Source: Kiloniellaceae bacterium (GTDB taxonomy: Bacteria > Pseudomonadota > Alphaproteobacteria > Kiloniellales > J153). From it: a stretch of DNA of 64,000 nt. The DNA lies in NCBI GenBank assembly GCA_021776115.1, contig JAJFGN010000085.1:1-64000 (forward strand), written 5' to 3'. Shown here piece after piece: positions 1 to 64,000 of the stretch (positions are counted from its first letter, which is position 1; every line of letters starts with the position of its first letter). A program made the position numbers and the translations under genes. The notes under the pieces were generated by a model. The model was given only the letters and a program-made list of their open reading frames with translations. It had not been told where the DNA came from and did no database searches.

Positions 1-134
1 GATCGCTCGCCCTGGACCGGCGCAAATCTTCGCCGATTCGCGCCTGACAGAACATGCAAGGGGAAGTTGGTTTTTGGAGCGGCGTTACCCTGACTTTGGC
101 CCGTGATCTACGTTTAGCAGCGCAAGAAACAAAT
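1..134. other. Non-coding left edge, nothing recognised
   Basis: No supported gene. The ORF-track entries here have no family resemblance and run through the repeat that follows. The EamA gene on the minus strand ends at 288, so the whole 1-287 stretch lies downstream of it. Confidence 0.5.
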
Positions 135-172
135 GCCCCTCACCCCGACCCTCTCCCGCTGGGAGAGGGAGT
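135..172. repeat. GC-rich palindromic intergenic repeat
   Basis: A CCCTCTCCC / GGGAGAGGG hairpin preceded by a CACCCCGA block. This is the layout of short palindromic repeats scattered between genes in many alphaproteobacteria, and a related pair lies at 7853-7954. It may help terminate transcripts of the EamA gene, but no T-tract is visible. Confidence 0.6.
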
Positions 173-173
173 G

Positions 174-243
174 CGACCCGGCAATCCATCGCGGTCCGAG
201 TCTCGCTTTCCGATGGACCCGCGGGTCAAGCCCGCGGGTGACA
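174..243. repeat. Interspersed repeat, GACCCGGCAATCCATCG family
   Basis: The block starting GACCCGGCAATCCATCG and ending GGGTCAAGCCC...GGGTGACA recurs, diverged, at about 53215-53292. Each copy is partly self-complementary around the CGGGTCAAGCCCG portion. It is a dispersed non-coding repeat, not a gene. Confidence 0.65.
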
Positions 244-287
244 CAAGAGAGATAGGTGGCACCATTCGGGCCGGTGCGACCGGACCT

Positions 288-1295
288 TTAGTCTGGAACC
301 GCCTTTAAAGTTTCGCCGCGCGCCGATGTGGCCCGCTTGCGGAAAAGGCGGTCCAGGACGGCCTCGGCGGCGACCGCCGAACAGATCACCGCGATGGCCA
401 GAACCTGCCAGATAGACAGGCTGGTCCCCAGGAACACGATGGCCAGCAGGGCCGCGATCACCGGCTTCAGGAAGAACAGATACATCGCCCGGGTGATGTC
501 CGGCGCCGCCGCCAGGCCGCCGATCCACAGCCACTGCGTAATCGTCGTGTTGTAGAACGCCAGGACCACGATCGCGCTCGCCGCGACCGGCACCAGCGAG
601 GGCAAGGTGAAGACGTCGACCCATCTGCCGAACAAAACGCCGACGCCGAGCCAGAGGACCGCGCCGCCGAGAAACAGCGTGATCGCGGTGATGCGCAGAG
701 CGCCGTAGCGCGCGATGTAAGGCTTGATCAGGACCAGATAGACCGACATGAGCAGCGCGCACAGAATGGCGAAGACGATGCCGATCAGATTGCCGGCATG
801 GCCCGCCAACGCGAGGACCGCGCCGTCGGTCACCAGGAAGGCCACGCCCGCCACCGCGCCCAATCCCGAGACGATCTTGGCCGCGCCGATGGGGATCTTG
901 TTCACGGCCATGTTGATCAGGCCGACAAAGATCGGCGCCGTCGTCACCACCGTCGCGACCTGTGGCACGCTCGCATAGTCGAGCGACCAGTGAAAGAACA
1001 GGTAGGCGCTCGCCACGCCCAGAATCGAGAACGCAAGCAGGGCCCATCCGTCGCGGCGTAGCGGCGTGATCAGGTCGCGGCTGGCGGGGATCGCCAGCGC
1101 GACGACGACCAGCCCCGCGCCGCCGAGCACGAAGCGCCAGACCGAGATTTCCGGCCCCTCGATCGCGGAGTTGTTGGAGATCAGCTTGGCCACGAACTCG
1201 GACGAGGCGTGGCCGCAGACGCCGACGAAGACCGCCAGATACGCGATCCACGGGCGGCGGCGCCACAGAGCGGGGCGTGGCGCGTCGCCGCTCAC
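288..1295 (-). CDS. EamA/DMT-family transporter
   Basis: A 335-residue integral membrane protein of the drug/metabolite transporter superfamily, with about ten hydrophobic segments in two EamA repeats, probably an inner-membrane exporter of small metabolites. I start it at the GTG that overlaps the TGA of the upstream hydrolase (GTGA), giving VSGDAPRPALW before the first membrane segment. The longer ORF-track version runs back through the hydrolase gene in another frame. The overlap implies translational coupling. The substrate cannot be told from sequence. Confidence 0.85.
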   Translation of the reverse strand: MSGDAPRPALWRRRPWIAYLAVFVGVCGHASSEFVAKLISNNSAIEGPEISVWRFVLGGAGLVVVALAIPASRDLITPLRRDGWALLAFSILGVASAYLFFHWSLDYASVPQVATVVTTAPIFVGLINMAVNKIPIGAAKIVSGLGAVAGVAFLVTDGAVLALAGHAGNLIGIVFAILCALLMSVYLVLIKPYIARYGALRITAITLFLGGAVLWLGVGVLFGRWVDVFTLPSLVPVAASAIVVLAFYNTTITQWLWIGGLAAAPDITRAMYLFFLKPVIAALLAIVFLGTSLSIWQVLAIAVICSAVAAEAVLDRLFRKRATSARGETLKAVPD

Positions 1296-2137
1296 GAGGC
1301 GCCCCCGGGTGTGCCGAACGCGCCGGACGTCAACTTGGCGGCGAATCTCAGCAGGGCGCCGGCCAGTTCGTCCGGGCGCTCGGCGGGGATCATGTGACCG
1401 GCATCGGCCATGTCCACGCGCTCGGCTTTCGGCAGGCGGGCATAGAGTTCGTCCACATCGGCATAATTGAGAAAGACCCGGTCCTGCAGACCGGTCACGT
1501 TCAGTACCGGCACGTCGATTGCCTCGTAGGGAACATCCCAGTCCGCGGTGGCGCCGGATTTCAGCAGCATGTAGGCGCCGTCGCGTTCCGGAACCGGCGT
1601 GTAGGGGGCGTCGCGCAGGAAATCGCCGCGATTGCGCGCCAGCCACGCCTCGTTAAAGAGAAGCGGCACGAAGAGGTCGCGCAACAGCGCCAAACCGCCG
1701 ATCCGGGCGGCACGCACGAGGCCCTCGTTCAGCCAATCGAGGCGCACGCCTGCCTTGCGCAGGGTGTTGATCAGGACAAGGCCCTGCGCCGCCCCGGCGC
1801 CGCCGGCCAGGTGCGCCTTGAGGGCGAACAGGCCGCCGATCGAGAGGCCGACATGAACCGGCCGGGCCGGGCGCACATGCGCCAGCAGCGCCAGCGCGTC
1901 GGAGACGATGGTCGCCTCGCTGACGGAATCGAACGTGAAGGCGCTGTCGGCCTGGCCACGCAGGTTGAAGGCTAGCAGACCATGGCCGTGTCGTTGGAGC
2001 GCGGGGCCGACGCCGGCCGTCCACATGCTCTTGTCGCCGGTCAGCGCGTTGAAGCAAACGAAGGTGACTCCGCCGTCCGCCGGCGGCGCGTGGTCGTAGG
2101 CAAGGCTGTTGCCCGGTGAGAGGGGCAGGACGGGCAT
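1292..2137 (-). CDS. Alpha/beta hydrolase
   Basis: A 281-residue alpha/beta-hydrolase-fold protein. The nucleophile elbow is GLSIG (Ser about 99), the acid is probably the Asp in GLQDRVF and the base the His in DAGHM, so the catalytic triad looks complete. The ATG at 2137 gives the compact N-terminus MPVLPLSPGN; the ORF-track start adds about 38 residues without family character. Its stop overlaps the GTG of the EamA gene, so the two are one transcript. The substrate is unknown; esterase, lactonase and haloperoxidase-like relatives share this fold. Confidence 0.85.
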   Translation of the reverse strand: MPVLPLSPGNSLAYDHAPPADGGVTFVCFNALTGDKSMWTAGVGPALQRHGHGLLAFNLRGQADSAFTFDSVSEATIVSDALALLAHVRPARPVHVGLSIGGLFALKAHLAGGAGAAQGLVLINTLRKAGVRLDWLNEGLVRAARIGGLALLRDLFVPLLFNEAWLARNRGDFLRDAPYTPVPERDGAYMLLKSGATADWDVPYEAIDVPVLNVTGLQDRVFLNYADVDELYARLPKAERVDMADAGHMIPAERPDELAGALLRFAAKLTSGAFGTPGGAS

Positions 2138-2397
2138 GCACGGTCTCGCAATTTCGTAAAGTCCGCGGCGGACCGCCACTTGGCGAGAGATTCGCAGAGC
2201 CGGCCGCGCAACGCAATGACCATCCGCTACAGAGCATCCCTTTCGGGACACGCCAAGGATAAGCGACTTCGCTATTGCAGGCGCGCAATTGCATTAGCTT
2301 GTTGCGCCGCATGCCGTCACTCACCCGGTTCGGCGATCAAACCTGACCCGACTCCGTCCAGACTTTCATCCGGTGGAACACGCTTCGCTGCTCCACC

Positions 2398-2622
2398 CTA
2401 CGAGGCGCGCGCGCCCCTAACTCCCCGCCAAACACGCAGAATCGCAGCGGGGATGAGCAATAACGCACTGAAAATCACGCCCACCTCGTTCGGGCGGTTG
2501 CTGGGGTCGAGCACGCGTTCGGAACAGCTACAGCCTTCGGTTAGAATCGAACGTTTGTAGTAGCGTTCGAAGCTTTCCGGGCGGTGATTGCCGTAGCCGT
2601 GCTCTCGTGGGGTGCCGCGCAT
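2398..2622 (-). CDS. Small single-pass membrane protein, hypothetical
   Basis: A possible 74-residue protein with a polar N-terminal half containing CSC and one C-terminal hydrophobic helix (VGVIFSALLLIPAAILRVW) followed by a basic tail. The ATG at 2622 is preceded by GAGG at good spacing; the ORF-track TTG start lies just upstream. I do not recognise a family. It sits alone between the hydrolase and the LysR gene. A plausible small gene, but a chance ORF is not excluded. Confidence 0.4.
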   Translation of the reverse strand: MRGTPREHGYGNHRPESFERYYKRSILTEGCSCSERVLDPSNRPNEVGVIFSALLLIPAAILRVWRGVRGARAS

Positions 2623-2678
2623 CTCGTGCCTCAAGTTGGTTCCGGGTCAAGGTATCACACCGCGGGAAACGTGAGCCG

Positions 2679-3578
2679 TCAAAGTTCCAGGTAGCGGACG
2701 GTAGGGTCGACTACCCGGCCTTCGATCAGATCCCGTTGCGCCGCGATCTCCTTGCCAACGAAGTCCATGAAGGTGCGGATGCGGGCGCTCCGTTTTAGAT
2801 CCGGGTGGGTGAGCAGCCAGATGCCCAGATCGAACTCGCGGCTCGGCGGATACACTCTGACGAAGTCGGGGTCTTGCTCGACGCCGTAACAGGCCAGGTG
2901 GCCGACCCCTATGCCAGCGCGCACCGCCTCTACCATGCCCGATGCCGTGTTCATGCGGCACACGATGCGCGCGGCCGGGGCATGCCGGGCCATCCAACGG
3001 TCCATCATGCCGTTTTCCCAACACACCCACGGATAGCCGGTGAGCGGCACGTCCGGCCCCACCCGCTTCACCAAGCCGGGCGCGGCGTAAACGGGAAAAC
3101 TGTGCTCCGCCAGCTTGCGTCCGAGCAGAGTCTCGGGCGGGTTGTTGGTCGCCCGGACGATTACGTCCGCTTCGCGGCGCGACAGGCTGACCAAGTTCGG
3201 CCCCAACTCTATATCCAATCGAATTTCCGGGTAGGCCTGCAGAAAGCGCTGAAAGCAGGACATCAGATTTTTCCCGGTCGCATCGACGAGGGAAACCTGA
3301 ATGACGCCGCGAAGCTGGGCGTCCCGCCCCGCCAGCCGCAGGCTCGCGGTGTCGGCGTCTTCGCCCATGGACTGCGCGGTGGCGAAAAGCTCCTCACCCG
3401 CCGCCGTCAGGGCGATTCCTTCGCCCGTATGCTCAAATAGGGAAACGCCCAGTCCATCCTCGAAGGCGCGCATGCGGCGCGAGACAGTGCTGTGGGTCAT
3501 GGCAAGCTGCCGCGCCGCGCCGGAAAAAGAGCCCTCCGAGCCGACGGCCCGCAAGATCTTGAGGTCGTCCCATTTCAT
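2679..3578 (-). CDS. LysR-family transcriptional regulator
   Basis: A 299-residue LysR-type regulator. Residues 1-60 form the winged helix-turn-helix (MKWDDLKILRAV, then FSGAARQLAMTHSTVSRRMR) and the remainder is the periplasmic-binding-like effector domain. The start is the second of two close ATGs (3578; the other is at 3587); the ORF-track start adds about 30 residues upstream. It is divergent from the secreted protein gene at 3708, which is therefore the obvious candidate target. A CTGTG-N8-CACAG inverted repeat overlaps the start region. Confidence 0.88.
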   Translation of the reverse strand: MKWDDLKILRAVGSEGSFSGAARQLAMTHSTVSRRMRAFEDGLGVSLFEHTGEGIALTAAGEELFATAQSMGEDADTASLRLAGRDAQLRGVIQVSLVDATGKNLMSCFQRFLQAYPEIRLDIELGPNLVSLSRREADVIVRATNNPPETLLGRKLAEHSFPVYAAPGLVKRVGPDVPLTGYPWVCWENGMMDRWMARHAPAARIVCRMNTASGMVEAVRAGIGVGHLACYGVEQDPDFVRVYPPSREFDLGIWLLTHPDLKRSARIRTFMDFVGKEIAAQRDLIEGRVVDPTVRYLEL

Positions 3579-3579
3579 G

Positions 3580-3597
3580 CTGTGCATTTTCACACAG
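3580..3597. promoter_or_regulatory. Inverted repeat CTGTG-N8-CACAG near LysR start
   Basis: An 18-base dyad immediately upstream of the preferred lysR ATG and inside the divergent intergenic region. LysR proteins often bind such dyads and repress their own genes. Only the symmetry is seen; operator function is inferred. Confidence 0.3.
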
Positions 3598-3707
3598 TAG
3601 ACTATCGATTTTAGGCAATACCATAACATTTTCTCACAGGTAATTCTGTCGCCAGTTGGAGAAGCGGGCACGCGGTCCGCTCACCTTCATGGATCTGGGA
3701 GAAAGAC

Positions 3708-4409
3708 ATGAAACATCGGGTTCAGGCTCTCACCCTCGCGGCGGCTGTCCTTACCCTCGGCCTGGCCACAAGCGCCAAGGCGGAATTCTCGGGCGGCTAC
3801 GCCGTGCTCGGGCTTTTTAGCCTTGGCAACCAGGATAGTTACAGCGCCGCGGTGAGGACGTTGCGGGAAAATGCCGAAGGGCGCGGCTGCGCGCTGCAAG
3901 TCGAGGGGAATATCGTCAACGCAAACGGTAACCTGGACCTTCCTACGACCGATCGTTTCGTGCTCGTCACCTGCGCCTCGGCGCTACTGCACGACGCCGG
4001 GGGCCGGGCCGTATTCAAGGATTTGCGGTCGGCATCGAAAGGAAGCGTTCTTTTTGGGGGCGCGATGGTCGGGCGAAAAAACGAAGGTGCCTTTCCCCAG
4101 GACGGCGTGTACGTCTTTAAGGTCAGCGAATATACCAACCGCGATTCGGACAAGATGGACCGCGACCTGAAGTCCTTGAGCGCGGCGGCCGCCAAGCGCC
4201 CAAATGCCTACGCGACCCCGGCGACGATTGAGGTGAGCGAGGCCACAGGCTTCAGAACCCCCGACGAAGTCGTGGTCATTCACTATCCGACGGCGGAGGC
4301 GGGACCGGCCTTCCGAAAAGCCAACGAAGACATCATGAAGCGCATAGGTGCCTTCAACGACGAACACATTTCGGCTTATGTCTACCTCGGTGCGGTGCCG
4401 GCGAAATGA
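3708..4409 (+). CDS. Secreted protein of unknown function
   Basis: A 233-residue protein with a clear Sec signal peptide (MKHRVQALTLAAAVLTLGLA, probable cleavage after AKA near residue 26), so probably periplasmic. A purine-rich GGGAGAAAGAC precedes the ATG. Two Cys (GRGCAL and LVTCAS) might form a disulphide. No catalytic motif or known domain is recognised. It is divergent from a LysR regulator that may control it. Confidence 0.75.
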   Translation: MKHRVQALTLAAAVLTLGLATSAKAEFSGGYAVLGLFSLGNQDSYSAAVRTLRENAEGRGCALQVEGNIVNANGNLDLPTTDRFVLVTCASALLHDAGGRAVFKDLRSASKGSVLFGGAMVGRKNEGAFPQDGVYVFKVSEYTNRDSDKMDRDLKSLSAAAAKRPNAYATPATIEVSEATGFRTPDEVVVIHYPTAEAGPAFRKANEDIMKRIGAFNDEHISAYVYLGAVPAK

Positions 4410-4426
4410 GTGAGTTCTCGCACCGA

Positions 4427-4512
4427 CGCCTTAACCCCGTGCCCCCGTGAGATGGGATAGAGCGAGGTGACCAGCAGCAGCGCCATGACCACGTTGAAAA
4501 CGCGCACGGCCT
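4427..4512 (-). pseudogene. Truncated duplicate of the lysE 3' end
   Basis: About 85 bases nearly identical to the last part of the intact LysE gene at 6351-6439, in the same orientation. Read on the minus strand it gives AVRVFNVVMALLLVTSLYPI, matching the intact AVRVFNVVMALLLVASLYPI, then loses frame because one base is missing (GTGAGATGG against GTGACGATGG). It is a dead gene remnant on the far side of mscS from the intact copy. Confidence 0.85.
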
Positions 4513-4521
4513 GCATATTCC

Positions 4522-6195
4522 CTACGCGGATGGCGAGGCGAAGCGCTTGTCCGGCGGGACGATCTTAGGTTCCGAGGGATCGCCGACATAGGCGGGCGTC
4601 ATGATCTGGACGCCCTGCTCGTTGAAGATATCGAGAATGTTTTCGTGGAGCCGCGAATAAAGCCGCGGCATCGACGAGGGGTCGTCGGCATAGACGTTCA
4701 ACTCATACAGAACGCAAAAGTCCCCCAGGGTGCTTTTCAGGACAAAGGGGGGCGGGGTGCGAAGCAGCCCCGGTGTCCGTTCGGCGGCCTGCAGCAGCAT
4801 GGCCTCGACCTGCCGCCACGGCGCCTCGTACCCGATCCCCACGGTGGTGTGTAGAATCAGCCCTCGCTCCGTGGCGAGCGTGCTGTAGTTCACGACTTCG
4901 TTGTTCAGGATGACGGTGTTCGGGACCACGATCTCCTCGTTCTTTATCGAGCGCAGGTGGGTTTCCAGAAGCCGCATCTCGACCACATCGCCGACGGTAT
5001 CCTTAACCTTGATGCGGTCGCCGATCCGGAAGGCGCGCCGATAGGTCATCGTGTAGCCGGCGATCAAGTTGCCGATGATCGAGGTCGAGCCGAGCGACAG
5101 CACAAGGCCGAGGAATATCGAGACGCCCTTGAAGGCGGCGGAGTCCGATCCCGGAATGTAGGGATAGGCCACCACCACCGCGATGGCGATCGCGAATAGC
5201 CGGATGATCTTATAAGTGGGCAAGGCCCACTCCCGGTCAAAGCCTGCGAGCCTGACCCGCCCTAGGGCGACCGCGCCAAAGAACAGCCGTGTCATCTTGA
5301 GCAGGTATCGGACGATCAGCACCAGGATCAGAATAAAGATCAGGTTGGGCAGGGCCGCGAGCGTGGCCGTGCCAATCGTCTCGAGCGGCCCCAGGATCAG
5401 GCGCAGGAAGTGCAGCCCGAACGGCCGGGTCCAGGGATAAAGGCCGAGCACGTAATGCAGATAGCCTATGAGCAGCGCGAGGACGGCCAAAACGTGCACG
5501 GTGCCAATGGCGCCACGCAACGCCGACCACAGATCCTCCGCTTCCAGGATATGGAACGATTGAATCAGGACGTCCTTCATGCGCGCCTTGTAGCGCCGCT
5601 CGAGCACGGCATTGAGCCGCCTGAAGACCCAGGCAAGCACGACCAAGACGACGACCAAAGCCAGGCTCGCGCCACCGGCGTAGTAGCTGTTTCTCAACAG
5701 CACGGGTCGCGTGCGCTGGGTCCGGTAATCCTGGACCGCGCGTGCGATTCTGTTCTTAAAAGCCCCGGCGAGGGCGGTTCGCGTGATGCCTTCGGCGCGC
5801 GCATCGAGGTCGAAGACCGACATCACCAGGCGTTTGTCGGAGAGGATCTTGGTTTGATCTCTGAGATCGAACACCCGTAACGACTCGATAGAAACCGCGT
5901 TGTCCCTCGCGATCTCCTCTATCCGGGACATGATCGCTTGGGCACGCCGCCGGGCCTGATCCGCCGTACCGCCGCGAACGCTGAAGAGAACGTATCCGTC
6001 GATTTCGACCGAGGCCGCACTGTCCGAAGTCTCAACGGCTTCGTCCATAACGTTCGGCTGCAAAACTTGCGCGGCAGCGCCGATCGGCGCGATCAGCATC
6101 GCGAACGTCAGTAGGAAAATGCCGCGCCAAAAATGCGGCGGCGCTGCGCCACGCCAAGGCCGGGATTTTCCGGGTAAGGTCTTCCCTAGGTTCAT
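4522..6195 (-). CDS. MscS-family mechanosensitive ion channel
   Basis: A 557-residue inner-membrane channel homologue. Order: signal/anchor (about 20-42, ending GAAAQ), periplasmic region to about 155, several membrane helices, then the MscS beta domain with GDRIKVKDTVGDVVEM and the VPN motif (EEIVVPNTVILNNEVVNYS), and a cytoplasmic alpha/beta domain. MscS proteins release solutes on hypo-osmotic shock; the extra periplasmic domain places it among the larger relatives. It lies between the intact lysE gene and a decayed lysE 3' fragment, in the same orientation as both. Confidence 0.88.
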   Translation of the reverse strand: MNLGKTLPGKSRPWRGAAPPHFWRGIFLLTFAMLIAPIGAAAQVLQPNVMDEAVETSDSAASVEIDGYVLFSVRGGTADQARRRAQAIMSRIEEIARDNAVSIESLRVFDLRDQTKILSDKRLVMSVFDLDARAEGITRTALAGAFKNRIARAVQDYRTQRTRPVLLRNSYYAGGASLALVVVLVVLAWVFRRLNAVLERRYKARMKDVLIQSFHILEAEDLWSALRGAIGTVHVLAVLALLIGYLHYVLGLYPWTRPFGLHFLRLILGPLETIGTATLAALPNLIFILILVLIVRYLLKMTRLFFGAVALGRVRLAGFDREWALPTYKIIRLFAIAIAVVVAYPYIPGSDSAAFKGVSIFLGLVLSLGSTSIIGNLIAGYTMTYRRAFRIGDRIKVKDTVGDVVEMRLLETHLRSIKNEEIVVPNTVILNNEVVNYSTLATERGLILHTTVGIGYEAPWRQVEAMLLQAAERTPGLLRTPPPFVLKSTLGDFCVLYELNVYADDPSSMPRLYSRLHENILDIFNEQGVQIMTPAYVGDPSEPKIVPPDKRFASPSA

Positions 6196-6355
6196 AATCG
6201 TCCGTCTCGGTCTTGCCGGAGGCGGCGCCTGCTATCGAGAACTAAGCTCGATACGGCGTTGCTGTGTGCAGGACCATTCTTATAATCCACATAGATAATG
6301 TGGTTATTTTCGCCGATTTGCCAAACAGCTTTTTGCGCGGCGCGGCGTATGCGCC

Positions 6356-6982
6356 CTAACCCCATGCCCCCGTGACGATGGGATAGAGCGAGGCGACCAG
6401 CAGCAGCGCCATGACCACGTTGAAAACGCGCACGGCCTTGGCGTTCTTGACCACGCGCTGCAAGGCGGTACCGAAGCCAACCCAGGTTGTGCCCGAGGCT
6501 ATGCCGAAGCTGCCGAACAGCCCCGCGATCACGATGACATTGAAAGGAAAGACCGCGACCGTGGCATAGGTCGAGATCGCGGCGAGCATCATGACCCAGG
6601 CCTTGGGGTTGACCCATTGAAAGGCGGCGGCCTGAAGGAAGGTAATGGGCTTTGCTTGGCGGCGGGCTTGCGCTTCGCCGTCCCGCGCGACCGGGCCCGA
6701 GGTCGCGATCGCCCAAGCCAAGTACAAGAGGTACGCCGCGCCGACGTACTTCAACACGGTGTAGAGCACCGGATAAGCCGTGACCACGGCGCCCAGGCCC
6801 AGCCCCACCGCCAGCACCATGGCCCCAAAGCCCAGCGCCACCCCGAAGATGTGCGGCACCGCGCGGCGAAACCCATAGTTCAGGCCCGTTGTCATCAACA
6901 TGATGTTATTCGGCCCCGGCGTGAACAGGGTCACGACGCAGAAGGCTACAAGCGCGGCCAGTAAATCGATTTGGGCAATCAT
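6356..6982 (-). CDS. LysE/RhtB-family amino-acid exporter
   Basis: A 208-residue membrane protein with the family signature LFTPGPNNIMLM near the N-terminus and five to six hydrophobic helices. The family exports amino acids or their analogues through the inner membrane. The ATG at 6982 (MIAQIDLLAAL) is preferred to the TTG two codons upstream on the ORF track. The last 85 bases of this gene are duplicated beyond mscS at 4427-4512. The substrate cannot be told from sequence. Confidence 0.87.
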   Translation of the reverse strand: MIAQIDLLAALVAFCVVTLFTPGPNNIMLMTTGLNYGFRRAVPHIFGVALGFGAMVLAVGLGLGAVVTAYPVLYTVLKYVGAAYLLYLAWAIATSGPVARDGEAQARRQAKPITFLQAAAFQWVNPKAWVMMLAAISTYATVAVFPFNVIVIAGLFGSFGIASGTTWVGFGTALQRVVKNAKAVRVFNVVMALLLVASLYPIVTGAWG

Positions 6983-7089
6983 GAGCAAATACGGCTAGAT
7001 CGTTGGAAGGGCGCCAAGATGAGATAACCGCGGTCCGAGCGCAACATCTTCTAGACAATCGCACTTACCGCCGCGGCTTGCCGCCGGCA

Positions 7090-7262
7090 ATATCCACAGC
7101 CTTTCCTTCGCGCGGGGACCGGGGACGCGTTAGGCTGGAGGCGAACGACGACACAACAAAGGAGCGAGGCCCCATGACACTTTCCGGCCGCCTTTTCCGA
7201 CCGCGCTTTGGGCCGCCGGAGGGTGTGCTGTAAATTCCCTGTTCTCAGGGAATAACAGGGAA
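7090..7262 (+). repeat. Dispersed repeat element, copy A
   Basis: A non-coding block starting at ATATCCACAGCCTTT and ending in a 28-base sequence built on TTCCCTGTTCTCAGGGAA. A diverged copy lies in reverse orientation at 31356-31513; the terminal 28 bases are exactly shared while the middle is only partly conserved. The shadow translations of both copies share RKGCGY and CC[IV]VVR, which reflects the DNA repeat and not a protein. It occupies most of the lysE-ridA gap; no other feature is seen there. Confidence 0.75.
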
Positions 7263-7358
7263 AGCGATTCCACCCCGCCTTGCCTGGTCCCGGCGGCCCG
7301 GATATCTTCCGCCGCTGCAAGAGAACGGACCAACAGACAACACGCGGGAGCAACGACT

Positions 7359-7826
7359 ATGGCGGGAAAGATCGACGCACGGCTGAAAGAACTCGGCATC
7401 GAGATCGCGGAGGCGGCGGCGCCGGTCGCCAACTACGTCGGCTATGTGCAGACCGGCAACCTGGTCTTCGTGTCCGGTCAGGTCACGGTCGAGGGCGGCC
7501 AGTTCAAATACAAGGGCAAGCTGGGCGCGGAAATCTCGGTCGAAGAGGGCCAAGCCGCCGCACGGCTGTGCGCGACCAACATCATCGCCCAGTTGAAGTC
7601 GGCCTGCGGCGGCGATCTGGACCGGGTCCAGCGGATCGTGAAGCTGGGCGGTTTCGTCAATTCGGCCCCCGACTTCACCGACCAGCCCAAGGTAATCAAC
7701 GGCGCGTCGGACCTGATGGTCGAGGTGTTCGGCGATAAGGGCAAGCACGCCCGCGCCGCCGTCTCGGCCGGCTCCCTGCCCATGGGGGTCGCGGTCGAGG
7801 TCGACGCGGTTGTGGAGATTTCCTGA
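7359..7826 (+). CDS. RidA/YjgF-family protein
   Basis: A 155-residue member of the RidA superfamily, which hydrolyses reactive enamine/imine intermediates from PLP enzymes. The chain fits the longer YjgF-like subgroup: VFVSGQVTVEGG at the N-terminal strand and the conserved Arg in GKHARAAVSAGSLPMG near the C-terminus, the residue that binds the carboxylate in active RidA. GGGAGCAACGACT precedes the ATG. It lies upstream of a glutamine-synthetase-like gene in the same direction but separated by a palindromic repeat. Confidence 0.88.
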   Translation: MAGKIDARLKELGIEIAEAAAPVANYVGYVQTGNLVFVSGQVTVEGGQFKYKGKLGAEISVEEGQAAARLCATNIIAQLKSACGGDLDRVQRIVKLGGFVNSAPDFTDQPKVINGASDLMVEVFGDKGKHARAAVSAGSLPMGVAVEVDAVVEIS

Positions 7827-7852
7827 CGCCGGCGATCATGCAACACGCGCCG

Positions 7853-7954
7853 TCACCCCCACCCCGGCCCTCCCCCATCGAGGGGGAGGGAGAAGAAGTG
7901 CGGGCCGGCCCTATATTCCCTCCCCCCTTGAGGGGGAGGGTTAGGGTGGGGGGT
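7853..7954. repeat. Paired GC-rich hairpins between ridA and the GS-like gene
   Basis: Two successive hairpins, each CCCTCCCCC, a 5-base loop, then GGGGGAGGG, inside a larger inverted repeat with CACCCC/GGGGTG flanks. It resembles the element at 135-172. It probably acts as a transcript-stabilising or attenuating structure downstream of ridA. Confidence 0.7.
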
Positions 7955-8043
7955 ATCGCGGTCGTTCGCTTGAGCTTCACCTTGGGCCTAGCCGGCCCGC
8001 CCCGCTTGCCGTTTCTTAACCGGGCCGTGCGCCAAATGAGTCC

Positions 8044-9420
8044 ATGACCAAACCGCCCGCCAAGCCGTCACGCGAAGTGGCCCGATTCCTGGCCGCCCAC
8101 CCGGACCTTGTCTATCTGGATACCATCTTCGCCGACCTGTCCGGCGTGGTGCGCGGCAAGCGCTACCCGATCGCGCAGCTTGAGAAGATCGTGGCCGACG
8201 GCCTGGCGTTTCCAGGCTCGGTGTTCCTGCTCGATACCATGGGCCACAGCCACGACCCGGCGGGGCTAGGCTTCAGCGACGGCGACCCGGATCGAATCGC
8301 GAAGGTCGTCCCCGGCACCCTCAAGCCAGCGCCCTGGTCGGACCCGCCCTCTTGTCAGGCCCTGATCACCCTGGTACGCAGCGACGGTGCGCCGCATGAG
8401 TTCGAGCCGCGCAACGTCCTCGCCGCCCAGGTCGCGCGCCTGGCCGAGCTGAACTTGAGACCCGTGGTCGCCTTCGAGCTCGAGTTTTACCTGATCGACC
8501 CGGCGCGGACCGACACCGGCGCGCCGCAGCCGCCACTCTCCCCCGTGACCGGGCAGCGCGAGAGCGGGACCCAGGTTTACGGCATGGTCGAGGTCGATGC
8601 TTACGCCGCGTTGCTCGACGAAATTACCCGCGCCTGCGCGGCCCAGGACATCGTGACCGGCGCGGTCACGGCGGAATACGCGCCCGGGCAATTCGAGATC
8701 AACCTGCAGCACGTGGACGATCCCATGCGGGCCGCCGACGAATGCGTCATGTTCAAGCGCGCGGTCAAGGGCGTGGCGCGCCGCCACGGCTACCAGGTGA
8801 CCTTCATGCCCAAGCCTTACCTGGACGCCGCCGGCAGCGGCCTGCACCTGCACGTCAGCCTGCTGGATGCGCGCGGCCGCAACGTCTTCGACGGCGGCAA
8901 GGACCTTGCCAGCCCGGCCCTGAGACATGCCATCGCCGGGATCCTGGATATCATGCCCGAATCGATGGCCATCCTGGCGCCGAACGTAAATTCCTTCCGG
9001 CGCTACGTGCCCGACATATTCGTGCCGATCCGGCGCTGCTGGGGCTTCGAAAACCGCTCGGTCGCCTTGCGGGTGCCGCTCGGGCCCGGCAACGCGCGGC
9101 GGATCGAACATCGCATGGCCGGCGCCGACGCCAACCCCTATCTGGCGCTCGCCACCGCGCTGGCCGGGATTCACCACGGCATCGCCGGCGAGATGGAGCC
9201 GCCACCCCCGTCGGAGGGCAACGCGGGCTTCGCCTACGACGAAGACCTGCCCTTCCGGGCCCGCCGCGCGCTGGAGCGCCTGGCCGGATCGGAGGTTTTG
9301 GCCGCATATTTCGGGCCCAAATACATCGAGGCCTACACCGCCTGTAAGCTGGCCGAACTCGAAACCTTCGAGAATGTGATCAGCCCCAAGGAATACGCCT
9401 GGTATCTACAGGCGGAGTAG
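8044..9420 (+). CDS. Glutamine synthetase family protein (PuuA-like)
   Basis: A 458-residue homologue of glutamine synthetase of the gamma-glutamylpolyamine synthetase type. The GS beta-grasp domain is at the N-terminus (YLDTIFADLSGVVRGK), the catalytic domain carries FELEFYLID and the metal/ammonia-site motif GSGLHLHVSL, with RRIEHRMAGADANPYLALA near the C-terminus. These enzymes join glutamate to amines using ATP. No puuB, puuC or puuD homologue is adjacent, so the amine is unknown. A second, divergent GS-like gene is at 51774-53141. Confidence 0.87.
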   Translation: MTKPPAKPSREVARFLAAHPDLVYLDTIFADLSGVVRGKRYPIAQLEKIVADGLAFPGSVFLLDTMGHSHDPAGLGFSDGDPDRIAKVVPGTLKPAPWSDPPSCQALITLVRSDGAPHEFEPRNVLAAQVARLAELNLRPVVAFELEFYLIDPARTDTGAPQPPLSPVTGQRESGTQVYGMVEVDAYAALLDEITRACAAQDIVTGAVTAEYAPGQFEINLQHVDDPMRAADECVMFKRAVKGVARRHGYQVTFMPKPYLDAAGSGLHLHVSLLDARGRNVFDGGKDLASPALRHAIAGILDIMPESMAILAPNVNSFRRYVPDIFVPIRRCWGFENRSVALRVPLGPGNARRIEHRMAGADANPYLALATALAGIHHGIAGEMEPPPPSEGNAGFAYDEDLPFRARRALERLAGSEVLAAYFGPKYIEAYTACKLAELETFENVISPKEYAWYLQAE

Positions 9421-9554
9421 GCGATCCCTAGGCCACGCACATAAGTTGATATAGGAATTTTGTCGGCGTACGTGTACGCAAATGCCGCCGCAGGGCGTCA
9501 TCGTCGGCCCAGGTACCCAATCCGCCGGGATGGGGCCGCAAAAGCCCTCGGATT

Positions 9555-9594
9555 TTGTGAAAAAAACATGAATTTTTACTATTGCGCTGCAACA
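9555..9594 (+). promoter_or_regulatory. Promoter with TGC-rich operator upstream of the zinc-ribbon gene
   Basis: TTGTGA (9555-9560), 16 bases, TACTAT (9577-9582), overlapped at its downstream end by TATTGCGCTGCA (9580-9591). The identical 12-mer, inverted, is next to the phasin promoter at 17415-17426. TGC-rich sites of this kind resemble those described for the PHA regulator PhaR; that assignment is inferred. Confidence 0.5.
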
Positions 9595-9636
9595 AATGTA
9601 TCGCATTTTGCTGAAGTTGTTGCTAATCTGCAGCGC

Positions 9637-9804
9637 ATGAGCAGTTCAGAGAAAAACTCCAAACCCGAACCCGACCGTCAGTACGACACTAAGGCGCGCA
9701 AGTGCCTTAGGTGCCGCGATGAGTTCATGAGCACTTGGCCCGGCGAGCGAATCTGCCGGACCTGCAAGAGTTCAAGCGCTTGGCGCGAAGGGATCGCCGC
9801 CTGA
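9637..9804 (+). CDS. Small CxxC zinc-ribbon protein
   Basis: A 55-residue protein: a polar N-terminus (MSSSEKNSKPEPD) followed by a zinc-ribbon-like module CLRC-x12-CRTC, with ending SSAWREG. Two CxxC pairs suggest one bound zinc. I start it at 9637, the first ATG after the promoter; the ORF-track version begins 60 residues earlier in what is clearly promoter DNA. Small proteins with this arrangement occur in alphaproteobacteria without a known function. A shared operator-like 12-mer links it to the phasin gene. Confidence 0.7.
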   Translation: MSSSEKNSKPEPDRQYDTKARKCLRCRDEFMSTWPGERICRTCKSSSAWREGIAA

Positions 9805-10089
9805 CCCGCTAATAGGCTATCCGGCAATGCCTGGCGCCGCTTCGGCCCTGGTATCGTGGTTATCCTGAGCTTTGGGACAGCGTCCGCCGCCATGCTTCGG
9901 CATGGGGCCTTGCGGTCGTACGTGCGCGGTTGATGGGACCGGACTTCCGGTCGCGACCTGGCGCTTGACCGCCAGCAGCTTGCTGGTGGACCCACGGGCC
10001 GGCAAGGATGTCGTGCGCCCTCCCCTTGCGCCGCTACGGGTTCTATACTCCCGGCAGAAATCCATCGTGAACCCCAGCGGAGACGAGCG

Positions 10090-11247
10090 GTGCCCGACGA
10101 CGGCGAAGCCATAACCCTGCGTGTCCTGGGCGGTGTCGGCGAAGTCTCCGAAGAGGCTTGGAATGCCTGCGCGGGCGCGGACAATCCCTTCGTCGGGCAT
10201 GCCTTCCTAAGCGCTTTGGAAAATAGCGGCTCGGTCACCGCCAAGACCGGCTGGCGACCGCAGCACTTGGCGCTCGATGGCCCGGACGGCGCCTTGCTGG
10301 GCGCGGTGCCTTTATATCTCAAGTCTCATTCTTACGGCGAATATGTCTTCGACTGGGCCTGGGCCGACGCTTATGAGCGCGCCGGCGGACGCTACTATCC
10401 GAAATTTCAGGCCTGCGTTCCCTTCACCCCAGTGACCGGGCCCCGCTTGCTGGTCCGCGCGGACGCGGATAGCGGCGCGGTGACCGCGACCCTGGCCGCG
10501 GGGCTGACCGAGGTCGCGCGGCGCGCCCAGGTGTCTTCGTTGCACGTCACCTTTCCCACCCAGCCTGAGTGCGAGACCTTGAGCGCGGCGGGGTTTCTTA
10601 TCCGCCAAGGCCGGCAATACCATTTCGAGAATCCCGGATACGCCAGCTTCGAGGATTTTCTGGGCGCGCTTGCCTCACGCAAGCGCAAGATGATCCGCAA
10701 GGAACGTGCCAAGGTCGCCGAAAGCGGGGTTTCGATCCGGACCCTCACCGGGGCTGAGATCGAACCGCGCCACTGGGACGCCTTCTACCGCTTCTACATG
10801 ACGACCGCCGACCGCAAATGGGGCCATCCCTACCTGAACCGGGAATTCTTTCATCGCTTGGGCGAGACCCTGGCGAACCGCGTCGCGCTGGTCATGGCCG
10901 AGGATCGCGGAGAGCTGGTCGCGGGCGCCTTGAACCTGATCGGCGCCGATGCCCTTTACGGACGTAACTGGGGCTGCCTAGGCGACTACCGTTTCTTGCA
11001 TTTCGAGGCGTGTTATTACCAGGCCATCGACTTCGCCATCGCCCACGGCCTGCGCCGCGTCGAGGCCGGAGCCCAAGGCGAACATAAGATCCAACGCGGA
11101 TACCTGCCGGTCGAAACCTATAGCGCGCACTGGATCGCCGACCCCGGACTCCGCGACGCGATTGCGAACTACCTGGAGCAAGAACGGCGCGAGGTCAAAG
11201 CCGAGATGTCGCTACTCGCGGATCACGGACCGTTCCGCCAGGGCTAG
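10090..11247 (+). CDS. FemAB-like GNAT-fold N-acyltransferase (DUF482 type)
   Basis: A 385-residue protein of the peptidogalycan-biosynthesis/FemAB-like family (formerly DUF482), a double GNAT fold. Family blocks seen include PFVGHAFLSALE, VPLYLKSHSYGEYVFDWAWADAY, the basic SRKRKMIRKER helix, YGRNWGCL, FEACYYQAI and GAQGEHKIQRGYLPV. The start is a GTG preceded by GGAGACGAGCG. The acyl donor and acceptor are unknown despite the family name. It stands alone, convergent with the DUF2189 gene. Confidence 0.85.
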   Translation: MPDDGEAITLRVLGGVGEVSEEAWNACAGADNPFVGHAFLSALENSGSVTAKTGWRPQHLALDGPDGALLGAVPLYLKSHSYGEYVFDWAWADAYERAGGRYYPKFQACVPFTPVTGPRLLVRADADSGAVTATLAAGLTEVARRAQVSSLHVTFPTQPECETLSAAGFLIRQGRQYHFENPGYASFEDFLGALASRKRKMIRKERAKVAESGVSIRTLTGAEIEPRHWDAFYRFYMTTADRKWGHPYLNREFFHRLGETLANRVALVMAEDRGELVAGALNLIGADALYGRNWGCLGDYRFLHFEACYYQAIDFAIAHGLRRVEAGAQGEHKIQRGYLPVETYSAHWIADPGLRDAIANYLEQERREVKAEMSLLADHGPFRQG

Positions 11248-11272
11248 GGGGTTATACCAAGGGTCGTTGATA

Positions 11273-12079
11273 TTAACCCGGCGCGGGCCCGATGGCGCGG
11301 CGGTAAAGATGCCAGGAAGCGTGCCCAAGGATTGGCAGGATGACGAGAAGCCCGACAAGACCCGAAAGCAGGGAAACGCCGATCAGGGCGGCGATCGTCG
11401 CGCACCAGACAATCATGGCGGCCGGGTTCTTCAAGACGACCTTCACGCTGGTGATCATCGCGGGTACGAAATCGATATCGCGGTCGTAGAGCATCGGGAA
11501 CGACGTCACCGAGACAGAAAAAACGGCGAGCGAGAGAACCGCGCCCACCCCATTTCCGATTAGGAGAAACAGGAGGCCCATGGGCGTGGTGAAGATCTCG
11601 CGCAGCAGGTCGGGGGCGCTGAGCGCTTTCAAGCCGAGGAAGCCGAAGAACAACAGCGCCGCGATGTCCATCCAGATGAATAGTGAGAAACCCGTGACCA
11701 GGGCCATCCAGCCGAGATCGCGCCCGGCCGCCCCCCGGACCGAACCGAGAACCTTGCCCCAGGACAGCGTCTCGTCCTGTTCAAGACAGCGGCTGACGGC
11801 ATAAAGCGCGGTCGCGATAAAGGGCGCGATGAACGCGAAACCTGCGGCCAGCGGATAAACCAGGTATGGCAGGCCGAATTGCAAAAGCAGCAGGATGAGG
11901 ACCCATCCGCCCAGCACGTAGACGCCGCCGATGAACAGGCCATAAAGAGGCGCGCTGCGGAAATCGCGCATGCCGGCGGCCAGAACCTCCAGTATGTCGC
12001 CCATTGCCACCGGCTGCACCGCTGGCTCTTTCGCCGGGGTCCCGGTCGAAGCCCGATCGGTCTTCGCGGTTTCCGTCAT
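11273..12079 (-). CDS. DUF2189 integral membrane protein
   Basis: A 268-residue membrane protein with about six hydrophobic segments after a polar N-terminal 35 residues; DUF2189 family by its RDFRSAPLYGLFIGGVYVLGG start and LYDRDIDFVPAMITS segment. The ATG at 12079 has GGAG six bases upstream; the ORF-track start is a TTG four codons earlier. The family has no assigned function and is often seen near respiratory or metal-handling genes, but here no functional partner is adjacent. Confidence 0.85.
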   Translation of the reverse strand: MTETAKTDRASTGTPAKEPAVQPVAMGDILEVLAAGMRDFRSAPLYGLFIGGVYVLGGWVLILLLLQFGLPYLVYPLAAGFAFIAPFIATALYAVSRCLEQDETLSWGKVLGSVRGAAGRDLGWMALVTGFSLFIWMDIAALLFFGFLGLKALSAPDLLREIFTTPMGLLFLLIGNGVGAVLSLAVFSVSVTSFPMLYDRDIDFVPAMITSVKVVLKNPAAMIVWCATIAALIGVSLLSGLVGLLVILPILGHASWHLYRRAIGPAPG

Positions 12080-12237
12080 CCGCTTCTCCAAGGCACATAC
12101 GAGTCGCAGGAACGCCGAGGTTGCGATGGGCAGGATAGCGTCTCGATGCCAGAACTGCCAAATGGTAGCGGGCCGAGCGGGGCTTTTGGGTCGAGGTCCG
12201 AGAGTTCAAGGATGGGCAACATTGCTAAGTGGCCGCG

Positions 12238-13359
12238 CTAACGCGCGTTCCAGGCCACCCGAATGTCCTCGGCGCGGGCTTCGCGAAGGGGCGCGCGCGG
12301 CGGCGTCGGCGCGCCGTCGAAGAAGGCGGGAAAGGCGACCTCCACCCGGGGATCGGCGCCGCCGGTTTCCTGGACCAGACCGCGCGCGCGTATGTGCGGA
12401 TCGTGCGGCACCTCGCCCGGCTCCAGCACCGGCTGAAAGCAGCAGTCGACACCCGCGAGGCGAAGAGCCCAAACGCTTAAGGGCTCGCGCTGGATTACGG
12501 CCGCGACCTCGGCGATGAGATCGTGCTGCGGCAGGGCATCATGTTGACGCGCGATCCAGCCGGGCCGCTCCAGGGCCACACAGAAGTTGGCCCAGAATTT
12601 TTCCTCCAAGGCGCCCAGCGCGGCAAAGCGCTGGTCCGCGGTCTCGTAAATCCGATAGCAGGCCGCGCCACCGTTTAGCAGAGAGTCTTCCCGCTCCGGC
12701 TCGAAGCCCGCGCGGCGGGCGCCGGTCAGGGTTATCGCCTGCCAAGCGAGCACGGTTTCCATAATGCTGACATCGATGTGTGCGCCCCGGCCGTCGCGGC
12801 CCCGGCGGACCAGCGCGGCCAAAACCGCGGTCGCCGCCTGCATGGCACTGGCGAAGTCGGCGGTCGGCGGATGCGCGAAGACCGGACGCTCGCGAACACC
12901 GGAGGTCGCCAAGCCGCCGCCCAGGGCCATGTAAGTGATGTCGTGACCGGCGCGCCCGGCATAGGGGCCGCTTTGCCCAAACCCGGACAAGGCGCAGTGA
13001 ACCAAACGCGGGTTGAGTGCGCTCAGCGAGTCCGGTCCGAAGCTGAGCCGGGCCAGCGCACCGGGCCGGAAAGATTCCAGAAGGACATCCGCGCCACGAA
13101 CCAGGGATTCCAGAGCCGCCCTGCCCTCGTCCGACTTGAGATCGAGGTGCACCACGCTCTTGCCCGCGTTGATGAGTTTGTAGAAGACGGAAACGCCGTC
13201 GCCGTCACGTGGCCCGAGGCCGCGCATGGGATCGCCGCCCGGCGGCTCGACCTTCACCACCTCCGCGCCCAAGTCGGCCAACATCTGGGTCGCGTAAGGC
13301 CCCGGAAGGTACTGCGACAGGTCGAGAACGCGGATGCCTTCTAAGCAGTCCAGCGGCAT
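12238..13359 (-). CDS. Class III CoA-transferase (CaiB/BaiF family)
   Basis: A 373-residue family III CoA-transferase, like alpha-methylacyl-CoA racemase and formyl-CoA transferase. The N-terminal LEGIRVLDLSQYLPGPYATQMLADLGAEVVKVEPPGGDPMR is characteristic, and the Asp in RAGHDITYMALGG matches the catalytic residue that forms the aspartyl-CoA anhydride. It lies 17 bases after clpA on the same strand, so it is probably co-transcribed with it. The specific CoA substrate is not evident. Confidence 0.88.
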   Translation of the reverse strand: MPLDCLEGIRVLDLSQYLPGPYATQMLADLGAEVVKVEPPGGDPMRGLGPRDGDGVSVFYKLINAGKSVVHLDLKSDEGRAALESLVRGADVLLESFRPGALARLSFGPDSLSALNPRLVHCALSGFGQSGPYAGRAGHDITYMALGGGLATSGVRERPVFAHPPTADFASAMQAATAVLAALVRRGRDGRGAHIDVSIMETVLAWQAITLTGARRAGFEPEREDSLLNGGAACYRIYETADQRFAALGALEEKFWANFCVALERPGWIARQHDALPQHDLIAEVAAVIQREPLSVWALRLAGVDCCFQPVLEPGEVPHDPHIRARGLVQETGGADPRVEVAFPAFFDGAPTPPRAPLREARAEDIRVAWNAR

Positions 13360-13376
13360 CAGGGCGGGCGCCGCGC

Positions 13377-15767
13377 TTACTCGACCAGCTCGGGCGTGAC
13401 TTTCTTGGCGTTGCCGCCCTTGCCGGATGGCCGTTTTCCGGGCGAACCTTTGTTGGACGGTCCCTTGCCCTTGCCCGATGGGCCCTTCCCAGGCGGACCC
13501 TTCCGCACCGTCTCGCTGGCCGTGAAGGTGAAGCTCGGCTTGTCGTCCTCGATGCCGACCTGTACCACGCCGCCCTTGGCGAGCTTGCCGAACAGCAACT
13601 CCTCCGCCAAGGCCTGCTTCAGGTGTTCCTGAATCACGCGGGCCAGGGGCCGGGCGCCGTTCAACGGGTCGTAGCCCTTGCGCGCCAACCAGTCGCGGGC
13701 AGCGTCGCTCAGCTCGATAACCACGTTGCGATCGGCAAGCTGCGTCTCAAGCTGCATGACGAACTTGTCGACGATCCGCGACATGACGTCCGGCGACAGA
13801 TTTTTGAAGCCGATGATCGCGTCCAGGCGGTTGCGGAACTCCGGCGTGAACATGCGGTTGATGGCTTCCTGATCGTCGCCGACCCGGGCCTCGCGTTCGA
13901 ATCCCATGGCGGGTTTGGCCATATCGGCCGCGCCGGCATTGGTGGTCATGATCAGGATCACGTTGCGGAAATCGACCGACTTGCCGTTGTGGTCGGTCAG
14001 CTTGCCGTAATCCATAACTTGAAGCAGGACGTTGAAAAGATCGGGATGCGCTTTCTCGATCTCGTCGAGCAGCAGAACGCTATGCGGATGCTGGTCTATG
14101 GCGTCGGTCAAGAGGCCGCCCTGATCGAAGCCGACATAACCGGGCGGCGCGCCCAACAGCCGCGATACCGTATGCCGCTCCATGTATTCCGACATGTCGA
14201 AACGGGTCAGCTCGATACCGAGCGAGCGGGCCAATTGCCGCGCGGCTTCGGTCTTGCCGACACCCGTGGGGCCGGAGAAGAGGTAGGAACCGATCGGCTT
14301 CTCCGGCTCGCGCAGACCGGCGCGGGCGAGTTTGATGGCCGCCGAAAGGGCGTCGATCGCATCGTCCTGGCCGAACACCATGGTCCGCAGATCGCGGTCC
14401 AGATGCTTGAGCGCGGTCCGGTCGTCCTTGGACACGGTCTTGGGCGGAATGCGTGCGATCTTGGCGATAACCGACTCGACCTCTTTCACACCCAGAACTT
14501 TTCGCCGCCGCGATTCGGGCAACAGCATTTGCGACGCGCCGACCTCGTCGATCACGTCGATCGCCTTGTCGGGCAAGCGTCGGTCGCCGATGTAACGCGC
14601 GGAGAGTTCGACCGCCGTGCGAATCGCCTCGTTGGTATAGCGGACGTTGTGATGTTCCTCGTAGTAAGGTTTCAGGCCGCGCAGGATTTTCACGGCATCC
14701 TCGATTGAGGGCTCGTTCACGTCGATCTTCTGGAAGCGCCGCACCAGGGCGCGGTCCTTTTCGAAGTAGTTGCGGTATTCCTTGTAGGTCGTCGAACCCA
14801 TGCAGCGCAGGCTGCCGTTCTGCAACGCCGGTTTGAGCAGATTGGAGGCATCCATGGCGCCGCCCGAGGTCGCGCCGGCGCCAATCACGGTGTGGATCTC
14901 GTCGATGAAGAGGATCGCGTCGTCGTGCGCTTCCAACTCCGAGACGACCGCCTTCAGGCGTTCCTCGAAATCGCCGCGGTAACGTGTCCCGGCCAGCAGC
15001 GCGCCCATGTCGAGCGCGAAGATCGTGCTGTCCTGCAAGACCTCCGGCACCTGCTTTTCCACGATGCGCCGCGCCAGGCCCTCCGCAATCGCGGTCTTGC
15101 CGACACCGGCCTCACCGACATACAGCGGATTGTTCTTGGTCCGGCGGCACAGGACCTGAATCGTGCGATCGATCTCGTGGGATCGGCCAATCAGCGGATC
15201 GATACGGCCTTCCCTGGCCTTTTTGTTGAGATCGACGCAATAGGCATCCAGCGCCTCGCGCCCCTTTTGCACGATTTTTTCCGTGCTCGCCGATTCCTCG
15301 GCCCCCTCGACAGTGCGCTCTTCCGACTGACCGATGACCTTGGCGATGCCATGGCTGATGTAATTCAGGGCGTCGAGCCGGCTCATCTCCTGCTCCTGCA
15401 GGAAATAGACGGCGTGGCTTTCACGCTCGGAGAACATGGCGACCAGGACGTTAGCGCCGGTCACCTCCTCGCGGCCCGACGATTGAACGTGGATCGCGGC
15501 GCGCTGCAGGACGCGCTGAAAACCGGCGGTCGGCTTGGCGTCGCCTAACTGGACCGAGATCAGATTAGCCAGCTCGTTATCGATGTAGTCGTGAATATCC
15601 TCACGCAGACGCTCCATATCGACACCACAGGCGCGCAGCACGGCAACCGCGTCCGGGTCCTCGGTCAAGGCGAGCAGCAAATGCTCCAAGGTCGCGTATT
15701 CATGCCGGCGCTCATTGGCGTAAGCCAAGGCGCGGCGAAGAGTCTGTTCCAGATTGGCCGAGAGCAT
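13377..15767 (-). CDS. clpA: ATP-dependent Clp protease ATP-binding subunit ClpA
   Basis: A 796-residue AAA+ unfoldase. Order: Clp_N double repeat (1-145), AAA-1 with [10 protein letters not shown] and DEIHT, AAA-2 with [10 protein letters not shown] and [12 protein letters not shown], and the C-terminal D2-small domain. It feeds substrates to ClpP and receives N-degron cargo from ClpS, whose gene is immediately upstream with a gap of a few bases. The tail after about residue 750 is unusual: Gly/Lys/Pro/Ser-rich repeats ([19 protein letters not shown]) not found in E. coli ClpA. Confidence 0.97.
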
Positions 15768-15774
15768 CCGGCGC

Positions 15775-16101
15775 CTATTCCTTTTCTAGGGTGCACTGAA
15801 GCGGATGTTGATGACGTCGCGCGTAGTCTACCACCTGCGTTACCTTCGTTTCGGCAATTTCGTACGTAAAGACGCCGCATATTCCGACGCCCCGCTGGTG
15901 CACGTGCAGCATAATCCTTGTGGCGTCCGCCCGATCCTTGCCGAAGATTTGCTCCAACACATGAACGACAAACTCCATCGGCGTGTAGTCGTCATTCAGC
16001 ATCAGCACCTTATACATCGACGGAGTCTTCGTCTTCGGTTTCGTTTTGACGATGACGTCGGTCGATGACCCGTTTTTGCCCTGTCCGTCCTTCTCGCTCA
16101 T
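15775..16101 (-). CDS. clpS: ATP-dependent Clp protease adaptor ClpS
   Basis: A 108-residue ClpS: disordered Lys/Thr-rich N-terminus, then the core with [20 protein letters not shown] and the substrate-pocket region [23 protein letters not shown]. ClpS delivers proteins with destabilising N-terminal residues to ClpAP. The start could be the ATG at 16101 or the GTG three codons upstream (16110), which has GGGA at usable distance. It forms an operon with clpA. Confidence 0.95.
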
Positions 16102-16276
16102 TTCCGACACGCTTGTCCCAAGATTAGTCTTCCTTTGGCACCGGCCCCCTTCGCCACTCGCCCCCCTACAATATCGAATTCGGAGCGCGGGAAAAATCCC
16201 CTCGTTTGCGAAGCGCCCCCCTATCTCCGACTTATATGGCGACCGAAAGAATTATCCCAAGGGGGTTAACGAATTC

Positions 16277-16310
16277 GGGCCCGGCGGAAGCCGCCAGGCC
16301 CGATTTCTTA
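16277..16310 (+). terminator. Terminator-like hairpin upstream of clpS
   Basis: GGGCCCGGCGG, a short loop, GCCGCCAGGCCC, then ATTTCTT on the plus strand. It lies in the 326-base gap between clpS and the phasin gene, where no plus-strand gene ends. It could terminate an unannotated small RNA or be a structure in the clpS leader. Nothing else is recognised in this gap. Confidence 0.4.
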
Positions 16311-16427
16311 CATAGCCAAGGTTCCCACGGGACTCCCAACCTATATCGTTCGTTATCAAACATCAGCCCCGCGTGCACAGGCCCGTAAGGCGGGCCCGTA
16401 AACAGAGAGGGCGCCGTTAAGCCCGCC

Positions 16428-17237
16428 TTAGGCAGCGCGCTGCCAGATCGAGCTTGCGGTGTCGCTGACTCGGGCCTGGATCGGCGCCATGAAAATCTGG
16501 GTCAACTCCATGGACATGCCGGTCAATTTGGCAAAGCCCTCGGTCATATTGCCGAGGCTCTCGCGGGCAAAATTACCCTGTGCGGTCAAGGCCTCGGGCA
16601 ATGTCTTGGCATTCATCAGGGCCTCGGTCAGAGCAAACTGAGCCTGAACCGAACCGCGAGCCAGGCTGACAACCTCCTTGCCAAGGCTTTCGGCGCCTTT
16701 CGCGGCGATGGCGCTACAGGTCTCTAAGGTCGCGATCAGCTCCAAGCCCTCGGCAATGGGGTCTTTCTTGCCAGCGGCCTTGCTTGGATTCTCGAACGGC
16801 TTACTGGCCGGCTGGCCCTGCGGCTTACTGGCCGGCTGGCCCTGCGGCTGAGACTGAACGGCGGCGGGCCTGAGGGCCGGCGCCGGCTGGGCGCGCTTGG
16901 GGGCGGTTTTCCGCTCCGCCTTGTCGACCGTCGGGGCGGTTTCAACCGGCCGGCTAACGGGCTTGGCCGCGCCGACCGTGGCGCGCTTCACCTCGACTGC
17001 GGATTCCCGGGCCGGGGCCTGCTGGGTGCCCTCGGCGGCGGTTTTCCGCACAGCCTTTTTCACCGCCGTGGCGGATTCAACCGGCCGGCTGGCAGGCTTG
17101 GCCGCGCTAACCGTGGCGCGCTTCACCTCGACCGCGGATTCCCGGGCGGGGGCAACCACCGGCTTGTTCAGCGGAAGCTCTAGCCCCTCGGTCTTTGCTT
17201 TCGGCCGGCGCGGGGGTGTCGTCGTCTTTTTAGCCAT
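16428..17237 (-). CDS. Phasin family protein (PHA granule-associated)
   Basis: A 269-residue protein: basic Lys/Arg-rich N-terminus (MAKKTTTPPRRPKAK), two tandem repeats of about 45 residues beginning ARESAVEVKRATV, two QGQPASKP units, then a C-terminal amphipathic helical phasin domain (GLELIATLETCSAIAAKGAESL to the end). Phasins coat polyhydroxyalkanoate granules; the basic, AKKP-type N-terminal half suggests possible DNA contact as in PhaF-like proteins. The ATG at 17237 follows GAGGAG. Promoter and TGC-rich operators lie at 17355-17426. Confidence 0.85.
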   Translation of the reverse strand: MAKKTTTPPRRPKAKTEGLELPLNKPVVAPARESAVEVKRATVSAAKPASRPVESATAVKKAVRKTAAEGTQQAPARESAVEVKRATVGAAKPVSRPVETAPTVDKAERKTAPKRAQPAPALRPAAVQSQPQGQPASKPQGQPASKPFENPSKAAGKKDPIAEGLELIATLETCSAIAAKGAESLGKEVVSLARGSVQAQFALTEALMNAKTLPEALTAQGNFARESLGNMTEGFAKLTGMSMELTQIFMAPIQARVSDTASSIWQRAA

Positions 17238-17354
17238 AACTGGATAACTCCTCGATCTGCATTTTAGGTTGATGACCGTTTGGATTCGATCCCGGTCCGG
17301 CTGGCATGGCACCGCGCGGCGTCGAAGCCTTTACACGGTCTTCAGCATGGAGAA

Positions 17355-17426
17355 TGCTGCAACGCAACATGATCTGAATTAAGAGGCGCCGATCCGTTTG
17401 TCAAGATACAATGGTGCAGCGCAATA
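17355..17426 (-). promoter_or_regulatory. Phasin promoter flanked by TGC-rich operator motifs
   Basis: On the minus strand TTGACA (17399-17404), 17 bases, TAATTC (17376-17381). TGTTGCGTTGCAGCA (17355-17369) lies just past the -10 and TATTGCGCTGCA (17415-17426) just upstream of the -35. Placement around the promoter fits a repressor such as PhaR, whose known sites are TGC-rich; no phaR gene is in the window. Confidence 0.6.
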
Positions 17427-17491
17427 TATTCGGCTCAGGCCGGCATATTTGCGACTCCAACCGCCATGCATGAGATGTGACTGTCGGGACC

Positions 17492-18250
17492 TCAGATCCG
17501 GGGCGCGAGGCCCAACAGCCCATTCGCCCCGATCGCTAAATCGAACCGGGGGGTCGTATTCTCCGGTTCGCCGCCGCGCTTCACACGGTCAATGGGGCCG
17601 ACATCGCGGGGCGGATTGACGGCTACCCCCGTTGCGTCATGGCGCAGCAGAATGGCCGGAAAGGTCAGCGCCGCAAAGCGATCGTCGCCATAACGCCAAG
17701 CGTTGAAGTACATCTTGCCATCCCGGCAGCCGACAAAAATCCAGTAGAATTCCTCGGATGCCAGATTCATACCCGGCGGAGGCGGCGAAAAGGCCGCATT
17801 ATTCGTCAGGGCCCGCTCCAGGTCGGCCAGGTCCGAGGCGTCCAGCCGCGCCCGTGCCGTTGTCCAGCCTCCCAGGCCTTCAAGATTGGTGAAAGACAGC
17901 CGCAGCAGGCCGATCCCGCCACCGCCCTGCACCCGCGCGGTGTAAGCCGCGCCGCCGCCGCCCGCCAGGATCTCGTAAACCCGGACCTGGCGATCGTACT
18001 CGCCATTGTAAATCAGGCGGTACTGGCTTGAGGCGCCGGGCACGCAGGCCGCGCGTATGTCGTCGCCGTTAATATAGCTAAACCAAGCGACCTTTTGGGT
18101 CAGGGGCTGCGCGATTCCACCCCGATAGGCGCAGGCAGAAAGGAGGCCAAGTCCAATCAGGCACACGGCGCCTAAGAGAGGGCGCAGTTTCAATCTTTGC
18201 TTAACGCGGTTAGCGCTGCCAAAGCGAAACTTAGGAAAAACACGCATCAT
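17492..18250 (-). CDS. Hypothetical lipoprotein
   Basis: A 252-residue protein with a basic N-terminus, hydrophobic stretch and lipobox LLSAC (Cys about 40), so probably membrane-anchored by lipid. The mature part has RLIYNGEYDRQVRVYEI and FYWIFVGCRDGKMYFNAWRY and a Pro-rich loop (FSPPPPGM). I do not recognise a named domain. It is divergent from the D,D-carboxypeptidase gene at 18331, with a short intergenic gap. Confidence 0.75.
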   Translation of the reverse strand: MMRVFPKFRFGSANRVKQRLKLRPLLGAVCLIGLGLLSACAYRGGIAQPLTQKVAWFSYINGDDIRAACVPGASSQYRLIYNGEYDRQVRVYEILAGGGGAAYTARVQGGGGIGLLRLSFTNLEGLGGWTTARARLDASDLADLERALTNNAAFSPPPPGMNLASEEFYWIFVGCRDGKMYFNAWRYGDDRFAALTFPAILLRHDATGVAVNPPRDVGPIDRVKRGGEPENTTPRFDLAIGANGLLGLAPRI

Positions 18251-18330
18251 TTTTTAACCAAATTGCAAGGGCACAGCCATTACGCTGGACATATCTCGAT
18301 CAAATACCTAGAGTCTTTGCTCAAATCATA

Positions 18331-19677
18331 ATGAGATGGGCTTTTTACTGGGGGCTCCGTTTGTTTCACACTAAAGACTATCGGTTCGGGCAGGTATTTC
18401 GGGGTTTTCGGCTGCGCGCCTGCGCAACCGTACTGGCCACTGCCTTTACGATGCTATTTGCGGCGTCCAATGTCCAGGCGCGTTACGCCTCGGTCGTGGT
18501 GGATTTCGAAACCGGCAAGGTGATCAAAGAGGTCAACGCGGACACGCGCAACTACCCGGCGTCACTGGTCAAGATGATGACCCTGTACATGGCGTTCGAG
18601 GCATTGCAGCTAGGCAACCTCACGCTGGATCAAGAGCTTCCGGTTTCGCGCCGGGCGACCGGCATGCCGCCCTCCAAATTGGGCCTCAAGAAGGGCGACA
18701 CGATCAAGGTCCACGACGTCATCCTGTCCCTGGTGACGAAATCGGCCAACGACGCCGCGGTTGTCATGGCGGAAGCCCTGGGCACAAAGGAAAGCCGCTT
18801 TGCCCAGATGATGACCAAGAAGGCGCGCAAGCTAGGTATGAAGCGAACCAGCTTTCGCAATGCTTCCGGCCTGCCAAACCGGCGCCAACTCAGCACGGCG
18901 CGCGACATGGCCCTCCTGGCGCGCGCGCTGATCCGCGATTTTCCGCAGTACTACGAGTATTTCTCGACCACGGATTTCACCTACAACGACCGCAAGTACC
19001 GCAATCACAATGGATTGTTACGCAACTACGATGGCGCGGATGGCTTGAAGACCGGCTATACCCGGGCGTCCGGGTTCAATTTGGCTGCCTCCGCCGTACG
19101 CAACGGACGGCGCCTGATCGCGGTGGTGTTCGGCGGCCGCTCGACGGCTTCGCGCGACCGGCAGGTTGCCAAGCTGCTCGATCAGGGCTTCGCGGCCGCG
19201 GCGGATCTGCCCCTCATCGCCAGCGCCGGCCCAATAAAGGCGCAAGCGGCGCAGAAAAGAATAGCCAAAGCCAGGATCGCATCGAAGACCTCGTCATCGG
19301 CGCCGACCGACGCCGCACAGCCCGCGCCGGGCCAAGCCGGTGCTGCTCCCAAGGACGAAGCGTCCCCTCAAGCAGGCGGGCGTGAGCTATCCTGGGGGGT
19401 TCAGGTCGGCGCTTACTACCGCTATCGCCTGGCGGAAGACGCGGCGATCAAAGCAGCTGCCAGCATTCCCAAGTTGCTGGCCGATACCCGGGTTCATGTG
19501 CCGTCCATTCGCGGCCAGCGCGGCCGTATCTATAGAGCCCGTCTTCTCGGGCTGAGCCAAGCGGACGCGCGCGGCGCCTGCCGCCAACTCGAGGTCCAGA
19601 AAACCGATTGCCTGGTTGTGAAAAGCAACGCGAGCGTGGCGCTCCAGAAACAAGTCGACGCAATCGCCACCAATTAG
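18331..19677 (+). CDS. D-alanyl-D-alanine carboxypeptidase (DacF-like) with SPOR domain
   Basis: A 448-residue periplasmic penicillin-binding protein of family S11. After a signal region ending near residue 50 (SNVQA), the three active-site motifs are complete: SLVK (78-81), SAN (138-140) and KTG (240-242). A linker rich in Ala/Pro leads to a C-terminal SPOR domain (about 350-430), which binds denuded glycan at division septa. It trims the terminal D-Ala of muropeptides. The SPOR fusion is common in alphaproteobacterial relatives. Confidence 0.92.
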   Translation: MRWAFYWGLRLFHTKDYRFGQVFRGFRLRACATVLATAFTMLFAASNVQARYASVVVDFETGKVIKEVNADTRNYPASLVKMMTLYMAFEALQLGNLTLDQELPVSRRATGMPPSKLGLKKGDTIKVHDVILSLVTKSANDAAVVMAEALGTKESRFAQMMTKKARKLGMKRTSFRNASGLPNRRQLSTARDMALLARALIRDFPQYYEYFSTTDFTYNDRKYRNHNGLLRNYDGADGLKTGYTRASGFNLAASAVRNGRRLIAVVFGGRSTASRDRQVAKLLDQGFAAAADLPLIASAGPIKAQAAQKRIAKARIASKTSSSAPTDAAQPAPGQAGAAPKDEASPQAGGRELSWGVQVGAYYRYRLAEDAAIKAAASIPKLLADTRVHVPSIRGQRGRIYRARLLGLSQADARGACRQLEVQKTDCLVVKSNASVALQKQVDAIATN

Positions 19678-19739
19678 ATTGTTCAGAAGATAGCTGGGCC
19701 GGACCTATTTAGCTTGGCCGCCTGTACTCGGCTGCGTGG

Positions 19740-20351
19740 CTAGATACACGTCGGCGCTCCGGCCGGGACCGTACCAGGCGCCAAGGAGCTAAGCGCTCCG
19801 AAACGCGGGCGGAAAATCGCTTGGTGACGAAGCGTAATAGTCCCAATCAGGTCTGGCGCCACGAAAGGCACGTAGTCGTACACCACCTCGGCGAAGATCG
19901 CAGATTCACCATCCTGCATTGTGAAGCTTGCCGGTAAGGTGGCGGTTCCGCCCGACGTACCAATATCGCTAGTTGCAGTGATGCCGCCGGTGCCCACGCA
20001 CTGCCAACTCACGGATGGGTTGCCACCGGCCTGCGCCACGGAAGAAATGATCACCACACCGGTGCCGGCCATCTCGAACGGCTGCATAACGAAGTCTGCG
20101 GCCTGATAAAGGTTCGCGACCTGCGTCAAACTGATCGTCGAATCTGTCTGCGCAATCAAATCGGACATTGAAACAGCGGTCCGGTTCAATTTTTGCTGCA
20201 GCAAGGTATAGCGCCCGACCTCAACGCCGCTCAAGATGATCCCAGTGAGAACCGGTAAGAGAACGGCCATCTCCGCCAGGACGCTACCGCTGCGCTCAGC
20301 AGCGAAACGGCGCCAGTGGCGGCGAGCGAAATCGTGGACTTTGCTTAACAT
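19740..20351 (-). CDS. TadE-family pseudopilin-like protein
   Basis: A 203-residue protein with the TadE-like N-terminus: short basic segment, then RSGSVLAEMAVLLPVLTGIILSGVEVGRY, where the Glu after the hydrophobic start matches pseudopilin processing motifs. The remainder would be periplasmic, with Cys in WQCVG and near the C-terminus. Tad genes build Flp-type adhesive pili. Its ATG overlaps the stop of the upstream TadE-like gene by several bases, so the pair is coupled. Confidence 0.8.
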   Translation of the reverse strand: MLSKVHDFARRHWRRFAAERSGSVLAEMAVLLPVLTGIILSGVEVGRYTLLQQKLNRTAVSMSDLIAQTDSTISLTQVANLYQAADFVMQPFEMAGTGVVIISSVAQAGGNPSVSWQCVGTGGITATSDIGTSGGTATLPASFTMQDGESAIFAEVVYDYVPFVAPDLIGTITLRHQAIFRPRFGALSSLAPGTVPAGAPTCI

Positions 20352-20968
20352 CCGGTTGTCCCCGCGCCTGCCGGACCCGACAACACAGCGGCCGGCGTAC
20401 CAAACGGCTCGTTACGCACCGCGACGCTCACCGACAAAGGAATCGTACCGTCCGGCCCGAAGATACGTCCCACCATAGGCGTGAGCCCCGCCCAATTGTA
20501 AAACACTTGATAGAGCACAATGGAGCCCGGCCCGCCTAAACCGGACGCGGCCATGTCCGGATCCCAGGAAAGGTTGCCATTAACGTCGGTATAGGGCTCG
20601 CCCGGGTCATATGAACCGTTGTCGTTGTCGTCCACGTACGGCTCTGGCTGGCCAATGGAATCGAAGCAAGGATAGACAGCGGTCGTGATCGTGACGTTGT
20701 TTATATCAACCAGCCCGATCGTCGCGTCTTGGATCTCTTGCCGGATCGCGTCGGTCCGCGTAATCCCGGCGGGTTGAAATCCGGTTCGGCCAAGCCGCGA
20801 GGCGTTCTGCAGCCCCCCTTCCATCAAAGACGTGACGAAAAGTACCATCATAAGGTCGATGATGCCGGCGACTGCCAGAAAAACGATCGGGGCGGCAAAG
20901 GCGAATTCGGTCAGCGAGCTACCATTGTCGGACCGCAATAACCGCCGCCAAAAACAGCGAATATTCAT
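20345..20968 (-). CDS. TadE-family pilus assembly protein with EF-hand-like loop
   Basis: A 207-residue TadE-like protein: NGSSLTEFAFAAPIVFLAVAGIIDLMMVLF is the conserved TadE segment with the Glu after the processing site. Unusually, the periplasmic part contains DDNDNGSYDPGE, fitting a 12-residue EF-hand loop (acidic 1, 3, 5, 9, 12), followed by a second acidic DVNGN turn. That suggests calcium binding, which is inferred. First gene of the minus-strand pair, fed by the AT-rich intergenic region. Confidence 0.8.
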   Translation of the reverse strand: MNIRCFWRRLLRSDNGSSLTEFAFAAPIVFLAVAGIIDLMMVLFVTSLMEGGLQNASRLGRTGFQPAGITRTDAIRQEIQDATIGLVDINNVTITTAVYPCFDSIGQPEPYVDDNDNGSYDPGEPYTDVNGNLSWDPDMAASGLGGPGSIVLYQVFYNWAGLTPMVGRIFGPDGTIPLSVSVAVRNEPFGTPAAVLSGPAGAGTTGC

Positions 20969-21266
20969 ATCCGCTCTCGTCCTTTAAAATTCATCATCCG
21001 TAAAGCGCGCTTGAGCCCGGTTTCCCCGGGTACTTTGCAATCTCATGGGTACGATTGTGGCGGGTAGGAATTAACGAGTCGTTAAAGTGAAATATAAACA
21101 AAGGTAACAGCAAATAATACAAATCGAATATAATTAAAAGTATAATAATAGGAAAATTTATCACAATATATTATATACAATTGCTTTATTTATTAATTTT
21201 CCATTTATATTTCTGCATCAAGATGACGCTGGGCGAAAAGAACCCAGTCATGGATGAGGTGCGAAC
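20969..21266. promoter_or_regulatory. Extremely AT-rich divergent region between tadE-like and tadG-like genes
   Basis: About 21080-21210 is mostly A/T in a genome otherwise near 65% GC, with runs such as TATATTATATACAATTG. It must hold the promoters of both divergent transcripts; several TATAAT-like boxes are possible, so I do not choose one. Such tracts are typical targets of nucleoid xenogeneic silencers. No gene is seen here. Confidence 0.6.
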
Positions 21267-22724
21267 GTGATCGCTTCAATTTTCAGGCGTTTCCGCCATG
21301 CCGGCCGAGACCTTCTCAAGGACGAAAAGGGCGGCCTTAGTATGTTCATGGCCGTCGGTGTTGTCGCATTCGTCGGCATCGCAGGTGTCAGCGTAGATGC
21401 CATGCGGGGCTACCTGGTGCAGTCTCGCTTGTCCAGCGCACTTGACGCGGCCGGCTTGGCCGGCGCGCGGGTTATGTATTCGCCGACGCGCGACGCCGAT
21501 ATTCAGATGTTTTTCGATTCGAACTTTCCGGCTGGCTACATGGGGGCGAACGTAACCGGACCGACCTTTAGCGTGGACGCCGCTAATGAGGTCCTGACGC
21601 TGACCGCGCAGGCCACGATTAACACGACACTGACACAGATCCTCGGTTACGACAGCTTCACAGTGGCCGCGACATCAGAGATCACGCGGGAAACGGAGAT
21701 GCTGGATGTTGTTCTTGCGATCGATATGTCAGGTTCGATGGGCTTCTCGCTCGATGGCGGCACACGTATCGACGCAGCCCGCGACGCGGCGCTGGAACTA
21801 GTCAACATTCTATACGGCGAGGACGGACTGGCGCCGCTTCTAAATATCGGCCTGGTTCCCTGGAGCGGCAAGGTCAACGTCACCCGCAATGGCATCCCCT
21901 TCGATCCGGGCGCGACCGTCACGGCCCCGGTGACGACTTTCACCCATCCGATCGCCGGCGGCAGCCAGAGCAACGTCTATCTCCCCAACAATTCGCCGGT
22001 GCCTCTACTTGCTCCGCCACCGGCCGACTGGAAGGGCTGTGTTTACACCCGCTATCTGGAGGATGGCTTCACCAACGACGCGGACCTCGACGTCGGGCCA
22101 GTGACAGCAGTCGGCGGCAAGGATTGGCCGGCCTGGGAATACATTGGCGCGGAGGGCGAACCGGTCCCAGGTAGCGCCGAATGCACCCGCTCGCCAAACT
22201 CTTTTCAGGACTGCACCTCCTGCCTGACGCATGGCATCACGCCCTTGCAGAGCACGAAGGCCGGTATCGACGCCGCGATCAATGAGCTGGTCGCGCCGAC
22301 CGGCTCCACCGAAATCTTAGGTGGGCTCGCTTGGGCATGGCGGGTGCTTGTCCCCGAGGCCCCCTTCACGGAGGCCGAGATCAACCCAGCCGGGCAGCGA
22401 ACACAGGCAATTATCCTGCTGACCGACGGCCAGTACACGAGCTGGTGGGGCGATGCTTACAAAACCCAGTTCGGATTCAACACCGCCGCGCAAGGGCAAG
22501 CCGAACCGCGCTTGCGCAGCCTGGCGACGAAGATCAAAGACTCCGGCGTGGTGATCTACACGATCCAGTTCGCCAACACCGACGGCGATCTAGCGGACCT
22601 GATGAAGGACGTTGCCTCCGGCCCCGACGCGCCGTTCTACAACCCGGCCCCAACCGCGGCGGAGCTTCAAGATGTGTTCCGCGAAGTCGCGAACGACCTG
22701 TCGCAGCTCAGGCTCTCCATGTAG
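21267..22724 (+). CDS. TadG-like pilus assembly protein with VWA domain
   Basis: A 485-residue protein. The N-terminal TadG segment (EKGGLSMFMAVGVVAFVGIAGVSVDAMRGY) is a membrane anchor; a von Willebrand factor A domain follows with MIDAS motif DMSGS (153-157) and a later TDGQYTSWW. Three Cys pairs in the middle (CVYTRY, CTRSPNSFQDCTSC) may form disulphides. The start is a GTG preceded by GAGG. TadG-type proteins are associated with Flp pilus assembly; the rest of a tad locus is not in this window. Confidence 0.85.
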   Translation: MIASIFRRFRHAGRDLLKDEKGGLSMFMAVGVVAFVGIAGVSVDAMRGYLVQSRLSSALDAAGLAGARVMYSPTRDADIQMFFDSNFPAGYMGANVTGPTFSVDAANEVLTLTAQATINTTLTQILGYDSFTVAATSEITRETEMLDVVLAIDMSGSMGFSLDGGTRIDAARDAALELVNILYGEDGLAPLLNIGLVPWSGKVNVTRNGIPFDPGATVTAPVTTFTHPIAGGSQSNVYLPNNSPVPLLAPPPADWKGCVYTRYLEDGFTNDADLDVGPVTAVGGKDWPAWEYIGAEGEPVPGSAECTRSPNSFQDCTSCLTHGITPLQSTKAGIDAAINELVAPTGSTEILGGLAWAWRVLVPEAPFTEAEINPAGQRTQAIILLTDGQYTSWWGDAYKTQFGFNTAAQGQAEPRLRSLATKIKDSGVVIYTIQFANTDGDLADLMKDVASGPDAPFYNPAPTAAELQDVFREVANDLSQLRLSM

Positions 22725-22817
22725 GTGTTTCAAGCTTTGGCGGCGTAAGAATTTTCGCTAGGTTGCCGACCCGGTACCGAATTCCTCTGGAAAATCGGTA
22801 CCGGGCCGTTTCTTTTT

Positions 22818-24254
22818 TTAAGAAGCCGTCATCGATTCCAGATCGTCGGGAACCGGCAGACCGCTTGCGAGTATCTGCTCCGTGAGCGCCGCGATCAGGC
22901 GCTTTAGACCTTCGGCATCGGAAGACTCGCAGCGGGCGACCAGAACATCCTGCGTGTTGGACGCGCGAAGCAGCCACCACCCGTCTTGCGTGCGCACCCG
23001 CACCCCGTCGATCCCATTTACGTCCGCCTGTTTGGCCTCGAGACGGGCTCGCACCTCTTCGATCGCCGGGCGCTTGCGCGCCTCGGGGCAAGGAAAGCGG
23101 ATCTCCGGCGTATTGATGACCTGCGGCAGGGAATCACGAAACGCCGCCAAGCTTTCGGTCGAACGGCTCAACAGCTCGATCAAGCGAATGGCGGCGTAGG
23201 GCGCATCGTCGAAACCGAAGTAACGGTCCGCGAAAAAGATATGTCCCGATACCTCGCCGGCCAGAATTGCACCGGTTTCAGCCATCTTCGCTTTGATTAA
23301 GGAATGCCCGGTCTTCCACATGATCGGTGTGCCGCCGGCGCGCGCCAGATCGTCGAAGAGGATCTGGCTGGACTTGACGTCCGCGATGATCGTGGCGCCG
23401 GGCCGCCGCGACAGGACATCGCGGCCATACAGTATCATGAGCTGATCGCCCCACAGGATCCGGCCCTTTTCGTCAATCACGCCGATGCGGTCGCCGTCGC
23501 CATCGAAGGCGATGCCAAAATCGCAGGCATTGTCCAGGACGCAAGCCTTCAACTGCTCCAGATTCTTGGGCACGGTCGGGTCCGGGTGGTGAGCCGGAAA
23601 GGTGCCATCGATCGTCTCGTTGAGCAGAATGTGCTCGCCCGGCAGACGCGCGGCCGCGGCGGCCATGACCGCGCCCGCGGCGCCGTTACCGGCATCCCAG
23701 GCTACCTTTAGACCCTTGGCCCCTCCCTCGAAGCCCTGAACGAGGCGCGCCACATAATCGTCGAAGACGCTTTGCTCGCGCGACCGGCCGGCGCCGGTCT
23801 CGAAGTCGCCCACGGCCGCGATCCGGCCCAGATCTTGAATGTCCTCACCGAAGAACGACGCCTTGCCGAGCATCATCTTGAAGCCGTTATAGTCCGGCGG
23901 ATTGTGCGACCCGGTGATCATGATGCCGGCATCCGCCTCCAGGTTATAGACGGCGAAATACAGCATCGGAGTCGGGCCGAGGCCGATTCTCATGACCTCC
24001 AATCCACAGGCGGTGAGGCCTTGCACCACCGCCGCTTCGATCTCGGGCGAAGAAAGCCGGCCATCATACCCGATGCATACCGTCGAGCCGCCGGCGCGGC
24101 GGACCCGGGTTCCGAAGGCACGTCCTAGGGATTGTGCGTCGGCTATGGAAAGCGTCTGTCCGACGATACCGCGCACATCGTATTCGCGCAGGATGGTCGG
24201 ATCGAAGCGGTGCGTTTCCGGCAAGGCCCCCGGCGCCGCCTCGTTAACTGGCAA
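22818..24254 (-). CDS. Phosphomannomutase/phosphoglucomutase
   Basis: A 478-residue alpha-D-phosphohexomutase, similar in length to Pseudomonas AlgC. Motifs: phosphoserine loop [11 protein letters not shown] (Ser about 116), metal loop DGDGDR, sugar-binding GEVSGHIFF, and a C-terminal phosphate-binding [12 protein letters not shown]. It interconverts 1- and 6-phosphates of mannose or glucose for polysaccharide precursors. No in-frame ATG exists at the family N-terminus; the best start is a TTG at 24254 overlapping the stop of the UDP-glucose dehydrogenase gene, implying coupling. Confidence 0.9.
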
Positions 24255-25578
24255 GGTGGGTCTCCCGCTCGCGGTAAGGCCGGCCGATGCAGGAATAATC
24301 GAAACCGGCGGCGGCCATTTCCGCCGGGTCGTAGATGTTCCTAAGGTCAATCATGATCGGCGTCTTCATTGCCTCCTTGACGCGCGCAAAGTCCAGGGCA
24401 CGGAAGGCGTTCCATTCCGTCACGATCACCAAGGCGTCGGCCTCGGTCATCGCCTCGTAGGCGCCCTCGCAATACTCGACGCCGTTCATCAACGTCTTTG
24501 CTTCTTCGATGCCTTGTGGATCGTAGGCTCGAACCGATGCGCCCGCGGCCTGAAGCGCCGGAATGATGTCCAGGCTGGGCGCGTCCCGCATGTCGTCGGT
24601 GTTCGGCTTGAAGGTTAAGCCCAGGACCGCGATGGTCTTGCCCTTAACCGAGCCGCCGCATTGCGCGATCACCCTCTGCGCCATGTTCTTTTTGCGTTCG
24701 GCGTTGATCTCGACTACGGACTCGACGATCCGCAGGGGCGCGCCCGCTTGTTGTGCGGTTCGCGCCAGCGCGATGGTGTCCTTGGGAAAACACGAGCCGC
24801 CGTACCCCGGACCGGCATGCAGGAACTTCCGGCCGATGCGTCCGTCCAGGCCAATGCCGCGGGCCACGTCGTGCACATCGCCGCCGACCTTTTCGCACAA
24901 GTCGGCAATCTCATTAATGAAGGTGATCTTGGCGGCCAGGAATGCGTTGGCCGCGTACTTAGTCAGCTCAGCCGATGCGACCGAGGTATGAACAATAGGG
25001 GTTTCAATAAGATATAGCGGCCGATAAATGCGTTGCATCATTTCCCGGGCGCGCTCGGATTCGGTCCCGATGATCACCCGATCCGGGCGCATGAAATCGC
25101 CAATCGCCGCCCCTTCGCGTAGAAACTCGGGATTGGAAACGACGTCGAAATCGGCGTCCGGCCGGGTTTCGCGAATTATCCGCGCGATCTCGGCCCCGGT
25201 GCCGACCGGCACGGTCGATTTCGTTACGACCACGAGGTAGCCGGTCATCGCCTCCGCGATGTCGCGCGCGGCGGCATGGACATAGCTCAGATCGGCGAAA
25301 CCGTCGCCGCGGCGGCTAGGCGTCCCAACCGCGATGAAAACAGCGTCGGCCGCGCCGACCGCTTCTTTCAGATCGGTAGAAAACGTCAAGCGGCCCCCGG
25401 CCACGTTGCGTTCTATCAGTTCGTCCAGCCCTGGCTCGTAAATCGGGACCTCGCCCCTGCGCAGACGCTCGATTTTGCCCGCGTCCAAATCGATGCAAGC
25501 CACCTCGATCCCGAACTCGGAAAAACAGGCGCCGGAAACCAGGCCGACATAACCGGCGCCGATCATCGCGATTCGCAT
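24244..25578 (-). CDS. ugd: UDP-glucose 6-dehydrogenase
   Basis: A 444-residue UDP-glucose/GDP-mannose dehydrogenase family enzyme: Rossmann start [21 protein letters not shown], catalytic Cys 263 in GGSCFPKDT, then the UDP-binding C-terminal domain with [14 protein letters not shown]. It oxidises UDP-glucose to UDP-glucuronate for surface polysaccharides. It sits between galU (upstream) and phosphomannomutase (downstream), a nucleotide-sugar operon. Confidence 0.94.
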
Positions 25579-25604
25579 TCAGCAAACTCCGTTGAAGGTT
25601 TCGT

Positions 25605-26522
25605 TCACTTGGCCAAAGCATCCTCGCCAGACTGGCAAGCCTTGGCATAACGCCCCAAGATGGCCGTCATGTCTTCGCGTAAATCGTCGCGCGCCAAGGC
25701 AAAAGCTATGTTCGCCTCAAGAAAGCCGGCCTTGTTTCCGCAATCGAAACGCCGGCCATCGAAGCGCAGGCCATGGAAGGGCTCCCGCCCGATGGTACGC
25801 GCAATGGCATCGGTCAACTGAATCTCGCCACCGGCCCCGGCCTCCTGCCGGTCCAGTTCAACAAACACCGATGGATCCAAGATATAGCGGCCGATAATAG
25901 AGAGGGTCGAGGGCGCGGCTTCGGGCGCCGGTTTTTCGACCAAACCCTTGGCGGCGGTGAGTTTACCCTCCTCGCCGACGACGTCGAGGATGCCGTATCG
26001 GTTGGTCTCCTCCCGCGGCACATCCATGACCGCCGCCATGTTGCCGCCAACCGTTACATAGGCGTCGATCATCTGTTTTAAGCACGGTTCCTTGGCCATA
26101 ACCAAGTCATCGGCCAGCAAGACCGCGACCGCTTCATCGCCGCGGATCAAACGTCGCGCGCACCAAACGGCATGGCCCAAGCCGAGGGGCTCTTGCTGGC
26201 GAATGTAAGCCACTTGCCCGGGCTCGAGCATCATGTCCTGAACGGCGCGCAGCTCCGCCTCCTTGCCGCGCGCGCTCAACGCATTGGACAGCTCGGCACC
26301 ATGATCGAAATGATCCTCGATCGCCGTCTTACCGCGACCGGTCACGAAAATGAATTCTTCGATCCCGGAGGCCCGGGCCTCCTCGACCGCATACTGAATC
26401 AAAGGCTTATCGACGACAGGAAGCATTTCCTTGGGCATCGCCTTGGTCGCCGGCAAAAACCGGGTCCCAAGGCCGCCGACGGGGAATATCGCGGTACGTG
26501 GTGGGCGTCGCATGCTGCTCAT
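25605..26522 (-). CDS. galU: UTP--glucose-1-phosphate uridylyltransferase
   Basis: A 305-residue nucleotidyltransferase with the GalU signature FPVGGLGTRFLPATKAMPKEMLPVVDKPLIQYAVEE split over the first 50 residues, and GLRFDGRRFDCGNKAGF near the end. It makes UDP-glucose, the substrate of the next gene, ugd. The start is either the ATG at 26522 or the one at 26513 (MRRPPRTAIFPV); the ORF-track start is further out. No strong Shine-Dalgarno decides. Confidence 0.94.
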   Translation of the reverse strand: MSSMRRPPRTAIFPVGGLGTRFLPATKAMPKEMLPVVDKPLIQYAVEEARASGIEEFIFVTGRGKTAIEDHFDHGAELSNALSARGKEAELRAVQDMMLEPGQVAYIRQQEPLGLGHAVWCARRLIRGDEAVAVLLADDLVMAKEPCLKQMIDAYVTVGGNMAAVMDVPREETNRYGILDVVGEEGKLTAAKGLVEKPAPEAAPSTLSIIGRYILDPSVFVELDRQEAGAGGEIQLTDAIARTIGREPFHGLRFDGRRFDCGNKAGFLEANIAFALARDDLREDMTAILGRYAKACQSGEDALAK

Positions 26523-26709
26523 GTACGGTTTGGGTGATTTGCGCTGGCTAGGCTCACGGCCCGCCTCCAAGCGAGGCCAGGCGAATTAGCCATGTCTGCA
26601 CTCGAATATCAAGCAAACGTAAATTTACCATAAGCGCGATGGGCTCGACAGGGAGCTTTATGCAAATATCTGATTTATCTAATTTATTTCTCGCCGCGCG
26701 GGCACGCGC

Positions 26710-27432
26710 TCAGGCGCCGAGCAAAAGATCCTTGGCCTGATTAATCTTGGCGGCCAGGTAATTGGATCCGCCGTGATCGGGATGCAGCTTTTGCATCAAG
26801 CGGCGGTGGGATTGGCGGATTTCCGCGGGCGTCGCGCCGGACTTGAGACCGAGGATGTCATACGCCTCTTCCCGGGTCATTTGGCCATTGGACGCCGAGC
26901 CCTGCTCCTGGCCCTCCTCTCCGGGCGAACCAGCCCCGGCCGCTTCGCGCCACTGGGCACCCTGGCGCCGGTCTAAATACGCCTCCAAAACGGCGGTCGA
27001 TTGCGGGTCGCTGGCGCGGCACTCGCGCCATAGGGCCAGAAGGTCCTCCATCGTCAGGTCGCCCAGGCGCCGCCCAAGAAATTGGCCTTCGGCCACCACC
27101 CCGTCCATTTCGCCGGTATCGTGATCCAGGGTCATGTGCAGCATTCGGGTCCGGATTGACGAGCTCTGTCCGGGGCTCGGTCCCCGCGCCGCCTTGATCT
27201 GGTGCCAGATCGCGCGCCAGCGCAGCAAGAGAGGGATCATCATCGGCGCGGCGACGGCGGCCAGGGCCTGGCGCCCACCCCATAACAAGTAGCCGCCCAG
27301 CACCAAACCTGCGCCGGCCGCGGCCCAGCGCAAGACACCGATCACCTTGCGCGGCTCAGCCGCGATGAACCAGCGCGCGAGCAGCAAAAAGCCGACCAAG
27401 AGGCTCAAGCCCAAGATGAAATAGGCAATCAA
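26710..27432 (-). CDS. Membrane-anchored DnaJ-domain protein
   Basis: A 240-residue protein with two N-terminal hydrophobic segments (about 1-22 and 35-70), a conserved DUF-like middle (MLHMTLDHDTGEMDGVVAEGQFLG) and a C-terminal J domain (EEAYDILGLKSGATPAEIRQSHRRLMQKLHPDHGG) containing HPD. The layout resembles Tim14/Pam18-like bacterial proteins. The HPD motif should stimulate an Hsp70 ATPase at the inner membrane. It follows the VWA gene by about 22 bases, probably co-transcribed. Confidence 0.88.
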   Translation of the reverse strand: MIAYFILGLSLLVGFLLLARWFIAAEPRKVIGVLRWAAAGAGLVLGGYLLWGGRQALAAVAAPMMIPLLLRWRAIWHQIKAARGPSPGQSSSIRTRMLHMTLDHDTGEMDGVVAEGQFLGRRLGDLTMEDLLALWRECRASDPQSTAVLEAYLDRRQGAQWREAAGAGSPGEEGQEQGSASNGQMTREEAYDILGLKSGATPAEIRQSHRRLMQKLHPDHGGSNYLAAKINQAKDLLLGA

Positions 27433-27454
27433 GATAATCTACCTCTTGCCCGGC

Positions 27455-28159
27455 TTATTTCACTTGATGTGTGAGCAAGCTGACGACCCCGCCCTTACCT
27501 TGACTAAAGGTCTCCAACGCCTTGCGGCCGCCGGCCGCGAAAACCGCGACCGCCGAAAGCAGGTCGCGCAGGTGTTGGGCGCTATTCGCATCGAAGGGAC
27601 AGTAAGCGCCGCCCGAAAGGCGCGCGATCTGTTGAAAGGCCGAGCGTGCCAGGGGTTCGTTGCCCTCGTGAAACATGAAGCAAGGCACGCCGAGCAGACC
27701 CAAGCGTCCCGCCAAGTGGCCTAGTTTGTCGACGTCCTCCTCCATGCAATCGCCGACGAAGACCAGGGCCGCGACCTTTTTGCGCTCGGTCTCGCGGATC
27801 GTATGTTGCAGGACCTTCGCGATCTGTGTCTGTCCGGCCAGGCAAAAAACCCCGGTCATGCGGCGCAGGAGGTCCTTGGAGGTACTGACCCAGGGGCTCG
27901 CCTTGCATTCGCCGAAACCACGGTAATAGACGAGCTGTATCTCCAGTCCCCCAAGCGCCGCCGTTTCCGCGAACATCTCGGCCTGAATATGGCTGGCGCG
28001 GTCCCAGGTCGGCTCCCGGCTGGCCGTCGCGTCCATGGCGAAGACCAAACGGCCCCGGCCCTCATCCGCCGGCACGGCCTGCGCCTGCGCGACCTTGCGT
28101 AAAAAGTCGTCGACCGCGCTTTGGCTCGGCGTCCCGGGCAGCTTCTTGTCACCGGTCAT
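27455..28159 (-). CDS. VWA-like domain protein
   Basis: A 234-residue cytoplasmic protein with a von Willebrand-A-like fold: FAMDATASREPTWD supplies a DxTxS MIDAS, followed by VYYRGFGECKASPW and ALVFVGDCMEED. ATG at 28159 (MTGDKKLPGTPSQ) is preferred; the ORF-track start is a TTG two codons earlier. Close relatives in alphaproteobacteria are described only as VWA domain proteins. It sits between mipZ and the DnaJ-domain gene. Confidence 0.8.
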   Translation of the reverse strand: MTGDKKLPGTPSQSAVDDFLRKVAQAQAVPADEGRGRLVFAMDATASREPTWDRASHIQAEMFAETAALGGLEIQLVYYRGFGECKASPWVSTSKDLLRRMTGVFCLAGQTQIAKVLQHTIRETERKKVAALVFVGDCMEEDVDKLGHLAGRLGLLGVPCFMFHEGNEPLARSAFQQIARLSGGAYCPFDANSAQHLRDLLSAVAVFAAGGRKALETFSQGKGGVVSLLTHQVK

Positions 28160-28225
28160 ATGCAACTATATCGCCTGGAATGGGCCCAAAACAAAAAGTC
28201 CTACCCGTTAAAATGGGAATCTCCT

Positions 28226-29155
28226 CTAGCCGGTTCCAGGGCCAGGGGCCCCGGTGAGGCCGGGCCCCCTGGTCTCGTCTGCCATTGATTTGCCCGGCCC
28301 GGCCTCACCGTCGTTGTCGGGGAGATAGCCAGGTAAGCGGAGGGTTCGCAACAAATCGCGCACCTCCTGCCGGGCCGCAACATGACTGAGACTAAGGCGG
28401 AACCCAGGCGATTCGTCGCGTAGATCCAGAAGGGTAAGGCCTTTGGGAAACAATTCGCGAAAGATAACCCGTTCGCCGAAACCCGGCGCGATTCGGAACC
28501 GGATCCGCTCCGCCAAGAGATTGAGCAGCGCCGCGACCTCGCGCTTATTGCGGGCGTCGACATGGCCCAGCCGGTTCCGCATGACGATCCAGTCGATGGG
28601 TTTTAGCCCGGCCTTGGCCCGGGTCTGCCGCTGCTCCCAGACCATCTGGCTGTAGGTGCTCGGCCCCAAGACGGCGCGGCCCTTGATGTCGACCCGCGCC
28701 AGGACATCCAGATCCAGAAAGCTGTCGTTCAGCGGCGTGATCAGGGTATCGGCACTGGCGTGGCCGATCCGCGAGAGATAGTTGTCGCTGCCCGGCGTGT
28801 CGATGACAACATAGTCGCAGCCGGCCAGATCCCGCAGCGCGGCGTCCAAGGCCTCGCGATCCTCGGTCTGAGCTTCGGGCCGCGCATCAGCGGTCGAGCC
28901 GTAAACACGATGCAGCGCCGGAATCTCCAACTTGCTGCCGCTCGACTCGGCGTGAGCGCGCCGGTTCTCTATTTGGCGCGACAAGGTACCTTGGCGCGCA
29001 TCGAGATCGATGCAGCCAACGCTCAAGCCCCGTTTTAATAGCGAGACGGTCACATGCATGGCCGTGGTCGATTTGCCGGAGCCGCCCTTCTCGTTGCCTA
29101 GAACAACGATGTGTGGGCGCCCGTCGCCCGTCGGCGCGGCGGCGGACCAGTTCAT
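28226..29155 (-). CDS. mipZ: Division plane positioning ATPase MipZ
   Basis: A 309-residue ParA/MinD-superfamily ATPase with deviant Walker A KGGSGKST (23-30), DLDARQGTLSRQIENR and VVIDTPGSDNYLSR, matching MipZ. MipZ forms a gradient from the ParB-bound origin and inhibits FtsZ near the poles, placing the ring at midcell. The ATG at 29155 overlaps the TGA of the molybdopterin oxidoreductase (ATGA). The last about 25 residues form a Gly/Pro-rich extension. The ORF-track start lies inside the upstream gene. Confidence 0.9.
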   Translation of the reverse strand: MNWSAAAPTGDGRPHIVVLGNEKGGSGKSTTAMHVTVSLLKRGLSVGCIDLDARQGTLSRQIENRRAHAESSGSKLEIPALHRVYGSTADARPEAQTEDREALDAALRDLAGCDYVVIDTPGSDNYLSRIGHASADTLITPLNDSFLDLDVLARVDIKGRAVLGPSTYSQMVWEQRQTRAKAGLKPIDWIVMRNRLGHVDARNKREVAALLNLLAERIRFRIAPGFGERVIFRELFPKGLTLLDLRDESPGFRLSLSHVAARQEVRDLLRTLRLPGYLPDNDGEAGPGKSMADETRGPGLTGAPGPGTG

Positions 29156-31230
29156 GCCGGCCGAATCCAAATTGCGGTGTCGTGAAACACGGCGCCGCCA
29201 TTGGGCGGCCCGGCATCGGCGCTGACCAAGGTGTTGATGCCCAGGCCTTCCTCGAAGTCGGCGTTCGGCCAAATGCTCTCGACCACCACGACATCGGATT
29301 GAAGGCCGTCGAAGGGGCGAACGTGCAAGACGACGGAGCCCAAGCGGTTACCGAGCCGCGCCCGGTCGCCTTCCTTCAGGCTCAAGCGGGTGCAAGCCTC
29401 CGGGTGGATCAGGACCGTGGGCCGGGCTTCGCGTTTGCGGCTGCCCGGGGTCTCGGTGAAGCTGGTATTGAGGAACGTTCGCGCCGGCGCGGCAACCAAC
29501 CGAAACGGGTGGTCGCCATCGGCCGCGTCGATGATCGGGGCATGGCCGGGCAGGCGCGGCATCGGCGCCGCGTCCGGACCAACCTCGGCCCAATTGGGCT
29601 TGAAGTGGAAGCGTTTGTCCGCGTGCCCGAAGCCGTCCAGAAAATGCATGGTCTCGAACGGCAGCACACAATCCAGCCAGCGCCGGTCGGCCATGCTCTG
29701 CGCATCCGGCAGGCCCGAGGCCTCCAGGGTCGCGTCGATGATCTGCCATTCGCTCATGCCAAAGCCGGGATGCTCGGCGCCCAGGCGCTTAGCGAGATCG
29801 CAAATCACCGCGTGATTGGTCCGGCAGTCGGCATAGGGCTCGATCACCTTGCGCGCGACCTGAAGATGGGTGTGTCCGCTGGCGGTGTAGATGTCGTCGT
29901 GCTCCAAAAAAGTGGTCGCCGGAATCACGATGTCGGCCATGGCGGCGGTATCGGTCATGAATTGCTCGTGGACGCAAACGAATAGGTCGTCGCGCCGGAA
30001 ACCCTCGCGCACCTTGGTCGTTTCCGGACACACCACCATGGGATTGGTGTTCTGGATGAATAGCGCCGTGACCGGCGGCCCCGCCCCCAGATCGCGCGGG
30101 TCGCCGGTCAGGACCGGCCCAATCCGCGATTGGTCGAGGACGCGCACCGATTTGTCGAGCCGGTCCAATCCCTGGATCAGGGTCCGGTCCAAGGGATAGA
30201 TCGTGCTGCTGGCGTAGAGCGCGCCGCCACCCTCGTGCTGCCAAGCGCCGGTGATGGTCGGCAAGCAGGTCACCGCATGCAGGTTCGACGACCCGTTACG
30301 CGAACGCGCGAAGCCATAGCCGACGCGGATGAAGCTGCGTTGGGTGCGGCCATAGAGCCGGGCGAAATCCACGATTTCTTGGGGCTGGAGGCCCGTGATC
30401 CCGGCCGCCCATTCGGGCGTGCGGGCGGCGTAGTGCGCCTCCAGCTCCGCATCCCAATCGCTGCTGCGGGCCAGGTAGTCGCGATCGGCGAAACCCTCCG
30501 CCAGGAGAACGTGACCGACAGCGGCGGCCAGCGCCCCATCGGTGCCCGGCTTGACCATCAGATGCACGTCGGCCTGCGCCGCCGTGCCGGTGCGGTAAGG
30601 GTCGACCACCACCAGCTTGGCGCCGCGATCCTTTCGCGCCTTGGCGATATGGGTCATGACATTGACCTGGGTCGAGACCGGGTTCCCGCCCCAGACCACG
30701 ATCAGATCGGATTTCGCGATCTCGCGCGAATCGATGCCGCGCCGCACGCCGACCCCCGCTTGCCAGCCCGAATCGGCCAAGACGACGCAGATCGTGGAAT
30801 GCTGGCGCGAGTATCCTTTGACATGGCGCAGCCGCTCGATCCCGTCGCGCTGCACCAGCCCCATGGTCCCGGCATAGAAATAGGGCCAAACCGCTTCCGC
30901 CCCGTGCCGTTGCTCGGCCTGAAGCAGCCCCTCGGCGGTCGCGTCCAGGGCTTCGTCCCAGGAAATCGGCGTGAAGGCGGAGATTCCTGCGCCCTTGTCA
31001 CCGGTTCGCTTCAGCGGCGTGGTCAGGCGGTCCGGGTGGTGGACCCGCTCGGCATAGCGCGCGACCTTGGCGCAGATGACCCCGGCGGTATAGCTGTTGT
31101 CCCGAGCGCCCCGGACCTTGCCGATTCGCGTGTCCGAGAGCCGCTCGACCTCCAACGCGCAGGTCGAAGGACAGTCGTGCGGGCACACCGAGTGCAGGTA
31201 TTCGGGGGTATTCGAGGCGTCGAGCGGCAT
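29152..31230 (-). CDS. Molybdopterin-dependent oxidoreductase (formate dehydrogenase/DMSO reductase family)
   Basis: A 692-residue molybdopterin enzyme. The N-terminal 4Fe-4S motif C16-x3-C20-x3-C24-x28-C53 is complete, followed by the molybdopterin domains (VWGGNPVSTQVNVM, PGTDGALAAA, IQNTNPMVVCPE, VIPATTFLEHDD) and the C-terminal dinucleotide-binding domain (LIHPEACTRLSLKEGDRARL). No Tat signal is seen, so a cytoplasmic location is likely. The substrate is unknown. ATG at 31230 (MPLDASNTPEYLHSVCPHDC). Its stop overlaps the mipZ start. Confidence 0.88.
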   Translation of the reverse strand: MPLDASNTPEYLHSVCPHDCPSTCALEVERLSDTRIGKVRGARDNSYTAGVICAKVARYAERVHHPDRLTTPLKRTGDKGAGISAFTPISWDEALDATAEGLLQAEQRHGAEAVWPYFYAGTMGLVQRDGIERLRHVKGYSRQHSTICVVLADSGWQAGVGVRRGIDSREIAKSDLIVVWGGNPVSTQVNVMTHIAKARKDRGAKLVVVDPYRTGTAAQADVHLMVKPGTDGALAAAVGHVLLAEGFADRDYLARSSDWDAELEAHYAARTPEWAAGITGLQPQEIVDFARLYGRTQRSFIRVGYGFARSRNGSSNLHAVTCLPTITGAWQHEGGGALYASSTIYPLDRTLIQGLDRLDKSVRVLDQSRIGPVLTGDPRDLGAGPPVTALFIQNTNPMVVCPETTKVREGFRRDDLFVCVHEQFMTDTAAMADIVIPATTFLEHDDIYTASGHTHLQVARKVIEPYADCRTNHAVICDLAKRLGAEHPGFGMSEWQIIDATLEASGLPDAQSMADRRWLDCVLPFETMHFLDGFGHADKRFHFKPNWAEVGPDAAPMPRLPGHAPIIDAADGDHPFRLVAAPARTFLNTSFTETPGSRKREARPTVLIHPEACTRLSLKEGDRARLGNRLGSVVLHVRPFDGLQSDVVVVESIWPNADFEEGLGINTLVSADAGPPNGGAVFHDTAIWIRPA

Positions 31231-31355
31231 GGCGGTTGGGCGATTCGGGCTGTGGCAGACTTGGGGCAATCTAGCGTCCCGGCGGTGGGGCATCAATCAG
31301 TGTGGCGGGATCGGCGCAAAGACGGGGTTAACGCCCTTCGGACGGCGCGCGGCAA

Positions 31356-31513
31356 TTCCCTGTTATTCCCTGAGAACAGGGAAAAAATAGTTCGTGCGCA
31401 GCCGGTCTTAGGGCGGCTGAATGGGATCACGGATCTGACTCCCTGCTGCATCGTCGTTCGATTTCGAGATTGGCACACGCCCCAGCCAGCGCAACGAAAA
31501 GGCTGTGGATATC
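31356..31513 (-). repeat. Dispersed repeat element, copy B
   Basis: Reverse-oriented, diverged copy of the element at 7090-7262. The 28 bases at 31356-31383 are the exact reverse complement of 7235-7262, and the other end carries GGCTGTGGATAT. The 468-base gap between the molybdopterin and DUF2927 genes holds this copy and the palindrome that follows; no gene is seen. Confidence 0.75.
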
Positions 31514-31546
31514 GCGCCCGTGGCGGCGTGGGAAACCAAGTTAGAT

Positions 31547-31624
31547 CACCACGAAGACTCGAAAACACGAAGGTTTATTTAACCTCATGAATATGAGCCT
31601 TCGTGTCTTCGAGTCTTCGTGGTG
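31547..31624. repeat. Long palindrome, CACCACGAAGAC family
   Basis: Arms of 27 bases, CACCACGAAGACTCGAAAAC... and its complement ending TTCGAGTCTTCGTGGTG, with one mismatch and a loop of about 24 bases. A related palindrome lies at 58731-58866. As RNA either strand forms a very stable stem, so it may act as a bidirectional terminator. Confidence 0.75.
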
Positions 31625-31698
31625 AAACGTCCTTGGACATGCCCGGACGAGTGCCGGAACCGCATTCGGCGGCATACACGTCGGCATTCCGCCCTAGG

Positions 31699-32865
31699 CT
31701 AAGAAACACCGCGAATTTCCACGCTTTGCAGGAGCTTATCGACGGTCTTCATATCCATAGGAGCGCCGGGATTGGCGCAGAGGTACCCGAGCAGTAGATC
31801 CGTGCTCCCGCTCTTATTCGGGCGGCTTGCCAAGCGTTGGCGGAATCCGAGGCATTCGACGTTATCGAATCGAAATTCGATTGTATCCAATAGTCCGTGC
31901 CGCCCCTTGCGCTTACCCTGTTCGCCGAATTTAAGGGACTTCGTCTGCAACCAACCGACCTGCGAAACATTTTCCTGAAGCGAGGGCAGGTTGTCGATGA
32001 AATATCCCGGTTCGGTGGTTTGCAGGTAGACCACAGCGGCCGGATGGAACATGGCCGGCCCGCTCCAATAGGCGAAGTCAATGGTCACATGCCTTGAGGG
32101 GCGCCTGGCCCGCAAATAACGCGAGACATAGCCTTTGTCGGCGTTCCGCAGAACCTGGATACGCGACGCCGTCGGCGAGACCGCGGCCCAATGTTTGCCG
32201 AAATCGCCGGTGGCTTTGGACGTCAGCTCGCGCAAGGTCGCTGCCGCCTCATGAAGCGCAGCTCCCGGACGCAGCCGGGGATCGTAAAGAATCGAAAGCG
32301 CTAGCTCGTCGGCGGCGGTCGGACGCGTATTGCCATGAACCGCGCTGAGAACGGATTCCGCGGCCGTTGAATGAAACCGGAGCCCAAAGGCGTGATACAG
32401 CTCGTGCGCGAGACAGCGCTCGACTCTTGCCGCCTCGGTGATACCGATGCGTATTTTCACGCGCTGAATGTAGCCGCCGCTATCCTCGAACTTGGCGAAA
32501 CACGGTGCCGATTCGCCATTGATTCGATAGGTATCCTTGGCCGACAAAACGATGGGCACGTTGGCCTCACCCGGCTCATCGACGAGGCTCGCCTGCAAGC
32601 CGGAAAGTCTTGTGAAATCCGCCAAATAACCGGCAACCTGGTCGCGGTAACGGTCGGCGTCCGGGCCCTCGATAGACACCCGGAGGGGACGGTTCCAACG
32701 AATCAGCTCCCGCTTCACAACAACGTTTTTGTCGTTCGGACCGCCGAAGTAGACTTCCTCGGTAAAAATCAGCATCTGATCGGAATCGGAGATCTGGCTC
32801 GTGCAAGCGCTTAGGCCCACCGAGGCCGCGATACCGAAAAAAGCGAAAATGACGGTCTTGTGCAT
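31699..32865 (-). CDS. DUF2927-family lipoprotein with HExxH motif
   Basis: A 388-residue putative lipoprotein: signal MHKTVIFAFFGIAASVGL and lipobox LSAC (Cys 21). The DUF2927 region begins near WNRPLRVSIEGPDADRY and carries CLAHELYHAFGLRF, an HExxH motif as in zincin metallopeptidases. The C-terminal 150 residues are unassigned. Zinc peptidase activity is inferred only from HELYH. The ATG at 32865 is chosen because it begins the lipoprotein signal. Divergent from the acyl-CoA synthetase gene. Confidence 0.8.
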   Translation of the reverse strand: MHKTVIFAFFGIAASVGLSACTSQISDSDQMLIFTEEVYFGGPNDKNVVVKRELIRWNRPLRVSIEGPDADRYRDQVAGYLADFTRLSGLQASLVDEPGEANVPIVLSAKDTYRINGESAPCFAKFEDSGGYIQRVKIRIGITEAARVERCLAHELYHAFGLRFHSTAAESVLSAVHGNTRPTAADELALSILYDPRLRPGAALHEAAATLRELTSKATGDFGKHWAAVSPTASRIQVLRNADKGYVSRYLRARRPSRHVTIDFAYWSGPAMFHPAAVVYLQTTEPGYFIDNLPSLQENVSQVGWLQTKSLKFGEQGKRKGRHGLLDTIEFRFDNVECLGFRQRLASRPNKSGSTDLLLGYLCANPGAPMDMKTVDKLLQSVEIRGVS

Positions 32866-33079
32866 TATTGTCGCCTTAGCTCCCGTCCACACCGAATAGC
32901 GGCGATAGCGAATTCCCCGGATGGGGCTGCCGCTCGTCCACTTCGCTGGCCGCAACCCAGGCAAGGATAGCGTCTCCCGCCGCTATTTGGCCAGACCTGG
33001 ACCGGAGCCCCACGAATACCTCCAGCAGAGCACAGCAAAGCGGTACCGCCCCTGCCCGGCATTCGTCTATGCTCCCTTC

Positions 33080-34732
33080 ATGCTCGAACACGGGACCAGT
33101 TATGAGGACGTGTGCGCCAGGTTCCGTTGGCGGGTGCCCGCGCGCTATAACATCGGGGTCGATATCTGCGACAAGTGGGCGGGCGAGCCGGAGCGTCTGG
33201 CGCTCATCTACAAGCGCCGGCCGGATGAGCCCGGACCGGAAGTCGAGCGTTATACTTTTCGCGATCTCTCGCGCCTGTCCAACAAGCTGGCGAACGCGCT
33301 GACGGCACACGGCGTCGCGCGCGGGGAGCGCATCGGCATCCTTTTGCCGCAGGCGCCGGAGACGGCGGTCGCTCATATCGCGGCCACCAAGCTGGGCGCG
33401 ATCGCGGTGCCGCTATTCACGCTGTTCGGGGCCGAGGCGCTGGAGTACCGCTTGAGCGACAGCGGCGCGGCAGCGCTGATCACCGATTCCGGCGGGCTGG
33501 CCAAGATCGCGGAGATCCGCGATCGCCTGCCCGCGCTCAAGCTGGTGCTGTGCACGGATGGTCCCAGTGGCGGCCCGGGTGCGGGCGCGCTCGGCTTCCA
33601 CGAGGAAGTGGGTAAGGCCCGCGACAGCTTCACGCCCGCCGACACGCTGGCCGACGATCCGGCGCTGATCATCTACACCTCGGGCACCACCGGGCCGCCC
33701 AAGGGCGCGCTGCACGGGCACCGGGTCCTGCTCGGCCACCTGCCGGGGGTTGAGTTCCCGCACGAGTTCTTTCCTCAACCCGGCGATCTGTTTTGGACCC
33801 CGGCGGACTGGGCCTGGATCGGCGGCTTGATCGATGTCCTGCTGCCGGCCTGGCACCACGGTGTGCCGGTGCTGGCGCACCGCTTCGCCAAATTCGATCC
33901 CGAAGACGCCTTCCGCTTGATGGCGGACTTCGGCGTGCGTAACGCTTTCATGCCGCCTACCGCGCTCAAGATGATGCGCGGGGTCGAAAACCCGCGCGCG
34001 CGTTGGACCACCGAGGTGCGCTCGATCGGCAGCGGCGGCGAAACCCTGGGCGAAGGATTGCTCGATTGGGGCCGCGAGACCTTCGGCCTGACCATCAACG
34101 AATTTTACGGCCAGACCGAATGCAATCTGGTGGTCGGGAACTGCGCCGGATTGATGCCGGTCAAGCCCGGCAGCATGGGCCGCGCCGTGCCCGGCCACGA
34201 GGTCGCCATCGTCGACGATGCGGGCGCCCCCCTGCCCGACGGCGCGCACGGCAATATCGCGGTCGCGCGGCCGGACCCGGTGATGTTCCTGAAGTACTGG
34301 AACAACCCCGAGGCCACGGAAGAGAAATTCGCGGGCGATTGGCTGCTGACCGGCGACACCGGCATCCGCGATCCAGAGGGTTATTTCCATTTCGTCGGGC
34401 GCGAGGACGACGTGATCACGAGCGGTGGCTACCGCATCGGCCCCGGCGAGGTCGAGGACTGCCTGTTGAAGCATCCCAGCGTCGCCATGGCCGCCGTAGT
34501 CGGCGTGCCCGACGCCTTGCGTACGGAACGGGTGAAAGCCTTCGTCGTCCTGCGCGAAGGCCTCGACGCCAGCGACACCCTGGCCCGCGAATTGCAAAAC
34601 CACGTCAAATCGCGCCTGGCCGCCCACGAGTATCCGCGCGAGGTCGCTTTCGTCGAAAGCCTGCCCATGACCGCGACCGGCAAGATCATCCGCCGCGCGT
34701 TGCGCCAGCGCGATGTGGCCACCCGCACCTGA
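33080..34732 (+). CDS. AMP-binding acyl-CoA synthetase
   Basis: A 550-residue adenylate-forming enzyme close to acetyl-/medium-chain acyl-CoA synthetases. Motifs: P-loop-like YTSGTTGPPKGALHGH, FYGQTECN (A5), TGDTG (A7), GREDDVITSGGYRIGPGEVE (A8) and the acylation Lys in MTATGKIIRRAL (A10). It activates a carboxylic acid to acyl-CoA. The ATG at 33080 gives a family-like N-terminus; the ORF-track start overlaps the divergent lipoprotein leader. The acid substrate is not evident. Confidence 0.9.
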   Translation: MLEHGTSYEDVCARFRWRVPARYNIGVDICDKWAGEPERLALIYKRRPDEPGPEVERYTFRDLSRLSNKLANALTAHGVARGERIGILLPQAPETAVAHIAATKLGAIAVPLFTLFGAEALEYRLSDSGAAALITDSGGLAKIAEIRDRLPALKLVLCTDGPSGGPGAGALGFHEEVGKARDSFTPADTLADDPALIIYTSGTTGPPKGALHGHRVLLGHLPGVEFPHEFFPQPGDLFWTPADWAWIGGLIDVLLPAWHHGVPVLAHRFAKFDPEDAFRLMADFGVRNAFMPPTALKMMRGVENPRARWTTEVRSIGSGGETLGEGLLDWGRETFGLTINEFYGQTECNLVVGNCAGLMPVKPGSMGRAVPGHEVAIVDDAGAPLPDGAHGNIAVARPDPVMFLKYWNNPEATEEKFAGDWLLTGDTGIRDPEGYFHFVGREDDVITSGGYRIGPGEVEDCLLKHPSVAMAAVVGVPDALRTERVKAFVVLREGLDASDTLARELQNHVKSRLAAHEYPREVAFVESLPMTATGKIIRRALRQRDVATRT

Positions 34733-34759
34733 GCCAAGGAAAGGCTGCGGTCCGGGGCG

Positions 34760-35242
34760 CTAATTCGTGGAATTCGTGGCGCCGATTTGACGGCGTCCGA
34801 TTTCGACCACGCTCCAGAACATCAAGATCTTGCCGGCGCCATCGCCAAGCGGCAGCAAAAGATTCCGGATGGTTTCGACAAATTCGTCCGGCCCCTCGTA
34901 CGGGAGGCGCGCGCACAGCGGCGTCTTGCGCTCGTAGGCCAGAGCGAAGAAGTCGAACATGCGGCTGGGTGGCGCCTGTGTCGGGATCTGCCTCACGGTC
35001 AGCCCGGTGTAGTTCGATTGGCTGATCTCATAGATCGCGGTGCCGATCAGTCGGTACCGGAAATCCAGCGGTTCTGTCAGCACCTCGACCAACTCGGAAG
35101 AACCCAAGATGGGGCGCGGCATTTCAACGGGATCAAGGTCCTGCGGGCGGGGGAAGCGACGGCCCGCGCCGCAAATTTTCCGCCAATGATCGTATGCCGC
35201 GACGAATGGCTTGCCCGAGAGCTCAATCTCGTCCACCTGCAT
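34760..35242 (-). CDS. PAS_5-type single-domain PAS protein
   Basis: A 160-residue protein of the alphaproteobacterial PAS_5 group: W...CGAGRRFPRPQDLDPVEMPRPILGSSELVEVL, then DFRYRLIGTAIYE, which is characteristic. No output domain is fused. Function unknown; perhaps it senses a small ligand for a partner protein. It is convergent with the acyl-CoA synthetase gene, with a gap of about 27 bases. Confidence 0.82.
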   Translation of the reverse strand: MQVDEIELSGKPFVAAYDHWRKICGAGRRFPRPQDLDPVEMPRPILGSSELVEVLTEPLDFRYRLIGTAIYEISQSNYTGLTVRQIPTQAPPSRMFDFFALAYERKTPLCARLPYEGPDEFVETIRNLLLPLGDGAGKILMFWSVVEIGRRQIGATNSTN

Positions 35243-35401
35243 CGCATTTCTCCCGGAACGCTACGCCCCTACGTCTTTATCGCGAATTAGTTGCATTTGC
35301 AACGCTTTATGCCTTCTCGCCCTGTTCGTTGCGCCTTCGCGTCGTGTGGACAAAGCGGTCCCAGACCGTCAGAGTTGTTCGGAAGGTATCGAGCACGACA
35401 G

Positions 35402-36343
35402 ATGAGGCCCGCCGTGGCCGACGCCATGCCAAGCGCCGCTCCCACGACCCAGTTCCCGCCCGGCGTCGCCTATGTCGACGGCCGTTATTGCGCCATGTCG
35501 GAGGCGAAAATCTCGGTGCTCGACTGGGGCTTCCTGCGCTCCGACGCGACCTATGACGTGGCCCATGTCTGGAAGGGCCGGTTTTTCCGCCTGGATAAGC
35601 ATATCGACCGCTTCTTGAACTCGGTGAAAAGCCTGCGCATGACCCTGCCGGTCGGGCGCAGCGAACTGCAAGATATCTTGACCGAATGCGTGCGCCGCGC
35701 CGGCCTGCGCGAGGCCTATGTCGAGATGGTGTGCACGCGCGGCTTCTCGCCAAGCTTCAGCCGCGACCCGCGCGATGCGGACAACACCTTTCTCGCCTTC
35801 GCGATTCCCTATTCCTCGGTCGCGAACGAGGCGCAGCGGGCGCGCGGGCTTGACATCGCGATCTCGCAGGTGCGCCGGATCCCACCGTCCTCGGTCGATC
35901 CAACGATCAAGAACTACCACTGGCTCGATCTGGTCGCCGGCCTGTTCGACGCTTACGACCGGGGCGCCGAGAACGTTGTTCTGACCGGCGACGACGGCGG
36001 CGTGACCGAAGGGCCGGGCTTCAACATCTTCGCCGCGCGCGGCGGCGAGGTCCTGACCCCCGACCGTGGCGTGCTCGAGGGGATCACACGCCAGACCGCG
36101 CTCGAGCTGTGCCGCGAGCTCGGCATTCCGGTGACCGCGGGGCCGCTTTCGGCGGCCGACCTGGCCCGCGCGGAGGAGGTTTTCATTACCTCGACCGCAG
36201 GCGGCATCATGCCGGTAACACGCATCGAGCAAAGGCCAATCGGCGATGGCCGGCCGGGGCCCCTGACAGCGCGTCTGAGCGCCCTCTACTGGGAAAAACA
36301 CGAGGACCCGGCCTGGTCCACGGCGGTCGATTACGACACTTGA
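35402..36343 (+). CDS. Class IV aminotransferase (D-amino-acid/branched-chain type)
   Basis: A 313-residue fold-IV PLP aminotransferase: ISVLDWGFLRSDATYDVAHVW at the N-terminus, PLP Lys 170 in DPTIKNYHWLDL, and GVLEGITRQTALELCRELGI with STAGGIMPV near the end. It resembles D-amino-acid, branched-chain and ADC-lyase enzymes, and I cannot separate these. ATG at 35402 or 35426 are both possible starts; upstream DNA has no coding character. Confidence 0.87.
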   Translation: MRPAVADAMPSAAPTTQFPPGVAYVDGRYCAMSEAKISVLDWGFLRSDATYDVAHVWKGRFFRLDKHIDRFLNSVKSLRMTLPVGRSELQDILTECVRRAGLREAYVEMVCTRGFSPSFSRDPRDADNTFLAFAIPYSSVANEAQRARGLDIAISQVRRIPPSSVDPTIKNYHWLDLVAGLFDAYDRGAENVVLTGDDGGVTEGPGFNIFAARGGEVLTPDRGVLEGITRQTALELCRELGIPVTAGPLSAADLARAEEVFITSTAGGIMPVTRIEQRPIGDGRPGPLTARLSALYWEKHEDPAWSTAVDYDT

Positions 36344-36615
36344 AAACAAGCGCCGGCGCTACCGAAAAAGCCGCGATTCCGGGGTCGAATCGGCGCCTGC
36401 AATTGCATGAAAATATTCTCTCAACCTATTGATTTAGCTTTATAATAATCTTCTGAGAAAAGCGAGAAACAATATCAGAACTTGAAAAGTCACTTGCAAC
36501 TTCCCATGACCTCCCTTAGTTTTATTCTAACTGGTTACACACGACCTTGGCGGTTCGCGCTGGTTTTTGCCTAGCCGAGTTACTCCCAAGACAAGTGGCA
36601 CTCCAGTCTACAAGT
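36344..36615 (+). promoter_or_regulatory. cspA upstream region with long probable leader
   Basis: About 270 bases, AT-richer than its surroundings. TATAAT at 36441-36446 is a possible -10 without a convincing -35, which would give a leader of about 200 bases, as is usual for cold-shock genes. ACAAGTGGC occurs twice at the downstream end. No gene is seen. Confidence 0.4.
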
Positions 36616-36636
36616 GGCGCCGCATGGTGCGGCGCC
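36616..36636 (+). promoter_or_regulatory. Perfect hairpin in the cspA leader
   Basis: GGCGCCGCA, TGG loop, TGCGGCGCC: a 9-base perfect stem 25 bases upstream of the cspA ATG and just before the Shine-Dalgarno GAAGGGAG. It could modulate transcript stability or translation; it does not itself sequester the ribosome site. Confidence 0.5.
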
Positions 36637-36661
36637 GGTGAGCCCCTCGAAGGGAGATACT

Positions 36662-36871
36662 ATGGCTACCGGAACTGTTAAGTGGTTTAACGCCGTCAAA
36701 GGCTACGGCTTTATTCAGCCGGACGACGGCAGCAAAGACGCCTTCGTCCACATTTCGGCGGTCGAGCGTGCCGGCCTGGATGGCCTGAACGAAGGCCAGA
36801 AGGTGGAATTCGAGCTGGTGACCGGCCGCAACGGAAAGACGGCCGCGGAGAACCTGCAGATCGTCGACTAA
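36662..36871 (+). CDS. cspA: Cold-shock protein
   Basis: A 69-residue cold-shock-domain protein, [23 protein letters not shown], with RNP1 (KGYGFIQP) and RNP2 (DAFVHIS) intact. It binds single-stranded RNA/DNA as an RNA chaperone. The start follows GAAGGGAGATACT; the ORF-track start would read through the leader hairpin. A strong intrinsic terminator lies about 90 bases downstream. Confidence 0.95.
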
Positions 36872-36958
36872 AACCAAGGGTAAGTGTCGTCCGGGGGCCG
36901 GCTTCCGTCGCAAGACGCAACCGATCGAACGGGCCCGTCTACCAGGACGGGGAATTTG

Positions 36959-36990
36959 GAAGGGAGCCATTTTTGGCTCCCTTTTTTCTT
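36959..36990 (+). terminator. Intrinsic terminator of cspA
   Basis: GGGAGCCA, TTTT loop, TGGCTCCC, then TTTTTTCTTT: an 8-base perfect stem followed by a T-tract on the coding strand of cspA. Confidence 0.9.
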
Positions 36991-37036
36991 TGGCCGCTGG
37001 GGGGCCGCGCCCAAAGAATATAAAGAGTCAGGCGAC

Positions 37037-37618
37037 CTAGAATAGATTGAAGGTGTCCGAGCCCCCTCGCCGCTCTGGCGAGTTGATCGGGAACAGGGCC
37101 TGCGACATCTGCGCGATCAGGTTCAGAAACGCCGGGTCTCTCGGCCCCAACGACCCGGCAACGCTGCCCTTGACCGAGGTGATAACGACCTCGCGCGCGC
37201 ATAAAGCGGCCTCGACCCGATCGGATTCCTTGGGCGTGCGGGCACGGGTTTCGGCCTTACCGCCGCACAAGGTATAAGCGCTCGTGCCCCGCACCGGGTT
37301 CATGGCGAAAACCACCCGGTAAGGCGAAGTGTAACCTTCGGGCGCTTGGGTGAAGAAGGGCACCTTTTGCCCGAAGTGAGACTTCGCGGCGGTCTCGACC
37401 ACGGCGGCATCGAGTTCGCCCTTCGGGCCGGCGAAGGGGTTCCCGATCACTTCGGTCAGGATGCCGCCCTTGGCGGCCGAGTAGTTCAAGATATCCGGCG
37501 TGTACCCGGCGGAGGCACTGCCCGGCTGGACCGTCGAGGTCCCGGCGCAGCCCGCCACCAACGTCAGAGCCGCCAAAGCGAGCGTCAGGGAACCGGCAAC
37601 GCGCAAATTCTCGGTCAT
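37037..37618 (-). CDS. Hypothetical lipoprotein
   Basis: A 193-residue protein with signal MTENLRVAGSLTLALAALTL and lipobox VAGC. The mature part contains YRVVFAMNPVRGTSAYTLCGG and a second Cys in AALCAREVV. The pattern recalls small alphaproteobacterial outer-membrane lipoproteins of unknown role. ATG at 37618 has GAGG upstream; the ORF-track start adds 20 residues. Convergent with cspA. Confidence 0.78.
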   Translation of the reverse strand: MTENLRVAGSLTLALAALTLVAGCAGTSTVQPGSASAGYTPDILNYSAAKGGILTEVIGNPFAGPKGELDAAVVETAAKSHFGQKVPFFTQAPEGYTSPYRVVFAMNPVRGTSAYTLCGGKAETRARTPKESDRVEAALCAREVVITSVKGSVAGSLGPRDPAFLNLIAQMSQALFPINSPERRGGSDTFNLF

Positions 37619-37804
37619 GACGAAAATCCTCAAGAGACAATATTTCGATAGGTTGTATGCTAGAAATCGGGTCGGCATCCCCGAATGTCCAGGTCCGTAA
37701 GCCCCGGCCGCGCGATTTGCCCAAACGCCGGACCTGCCGCCTTTCTAAGTCGGGCGCGCCGGTTTAGCCTAGCGGCGAAATTCACCGACTTAGGAAGCTC
37801 CACC

Positions 37805-38401
37805 ATGGCCAAAATCATCGACTATTATCTCTCCCTCAACTCGCCCTGGGCCTATATGGGCGGCCCCCGGCTGGCGGAGATCGCGAAACGGCGCGGGGCC
37901 GAGGTTCGGGTCAAGCCGGTTAGCCTGGGCGAGATCTTCCCCAAAACCGGCGGCCTGCCCTTGCCCAAGCGCGCGCCGGCGCGGCAAGCCTACCGCCTGG
38001 TCGAGCTGAAGCGCTGGAGCCGGTTTCTCGACCTGCCGCTCAACCTGCAACCGGCGTTCTTTCCGGCCGCCGAAGACCTGGCCGCCGGATGCGTGATCGC
38101 GGCGGGGCAAACGGGCGGCGATGCCCTGCGCCTGACCCTGGCCATCTCGCACGCGGTTTGGGCCGAGGATCGAAACATCGCCGACGAGGCCACGCTCAGC
38201 GAGATCGCACAGGCCAGCGGTCACGACGCCAAGGCCCTGCTCGCCAAGGCGCGCGAGCCCGGCACTGCGGAGACCTACAAGGCCCAAACCGAAGAAGCTC
38301 TAACGCGCGGCGTCTTCGGCGCCCCCAGCTATGTCTACCGCGACGAATTGTTCTGGGGTCAAGACCGCCTGGAATTCCTGGACCGCGCCTTGGCGGGATA
38401 G
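37805..38401 (+). CDS. DsbA-family 2-hydroxychromene-2-carboxylate isomerase-like protein
   Basis: A 198-residue thioredoxin-fold protein of the kappa-GST/HCCA isomerase group: N-terminal IDYYLSLNSPWAYMGGPRL with Ser where DsbA has the catalytic Cys, and the cis-Pro region GVFGAPSYVYRDELFWGQDRLEFL. HCCA isomerases act in naphthalene breakdown with glutathione, but many homologues, as here, lie outside such pathways. The ORF-track start is extended by 40 residues of intergenic DNA. Confidence 0.87.
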   Translation: MAKIIDYYLSLNSPWAYMGGPRLAEIAKRRGAEVRVKPVSLGEIFPKTGGLPLPKRAPARQAYRLVELKRWSRFLDLPLNLQPAFFPAAEDLAAGCVIAAGQTGGDALRLTLAISHAVWAEDRNIADEATLSEIAQASGHDAKALLAKAREPGTAETYKAQTEEALTRGVFGAPSYVYRDELFWGQDRLEFLDRALAG

Positions 38402-38436
38402 CGCGGGCGGCTCGGGGCGGCGCGCCTTTTTTTTTA
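38402..38436 (+). terminator. Possible terminator after the isomerase gene
   Basis: A GC-rich CGCGGGC...GCGCGCC stretch immediately after the stop followed by nine or more T residues. The stem is imperfect, so this is moderate evidence only. Confidence 0.4.
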
Positions 38437-38571
38437 GGCCCGCCGGTTCGAGGTTCTGAACCTCCGCTCTTTTGCGGACTATGCCTGCCTTACGCCCAAC
38501 CGCCGATATAGGCGCAGGGTCACCGGCACCTCCGATCGTGACCGGTACCGGAAAAGCGTTCGTGCAACATG

Positions 38572-39063
38572 TTATGACGTTGCGTTCCGCCTCTCTTGCG
38601 CTTGCTTCATGCGCTCCATATGAACAATGAGCGTATCGATCGTATCTTTGAGTAAATCGAGTTCATCGACGGATAAGTCGTCGAGTTGTTCAAGGTTGTA
38701 TTCAATCGTTTCGATGATTTGCTTGGCTGGACGTTGCAAGGGTCGCATGAAATAGGCGGTAATGGTTGCGACGATTGTTCCAAAAAAGAGCATCGATCCC
38801 AAGATGATCCATATACCGCCGATGATCTGCGAAACGCCAGAACGGGGTGTGTCCGCTATGCCGGCGGTAGAAAATGCGGCTATCCCCCAGTACAGAGCAT
38901 GTCCATAAGAAGTTATGGTCGCGTTTTCCATTCTGCGCTCAGCGAAGTACAGACCCGCAGCAAAAATTAGCCATAGAACGACTAAAAGAATGATCATCCT
39001 CAGGAAGGGAGTCTGAGTGACGATGTCTCTAACAAATTTCTTGAACCTGGGATTGCGAGTCAC
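38572..39063 (-). CDS. Two-TM ion-channel-like protein with atypical filter
   Basis: A 163-residue membrane protein with the TM-pore-TM layout of Ion_trans_2 potassium channels: TM1 about 22-42 (MIILLVVLWLIFAAGLYF), pore helix and loop LYWGIAAFSTAGIADTPRS, TM2 IIGGIWIILGSMLFFGTIVATITAYF, then an acidic helical C-terminus. The filter position reads TAGIAD instead of TVGYGD, so selectivity is doubtful. The start is a GTG with GAGGGGG five bases upstream. No RCK/TrkA-N domain. Confidence 0.72.
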   Translation of the reverse strand: MTRNPRFKKFVRDIVTQTPFLRMIILLVVLWLIFAAGLYFAERRMENATITSYGHALYWGIAAFSTAGIADTPRSGVSQIIGGIWIILGSMLFFGTIVATITAYFMRPLQRPAKQIIETIEYNLEQLDDLSVDELDLLKDTIDTLIVHMERMKQAQERRNATS

Positions 39064-39325
39064 ATGTCACCCCCTCGGTGCAACTCCAACGTATATGGAT
39101 ATCCGGTACGAGGAGCAATTTTACTCGAATAACAGTCCGTACAAACCTCAAGTTTCTATTGTCCGTCACGAGTCTGCAATTGGCTAGGAAGCAAAGTTCG
39201 GCACTGTGCGGCATGACAGTCGCCTTGAGGCGACAGGCCGACATTGAAGTCAATTTTGTGCTTTGAGGGCATCGAGTTTCAAGACGGGGAAATTTCCGCA
39301 TGCGAAGATATCTTGGTCGCTGACT

Positions 39326-39450
39326 CGATACCTTGCCAACCCGTTAGGCTAGAGCGTCTTCCCGTGAATGCGCTCGATACGGCTGCGGTGCTGGTTTCCT
39401 CGGCGCTGATCGCCCTCGACGCCGTTATCCCGGGGTTCGGAGTCGCTTTC
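39326..39450 (+). pseudogene. Decayed 5' fragment of the CPA1 antiporter gene
   Basis: GTGAATGCGCTCGATAC onward matches the start of the intact antiporter at 41227, with an internal deletion joining its first codons to the later segment: VNALDTAAVLV directly followed by SALIALDAVIPGFGVA. The upstream CAACCCGTTA...CTAG also matches bases near 41070. Same orientation as the intact gene, on the other side of the diguanylate cyclase. Confidence 0.75.
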
Positions 39451-39678
39451 GCTGGTAACGCCGATACCGCCGCGTTGCGTACTTGATACATTTCGTGATC
39501 TCCCGGCGGTCGACCTATCGGTTTGGGTAGGATTCTGGAGCAGCCTTGTCACCTGTTCCGGCGTGTGCCCATGCCGGCGTCCCGGACGGCGAACCCGCGT
39601 CATTCCGCGCCGCGCTCGACACTCTTGGGTGGTAATATTTGATTAACCCGGGTCAGGCAATTATACGCGCAAATACTA

Positions 39679-39694
39679 CTTCGACGTGTCGAAG
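39679..39694. promoter_or_regulatory. Perfect 16-base palindrome upstream of the cyclase gene
   Basis: CTTCGACGTGTCGAAG, a perfect dyad about 40 bases before the cyclase ATG. Possible operator; no regulator gene is adjacent. The rest of the 39064-39732 gap holds the antiporter remnant and nothing else recognised. Confidence 0.4.
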
Positions 39695-39732
39695 CCGCGC
39701 GAACGATCGCGGCCGTGGCGTATGGAGATCTC

Positions 39733-40893
39733 ATGATCGAGTTTCTTGAGCAGACGCTGGTCGAGCAGCTGAACATCACCGATCACGAGATTGAGTACCG
39801 CAAGCATCTCTTTGATTTCACCGAAGCGGACGTGGCGCGCCTCCTCGCGTGGCGCGACTACATGGTAGGTCGAGCCGAGGAATTGGTCGCGAAGTTCTAC
39901 GCCCGTCAGGTCGAGAAGGTCGAGGTCGCAACGGTCATAGGCGATGCGGAAACTTTGAAGCGCCTGCACGTAACCTTCCATCAATATTTGCTGGAGCTGT
40001 TTGACGGCGTCTACGACAAGAACTACGTGGACAAACGGCTGCGGATCGGCAAGGTCCACCGACGCATAGGGGTTACACCGAAGCTCTACATGTCGTCCAT
40101 GCGGCTGATGCAAAATCTCGTCGACGACGCCATCGACGAAGCCAAGGACCACGGCCGCAACCCTGAAGCGATCGCGGCGGTGAAGGACTCGGTCCACAAG
40201 ATCATGCTGTTCGACGCACAGTTCATCTTCGATGCCTATATCGACTGCTTCCTGCTCGACGTGGACGCCGCCAAAAAAGAAGTCGAAGCCTACGCCAACA
40301 GCCTGGAAATCCGGATGGCCGGGCAGACCCGGCAGTTGCGCGAGATATCGGTCAAGGACGACCTGACCGGGCTCTACAATCACCGGGCACTCACCGATTT
40401 TCTTCCCCGCGAGATCGCCGTCGCCAAGCGCTACGAACTGCCGCTCAGCGTGATCTACTTCGATCTCAACAAATTCAAAAAAATCAACGATGAGCGCGGA
40501 CACAATGCCGGCGATGAGATCCTGACACGGGTCGGCAACGTCGTCACCGATACGATCCGGCAGATCGACTTTCCCTGCCGCTATGGCGGCGACGAGTTTT
40601 GCATCGTCCTGCCGCGCACCGACATCGCCGGCGCCAAAACCGTTAGCGCGCGGATGATCGAGCGCAGCCGCGATTTCTTCGACGACACTATCTCGTACTC
40701 AATCGGCATCGTTCAGAACGGGCCGGAGAACCACTGCGACCTGGATGCGCTTCTCAGAAAGGCCGACGACCTAATGTATTTGGCGAAACAGAAGTCAAGA
40801 ATCCCGCCAGGCTCCCATGTGCGCACCGAGCCACAGCTACCAAGTGGCTTGCCGGCTCGCGTGTCCGGCGAAGCGGCAAGCCTCGACGTTTAA
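39733..40893 (+). CDS. Globin-coupled sensor diguanylate cyclase
   Basis: A 386-residue haem-sensor cyclase. Residues 1-170 form the globin-coupled sensor, with the probable haem-ligand His 109 in GKVHRRIGVTPKLYM; a helical linker leads to a GGDEF domain with intact RYGGDEF (GGDEF 285-289) and inhibitory I-site RQID (276-279). It should make cyclic di-GMP from two GTP in response to O2 or another haem ligand, like E. coli DosC. The ATG at 39733 has GGAG five bases upstream, better than the GTG at 39715. No EAL partner is adjacent. Confidence 0.9.
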   Translation: MIEFLEQTLVEQLNITDHEIEYRKHLFDFTEADVARLLAWRDYMVGRAEELVAKFYARQVEKVEVATVIGDAETLKRLHVTFHQYLLELFDGVYDKNYVDKRLRIGKVHRRIGVTPKLYMSSMRLMQNLVDDAIDEAKDHGRNPEAIAAVKDSVHKIMLFDAQFIFDAYIDCFLLDVDAAKKEVEAYANSLEIRMAGQTRQLREISVKDDLTGLYNHRALTDFLPREIAVAKRYELPLSVIYFDLNKFKKINDERGHNAGDEILTRVGNVVTDTIRQIDFPCRYGGDEFCIVLPRTDIAGAKTVSARMIERSRDFFDDTISYSIGIVQNGPENHCDLDALLRKADDLMYLAKQKSRIPPGSHVRTEPQLPSGLPARVSGEAASLDV

Positions 40894-41126
40894 GGGCGCA
40901 GTATCACGAGTGCATCCCCTCTCGGTTCGGTGTAACCTGTCTCGCGCCATCTCCGCTTGCGCCCGGACAACGTTTCCGTCAACCGATGTTTATCCAGATC
41001 GATATTGCCCGTTCGGACAGACGTTCCGATACCCCGGAACAACGCGACAACTTCGCCGGCCCGATATTTTGCTAACCCGTTATACTAGTGAGCCGATGAA
41101 TCGAGCATCGCGGCCCGGCTTTCATA

Positions 41127-41173
41127 CTTCGGCAAGCTCAGCATGAGGGCCTCACCCTGAGCCTGTCGAAGGG
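41127..41173. repeat. Imperfect palindromic repeat, CTGAGCCTGTCGAAGGG family
   Basis: CTTCGGCAAGCTCAGCATGAG paired with CTCACCCTGAGCCTGTCGAAG around a GGC centre. This is a widespread bacterial intergenic repeat. It lies between a possible -10 (TATACT near 41085) and the antiporter start, lengthening the leader. The 40894-41226 gap holds nothing else recognised. Confidence 0.65.
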
Positions 41174-41226
41174 CAAAACCCGAGCCGGTTCGGCGGCGCA
41201 CTGGTACTAGGCAGGAGTATTTCTTT

Positions 41227-42477
41227 GTGAATGCGCTTGATATCGCCGCAACGCTGGTTTGCTTGGCAGCCGCTTTCGGTGTCCTCAATCACTTTTTTCT
41301 GCGCCTGCCCTCGTCCATTGGGCTGGTGGTAATCGCGCTCGCCAGTTCCCTGGCGCTGATCGCGCTCGACGCGGTCTTCCCAGGTTTCGGTGTCGCCGAA
41401 ATGGTGCGGCGTCAGATCCTTGAGATCGACTTTTCCGACGCGTTGCTCAAGGGCATGCTCGGCTTCTTGCTGTTCGCGGGCGCGCTGCATGTCGATTTCG
41501 AGGCGCTGCGCGATCAGAAGTGGACGGTGGCCTTGATGGCCAGCATGGGCGTGCTGATTTCCACAGCGATCGTGGCCTCCGGGTTTTATTTTCTGGCCGG
41601 CGTCCCGATTCTGATCGCCGTGGTGTTCGGGGCCTTGATCTCGCCCACGGACCCGGTTGCCGTCCTAGGTCTGCTGAAGGACGTGAAGGTCCCCAAATCC
41701 CTGGAGGCCAAGATTGCCGGCGAGTCACTGTTCAACGACGGGGTTGCCTATGTCGTGTTTCTGATCGCCACCGCGGTCGCGTTTCGCGCGCCGGGCGATG
41801 CGCCCATGGGCATCGCCGAGGCCGGCCAGCTTTTTGTCGTCGAGGCCGGCGGCGGGGCGGTTCTCGGTGGGGTCGCCGGTTGGCTGGTGTTTCAGGTCAT
41901 GCGGCGCATTGACGACTATGCCCTGGAGGTCCTGCTGACATTGGCGCTGGTGATGGGCACCTACGCGCTGGCGACGGCGGTGCATATCAGCGGGCCGATC
42001 GCGGTCGTCGTCTCCGGTTTGTTGATCGGTCACACCGGCGTCAAGCTGGGTATGAGCGCGGAGACCCGCCGCTATGTCGATTCGTTCTGGCGGCTTATCG
42101 ACGAGATTTTGAATTCGGTTCTGTTTCTGCTCATCGGTTTGGAGATCTTGGCGCTGACGTTCGACACGCGCCATATCCTGCTCGGTTTGGCAAGCATTCC
42201 CTTGGTGATCGCGGCCCGCTTCATGGCGGTCGGCTTACCGATCAGAGTCATGGGCCTGAAGCGCAGCTTCACCCGTGGCGCCATTCCGATCATGACCTGG
42301 GGCGGTTTGCGCGGCGGAATATCCGTCGCCCTGGTGCTATCGCTTCCGGCGGGCGAGTATAAACCCTTGCTGCTAACCGCGACCTACGTGATCGTCATCT
42401 TTTCGATTATCGTACAAGGCCTGACAATGCAACGCGTTGTCCGGCGTTACGTGCCGAAGGAGACTCACACCCTTTGA
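41227..42477 (+). CDS. CPA1-family Na+/H+ antiporter (NhaP-like)
   Basis: A 416-residue antiporter with about twelve hydrophobic helices and the CPA1 signatures ALISPTDPVAVLG and AGESLFNDGVAYVVF, including the ion-binding Asp residues, plus a late TWGGLRGGISVALVLSL helix. It exchanges protons for Na+ (or K+) at the inner membrane. The GTG start is preceded by AGGAG. Its TGA overlaps the TTG of the methyltransferase gene (TTGA). A decayed copy of its 5' end lies upstream of the cyclase gene. Confidence 0.92.
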   Translation: MNALDIAATLVCLAAAFGVLNHFFLRLPSSIGLVVIALASSLALIALDAVFPGFGVAEMVRRQILEIDFSDALLKGMLGFLLFAGALHVDFEALRDQKWTVALMASMGVLISTAIVASGFYFLAGVPILIAVVFGALISPTDPVAVLGLLKDVKVPKSLEAKIAGESLFNDGVAYVVFLIATAVAFRAPGDAPMGIAEAGQLFVVEAGGGAVLGGVAGWLVFQVMRRIDDYALEVLLTLALVMGTYALATAVHISGPIAVVVSGLLIGHTGVKLGMSAETRRYVDSFWRLIDEILNSVLFLLIGLEILALTFDTRHILLGLASIPLVIAARFMAVGLPIRVMGLKRSFTRGAIPIMTWGGLRGGISVALVLSLPAGEYKPLLLTATYVIVIFSIIVQGLTMQRVVRRYVPKETHTL

Positions 42478-43304
42478 GCAGCTTCGAGAAATACGACGAA
42501 ACCAGCCGCCACTACGACGCCACGCGCCAAGCCGTCGGCAGCGAGATCATCCTTGGCTGCCTGGCACGGCACGAGAAGCCGGTGAGCGCGTTGCGCGTGC
42601 TCGACGCCGGCTGCGGCACCGGCGCGTATTCGGCCGCCCTCGTCGCGCGTGTCGGGCGGATGGATGCACTCGATCTAAGCCCAGGCATGCTTGCCCAGGC
42701 CCGCGCCAAGCTGGCCCAGCAGGAGACCGCCGGCCGAATCGGCTTCCACGAGGGCGCGATCACCGCGTTGCCCTTCGAAGACGGATCGTTTGACGCCGTC
42801 ACCATCAATCAGGTGGTCCACCATCTGGGCGACGCTGGGGAGGACTTCGTACGCCTGCGCCAGACCGTGGGTGAGTTCGCCCGGGTGCTGCGTCCCGGTG
42901 GCATCCTGGTGTTCAACCACTGCTCGCAGGAGCAGTTGCGCGACGCCTATTGGTATTACCGGCTCGCGCCGCGCGCGCAGGCTAAGGTGCTGCGCAACTT
43001 CGCGCCCATCGAGACCTTGCAGGTAATTTTCGAGCACGCCGGTTTCGCCCCTCGCGGTGCCTTCGTGCCCTTGGATGCGGTCTGCCAGGGCGCCGCCTAT
43101 TTCGATGGGCGCGGCCCCTTGGACAAGGCCTGGCGCGACGGCGATTCCTTTTGGGCCCTGGTCGACGCGCAAGAGCTCGCGGCCGCCCAGGCTCAGGTGC
43201 GCGCGCACGACGATGCCGGGGATTTAGACGCCTTCGTCGAGACCCACGACGCCCGCAGGCCCTCGATCGGCCAGATCACGTTTCTTTGCGCGGTGCGCGG
43301 TTAG
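42474..43304 (+). CDS. Class I SAM-dependent methyltransferase
   Basis: A 276-residue methyltransferase: motif I VLDAGCGTGAYSAALV, acidic MDALDLSPGMLAQA, motif II/III LPFEDGSFDAVTINQVVHHLG and a typical LRPGGILVFNH. It begins with TTG overlapping the antiporter stop, with AAGGAG upstream, so it is translationally coupled. The substrate is unknown; ubiquinone-type and small-molecule methylases share this form. The pairing with a Na+/H+ antiporter has no evident rationale. Confidence 0.85.
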   Translation: MSSFEKYDETSRHYDATRQAVGSEIILGCLARHEKPVSALRVLDAGCGTGAYSAALVARVGRMDALDLSPGMLAQARAKLAQQETAGRIGFHEGAITALPFEDGSFDAVTINQVVHHLGDAGEDFVRLRQTVGEFARVLRPGGILVFNHCSQEQLRDAYWYYRLAPRAQAKVLRNFAPIETLQVIFEHAGFAPRGAFVPLDAVCQGAAYFDGRGPLDKAWRDGDSFWALVDAQELAAAQAQVRAHDDAGDLDAFVETHDARRPSIGQITFLCAVRG

Positions 43305-43329
43305 GTGACCTTAGCAGGCCGGATCACAC

Positions 43330-43836
43330 CTAGCGCCCGAAATGGCGCTTGTCGAGTTGTGTCAGCCCAGCGTCCGTCACCGTGAGAACGTAGAGGTCGC
43401 CATAGGTGTTAGGCGGCGGGCCCTCGCCGCCGAGGCGGCGGAAGATGTTGCCCAGGTTGGTGGTATTGCCGACCCACAGCACCGTTTGGCCCGGATGCTC
43501 GCCAACCATCCTCTCCGGCACATCGTCGATCTCGATGACCGTAACTTCGATGCCCCTTTGCTCGGCCAGGGGCCGAACGGTATCGAGGTTACGCACCCGG
43601 TTCGGGCTGTAGATCGCGGCGATGTCGAGGTCGGCAACCGCGGCCGGCAAAGCCGCGGCCCGTACCCGCCCATCCTCGTGTAGCTCGTCCGACATATGAA
43701 GGCGTTCGGCATGACGGATCAAGATCACGGTCGTTGTGGTGCCCGAAGGCGAATTCACGCCGGTGGCGCAACCCATGAGCAGCGCCGGAACGAGCAAGAC
43801 AAAACCAAGCAGGAAGTATCGGGTCAGCCGGATCAC
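43330..43836 (-). CDS. Histidine-phosphatase-like lipoprotein
   Basis: A 168-residue protein with signal IRLTRYFLLGFVLLVPALL, lipobox MGC (Cys 23) and the RHG-type motif ILIRHAERL, as in histidine phosphatases, then NRVRNLDTVRPLAEQRG and TVLWVGNTTN where the second His is expected but not seen. The start is most probably the GTG at 43836, which has a perfect AAGGAGGT; the upstream ATG overlaps that ribosome site. It follows the dehydratase gene closely. The missing second His makes catalysis uncertain. Confidence 0.78.
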   Translation of the reverse strand: MIRLTRYFLLGFVLLVPALLMGCATGVNSPSGTTTTVILIRHAERLHMSDELHEDGRVRAAALPAAVADLDIAAIYSPNRVRNLDTVRPLAEQRGIEVTVIEIDDVPERMVGEHPGQTVLWVGNTTNLGNIFRRLGGEGPPPNTYGDLYVLTVTDAGLTQLDKRHFGR

Positions 43837-43847
43837 AGTTACCTCCT

Positions 43848-44807
43848 TCATGCGAGCGTCGCGGGGTCCACATTGCCGCCGCAGACGAGAACGCCGACCC
43901 GCTCGCTGGGCTCGGGCTTGTACGCCCCCGACAGCAGCGCCGCCAGCGCCGCCGCGCCACCCGGCTCCGCCGCCGTGCGCAGGTTTTGCCACAGCCACAT
44001 CTGGCTAGCGCGGATTGCGTCGTCGGGAACCAGAACGACTTGCTCGACATAAGCCTGAGCGAAGGGGAACATGAGCGCGCCGACGCTGCGCGCGCCCAGG
44101 GAGTCGGCGGCAAGTCCGGAGACATCGACATCGACCGGCATCCCGGCCGCGAGGGCGGCATGCAGGGCGTGCGAGGTCTCGGGCTCGACCGCGACCAGTT
44201 TCACGCCGCCCCGGTACCAGGCCGCCATGCCGCCGATCAGCCCGCCACCGCCGACGGCGACCAGGACCGTATCCAGATCCGGCGCCTGCTCCGCGAACTC
44301 CATGGCGACGCTGCCCTGCCCTTCCAAGGTTGGAATCGCGTCATAGGCGTGAACCGACATCGCCCCGGACCCGGCGATCCAATCCTCGGAGGCGTGCAAG
44401 GCGTCGTTATAACGCGCCCCGCCCACGACCACCTCGGCACCGAAGTCGCGGATACGCGCGATCTTCGCGGGGGCGGAAATCTCGGGCACGAATATGCGCG
44501 CCGGCACGTTCAGCTTGTGCGCGGCATAGGCGACGGCGGCCCCGTGATTGCCGCCGGAGGCCGCGACAACGCCGGCTTGCGGCACTTGCGCGTCAAGGAG
44601 GTTGTTAAACGCCCCTCGCGCCTTGAAGGAGCCGCTGTGCTGAAGCAACTCCAGCTTGAGGGTCAAAGGCGCCGACAAGCCGAAAACTTCACCGTCTATT
44701 TGCAGGACCGGCGTCCGGCGAACCCAGGGCGCTATACGCCGCGCGGCGGCGGCGATCGCATCGCGCGTCACCTGCGCCACTTGGGCGCCTTGAGAGGCAT
44801 CGTTCAT
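43848..44807 (-). CDS. Threonine/serine dehydratase-like PLP enzyme
   Basis: A 319-residue fold-II PLP enzyme: LKLELLQHSGSFKARGA gives the Schiff-base Lys 62, AASGGNHGAAVAYAA is the substrate loop, GGGGLIGG binds the phosphate. It fits threonine deaminase/serine racemase relatives without a regulatory ACT domain. The ATG at 44807 is chosen over the ORF-track start, which overlaps the upstream TPR/SPOR gene. Downstream is the phosphatase-like lipoprotein, probably co-transcribed. Confidence 0.87.
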   Translation of the reverse strand: MNDASQGAQVAQVTRDAIAAAARRIAPWVRRTPVLQIDGEVFGLSAPLTLKLELLQHSGSFKARGAFNNLLDAQVPQAGVVAASGGNHGAAVAYAAHKLNVPARIFVPEISAPAKIARIRDFGAEVVVGGARYNDALHASEDWIAGSGAMSVHAYDAIPTLEGQGSVAMEFAEQAPDLDTVLVAVGGGGLIGGMAAWYRGGVKLVAVEPETSHALHAALAAGMPVDVDVSGLAADSLGARSVGALMFPFAQAYVEQVVLVPDDAIRASQMWLWQNLRTAAEPGGAAALAALLSGAYKPEPSERVGVLVCGGNVDPATLA

Positions 44808-44821
44808 GGCGGCGAGTTTAT

Positions 44822-46375
44822 CTAGATCGCCGGATCGGTAAAGGGCGAGCGTCGGCACCCAGGATCGAGATCGCGATCGCGCCGGCGGATTTGCGCGTAG
44901 CGGACCGGATGGCGACCCAGGTGGCGACGGTGGGTGCCGCGATGGCGCCCGCTTGGTTGCCGCCGACCCCTTTGCAGCGCCAGGCGCAGCGAAGTCTCCG
45001 CCGCCTCTTCACCGGGCCGCACGACGCGGCACCAGATTTTCAGAGCCGAAAACTCAGCGCACAAGGCACGGGCGTCTTGCCGCGTCAAGTTTCCACCTTG
45101 GACCCGGTAGTAGACACCCTTTCCCGGCCCGAGATCGGCCCGCACGACCGTGAGCGTCAAATCGCTCAGCAGCTTCCCGTACAGCCGCCGCAGCCGGCGC
45201 CACTCGCCCTCGGCAGCCGCTGGATCGCGGATAGACGTCAGGTGAACGCGGTATCCCGACGCCGGTGTCAGACCGGCGCTGGCCGGGGGTGTCAGGCCGA
45301 TGCCGGCCGGGGGTGTCAGGCCGATGCCGGCCGGTGGCGACGGCTTGGCGCTCGCGGTTTTGCCGCGCGCGGCCAGCATCGGCTGCGCGCCCGCGCCCTC
45401 CGGTCCGGTGACATCGCACCAGACCCCGCGCGCCGCAAAGGCCGCACAGCGCGCACGCGCGATCTCTGGCGTCAGCAAGCCACCCTTGATCCGGTAATAG
45501 ATTCCCCGCTTCGGCCCCAGATCGGCTTTGGCGACTTGAAGCTCCAGGTCGCTGAGCAAGCCGCCATACAAGCGGCGCAGCCGGTCCCATTCGCCCTGCG
45601 CATCTTGCGGGTTGCGAATCGACGTTAGATGCACAGAAAACCCCTCGCTGTCCTGCGGTGGGCTCGCGGGCATCTTGTCGGTTACAGCGGGGGTCGGGGC
45701 TCGCTCCGGCGCCGGCGGCGCGACCGCTTGCGGCGGGGCCGGCGGCTTCGCCTCGGCCACCTGCGGCTTGGGCACCGGTTTAGGCGGCGCTTGCACAGCC
45801 TTGGGTTCGGGCTTCTTTGGCTCTGGCGCCGCTTGTGCCAGCGCTGGGGCCGAAGCGGCGGGAGGCGATTCACTCGGCACCCGCAGCGCCAGCTTCGCCA
45901 AGCGTCCGCCGGCAATGCGGACATCGGGATGATCGCCGCCCAGCACGGGCGCCCATAGGGTGATAACCCGGCGGTACAAGGCCAGGGCTTCCGGCGCGCG
46001 GTCTGTTGCCTCGTAAATCCGGCCCAGCTTGTTGAGGGTCCGCACGATTCCGGTCTGGTGCCGTGCCGCCTCTTGCTCCTGAATCCGCAGGGCGCGCTCG
46101 TACAGTGGCTCCGCGTCCCGGTAGTTCTCGCGCGCCGTGTGGGCGCCGGCCAAGTCGTCGATCAAGGGGATGAGCGCAGGGTCATCCAGGCCGAAGCGCG
46201 CTTCCGCCACTTCCAGCGACAGCATGAAATAGGGCAAGGCCTGATCGACCTTGCCCGCCTTGGACAACGCCCGCCCGCGCGCCACGTAGGATTCCAGCTC
46301 ATCGGTCTGCGCATGGAGCACCGCCCCCCACAACGGCAGGAGCACGATCAAGACCGGAATCAAGCGGCGATTCAT
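44822..46375 (-). CDS. TPR and double-SPOR-domain secreted protein
   Basis: A 517-residue protein: signal peptide (MNRRLIPVLIVLLPLWGAVLHAQ), TPR region (about 25-150, ALRIQEQEAARHQTG and GRIYEATDRAPEALALYRRV), a Pro/Ala/Lys-rich linker, SPOR-like repeat 1 (about 250-335, SVHLTSIRNPQDAQGEWDRL), a PPAGIGLT linker repeated, SPOR-like repeat 2 (about 380-460, RVHLTSIRDPAAAEGEWRRL) and a very basic Arg/His-rich tail. SPOR domains bind septal peptidoglycan. The two SPOR units are clearly a recent internal duplication. Confidence 0.82.
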   Translation of the reverse strand: MNRRLIPVLIVLLPLWGAVLHAQTDELESYVARGRALSKAGKVDQALPYFMLSLEVAEARFGLDDPALIPLIDDLAGAHTARENYRDAEPLYERALRIQEQEAARHQTGIVRTLNKLGRIYEATDRAPEALALYRRVITLWAPVLGGDHPDVRIAGGRLAKLALRVPSESPPAASAPALAQAAPEPKKPEPKAVQAPPKPVPKPQVAEAKPPAPPQAVAPPAPERAPTPAVTDKMPASPPQDSEGFSVHLTSIRNPQDAQGEWDRLRRLYGGLLSDLELQVAKADLGPKRGIYYRIKGGLLTPEIARARCAAFAARGVWCDVTGPEGAGAQPMLAARGKTASAKPSPPAGIGLTPPAGIGLTPPASAGLTPASGYRVHLTSIRDPAAAEGEWRRLRRLYGKLLSDLTLTVVRADLGPGKGVYYRVQGGNLTRQDARALCAEFSALKIWCRVVRPGEEAAETSLRLALQRGRRQPSGRHRGTHRRHLGRHPVRYAQIRRRDRDLDPGCRRSPFTDPAI

Positions 46376-46546
46376 GAGGGGCGACCATAAACGAGCCCGC
46401 CGAGTCGCATATAACCTATGATTGTGTCCGGGTGCCGCCAAATCGCTGCCCTTGAGCCCTTCGCGGGCGACGTCCACCGGACGGACGGACCCGGCAGCTA
46501 GGCCAGGCGGCGCAGAGTTTGATCTCCGCCTCCCCGGTTCGCGGCC

Positions 46547-47422
46547 CTAGATGAACTTCCGGAACATCTTGGTGCGGTCGAACAGGCCCTCGAGGGTTTT
46601 CATGCGGTCTTTGGTCTCTTCCCAGGTCGCGGTTTGGACGGCGGCGATCACGGCTTCCACGATGAACAAGGTCACGACGGAAGAATCCCAGGCGGAGGGC
46701 GCCTCGATGCGTGAATGCAGGCTGTAGGTCGCGTGCTTCGCTGCGGGGGAGCCCCACTGGTCGGTGAACAGCACCAAGGTGACGCCTTTCGATTTCGCGA
46801 TTTCGGCGAGGCGCGCAATCTCGTGCTCGTAGCGGCGAATGTCGAAGGCGACGAGCACGTCCCCCGCCTGCATGTTCAACACGTAATGCGGCCAAGTATT
46901 CGAATTCGGCGCGATCAGCGTCATGCCGCCACGAATGACCTGCATGTGGGTGAAGAAGTAGTCGGCCAGCGACCGCGTGATACGGCCGCCGACCACGTGC
47001 ACGGCGCGCTCCCGGTCCGAAAGCAGCGCGGCGACGGCATCGAAGACCTCGGTATCGATTTGCCGCAGCGTTTGGCGCATGTTTTCCATCACCGCATCGG
47101 CGAAGCGGTTCAGAATGTGCGTGTCCGGCGCCTTCTCCGCCCAGCGGTCGTGCTTCACGATCGGGTTGGAGATCGTGGCCTCTAGCTCGGCGCGCAAGGC
47201 GGCCTGCAGTCCCGGAAAGCCGCCAAAGCCGAGTTTCTTGGCCATGCGCGCCACGGTCGGTGTCGAGACGCCCGAAGCCTCGGCAACGGCGGTAATGCTG
47301 CCTAGGCCGGAGACCGGGTAATTTTCGAGCATGGCATTCGCAAGCTGCCGCTCGGCCCGGGTCAGGCTCTCGAACTTGTCGCGTATGCGTTCCGCGAGCG
47401 TTAGGCCCTGCCCAGCCTCCAT
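46547..47422 (-). CDS. MurR/RpiR-family transcriptional regulator
   Basis: A 291-residue regulator: N-terminal HTH_6 (LAERIRDKFESLTRAERQLANAML, then ITAVAEASGVSTPTVARMAKKLGF) and a SIS domain (AVHVVGGRITRSLADYFF, DIRRYEHEIARLAEIAKSKGVTLVLFTD) that usually binds a phosphosugar or related ligand. The ATG at 47422 is preferred; the ORF-track ATG is nine codons upstream. Divergent from the amidohydrolase-TRAP cluster, which it probably controls. Confidence 0.88.
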   Translation of the reverse strand: MEAGQGLTLAERIRDKFESLTRAERQLANAMLENYPVSGLGSITAVAEASGVSTPTVARMAKKLGFGGFPGLQAALRAELEATISNPIVKHDRWAEKAPDTHILNRFADAVMENMRQTLRQIDTEVFDAVAALLSDRERAVHVVGGRITRSLADYFFTHMQVIRGGMTLIAPNSNTWPHYVLNMQAGDVLVAFDIRRYEHEIARLAEIAKSKGVTLVLFTDQWGSPAAKHATYSLHSRIEAPSAWDSSVVTLFIVEAVIAAVQTATWEETKDRMKTLEGLFDRTKMFRKFI

Positions 47423-47598
47423 GTTCCTATTGTCTCTCCAAGGCATCGCTGCGGAAACCTAATTCTAACCACGACTGAAGAGAAATCGCCAGACGATAAT
47501 TCACAGAATAGAATCGTACAGAAAATTACTTGACTTCCCTGACGCCTCTGAAAAAATGTGTTCAGAAAAAGAAACGGCGGGCAGGGGCACCTTTCGCG

Positions 47599-48414
47599 AT
47601 GACGGCCCATAGGGCGGCGGCGAATATTCCTTCACTCGGCAGGACGGTCGAGGTGACGAACCCATCCGGCCATGGGAATTTTGTGCTTGTCTGCGAGCAT
47701 GCCTCCAACTTCATGCCGGCGGAATTCGGCAATCTGGGACTTACGAACGGCACCCTCCAAAGCCATATCGCCTGGGATCCGGGCGCCCTGCCGGTTGCGC
47801 AGGTGATGTCGGCGCGGCTTGACGCGCCCCTTGTCTCGCAGCGGGTCTCGCGCCTGATCTACGATTGCAACCGCCCCCCGGAGGCGGAAAGCGCGGTGCC
47901 GGAGGTGAGCGACAATCACGAAATTCCCGGCAACCGCGCCCTCTCGGCGGCGGAACGGCAAGCGCGGGCCGAGCGCTACTACGCGCCGTTTCGAGGCGCG
48001 CTAGTCGATTGCATCGACCAGCGGGTGGCGGCGCGGCGCGCACCCGTGCTGGTCACGGTGCACTCCTTCGCCCCGGTGTTCGGGGGCGAGAGGCGGGACT
48101 TGGACATCGGCATTCTTCATGACACGGACGCCAGATTTGCCGACTCCCTTATTGAAGTGACCGAGGCCAAGACCGACTATGTCATCCGCCGGAACGAGCC
48201 ATACGGCCCCCAAGACGGCGTGATGCATACGCTGGTCGAGCACGCCCTTCCGCGAGGGCTCTTGAATGTGATGCTCGAGATTCGGCATGATTTGATCGAC
48301 GATCCCAGCCGTCAGCGGGCCATGGCCGAGTGGCTTTCCGGTTGTGCGGCGGAAGCGCTGGCATCTCTGGCGAAGACGATGGATAACCGAGAGAGTATCT
48401 TGCACCCGAACTGA
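47599..48414 (+). CDS. N-formylglutamate amidohydrolase family protein
   Basis: A 271-residue FGase-family protein: NFVLVCEHASNFMPAEFGNLG at the start, DPGALPVAQVMSARLDAPLVSQRVSRLIYDCNRP, then VTVHSFAPVFGGERRDLDIGIL and NVMLEIRHDLIDD; the His/Glu/Asp residues expected for zinc are present. HutG members remove formate from N-formylglutamate in histidine breakdown, but no hut genes are near. Located first in the TRAP-GS-dehydrogenase cluster, it may hydrolyse another N-substituted glutamate. ATG at 47599 chosen. Confidence 0.85.
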   Translation: MTAHRAAANIPSLGRTVEVTNPSGHGNFVLVCEHASNFMPAEFGNLGLTNGTLQSHIAWDPGALPVAQVMSARLDAPLVSQRVSRLIYDCNRPPEAESAVPEVSDNHEIPGNRALSAAERQARAERYYAPFRGALVDCIDQRVAARRAPVLVTVHSFAPVFGGERRDLDIGILHDTDARFADSLIEVTEAKTDYVIRRNEPYGPQDGVMHTLVEHALPRGLLNVMLEIRHDLIDDPSRQRAMAEWLSGCAAEALASLAKTMDNRESILHPN

Positions 48415-48483
48415 AGGTGACCTGAAGCGGCTATCCGGCCGAGTCCGGAAGATAGTCGAAAACAGGCAGATGAGAAGCAGGGA

Positions 48484-48993
48484 ATGCCAGGTTTTATAAA
48501 GGCATATGTCAAATACGTTGACGCGATAAACCACAAAGTCGGTTTGTTCGCGATGTATTTGATATTCCTTATGCTGGGAATACTTTTCTATTCCACGATC
48601 GCCAAGAATTTCTTCGATCCCTCCCTGTGGACCTTGGAAATGGCTCAGTTCGTGATGGTCGCCTATTACCTGTTGGGTGGCGCCTATTCCATGCAGGCCG
48701 ATTCCCACGTCCGGGTGGATCTGCTCTACGACCGTTGGTCGGATCGCACCAAGGCCGCGGTGGACGCGGTCACCGTCCTGTTTCTGCTCTTCTATCTGGC
48801 GCTGTTGCTCTTCGGCGGCATCTCCAGCACGCGCTATGCCCTGCAGTACGGCGAGGAAAGCTATTCGTCCTGGGCGCCCTACATGGCCCCGATCAAGATT
48901 ATCATGTGCATCGGCATCGTCCTGATGATCCTGCAGGTCCTCGCCACCTTCTTCAAGGATTTGGCGAAGGCCAGGGGAAAGCCGCTCTCATGA
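48484..48993 (+). CDS. TRAP transporter small permease (DctQ)
   Basis: A 169-residue four-helix inner-membrane protein of the DctQ family, with the typical TLEMAQFVMVAYYLLGGAYSMQADSHVRVDLLY segment. It pairs with DctM in Na+-driven tripartite uptake. Its TGA overlaps the dctM ATG (ATGA). It lies about 70 bases after the amidohydrolase gene. Confidence 0.92.
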   Translation: MPGFIKAYVKYVDAINHKVGLFAMYLIFLMLGILFYSTIAKNFFDPSLWTLEMAQFVMVAYYLLGGAYSMQADSHVRVDLLYDRWSDRTKAAVDAVTVLFLLFYLALLLFGGISSTRYALQYGEESYSSWAPYMAPIKIIMCIGIVLMILQVLATFFKDLAKARGKPLS

Positions 48994-50312
48994 GCTACGA
49001 ATTTATCGCACTCATGATGTTCTCGACCATGATGGTGATGCTCCTGACCGGGCAGCGGGTATTCGGCGCGATCGGGTTCGTCGCCGTTGCCTCCGCGCTG
49101 TTGCTTTGGGGCGACGGCGGCGCCGAGATGGCCTTCAGCGCCACTATCAAGCTCATGAAATGGTATCCGCTGCTGACCCTGCCGATGTTCGTTTTCATGG
49201 GCTACATGCTCTCCGAGTCGGGGATCGCGGACGACCTTTACCGCATGTTTCATGTCTGGATGGGCCCGCTGGACGGCGGGCTGGCTATCGGGACCATCGG
49301 GCTGATGGTCGCGATCTCGGCCATGAACGGACTGAGCGTGGCGGGCATGGCGATCGGTGCGACCATCGCCATGCCGGAGCTGCTTCGGCGCGGCTACGAC
49401 AAGATCATGGTGACCGGCGTGATCCAGGCCGGCAGTTCGCTCGGTATTCTGGTCCCGCCCAGCGTGGTCCTGGTCCTCTATGGCATGATCGCGCGGCAAC
49501 CGATCGGTCAGCTGTGGCTCGCCGGCGCGGTGCCCGGCTTGATGATGGCGGGTCTGTTCGTTCTTTACATTGCCGTGCGATGCAAGCTGCAACCGCACTT
49601 GGGCCCACCCTTGCCCAAGGAAGAGCGGCAAATTGGCTGGCCCGAGAAATTTCGGCTGCTGCGCGCCGGAATTCTGCCGCTGGCGATATTTTTCTCGATG
49701 ACCGGGCTGTTCCTCATGGGTGTTACCAGCCTCGTCGAAAGCTCCGCCGTCGGCGCCGTGGCCTCGACGGTGGCGGCCCTGGTCAAAGGCCGGCTGACCC
49801 GAAAGGTCACGCACGACACGGTCCGCAAGACCTTGGGCGTAAGCTGCATGTTCATGTGGATCATCATGGCGGCCCTCGCCTTTGGCTCCGTCTTCGACGG
49901 TCTTGGCGCGGTCAAGGCCATCGAAGGCTTCTTTGTGGGGCAACTGCATCTCGGGCCCTGGGAAGTTCTCATCTTGATGCAGCTTTCGTACATCCTGATG
50001 GGCATGTTCCTGGACGACACCGCCATGCTGGTGATCGTCGCGCCGCTCTATGTGCCTTTGGTCGGCGCCCTCGGCTTCGATTTAATTTGGTACGGCGTGC
50101 TCTACACGATCACCTGCCAGATCGCTTATATGACACCGCCCTTCGGTTACAATTTGTTCCTCATGCGGGCCATGGCGCCGCCGGAGATCACGCTGTCGGA
50201 CATCTACCGCTCCATCATTCCTTTTGTGCTTATCATGACATTGGGGTTGATCTTGGTAATGACGTTCCCGCAGATCGCGTTATGGCTGCCGGAATTGCAC
50301 TATGGGCCATGA
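48990..50312 (+). CDS. TRAP transporter large permease (DctM)
   Basis: A 440-residue polytopic membrane protein of the DctM family, the transport subunit, with MFVFMGYMLSESGIADDLYRM, GLMVAISAMNGLSVAGMAIGATIAMPELLRRGYD and GSSLGILVPPSVVLVLYG. The ORF track starts it at 48627, inside dctQ in another frame; the ATG at 48990, overlapping the dctQ stop, is the real start. Confidence 0.94.
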   Translation: MSYEFIALMMFSTMMVMLLTGQRVFGAIGFVAVASALLLWGDGGAEMAFSATIKLMKWYPLLTLPMFVFMGYMLSESGIADDLYRMFHVWMGPLDGGLAIGTIGLMVAISAMNGLSVAGMAIGATIAMPELLRRGYDKIMVTGVIQAGSSLGILVPPSVVLVLYGMIARQPIGQLWLAGAVPGLMMAGLFVLYIAVRCKLQPHLGPPLPKEERQIGWPEKFRLLRAGILPLAIFFSMTGLFLMGVTSLVESSAVGAVASTVAALVKGRLTRKVTHDTVRKTLGVSCMFMWIIMAALAFGSVFDGLGAVKAIEGFFVGQLHLGPWEVLILMQLSYILMGMFLDDTAMLVIVAPLYVPLVGALGFDLIWYGVLYTITCQIAYMTPPFGYNLFLMRAMAPPEITLSDIYRSIIPFVLIMTLGLILVMTFPQIALWLPELHYGP

Positions 50313-50433
50313 CATCGACAACACCCGGCAACGCCTGCCGGGACTATCGGCACTAAGTGACTAGGAGGATCGAAGACCAAATGAAACAATAAGGCTCTCA
50401 AAAATGTGGGGGTCAGGTCGGACTACGTGAAGT

Positions 50434-50469
50434 TTCAACTCAAACACCATATCAACTCAAACACCATAA
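50434..50469 (+). repeat. Tandem 17-base direct repeat before dctP
   Basis: TCAACTCAAACACCATA occurs twice head to tail just upstream of the dctP Shine-Dalgarno. Origin by slippage duplication is likely; it sets the spacing between dctM and dctP and may affect dctP translation or mRNA processing. Confidence 0.6.
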
Positions 50470-50483
50470 CAGGGAGACGGAGA

Positions 50484-51536
50484 ATGACCCAAAGACGCGA
50501 TTTTCTCAAAAAGGCCGGCGCCGCGACAGCGGGCGCCGTGGCGGCGACAACCCTAAGCGCGCCCTATGTAAAAGCGCAGACCAAGATCAAGTGGCGGCTT
50601 CAAACCTACGCCGGTCCCGCCTTGGCCGCGCATGTCATCAAGCCGTCCATCGATGCCTTCAACAAGGTAGCGAACGGCGAGATGGAGATCGAGTTGTATA
50701 CCGCCGATCAACTTGTCCCTACGGGCGAGTTGTTCCGGGCCATGCAACGCGGCACAATCGATGCCGTCCAGAGCGATGACGACTCGATCGCGGCGCCCAC
50801 GGACGTGTCCGTGTTCGGCGGTTACTTCCCCTTCGCGACCCGCTACTCGCTGGATGTCCCGGTGCTGTTCAACCAGTACGGCCTGAAGGAAATCTGGGAA
50901 GAAGCCTATGGCGAAGTTGAAAACGTCAAGTGGCTGAGCGCCGGGTCCTGGGACCCCTGCCATTTCAACACGGTTGAACCGATCCGCAGCCTCGCGGACC
51001 TCAAGGGCAAGCGTGTCTTCACCTTCCCCACCGCCGGCAAGTTCCTCAAGCGCTTCGGCGTCGTCCCTGTGACCCTGCCATGGGAAGACATCGAGGTCGC
51101 GGTTCAAACCGGCGAACTTGACGGCATTGCCTGGTCGGGTATTACCGAGGATTACACCGTCGGTTGGGCCGATGTGACCAACTACTTCCTGACCAACAAC
51201 ATCTCCGGCGCCTGGATCGGGTCGTATTTCGCCAACGAGGAACGCTGGAACGAGCTACCCCCTCACTTGCAGACCTTGTTCAACCTGTGCATGGATTCTT
51301 CTCACTACTACCGCCAGCACTGGTATTGGGGCGGCGAGGCGGACCTCCGCGTCAACGGAACGAAACTGAAGCTCACCTCCATCCCCGATGAGGAATGGGC
51401 AACGGTCGAAGCCGAGGCCCTCAAGTTCTGGGACGAGATCGCGACCAAGAGCCCGAGGAGCGCCAAGGTCGTCAAGATCTTCAAACAATACAACGCCGTG
51501 ATGAATAAGGCCGGTCGGCCGTACCGCTACGGCTGA
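50484..51536 (+). CDS. TRAP transporter substrate-binding protein (DctP)
   Basis: A 350-residue periplasmic binding protein. The N-terminus MTQRRDFLKKAGAATAGAVAATTL is a twin-arginine signal, so it is exported folded through Tat. The mature chain fits the DctP family that binds carboxylates and related anions: IKPSIDAFNKVANGEMEIELYTADQLVPTGELFRAMQRG and FAIAWSGITEDY-like DGIAWSG near the middle. The ATG at 50484 has AGGGAGACGGAG upstream. The ligand is unknown; the downstream GS/ALDH/ADH genes suggest an amine- or hydroxyl-bearing compound. Confidence 0.9.
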   Translation: MTQRRDFLKKAGAATAGAVAATTLSAPYVKAQTKIKWRLQTYAGPALAAHVIKPSIDAFNKVANGEMEIELYTADQLVPTGELFRAMQRGTIDAVQSDDDSIAAPTDVSVFGGYFPFATRYSLDVPVLFNQYGLKEIWEEAYGEVENVKWLSAGSWDPCHFNTVEPIRSLADLKGKRVFTFPTAGKFLKRFGVVPVTLPWEDIEVAVQTGELDGIAWSGITEDYTVGWADVTNYFLTNNISGAWIGSYFANEERWNELPPHLQTLFNLCMDSSHYYRQHWYWGGEADLRVNGTKLKLTSIPDEEWATVEAEALKFWDEIATKSPRSAKVVKIFKQYNAVMNKAGRPYRYG

Positions 51537-51615
51537 TCGCGGCGTCTACTAAGGCAAGCTATCCCATCTCCCCGGGGCGACCGCCCCGGGGGGTTAGGCT
51601 CCATGCTCATACCCG

Positions 51616-51698
51616 CGTCATCCCGGACTCGATCCGGGATCTTCGGGTGGACCGAGACTCGGACGTGGCAAAGATCCCGGATCGAGTCCGGGATGACG
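51616..51698. repeat. Inverted repeat, CGTCATCCCGGACTCGATCC family
   Basis: Arms CGTCATCCCGGACTCGATCC... and the complementary ...GATCGAGTCCGGGATGACG with a loop of about 27 bases. A common alphaproteobacterial interspersed palindrome between dctP and the GS-like gene. Transcripts crossing it would fold here, so expression of the downstream enzymes may be separated from the transporter. Confidence 0.7.
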
Positions 51699-51773
51699 AA
51701 CTTACGGGTTCGGATAGCCTCGACCCCGGTGCGAAATATTTTACCCTCATACCAAACAGGCACGGCGGATCTC

Positions 51774-53141
51774 ATGGCAGGCAAGTTGACACTTAAGGAA
51801 CTGAAGCAGGCCGTCGCCAGCGGCGAGATCGACACGGTGATCGCCGCGCAGATCGACATGCAGGGACGCCTAATGGGCAAGCGCTTCCAGGCGGAGTTCT
51901 TTATCGACAGCGCGTGGGAGGAAACCCATAGCTGCAACTATCTTCAGGCCACCGACATGGAGATGGCGACAGTCCAGGGCTACAAGGCGACGTCTTGGGA
52001 GGCAGGTTACGGCGACTACGCCATGAAGCCCGACCTCTCCACCTTACGCCGGATACCCTGGCTGGAGGGCACGGCGCTAGTACTCTGCGACCTGCTGGAC
52101 CACCACACCCATGCGGAGGTGTCCCACTCCCCGCGCGCGGTGCTGAAAAAGCAGGTCGCGCGCCTAGAGGCTATGAAGATGAAAGCCTTCATGGCCTCGG
52201 AACTGGAGTTCTATCACTTCCGCGAAAGCTACGAGGACGCGCAAGATAAAGGCCACCGCGGCTTGACGCCGATCAGCGCCTACAACGAGGACTATCACAT
52301 CTTCCAGACCACCAAGGAGGAAGATGTCATGCGCGCCATCCGCACCGGATTGCAGGGCGCGGACGTCCCGGTCGAGAATTCGAAGGGCGAGGCCGATGCG
52401 GGTCAGGCCGAAATCAACGTCCGCTACGCCGACGCGCTGACCATGGCCGACCACCACACGATCATCAAAAACGGTTGCAAGGAAATCGCCTGGTCCAAGG
52501 GCCGCGCGGTTAGCTTCATGGCCAAATGGAGCACCGACTTCGCGGGCAACTCATCGCACGTTCACCAGTCGCTTTGGAGCCTCGACGGAAAGCCGCTATT
52601 CCGCGACCCCGACGCCGAGCATGGCATGTCGAAACTGATGCGCCACTACCTCGCCGGGTTGCTGCATCACGCCAGCGAAATTACCTACTTCCTGGCGCCC
52701 AATATAAATTCCTACAAGAGGTTCGCGGCGGGCACCTTCGCGCCGACCAAGGCGATCTGGAGCATGGACAACCGCACCGCCGGCTACCGGATTTGCGGCG
52801 CCGGGACCAAGGCGGTGCGCGTGGAATGCCGGGTCGGGGGCGCCGACCTCAATCCCTATCTCGCGATGGCCGCGCTTCTGGCCGCCGGGATCGACGGGAT
52901 CGAGAAACAGCGCGAGCTTGAGCCCGCCTTTGTCGGCGATGCCTATAGCGACACCGGCGCGCGGGAGATCCCCACCACCCTGCGCGCGGCAACCCAGACC
53001 CTGGATGGCTCGGCCATGTTGCGCGCGGCCTTCGGCGACGAGGTGATCGACCACTACGTGCACGCCGCGACGTGGGAGCAGGCGGAATACGACCGCCAGG
53101 TCACCGACTGGGAAGTCAAACGCGGCTTCGAACGGGCGTAG
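51774..53141 (+). CDS. Glutamine synthetase family protein (gamma-glutamyl-amine ligase type)
   Basis: A 455-residue GS-family protein distinct from the one at 8044. It has AAQIDMQGRLMGKRFQAEFF at the N-terminus, FMASELEFYHF (first Glu pair), GEADAGQAEINVRYADAL, GNSSHVHQSLWSLDGKPLF with the metal-binding His, RFAAGTFAPTKAIWSMDNRTAGYRI and RVECRVGGADLNPYLAMAALLAAG. Homologues such as PuuA, IpuC and GlnA4 ligate glutamate to an amine. The dctP, ALDH and Fe-ADH neighbours suggest that type. ATG at 51774; the ORF track adds 57 residues of repeat DNA. Confidence 0.88.
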   Translation: MAGKLTLKELKQAVASGEIDTVIAAQIDMQGRLMGKRFQAEFFIDSAWEETHSCNYLQATDMEMATVQGYKATSWEAGYGDYAMKPDLSTLRRIPWLEGTALVLCDLLDHHTHAEVSHSPRAVLKKQVARLEAMKMKAFMASELEFYHFRESYEDAQDKGHRGLTPISAYNEDYHIFQTTKEEDVMRAIRTGLQGADVPVENSKGEADAGQAEINVRYADALTMADHHTIIKNGCKEIAWSKGRAVSFMAKWSTDFAGNSSHVHQSLWSLDGKPLFRDPDAEHGMSKLMRHYLAGLLHHASEITYFLAPNINSYKRFAAGTFAPTKAIWSMDNRTAGYRICGAGTKAVRVECRVGGADLNPYLAMAALLAAGIDGIEKQRELEPAFVGDAYSDTGAREIPTTLRAATQTLDGSAMLRAAFGDEVIDHYVHAATWEQAEYDRQVTDWEVKRGFERA

Positions 53142-53214
53142 TCTAAGAATCCGGCTCAACATGAAGTGTTTTCCGTCGATGACTTGGCACCATTCTTTCT
53201 CCCCAGAGTCATTG

Positions 53215-53292
53215 CCGGGCTTGACCCGGCAATCCATCGAGGTCCGTGTCTCGCTCATCGATGGGCCCTCGGGTCAAGCCCAAGGGTGACAG
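53215..53292. repeat. Interspersed repeat, second copy of the GACCCGGCAATCCATCG family
   Basis: TTGACCCGGCAATCCATCGAGG through GGGTCAAGCCCAAGGGTGACA, homologous to 174-243 at the window start. It fills most of the gap between the GS-like and aldehyde dehydrogenase genes. Confidence 0.65.
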
Positions 53293-53370
53293 GGGAAACG
53301 TAAGCGCGACTTCGCCTTGACCGGCGAGCCGTGGAGGACTTGGATAGTCCAGCAACCAAGGAAACTCATT

Positions 53371-54762
53371 ATGTCCGACACACTGAAATGCATTTCACCG
53401 ATTGACGGCAGCGTCTTTGTCGAGCGCCCGCTGGCCGGCGGGACCGCGATCGAGGCCGCCTTGGCCCGTGCGTGCGAGGCCCAAGCGGCATGGCGGCATA
53501 CACCGCTCGCCCAACGCCAAGCCCTGCTCACCAAGGCGGTCGATGCCTTCGTCGCCAAGAAGCCGGAAATCTCGGAGGAGATCACCCGGCAGATGGGCCG
53601 GCCGCTCGCCTACGCCCCCTTCGAGGTGGCTGGGTTCGAGGAGCGTGCGCGGCATATGATCGCCATCGCGCCCGAGGCGCTTGGCGACATCGCGGTTGAA
53701 CCCAAGGCGGGCTTCACCCGCTTCATCCGGCGCGATCCCTTGGGTGTCGTCTTCGTGGTCGCGCCCTGGAATTACCCTTTCCTGACCGCCGTGAATTCGG
53801 TCGTGCCGGCGCTTCTGGCGGGCAACGCGGTGATGCTGAAGCACTCGCACCAGACGCCCTTGTGCGCCGAGCGCTTTGCCGAGGCCTTCGCCGCCGCCGG
53901 CCTGCCCGAGGGCGTGTTCCAAGCCCTGCACATGAGCCATGACGCGACCGCGAAGCTGATCGCGCATGACGGCGTGGACTTCGTTTCCTTTACCGGCTCG
54001 GTTCCCGGCGGACATGCGGTGCAGGAAGCCGCTGCCCAGCGGTTTATCGGCGCCGGGCTGGAACTGGGCGGCAAGGACCCGGCCTACGTGCGTGCCGACG
54101 CCAAGCTGGACCACGCGATCGAGAACGTCGTCGACGGCGCCTTCTTCAATTCCGGGCAGTCTTGCTGCGGTATCGAGCGAGCCTATGTCGATGCCAAGGT
54201 CTATGACGAGTTCGTCGAAGGCACGGCAACCCTGGTGCGCAAGTACGTCCTGGGCAATCCGATGGAAGCCGGGACCACACTGGGCCCCATGGTGCGTGCC
54301 TCCGCTGCCGAGTTTGTGCGCGGCCAAATTAGCGACGCCGCCGCCGCCGGAGCCAAGACACTGGTCGACCCCAAGGGGTTCCCCGCCGATGCGGCGGGCA
54401 CGCCCTACCTCGCGCCGCAGGTTCTGGTCGACGTCGATCACAGCATGCGGATCATGAAAGAGGAGAGCTTCGGGCCTGCGCTGGGCATCATGAAGGTCGG
54501 CTCCGACGAGGAGGCGATTCGCCTGATGAACGACAGCGACTTCGGCCTAACCGCCTCGATTTGGACCACGGACGAGGAAGCCGCGCTTTCGATCGGCGAC
54601 CGGGTCGAAACCGGCACCTGGTTCATGAACCGCTGCGACTACCTGGACCCGGCCCTGGCCTGGACCGGGGTCAAGGACTCCGGGCGCGGTTGCTCGCTGA
54701 GCCGGATCGGCTACGAGCAACTGACCCGGCCCAAATCCTTCCATCTGCGTACCGCCATCTAG
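53371..54762 (+). CDS. NAD(P)-dependent aldehyde dehydrogenase
   Basis: A 463-residue ALDH-superfamily enzyme: VVAPWNYPFLTAVN, nucleotide-binding FTGSVPGG, general base Glu 231 in GLELGGKDPAYV, catalytic Cys 265 in FNSGQSCCGIER, and MKEESFGPALGIMKV near the C-terminus. It oxidises an aldehyde to the acid. The following gene is an alcohol dehydrogenase 19 bases downstream, so the pair can take an alcohol to an acid. ATG at 53371. Confidence 0.92.
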   Translation: MSDTLKCISPIDGSVFVERPLAGGTAIEAALARACEAQAAWRHTPLAQRQALLTKAVDAFVAKKPEISEEITRQMGRPLAYAPFEVAGFEERARHMIAIAPEALGDIAVEPKAGFTRFIRRDPLGVVFVVAPWNYPFLTAVNSVVPALLAGNAVMLKHSHQTPLCAERFAEAFAAAGLPEGVFQALHMSHDATAKLIAHDGVDFVSFTGSVPGGHAVQEAAAQRFIGAGLELGGKDPAYVRADAKLDHAIENVVDGAFFNSGQSCCGIERAYVDAKVYDEFVEGTATLVRKYVLGNPMEAGTTLGPMVRASAAEFVRGQISDAAAAGAKTLVDPKGFPADAAGTPYLAPQVLVDVDHSMRIMKEESFGPALGIMKVGSDEEAIRLMNDSDFGLTASIWTTDEEAALSIGDRVETGTWFMNRCDYLDPALAWTGVKDSGRGCSLSRIGYEQLTRPKSFHLRTAI

Positions 54763-54781
54763 CCTTAAGGATCATCATCCC

Positions 54782-55960
54782 ATGACCATCGATCCCACAA
54801 CCTTGCGCGGCACCTGGAGCTTTCCGACCCAGGTCCGCTTCGGCCCCGGCCGTATCGCGGAGTTGCCGCGCGCCTGCAGGAGCCTGGGCATGGCCCGGCC
54901 CTTGCTGGTCACCGACCCCGGCCTGGCCAAGCTGCCCATGGTCAAGGACGCGCTCGCCGCCAATGAGGCGGACGGCCTGCCGACCGGCCTGTTCAGCGAC
55001 GTGAAGCCGAACCCGGTCGGCCAGAACGTCGACGACGGTATCAAGGTCTATCGCGAGGGCGGCCACGACGGCGTCATCGCCTGGGGCGGCGGCAGCGGGC
55101 TGGACGCGGCCAAGGTCATCGCCTTCATGGCCGGTCAAACCAAGCCGATGTGGGATTTCGAGGATCGTGGCGACAACTGGAAAGCCGCCGACGCCGACGC
55201 GATCCCACCGATTCTGGCGGTGCCGACCACGGCGGGAACCGGCTCCGAGGTCGGACGCGCCGGGGTCATCCTGGACGAATCGGACCATACCAAGAAGGTC
55301 ATCTTCCACCCCAACATGCTGGCCGGCATCGTGATCTCCGACCCCGAGCTGACGCTGGGCCTGCCCGCGCACATTACCGCGGCGACCGGCATGGACGCGC
55401 TGGCCCACTGCCTCGAAGCCTACTGCGCGCCGGGCTATCACCCCATGGCCGAGGGTATCGCGGTCGAGGGCCTGCGCCTGGTCAAGGACTGGCTGCCCAC
55501 CGCGGTCAGCGACGGCCAGAATATCGAGGCGCGCGCCCATATGCTGGCGGCGGCCAGCATGGGCGCGACCGCGTTCCAAAAAGGCCTCGGCGCGATCCAC
55601 GCGCTTAGCCACCCTGTCGGCGCGATTTACGACTCCCACCACGGCCTGACCAATGCTGTCTTCATGCCCTATGTCCTGGCCTTCAACCGGCCGGCGATCG
55701 AGGACAAGATGACCCGCCTTGCGGCCTGGCTGGAGCTGCCCCAGCCATCGTTCCAGGCCATCATGGATTGGGTGATCGCCCTGCGTAAGGAATTCAAGAT
55801 TCCGCACACGATCAAAGATTTGGGCGTGAAGGATGACAGGCTGGACGAGCTATCCCGCATGGCCGCCGATGACCCGACGGCGCCCGGAAACCCCATTCCC
55901 GTCGGCGTGCCCGAGTTGAAGGCCATGTACGTCGCGGCGCTCGAGGGCCGGGTCGGCTGA
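54782..55960 (+). CDS. Iron-containing alcohol dehydrogenase
   Basis: A 392-residue Fe-ADH (DhaT-like): NAD-binding WGGGSGLDAAKVIAFM, metal-binding DALAHCLEAYCAPGYHP, and HALSHPVGAIYDSHHG with the conserved His residues. It interconverts an alcohol and an aldehyde with NAD(P). It directly follows the aldehyde dehydrogenase and is the last gene of the plus-strand cluster before the convergent LysR regulator. Confidence 0.93.
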   Translation: MTIDPTTLRGTWSFPTQVRFGPGRIAELPRACRSLGMARPLLVTDPGLAKLPMVKDALAANEADGLPTGLFSDVKPNPVGQNVDDGIKVYREGGHDGVIAWGGGSGLDAAKVIAFMAGQTKPMWDFEDRGDNWKAADADAIPPILAVPTTAGTGSEVGRAGVILDESDHTKKVIFHPNMLAGIVISDPELTLGLPAHITAATGMDALAHCLEAYCAPGYHPMAEGIAVEGLRLVKDWLPTAVSDGQNIEARAHMLAAASMGATAFQKGLGAIHALSHPVGAIYDSHHGLTNAVFMPYVLAFNRPAIEDKMTRLAAWLELPQPSFQAIMDWVIALRKEFKIPHTIKDLGVKDDRLDELSRMAADDPTAPGNPIPVGVPELKAMYVAALEGRVG

Positions 55961-55989
55961 CCGAGGAAAAATTTTAGGGCTTACGCGGT

Positions 55990-56925
55990 TCAGAGCCTGG
56001 CATCCGCGCCCGACTCGGTCGCCGCAACCTCGGCCAGAATCCAATCGCGGAAGGCCGCGATCTTGGGTTCCTCGGCACGCGCTTGCGGGCTGACGAGGTA
56101 ATAGGAAAAGCCGCTCTCGTCACCGAGGCTGAGTTCGAAGGGCCGAATCAGGCGGCCCTGCTTCAGATCGTCCTGGACCAGGGCGCGGCTGGCCAAGGCC
56201 ACGCCCTGACCCTCGATCGCCGCCTGGACCGCCATGCTCTCGATGTTGAAGCGCGAGCCCCGGTTCGGATCGATATCCTCGATCCCGGCCGCCAGTAACC
56301 ACATGCGCCAGTTTGGCGCGGTTTCCTCCGCCGCGCCCCAATCCAGATGTAACAGCGTGTGGTGACGCAGATCCCCGGGCAAGCGCAAGGGACGTGGGCC
56401 CGCCATGAGGCGGGGGCTGCACACCGGGAAAAATTGCTCGTCAAACAAGAGATCGGCGCGCAGGCCGGGATAGCTGCCCCGGCCATAACGAAGGGCGACG
56501 TCGACGTCGTCGCGCCGAAAGTCAGTCAGCTCGTCGTTGGCGTCGAGCCGTAGATCTAAGTCCGGGCAGGTCTGGCGAAAACTGTCCAAGCGGGGCACCA
56601 GCCACTTGGCCGCCAAAGAGGGCCCGGCGCTGACCGTCAGGACTCCGCTGTCGCTGTGGGCGCCCAAACGCGCGCTCGCCTCGACCAGCTTGGCGAAGCC
56701 CTCCCGCATGACTGGCAGGGCCGCCTGCGCGGCCTCGCTGAGGCGTAGCGCCCGGGTCAAGCGCTGGAACAGGACCACGCCCAGGTAATCCTCCAAACCC
56801 TTGATCTGGTGGCTGACCGCCGCCGGGGTCACGCCGAGTTCCTCCGCCGCCTTGGTGAAGCTGAGGTGGCGGGCCGCGGCCTCAAAGGCGCGCAGGGCGT
56901 TAAGGGGCGGTAAATCCCGGAACAT
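55990..56925 (-). CDS. GcvA-like LysR-family transcriptional regulator
   Basis: A 311-residue LysR regulator with GcvA-type N-terminus LPPLNALRAFEAAARHLSFTKAAEELGVTPAAVSHQIKGLEDYLG and a LysR effector-binding domain. It lies convergent to the alcohol dehydrogenase and divergent from the DUF1127 gene. The start is the second ATG (MFRDLPPLNALR), five codons inside the ORF-track start. A 6-11-6 T-N11-A palindrome lies just upstream and is the probable autoregulatory site. Confidence 0.88.
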   Translation of the reverse strand: MFRDLPPLNALRAFEAAARHLSFTKAAEELGVTPAAVSHQIKGLEDYLGVVLFQRLTRALRLSEAAQAALPVMREGFAKLVEASARLGAHSDSGVLTVSAGPSLAAKWLVPRLDSFRQTCPDLDLRLDANDELTDFRRDDVDVALRYGRGSYPGLRADLLFDEQFFPVCSPRLMAGPRPLRLPGDLRHHTLLHLDWGAAEETAPNWRMWLLAAGIEDIDPNRGSRFNIESMAVQAAIEGQGVALASRALVQDDLKQGRLIRPFELSLGDESGFSYYLVSPQARAEEPKIAAFRDWILAEVAATESGADARL

Positions 56926-56944
56926 GATAAAATCATACAATACT

Positions 56945-56967
56945 TTATCTAATTTGTCTTGAGATAA
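56945..56967. promoter_or_regulatory. LysR-box palindrome TTATCT-N11-AGATAA
   Basis: A perfect 6-base dyad with 11-base centre, matching the T-N11-A rule for LysR operators, about 20 bases upstream of the gcvA-like start and in the gap shared with the DUF1127 gene. Binding is inferred from the motif and position. Confidence 0.65.
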
Positions 56968-57040
56968 TTTCTCGTTTGTCGCGGGCTAATTAAAGGGCCA
57001 AATTAAGGGCAATAGCCAACCTAGATGCGGAGTTCGGGCC

Positions 57041-57391
57041 ATGTACATTTTAGGATACCTACACTATCTGAGCCACCAACTCGGCTGGAAACAGAAGATC
57101 CCGACCGCGCACCGCAGTGGCGCGCAGGCCGCCGATCATGCCGCCGGACACGGCATCGGACAGGCCGTACGTCGGGCCCTGTCCGCCCTGCGCACATGGC
57201 GTCAACGCCAGGCCGCGATCCGTCAGCTCGATAGCCTGCCCGATGTGACCCTGCGCGACATCGGCCTGGATCGGGCTGAGATCCCGGCCACGGTTGCGGC
57301 CTTGATAAGTGCGAAAATCTCGGGAAGAGATCTCGCCCGTCCTGGAGCCACGGCCCAAGCCAAGCCCCTCAAAACTGTCTGCTGCGGTTGA
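57041..57391 (+). CDS. DUF1127-domain protein
   Basis: A 116-residue protein whose middle carries the DUF1127 motif WRQRQAAIRQLDSLPDVTLRDIGLDRAEI; the N-terminal 40 and C-terminal 25 residues are unassigned. DUF1127 proteins are short, Arg-rich and in several alphaproteobacteria bind RNA or affect phosphate and stress responses. GGAG precedes the ATG. The LysR palindrome in its upstream region may control it. Confidence 0.8.
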   Translation: MYILGYLHYLSHQLGWKQKIPTAHRSGAQAADHAAGHGIGQAVRRALSALRTWRQRQAAIRQLDSLPDVTLRDIGLDRAEIPATVAALISAKISGRDLARPGATAQAKPLKTVCCG

Positions 57392-57635
57392 CGGGCGCCG
57401 CCAGCCGCGCCCGGCCGGTCTGCGGACCCGCCGGGCGTTAGGTAATAATATTTCGCGTTCGGCGTCTGGCGGATGGATCGGGGTGCGGCAACATCGCGTT
57501 AACCTAATTTCATGTCCTTTTTTCCAACTTAAACTGTTGTTATTGCTAATTGTTTACCTTCGTACCCATATTGATGAAGAAGGCCCGCTCGAGGCCTCTC
57601 GCATCAGGCTAGGTCATTTGGGACGAGGGAATGCC

Positions 57636-58682
57636 ATGCCGATCTTCACGCACCCGGAATTCGACGCCCACGAAGAAATCGTCTTTTGTCACGATCCAGT
57701 AAGCGGGCTGAAAGCCATCATCGCGATCCACAACACACGGCGCGGCCCGGCGGTCGGTGGCTGCCGTATGTGGCCCTACGCCAGCGAAGACGAAGCGCTG
57801 ACCGATGCCCTGCGCCTGTCGCGCGGCATGACCTTCAAATCGGCCCTGGCCGACCTGCCCTTCGGCGGCGGCAAGTCCGTGATCATCGGCGATTCGCACC
57901 GGGATAAGACGAAGCCGCAACTTCTCGCCATGGCCGGCTTCGTCGAGTCGCTGGGCGGACGCTACATCATCGCAGAGGATGTCGGCATCACCCAGGACGA
58001 CGCCGAGGTCATGCAGCGCCGGACCGCCCATGTCGCGGGCACCTGCGCGGGCGGCGCGGGCGACCCCTCGCCCTCCACGGCCTACGGCGTCTACATGGGA
58101 ATTCGGGCCGCGGTCGCGCACCGCTTAGGCCAAGATTCGCTCAAGGGCATTCGGGTCGCGGTCCAAGGCCTAGGCCAGGTCGGTCTGCACCTGTGTCGCT
58201 ATCTCGCGGACGAGGGCGCGCGCCTGATCGTGACCGACATCGACCAGAACGCCATGGCCAAGGCCGAGGCCGAGTTCAGTGCCGAGGCCGTGGCGCCCGA
58301 GGCAATCTACGACACCCCGGCCGAAATCTTCGCGCCCTGCGCCTTGGGCGCGGTCATCAACGACGACACCCTGCCACGCCTAAGGGCGAGCATCGTCGCC
58401 GGCTCCGCCAACAATCAACTGGCCGAGGCCCGGCACGGCGCCGCGCTTGCCAAGCGCAATATCCTTTATGCGCCGGACTACGTCATCAACGCCGGCGGGG
58501 TGATCAACATCTCTCACGAGGGCCCAGGGTACAGCAAGGAGGCGGCGGTCAAACACGTCGCCCGGATTCACGATACGCTGAGCGAAATATTCCGCCGGGC
58601 CGACGCTGAAAATATCCCGACTTCCGAAGCCGCCGACGCCCTGGCGCTGGAACGGCTCAACAGCGTGCCCGTCGCCGCCTGA
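57636..58682 (+). CDS. Leucine/phenylalanine/valine dehydrogenase (Glu/Leu/Phe/Val family)
   Basis: A 348-residue amino-acid dehydrogenase: HNTRRGPAVGGCRMWPY and MTFKSALADLPFGGGKSVI contribute the substrate Lys 68 and catalytic Lys 80; a Rossmann segment VAVQGLGQVGLHLCRYLADEG binds NAD. Family members deaminate branched-chain or aromatic amino acids reversibly. The ATG at 57636 has GAGGGA upstream; the ORF track adds about 110 residues of intergenic DNA with low-GC tracts. Not separated between leucine and phenylalanine preference. Confidence 0.9.
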   Translation: MPIFTHPEFDAHEEIVFCHDPVSGLKAIIAIHNTRRGPAVGGCRMWPYASEDEALTDALRLSRGMTFKSALADLPFGGGKSVIIGDSHRDKTKPQLLAMAGFVESLGGRYIIAEDVGITQDDAEVMQRRTAHVAGTCAGGAGDPSPSTAYGVYMGIRAAVAHRLGQDSLKGIRVAVQGLGQVGLHLCRYLADEGARLIVTDIDQNAMAKAEAEFSAEAVAPEAIYDTPAEIFAPCALGAVINDDTLPRLRASIVAGSANNQLAEARHGAALAKRNILYAPDYVINAGGVINISHEGPGYSKEAAVKHVARIHDTLSEIFRRADAENIPTSEAADALALERLNSVPVAA

Positions 58683-58730
58683 GATCGCCGCCCGGCCTGC
58701 TCCCGCCAAGCGCGCGGCCAAATAAGCGAT

Positions 58731-58866
58731 TCACCACGAAGACGCAAAGACACGAAGCAAAAGAGAGACACCGCGAACGGAGCACCGATTTAGATGTCAT
58801 CGCCGGGTATGATAAGAAAAGCGATCCCTCTAAGCTTCGCGCTTCTTTGCGTCTTCGTGGCTTATT
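58731..58866. repeat. Palindromic repeat, CACCACGAAGACGCAAAG family
   Basis: Left arm TCACCACGAAGACGCAAAGACACGAAGC and right arm ending TTTGCGTCTTCGTGGC, loop about 70 bases, followed on the plus strand by TTATTTTTTCCC. Related to the palindrome at 31547-31624. The T-tract after the right arm fits termination of the leucine dehydrogenase transcript. Confidence 0.65.
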
Positions 58867-58892
58867 TTTTCCCTTGAAAATCGGCCCCATGC

Positions 58893-58924
58893 AAACGGCC
58901 GGACCCTGATTGGGTCCAGCCGTT
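58893..58924 (-). terminator. Terminator of recA
   Basis: On the minus strand AACGGCTGGACCC, AATCA, GGGTCCGGCCGTTT: an 11-base stem with one mismatch, downstream of the recA stop. The T-run is short. Confidence 0.6.
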
Positions 58925-58967
58925 GTCGTGTCCTCTGGATCAAGAGAGGCGTTGCGCGCGCGCCGCT

Positions 58968-60059
58968 TTAGCCTTCGGCCACCTCGGCGCCGTCGCCCGG
59001 AGTCCCCGGATCGTCTGGACCTTCGAGCATGGCGGCAGAAACCAGGCCGGCGTTTTCACGCACCTTGTGGTCGATGGCCGCGGCCATTTCAGGGTTGTCC
59101 TTGAGGAAATTCTTGGCGTTCTCGCGCCCCTGGCCAATGCGTTGGCCTTGGCAGGAGAACCAGGCGCCCGATTTCTCGACGATACCGGCCTGGACCCCGA
59201 GGTCGAGCAGTTCGCCCCTCTTGGAGATACCCTCGCCGTACATGATATCGAACTCGACCACGCGGAACGGCGGCGCCAGCTTATTCTTGACCACCTTCAC
59301 CTTGGTCTGGTTACCGACCACCATGTCACGGTCCTTGATCGCGCCGATCCGGCGGATGTCGAGGCGCACGGAGGAATAGAACTTGAGCGCGTTCCCGCCG
59401 CTCGTGGTCTCCGGATTGCCGAACATGACGCCGATCTTCATGCGCAGTTGGTTGATGAAAAGCACCATGGTGCGCGAACGCGAGATCGAGCTGGTCAATT
59501 TCCTGAGCGCCTGACTCATCAAGCGCGCCTGCAGGCCGGGCAATTGGTCGCCCATTTCGCCCTCGAGCTCAGCACGCGGCACCAGGGCGGCCACGGAGTC
59601 GATGACCAGAACGTCGATCGCGCCCGAGCGCACCAGGGTGTCGGCGATCTCCAGGCCCTGCTCACCGGTATCGGGCTGCGAGATCAGGAGCTCGCCCACA
59701 TCCACGCCCAGCTTCACGGCATAGGTTGGGTCGAGCGCGTGCTCGGCATCGATAAAGGCGCAAGTGCCGCCGGTTTTCTGGGCCTCGGCAATGACGTGCA
59801 AGGCGAGCGTCGTCTTGCCCGAACTCTCCGGCCCATAAACCTCGACGACGCGGCCGCGTGGCAGGCCGCCGATGCCGAGCGCGATATCCAGGCCCAGCGA
59901 GCCGGTCGAGACGACCTCGGTCTCGACCACCTGATCCGCGCCCAAGCGCATGACCGAGCCCTTGCCGAAGGCGCGTTCGATCTGCCCGAGGGCCGCTTCC
60001 AAAGCCTTCTGTTTGTCCACTGAATCCCTCTCGACCAAGCGCAACGCGGTTTTCGACAT
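58968..60059 (-). CDS. recA: RecA recombinase
   Basis: A 363-residue RecA. P-loop [14 protein letters not shown]-sensing [10 protein letters not shown]1/L2 DNA-binding region with [19 protein letters not shown], and an acidic Gly-rich tail. It drives homologous recombination and SOS induction. The ATG at 60059 gives the family N-terminus ([12 protein letters not shown]); the ORF-track start includes about 38 residues of promoter DNA. SOS box and promoter lie upstream. Confidence 0.98.
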
Positions 60060-60109
60060 GGTGTGTCTTTCCTTATCCCATAGGGTGCGGGGGTCTGCAA
60101 CGAGAGGCC

Positions 60110-60139
60110 AATGTACCCATTTTGTTCCTGTCTTTTCAA
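60110..60139 (-). promoter_or_regulatory. recA promoter
   Basis: On the minus strand TTGAAA (60134-60139), 18 bases, TACATT (60110-60115), about 50 bases upstream of the recA ATG. Near sigma-70-like consensus; the 18-base spacer is tolerable. Confidence 0.55.
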
Positions 60140-60149
60140 GCAAAAAATG

Positions 60150-60164
60150 GAACGGAAAGAGAAC
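60150..60164 (-). promoter_or_regulatory. LexA/SOS box upstream of recA
   Basis: GAACGGAAAGAGAAC, an exact match to the alphaproteobacterial LexA site GAAC-N7-GAAC (GTTC-N7-GTTC on the recA strand), about 90 bases upstream of the recA start and just upstream of the -35. It predicts that LexA controls recA here. Confidence 0.85.
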
Positions 60165-60217
60165 GATCGCCATGCACGACGGGAAACGGCCTGGCCGCGC
60201 GCGCCGGGTGTCGGCCC

Positions 60218-62920
60218 CTACTCGCCCGCTTCTTGGCGGGCTGCGGGCCCGGGTGATGGGGCGGTGGGCGACGGAGTCGCGGAAGACGGGGCGGCAGGAG
60301 ACGGGGCGGCAGCTTCGCCGGAGGGGCCGCCGCTCGGGGCCGCTTCGGCATTCGGGACCGCCTCGGCATTCGGGGCCGCGGGGGCGGCCGCTTCCTCGGC
60401 GCCGGCCGCGGCGGCGCAGGTGTTCTTGCCCGGCGCTTCCTCGATCACTTCCTTCACCTTGGCGGCGAGCTGCTTGAGGCTGAAGGGCTTGGGCAGGAAA
60501 TGGATGCCCTCTTCCTCACCCAGCTTCTTGCGGAACGCGTCCTCGGTATAGCCGGAGATGAAGATGACCTTGAGGTCGGGGTGGGTCTTGCGCACCTCGC
60601 GCACCAGGGTCGGACCGTCGACCCGGGGCATGACCACATCGGTCACCAGGATGTCGAGCGTGTCGCCCTTCTCCTTGATGATCTCCAGCGCGGTCTCGCC
60701 CGACTGCGCCTCATGCACCTCATAGCCTTTGTTGCGCAGGGCCCGGGCCGCGAAGGAGCGCACGGCATCCTCGTCTTCGACCAGGAGGACGGTGCTCATG
60801 CCGGAAAGGTCGCGGGCCACCTTGGCCGTCTGCTCTTCGACCACCGCCGTGCCTGCGGCGGCCTGCGAATGCGGCAGGTAGATAGAAAAAGTCGTGCCCT
60901 GGCCGGGTTTGCTGTCGACGAAGACGTAGCCGTCGCTCTGCTTGACGATGCCGTAGACGGTGGACAGGCCAAGCCCGGTTCCGGCGCCGATCTCCTTGGT
61001 GGAGAAGAAAGGATCGAAGATGCGGTCCAGATTTTCCGGGTCTATACCGCACCCGTTGTCTTCGACCTCGATCAGCACGTAGTCGCCGGCCGGCGCGGCC
61101 TCGCCGCCGCGCTTCAACTCGTCGCGCAGCGTGACGTTAGAGGTCCGAATCTCGACCGTCCCGCCATCGGGCATGGCGTCGCGGGCGTTGACCGCCAAGT
61201 TGATGATGACCTGTTCGAGCTGACCCTGATCCGCGCGCACCATGCCCAGGTCGCGGCCGTGCACCATCTTGAGCTCCATGTTCTCGCCCAAGAGGCGGCG
61301 CAGCAGATGCGACAGCTCGGCCAGAATGTCGGTCGGGTTCAAGCGCTTTGGCTGCAAGGTCTGCTGGCGCGAGAACGCCAGCAACTGACGCACCAGGTTG
61401 GCCGCCCGATTGGCGTTCTGCTTGATCTGCATAATGTCGGCGAAGGACTGGTCGCCCGGGCGGTGGCGCAGGAGCAATAGATCGGAAAACCCGATCATGG
61501 CGGTCAGAAGGTTATTGAAATCGTGCGCGATACCGCCCGCCAGTTGGCCGACCGCTTGCATCTTCTGGGACTGGGCGAACTGGTCCTCCAGTTTCTTTTG
61601 CTCGGTGGTGTCGATGAAGTGCGCGATGAACCCGCTAGGCGCGCCGGCGGAATCCGTGACCACGTTCAGGTAGATCGCACAGGCGGTCTCGCGCGCACCG
61701 ATCAAGTGCGCCTCGATCGCTCCGCGCACCGCCGGCGCCGTCTCTCCGGAAGCCGGTTTCAAGGCGGCGCGGATCCGCTCCTGGTGCTCCGGCTTGACCA
61801 GATCGAACAGCGACCGCCCCGCCAGGTCTTCCGCGCTCTGCCCGACCAACCCGGCGAAAACGCTGTTGCATTCGGTCAGATGTCCGGCCGAATCCAAGAG
61901 CGCGATACCGACCGGCGCGTCGATGAAGAAGCGCTCGAAGCGCTGGACCGAGCGCTCCAAGGCCTCGGCGACGGCGCGCTCGCGCGACAGGTTGTGGACG
62001 ACCGAGCGGGTACGCAAGACATGACCGTCGGCGCCGGTCACCACGTCCTGCCGGATCGCGACCTGGAAACGGCCCTCTTCGCCGTCGACCAGCATGACCT
62101 CGCCGCGCGCAGCCTCCGCCTCGGGGAAGGGGTGATAGGGCGGCGTATCGAACGGCAAGGCCTCGGCGATCACATCGTGCAGGCAAATCATGCTGTTTTC
62201 CATGTCCTCGTGGGACAGGCCCAGCCAGTCGCACAGGGTGCGGTTCGCGAAAATAAACCGGCCGTGCTCATCGACCGAATAGAATCCGACCGGGGCATTC
62301 TCCAGAAGATCGACGAAGCTTTCCTGCTCCTCTTTGACGACCTGCTCCATCTGGCGGCGCAAGGTGATGTCGTTGACCATCCAAAGGACAGTGCCAGGCC
62401 GCTCGACGACCGGATAGGCGACCACGTAGCGCCACTCGGGCGGGCCGTCGGTGGCGCCGCGCGGGCGTACCCGCAACTCCAGGGACCCGGCCACGCCGTT
62501 ACGCGCCTTGGCGGCCAGGCGATCGAGCTGGCCGCGCGCGTCCTCCTCCCCGGCCAACTCCTCGGCCAACAGTTCGGGCGCCGGGCGTTCGGACTCGCCG
62601 AAGAACTCGATGAAGGCGTCGTTGACCAGCAGCGTCCGGCCAAACTCGTCGACAACCTGATGAGGTTGAGGAACCGCGCCGAAGATATCGTGCTGCAGCG
62701 CATAGGCGCGGCGTAGCCGGACCATCGATACCAGCGCCGCGACGATCGCCAAAGCGGTGATCGCCAGACCGCCTAACACCATGGTTTCCATGTCGGGTGG
62801 CCAGAACGCCTTTAAGGCGGCCAGATCGAATTCCGCCGCCCTGGCCGGCGCCGCATAGAAAAGCGCCGCCAGGAGACATGAGACCCCGCGTTTCACGCCG
62901 CTCATCCACTCCATGCGCAT
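60218..62920 (-). CDS. cckA: Cell-cycle hybrid histidine kinase CckA
   Basis: A 900-residue membrane hybrid kinase: two N-terminal hydrophobic segments, several PAS domains ([57 protein letters not shown]), HisKA with [22 protein letters not shown], HATPase with [20 protein letters not shown] and [11 protein letters not shown], then a receiver with the phospho-acceptor Asp in [11 protein letters not shown]. CckA phosphorylates ChpT, hence CtrA and CpdR. An Ala/Pro/Ser-rich tail of about 70 residues follows the receiver. ATG at 62920, 62914 or 62905; the first is used. Confidence 0.93.
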
Positions 62921-62984
62921 TGGACAGCGATATGTAAAGCATACCGGCGTCGCGCCGGGCAAGACGCGGCGATCGCTTGCGGGG

Positions 62985-64000
62985 TCATGGTGCCGGGCGC
63001 GCCGAACCTCCCGGCACGCGGCCTTTGAGGCGCATGACGAAACCAATGACCTCGGCAACCGCTTTATAGTGCTCGGCCGGGATTTCCTCGTCGAGTTCGA
63101 CCGCTTGGTAGAGCGCGCGGGTCAGCGGTGGGTTCTCGACGATCGGGATGTCGTGCTCCTCGGCCAGTTCGCGAATTTTCTTGGCCATGGAATCGATGCC
63201 CTTGGCGACCAGACGGGGGGCGCCCATGGCCTCCATATCGTACTTCAGGGCGACCGCGTAATGGGTCGGGTTGGTGATCACCACATCCGCCTCGGGCACC
63301 GCGGCCATCATGCGCTTGCGCGCCCGCTCCATGCGGATCTGGCGCAGGCGCCCCTTGACCATCGGATCGCCCTCGGCCTGCTTGTGTTCCTCCTTCATCT
63401 CCTGTTTCGACATGCGGAGCTGCTTCAAGTGCTGTTGCTTCTGAAACACGAAGTCGAGCGCCGCGATCAGAGTCATCACCGACAACACACCGATCAAGAC
63501 CCGCGCGGCCAGGCCCTGCAACAGATCGGTGAACTGCGTCAGGCTCATGCCGGCGATATTGGGAATCACACCGGCCTGGGGCCGCAAAAGGATCACCACA
63601 ACCGCGGCGACGATCGAGATCTTGGCGAAGCCCTTGAGGAAATCGACCAGCGACTTCACCGAAAACATACGCTTCAGGCCCTTGGCCGGGGAGATCTTCT
63701 CCAGCTTTGGGCTGATCGGATCGGCGCTGATGATCAGGCCGTTTTGAATCACGCCAGCGACCAAGGCCGCCAATACGATCACGGCCAAGGGCACCATCAG
63801 GGCCAAACCAACCTGCACCGCTGTCTCCATTAGGACCTCGCGCAGGAGATAGCTGTCGAGACGGATCGCATGAGGCTCCTCGACGAAACGGCGCAGGGCT
63901 TGGGATATACTTCGCACCATGGGCCCAGCGAAGATGGTGACCAGGAGGGTCATCGCCAGGATGATGAACCAATGATTGATCTCCTGGGAGCGTGCGACCT
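62985..64000 (-). CDS. flhB: Flagellar export protein FlhB (5' end beyond window)
   Basis: The minus-strand gene continues beyond 64000; the start is not in view. Reading upstream of the ORF-track Met gives VARSQEINHWFIILAM, matching the FlhB N-terminal region. Membrane helices follow, then the cytoplasmic domain with the self-cleaving NPTHYAVALKYD motif. FlhB switches flagellar type III export from rod/hook to filament subunits. cckA lies 65 bases downstream on the same strand, a pairing frequent in Rhodospirillales. Confidence 0.95.
   Translation of the reverse strand, partial: VARSQEINHWFIILAMTLLVTIFAGPMVRSISQALRRFVEEPHAIRLDSYLLREVLMETAVQVGLALMVPLAVIVLAALVAGVIQNGLIISADPISPKLEKISPAKGLKRMFSVKSLVDFLKGFAKISIVAAVVVILLRPQAGVIPNIAGMSLTQFTDLLQGLAARVLIGVLSVMTLIAALDFVFQKQQHLKQLRMSKQEMKEEHKQAEGDPMVKGRLRQIRMERARKRMMAAVPEADVVITNPTHYAVALKYDMEAMGAPRLVAKGIDSMAKKIRELAEEHDIPIVENPPLTRALYQAVELDEEIPAEHYKAVAEVIGFVMRLKGRVPGGSARPAP

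Follow-up and report, generated by a model that had tools for sequence, protein, structure and literature searches.

A decayed copy of the lysE 3′ end beside mscS in a Kiloniellaceae genome, probably left by local duplication and unequal loss

The 64-kb window analysed here, a single stretch of one contig of a Kiloniellaceae metagenome-assembled genome (G000), contains an mscS-family gene with an intact lysE gene on one side and, on the other, a short stretch that repeats the end of lysE. How did a fragment of lysE come to lie beyond its neighbour, and does it record a duplication of the locus or an insertion into it? The features concerned, by position in the window, are as follows.

2398–2634, minus strand: smORF, encoding a probable small membrane protein of 74–78 aa (72% amino acid identity to L041 9103–9297 of G003, a genome of the same genus)
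2679–3671, minus strand: LysR-type regulator gene (PF00126/PF03466), divergent partner of orf233
3708–4409, plus strand: orf233, convergent with the dead copy and absent from other members of the genus
4427–4512, minus strand: dead lysE 3′ end (lysE′), 86 nt, defined by local alignment and BLASTN
4513–4521: probable duplication junction, where the mscS 3′ end meets the lysE interior; lysE homology ends at 4512
4522–6195, minus strand: intact mscS-family mechanosensitive channel gene between the copies, 557 aa (open reading frame with PF00924 and PF21082)
6196–6343, minus strand: mscS upstream region, conserved with G003, containing promoter-like TTGGCA-18-CATTAT and ending 8 nt before the lysE repeat copy
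6344–6351: probable deletion junction; G003 holds 928 nt (smORF and orf161) between the corresponding points
6352–6438, minus strand: live copy of the repeat, the lysE 3′ end plus 4 nt beyond its stop codon, 87 nt, defined by local alignment and BLASTN
6356–6988, minus strand: intact gene for a LysE-family exporter of 210 aa, from which the repeat derives (open reading frame; PF01810, E=1e-18)

The repeat and the genes it flanks

The preliminary description placed mscS between lysE and a dead, directly oriented copy of the lysE end that lacks one base, and the alignment bears this out in each respect. Positions 4427–4512 align to 6352–6438 in the same orientation with 83 of 87 columns identical (95.4%; three substitutions and one gap), a longest shared exact run of 44 nt and E = 3.5e-35, the runner-up in a BLASTN search of the whole window being a 20-mer (E = 0.013). 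A nucleotide search of the genome finds no third copy of the lysE end, only those at 4427 and 6352. The homology spans from 4 nt past the stop codon to ~80–82 nt inside lysE and in the dead copy breaks off sharply 9 nt beyond the mscS stop codon; beyond 4512 there is no further lysE homology at the DNA level (p=0.35). A tblastn extension of the dead copy in the protein frame (64.9% over 37 aa, 4552–4442) lacks DNA support and was discounted as chance.

Where the live copy reads GTGACGATGGG the dead copy reads GTGA-GATGGG, and G003 carries GACGATGGG at the site of the missing base. With this 1-base deletion shifting its frame, and with no start codon, lysE′ is dead and not a gene. The dead copy and G003 both encode LVTSLYPI and the live lysE encodes LVASLYPI, so that the dead copy keeps the G003 state at a position where the live gene has changed; the live gene is therefore not simply the unchanged parent, and the G003 base in the dead copy is as expected of a true sister copy. 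The lysE-end stretch is only 85% identical to G003, against three substitutions in 86 nt between the window copies, and because the copies are so much closer to each other than to G003 the duplication appears to postdate the divergence of the two lineages, barring a conversion event. No Rfam families were matched at 2000–7600, no terminator-like site was found inside the dead copy, and the repeat shows no sign of function.

The divergence of the copies also bears on whether the repeat is an artefact of assembly. The assembly comprises 85 contigs and its contamination is estimated at about 2.7%, but the copies differ at four positions, are exactly alike over no more than the run given above and have separate flanks, and the hydrolase–ridA interval that holds them both is bounded by the same genes in another genome (G001), making such an artefact highly improbable.

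The lysE product belongs to the LysE translocator family (PF01810 above its cut-off) and is 77% identical in amino acid sequence to that of G003; its best NCBIfam match, a cysteine/O-acetylserine transporter, falls below that model's cut-off. The mscS product is a member of the MscS family, with beta and C-terminal MscS domains (PF00924, PF21082) exceeding the Pfam cut-offs, and reaches no NCBIfam equivalog cut-off. Judged from their sequences, both genes are probably functional. mscS is patchily distributed, its nearest relatives after that of G003 (80%) being in Geobacteraceae (54%) and other Desulfobacterota-type MAGs, and for this reason was probably acquired horizontally by this genus; in Geobacteraceae and the other mscS relatives none of lysE, smORF or ridA adjoins it. 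Within its upstream region, positions 6281–6330 contain a palindrome (CCACATTATCTATGTGG and AAAATAACCA) that is partly conserved in G003 and is possibly a promoter or operator of mscS.

The window contains other repeats. At 7853–7955 lies a dispersed palindromic repeat of ~100 bp, present dozens of times in G000, G001, G002 and G005. Positions 1–73 and 175–242 hold a contig-start repeat with 94–100% identical copies, several of them at other contig ends of G000, and a second dispersed repeat, GACCCGCGGGTCAAGCCCGCGGGTGACA.

Gene order at the locus in related genomes

Sixty-three genomes of the order were compared; among them, G000 and G003 alone have strong smORF matches and close, full-length mscS matches, and G003 is the only relative found with this locus. 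There, in the direction of transcription, lysE (L041 9310–9924) is followed 12 nt downstream by smORF (9082–9297, 71 aa), then by orf161 (8390–8875) and mscS (6499–8256), with one lysE end only and no dead copy. In the window the order is lysE, mscS, the dead lysE end, orf233 and the LysR gene, smORF, an alpha/beta hydrolase-like ORF and an EamA-like ORF. The other flank of lysE is ridA and a glutamine synthetase gene in both genomes; in a glutamine synthetase tree of the genus the position of G000 is unreliable (support 0.04). The counterparts of window positions 6343 and 6351 are L041 8376 and 9305, the 928 nt with smORF and orf161 being missing between mscS and lysE of the window; the smORF homologue lies beyond the dead copy, and orf161 is absent from the window. 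Since smORF is found beyond the dead end here and directly behind lysE in G003, the dead end and smORF look like a second lysE–smORF pair, split by an insertion.

Proteins of the smORF type are small and uncharacterised, share the motif GYGxHRxESFxRYYxRxxxxEGCxCxExxL (window 2398–2634, L041 9082–9297, L103 765–1019 and L104 about 3491–3628, all on the minus strand) and have no NCBIfam match; one adjoins lysE in G003 and another a threonine synthase-like gene in G050. The orf233 product looks secreted and has no Pfam or NCBIfam match. The divergent LysR–orf233 pair is present in G005, G028, G039, G047, G053 and G054, G050 has a fragmentary match to it, and the DNA of other members of the genus lacks it; on both counts the best reading is that it inserted later between lysE′ and smORF.

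In G001 a flavin oxidoreductase gene (OYE-type, 679 aa) is flanked by ridA and, at its other end, by the same hydrolase and EamA-like genes as in the window, and in G002 that oxidoreductase gene lies between a ribonucleotide reductase gene (nrdJ) and ridA; in G003 the ribonucleotide reductase gene is farther out on the left side. Neither G001 nor G002 has lysE, smORF or this mscS at the corresponding spot, and the flavin oxidoreductase is unrelated. From these differences in content among G001/G002, G003 and the window, the spot between the hydrolase gene (or nrdJ) and ridA can be recognised as a site of gene-content replacement. Near the same variable spot in G003, L041 3705–4957 is a REP-associated transposase-like gene between direct repeats, and window positions 2175–2393 weakly match the repeat region downstream of it.

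Among the relatives, whose comparison the preliminary description had suggested, none has, at this locus, a pair of full lysE genes with separate origins. Two tandem lysE-family genes, 53% and 52% identical to lysE of the window, are present in another genus of the family (G005, L105 4717–6046). No lysE lies beside the distant mscS relatives in G010 and G043. No genome of the 63 has lysE–smORF without mscS, and hence none offers an empty mscS insertion site.

Origin of the dead copy

The dead lysE end is rather likely a scar left where a segment of the locus duplicated in tandem and the two copies then decayed unequally, which gave a new gene order. The reading starts from what is directly observed, namely the repeat, its decay, the gene orders in G000 and G003 and the lack of orf161 in the window; the polarity of the change, the order of events and the junction mechanism are as we infer them. 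An ancestor with the order lysE–smORF–orf161–mscS, as still in G003, would have duplicated a roughly 3-kb unit reaching from ~80 nt before the lysE stop codon to the mscS 3′ end, giving lysE–smORF1–orf161(1)–mscS1–lysE′–smORF2–orf161(2)–mscS2, in which the end of mscS1 would be joined to the lysE interior and lysE′ would be the start of the second unit. Deletion of smORF1 and orf161 from the first unit, loss of orf161 and mscS from the second and entry of the LysR/orf233 pair between lysE′ and smORF2 would leave lysE–mscS1–lysE′–(LysR/orf233)–smORF2. On this scheme lysE′ would never have been a complete gene and would simply drift. The tandem duplication of mscS–lysE with later decay put forward in the preliminary description finds support in part, the G003 comparison favouring duplication; its unit is altered to lysE 3′ end–smORF–(probably orf161)–mscS, and the gene order has changed.

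Several observations accord with this history. The copy is a decayed, same-orientation partial copy of a neighbouring gene; G003 has single copies in the would-be pre-duplication order, the ancestral order being taken from that one genome; and lysE1, (mscS1), lysE2′ and smORF2 form an ordered subset of two tandem units, the LysR/orf233 insertion aside. The C-terminus of the window mscS is 16 codons shorter than that of G003 and also falls short of most relatives in a C-terminal alignment, as if trimmed at the junction, and BLASTN homology to the G003 gene stops at 4532. The junction may have formed by illegitimate recombination at short similarity: the end of the G003 mscS is weakly similar to lysE (shuffle p=0.02, in one comparison of sequences ~20% diverged), and this suggests, tentatively, a similarity that could have served the joining.

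Other observations count against it. Remnants of smORF1, orf161 and mscS2 are absent from the non-coding gaps, a search of which with mscS, orf161 and smORF matched only the mscS upstream region, the continuation of the mscS end and dispersed repeats; this weakens the completeness of the proof but does not exclude duplication and loss, since remnants can vanish. The model needs several losses plus one insertion, and its polarity is not fixed, the alternative order occurring in one genome only. The repeat end 4 nt past the lysE stop codon also coincides with the end of the deletion, which an insertion explains without extra cost.

One such insertion would be of the Campbell type, in which a DNA circle bearing the lysE 3′ end and mscS, excised from a sister chromosome or from a relative, recombined at the 86-bp lysE end of a genome that had no mscS here. 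The final structure would be the same, and a single step accounts for the flanking direct repeats, for a lysE that is hybrid yet intact and for the repeat boundary that is shared; the spot beside ridA is replacement-prone, with its oxidoreductase in G001/G002 and other genes in G003. However, it presupposes a source with mscS and the lysE interior already fused, and thus a duplication or circle junction in any case; mscS occupies the same locus in G003, and none of the 63 genomes of the order is the mscS-free lysE–smORF genome that it supposes. We regard it as unlikely.

A gene 3′ end that is directly repeated, with the target gene itself left intact, in general recalls integrative elements, and the 86-bp copies could be read as attL and attR of a small mscS-bearing element that an integrase aimed at the lysE 3′ end and that restored that end. 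mscS is all that lies between them, genes for a recombinase or a transposase being absent; the genome has no further place with the repeat; and no such element was found in relatives, mscS being resident at the G003 locus without such repeats. It is a very doubtful reading. Insertion by a transposon with target duplication is unlikely too: the duplication measures 86–87 bp with no transposase, where a short target duplication and terminal inverted repeats with a transposase would be expected. Target duplications made by transposases fall far short of 86 bp. The preliminary alternative of an insertion that duplicated its target is accordingly less likely, given the length of the repeat, the lack of an integrase or transposase between the copies and the presence of mscS in the G003 locus.

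The orf233 stop codon and the dead end are 17 nt apart, so that insertion and duplication share a neighbourhood and could belong to a single complex rearrangement, such as replication template switching at the entry of LysR/orf233, that moved mscS and copied the lysE end together. Neither an intermediate nor characteristic junction microhomology has been demonstrated, and the orf233-side flank has no similarity to the G003 lysE–smORF spacer (p=0.46); this is a distinctly improbable course.

Relation to known modes of gene-order change

Tandem duplication with unequal loss resembles the duplication–random loss described for mitochondrial gene orders, in which different losses from each copy of a tandem duplication give a new order (PMC3283314, PMC5745709). 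The likeness lies in the new order after reciprocal loss and in pseudogene remnants at predictable places; that process is described for animal mitochondria, whereas the unit here is a roughly 3-kb piece of bacterial chromosome. The SNAP hypothesis of bacterial gene-order change (Brandis and Hughes 2020; PMC7055797) likewise starts from a duplication, after which each copy sheds its non-selected genes and the order is rearranged. SNAP involves tens to hundreds of genes between direct repeats, kept by selection (PMC7055797), whereas here a few genes are involved, the junction carries no long repeat and nothing points to selection. Elements that insert at a gene 3′ end and duplicate or restore it, such as integrase-type genomic islands, are alike in that the DNA between is bordered by a directly repeated gene end, but the window has no recombinase gene and the enclosed mscS is resident in a sister lineage.

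The locus is not a new kind of system; it shows ordinary decay of a bacterial genome, with a scar that can be read unusually well. What mscS and lysE do is not touched by this reading, and both genes look intact. The chances seem even that it records a small-scale bacterial gene-order change through tandem duplication and reciprocal loss, with the scar kept, at a content-swapping site of one genus. If so, it would be a compact and readable change of bacterial gene order, consisting of one duplication, reciprocal loss and a surviving scar, and would provide a test case for duplication–loss models, which are usually inferred without intermediates.
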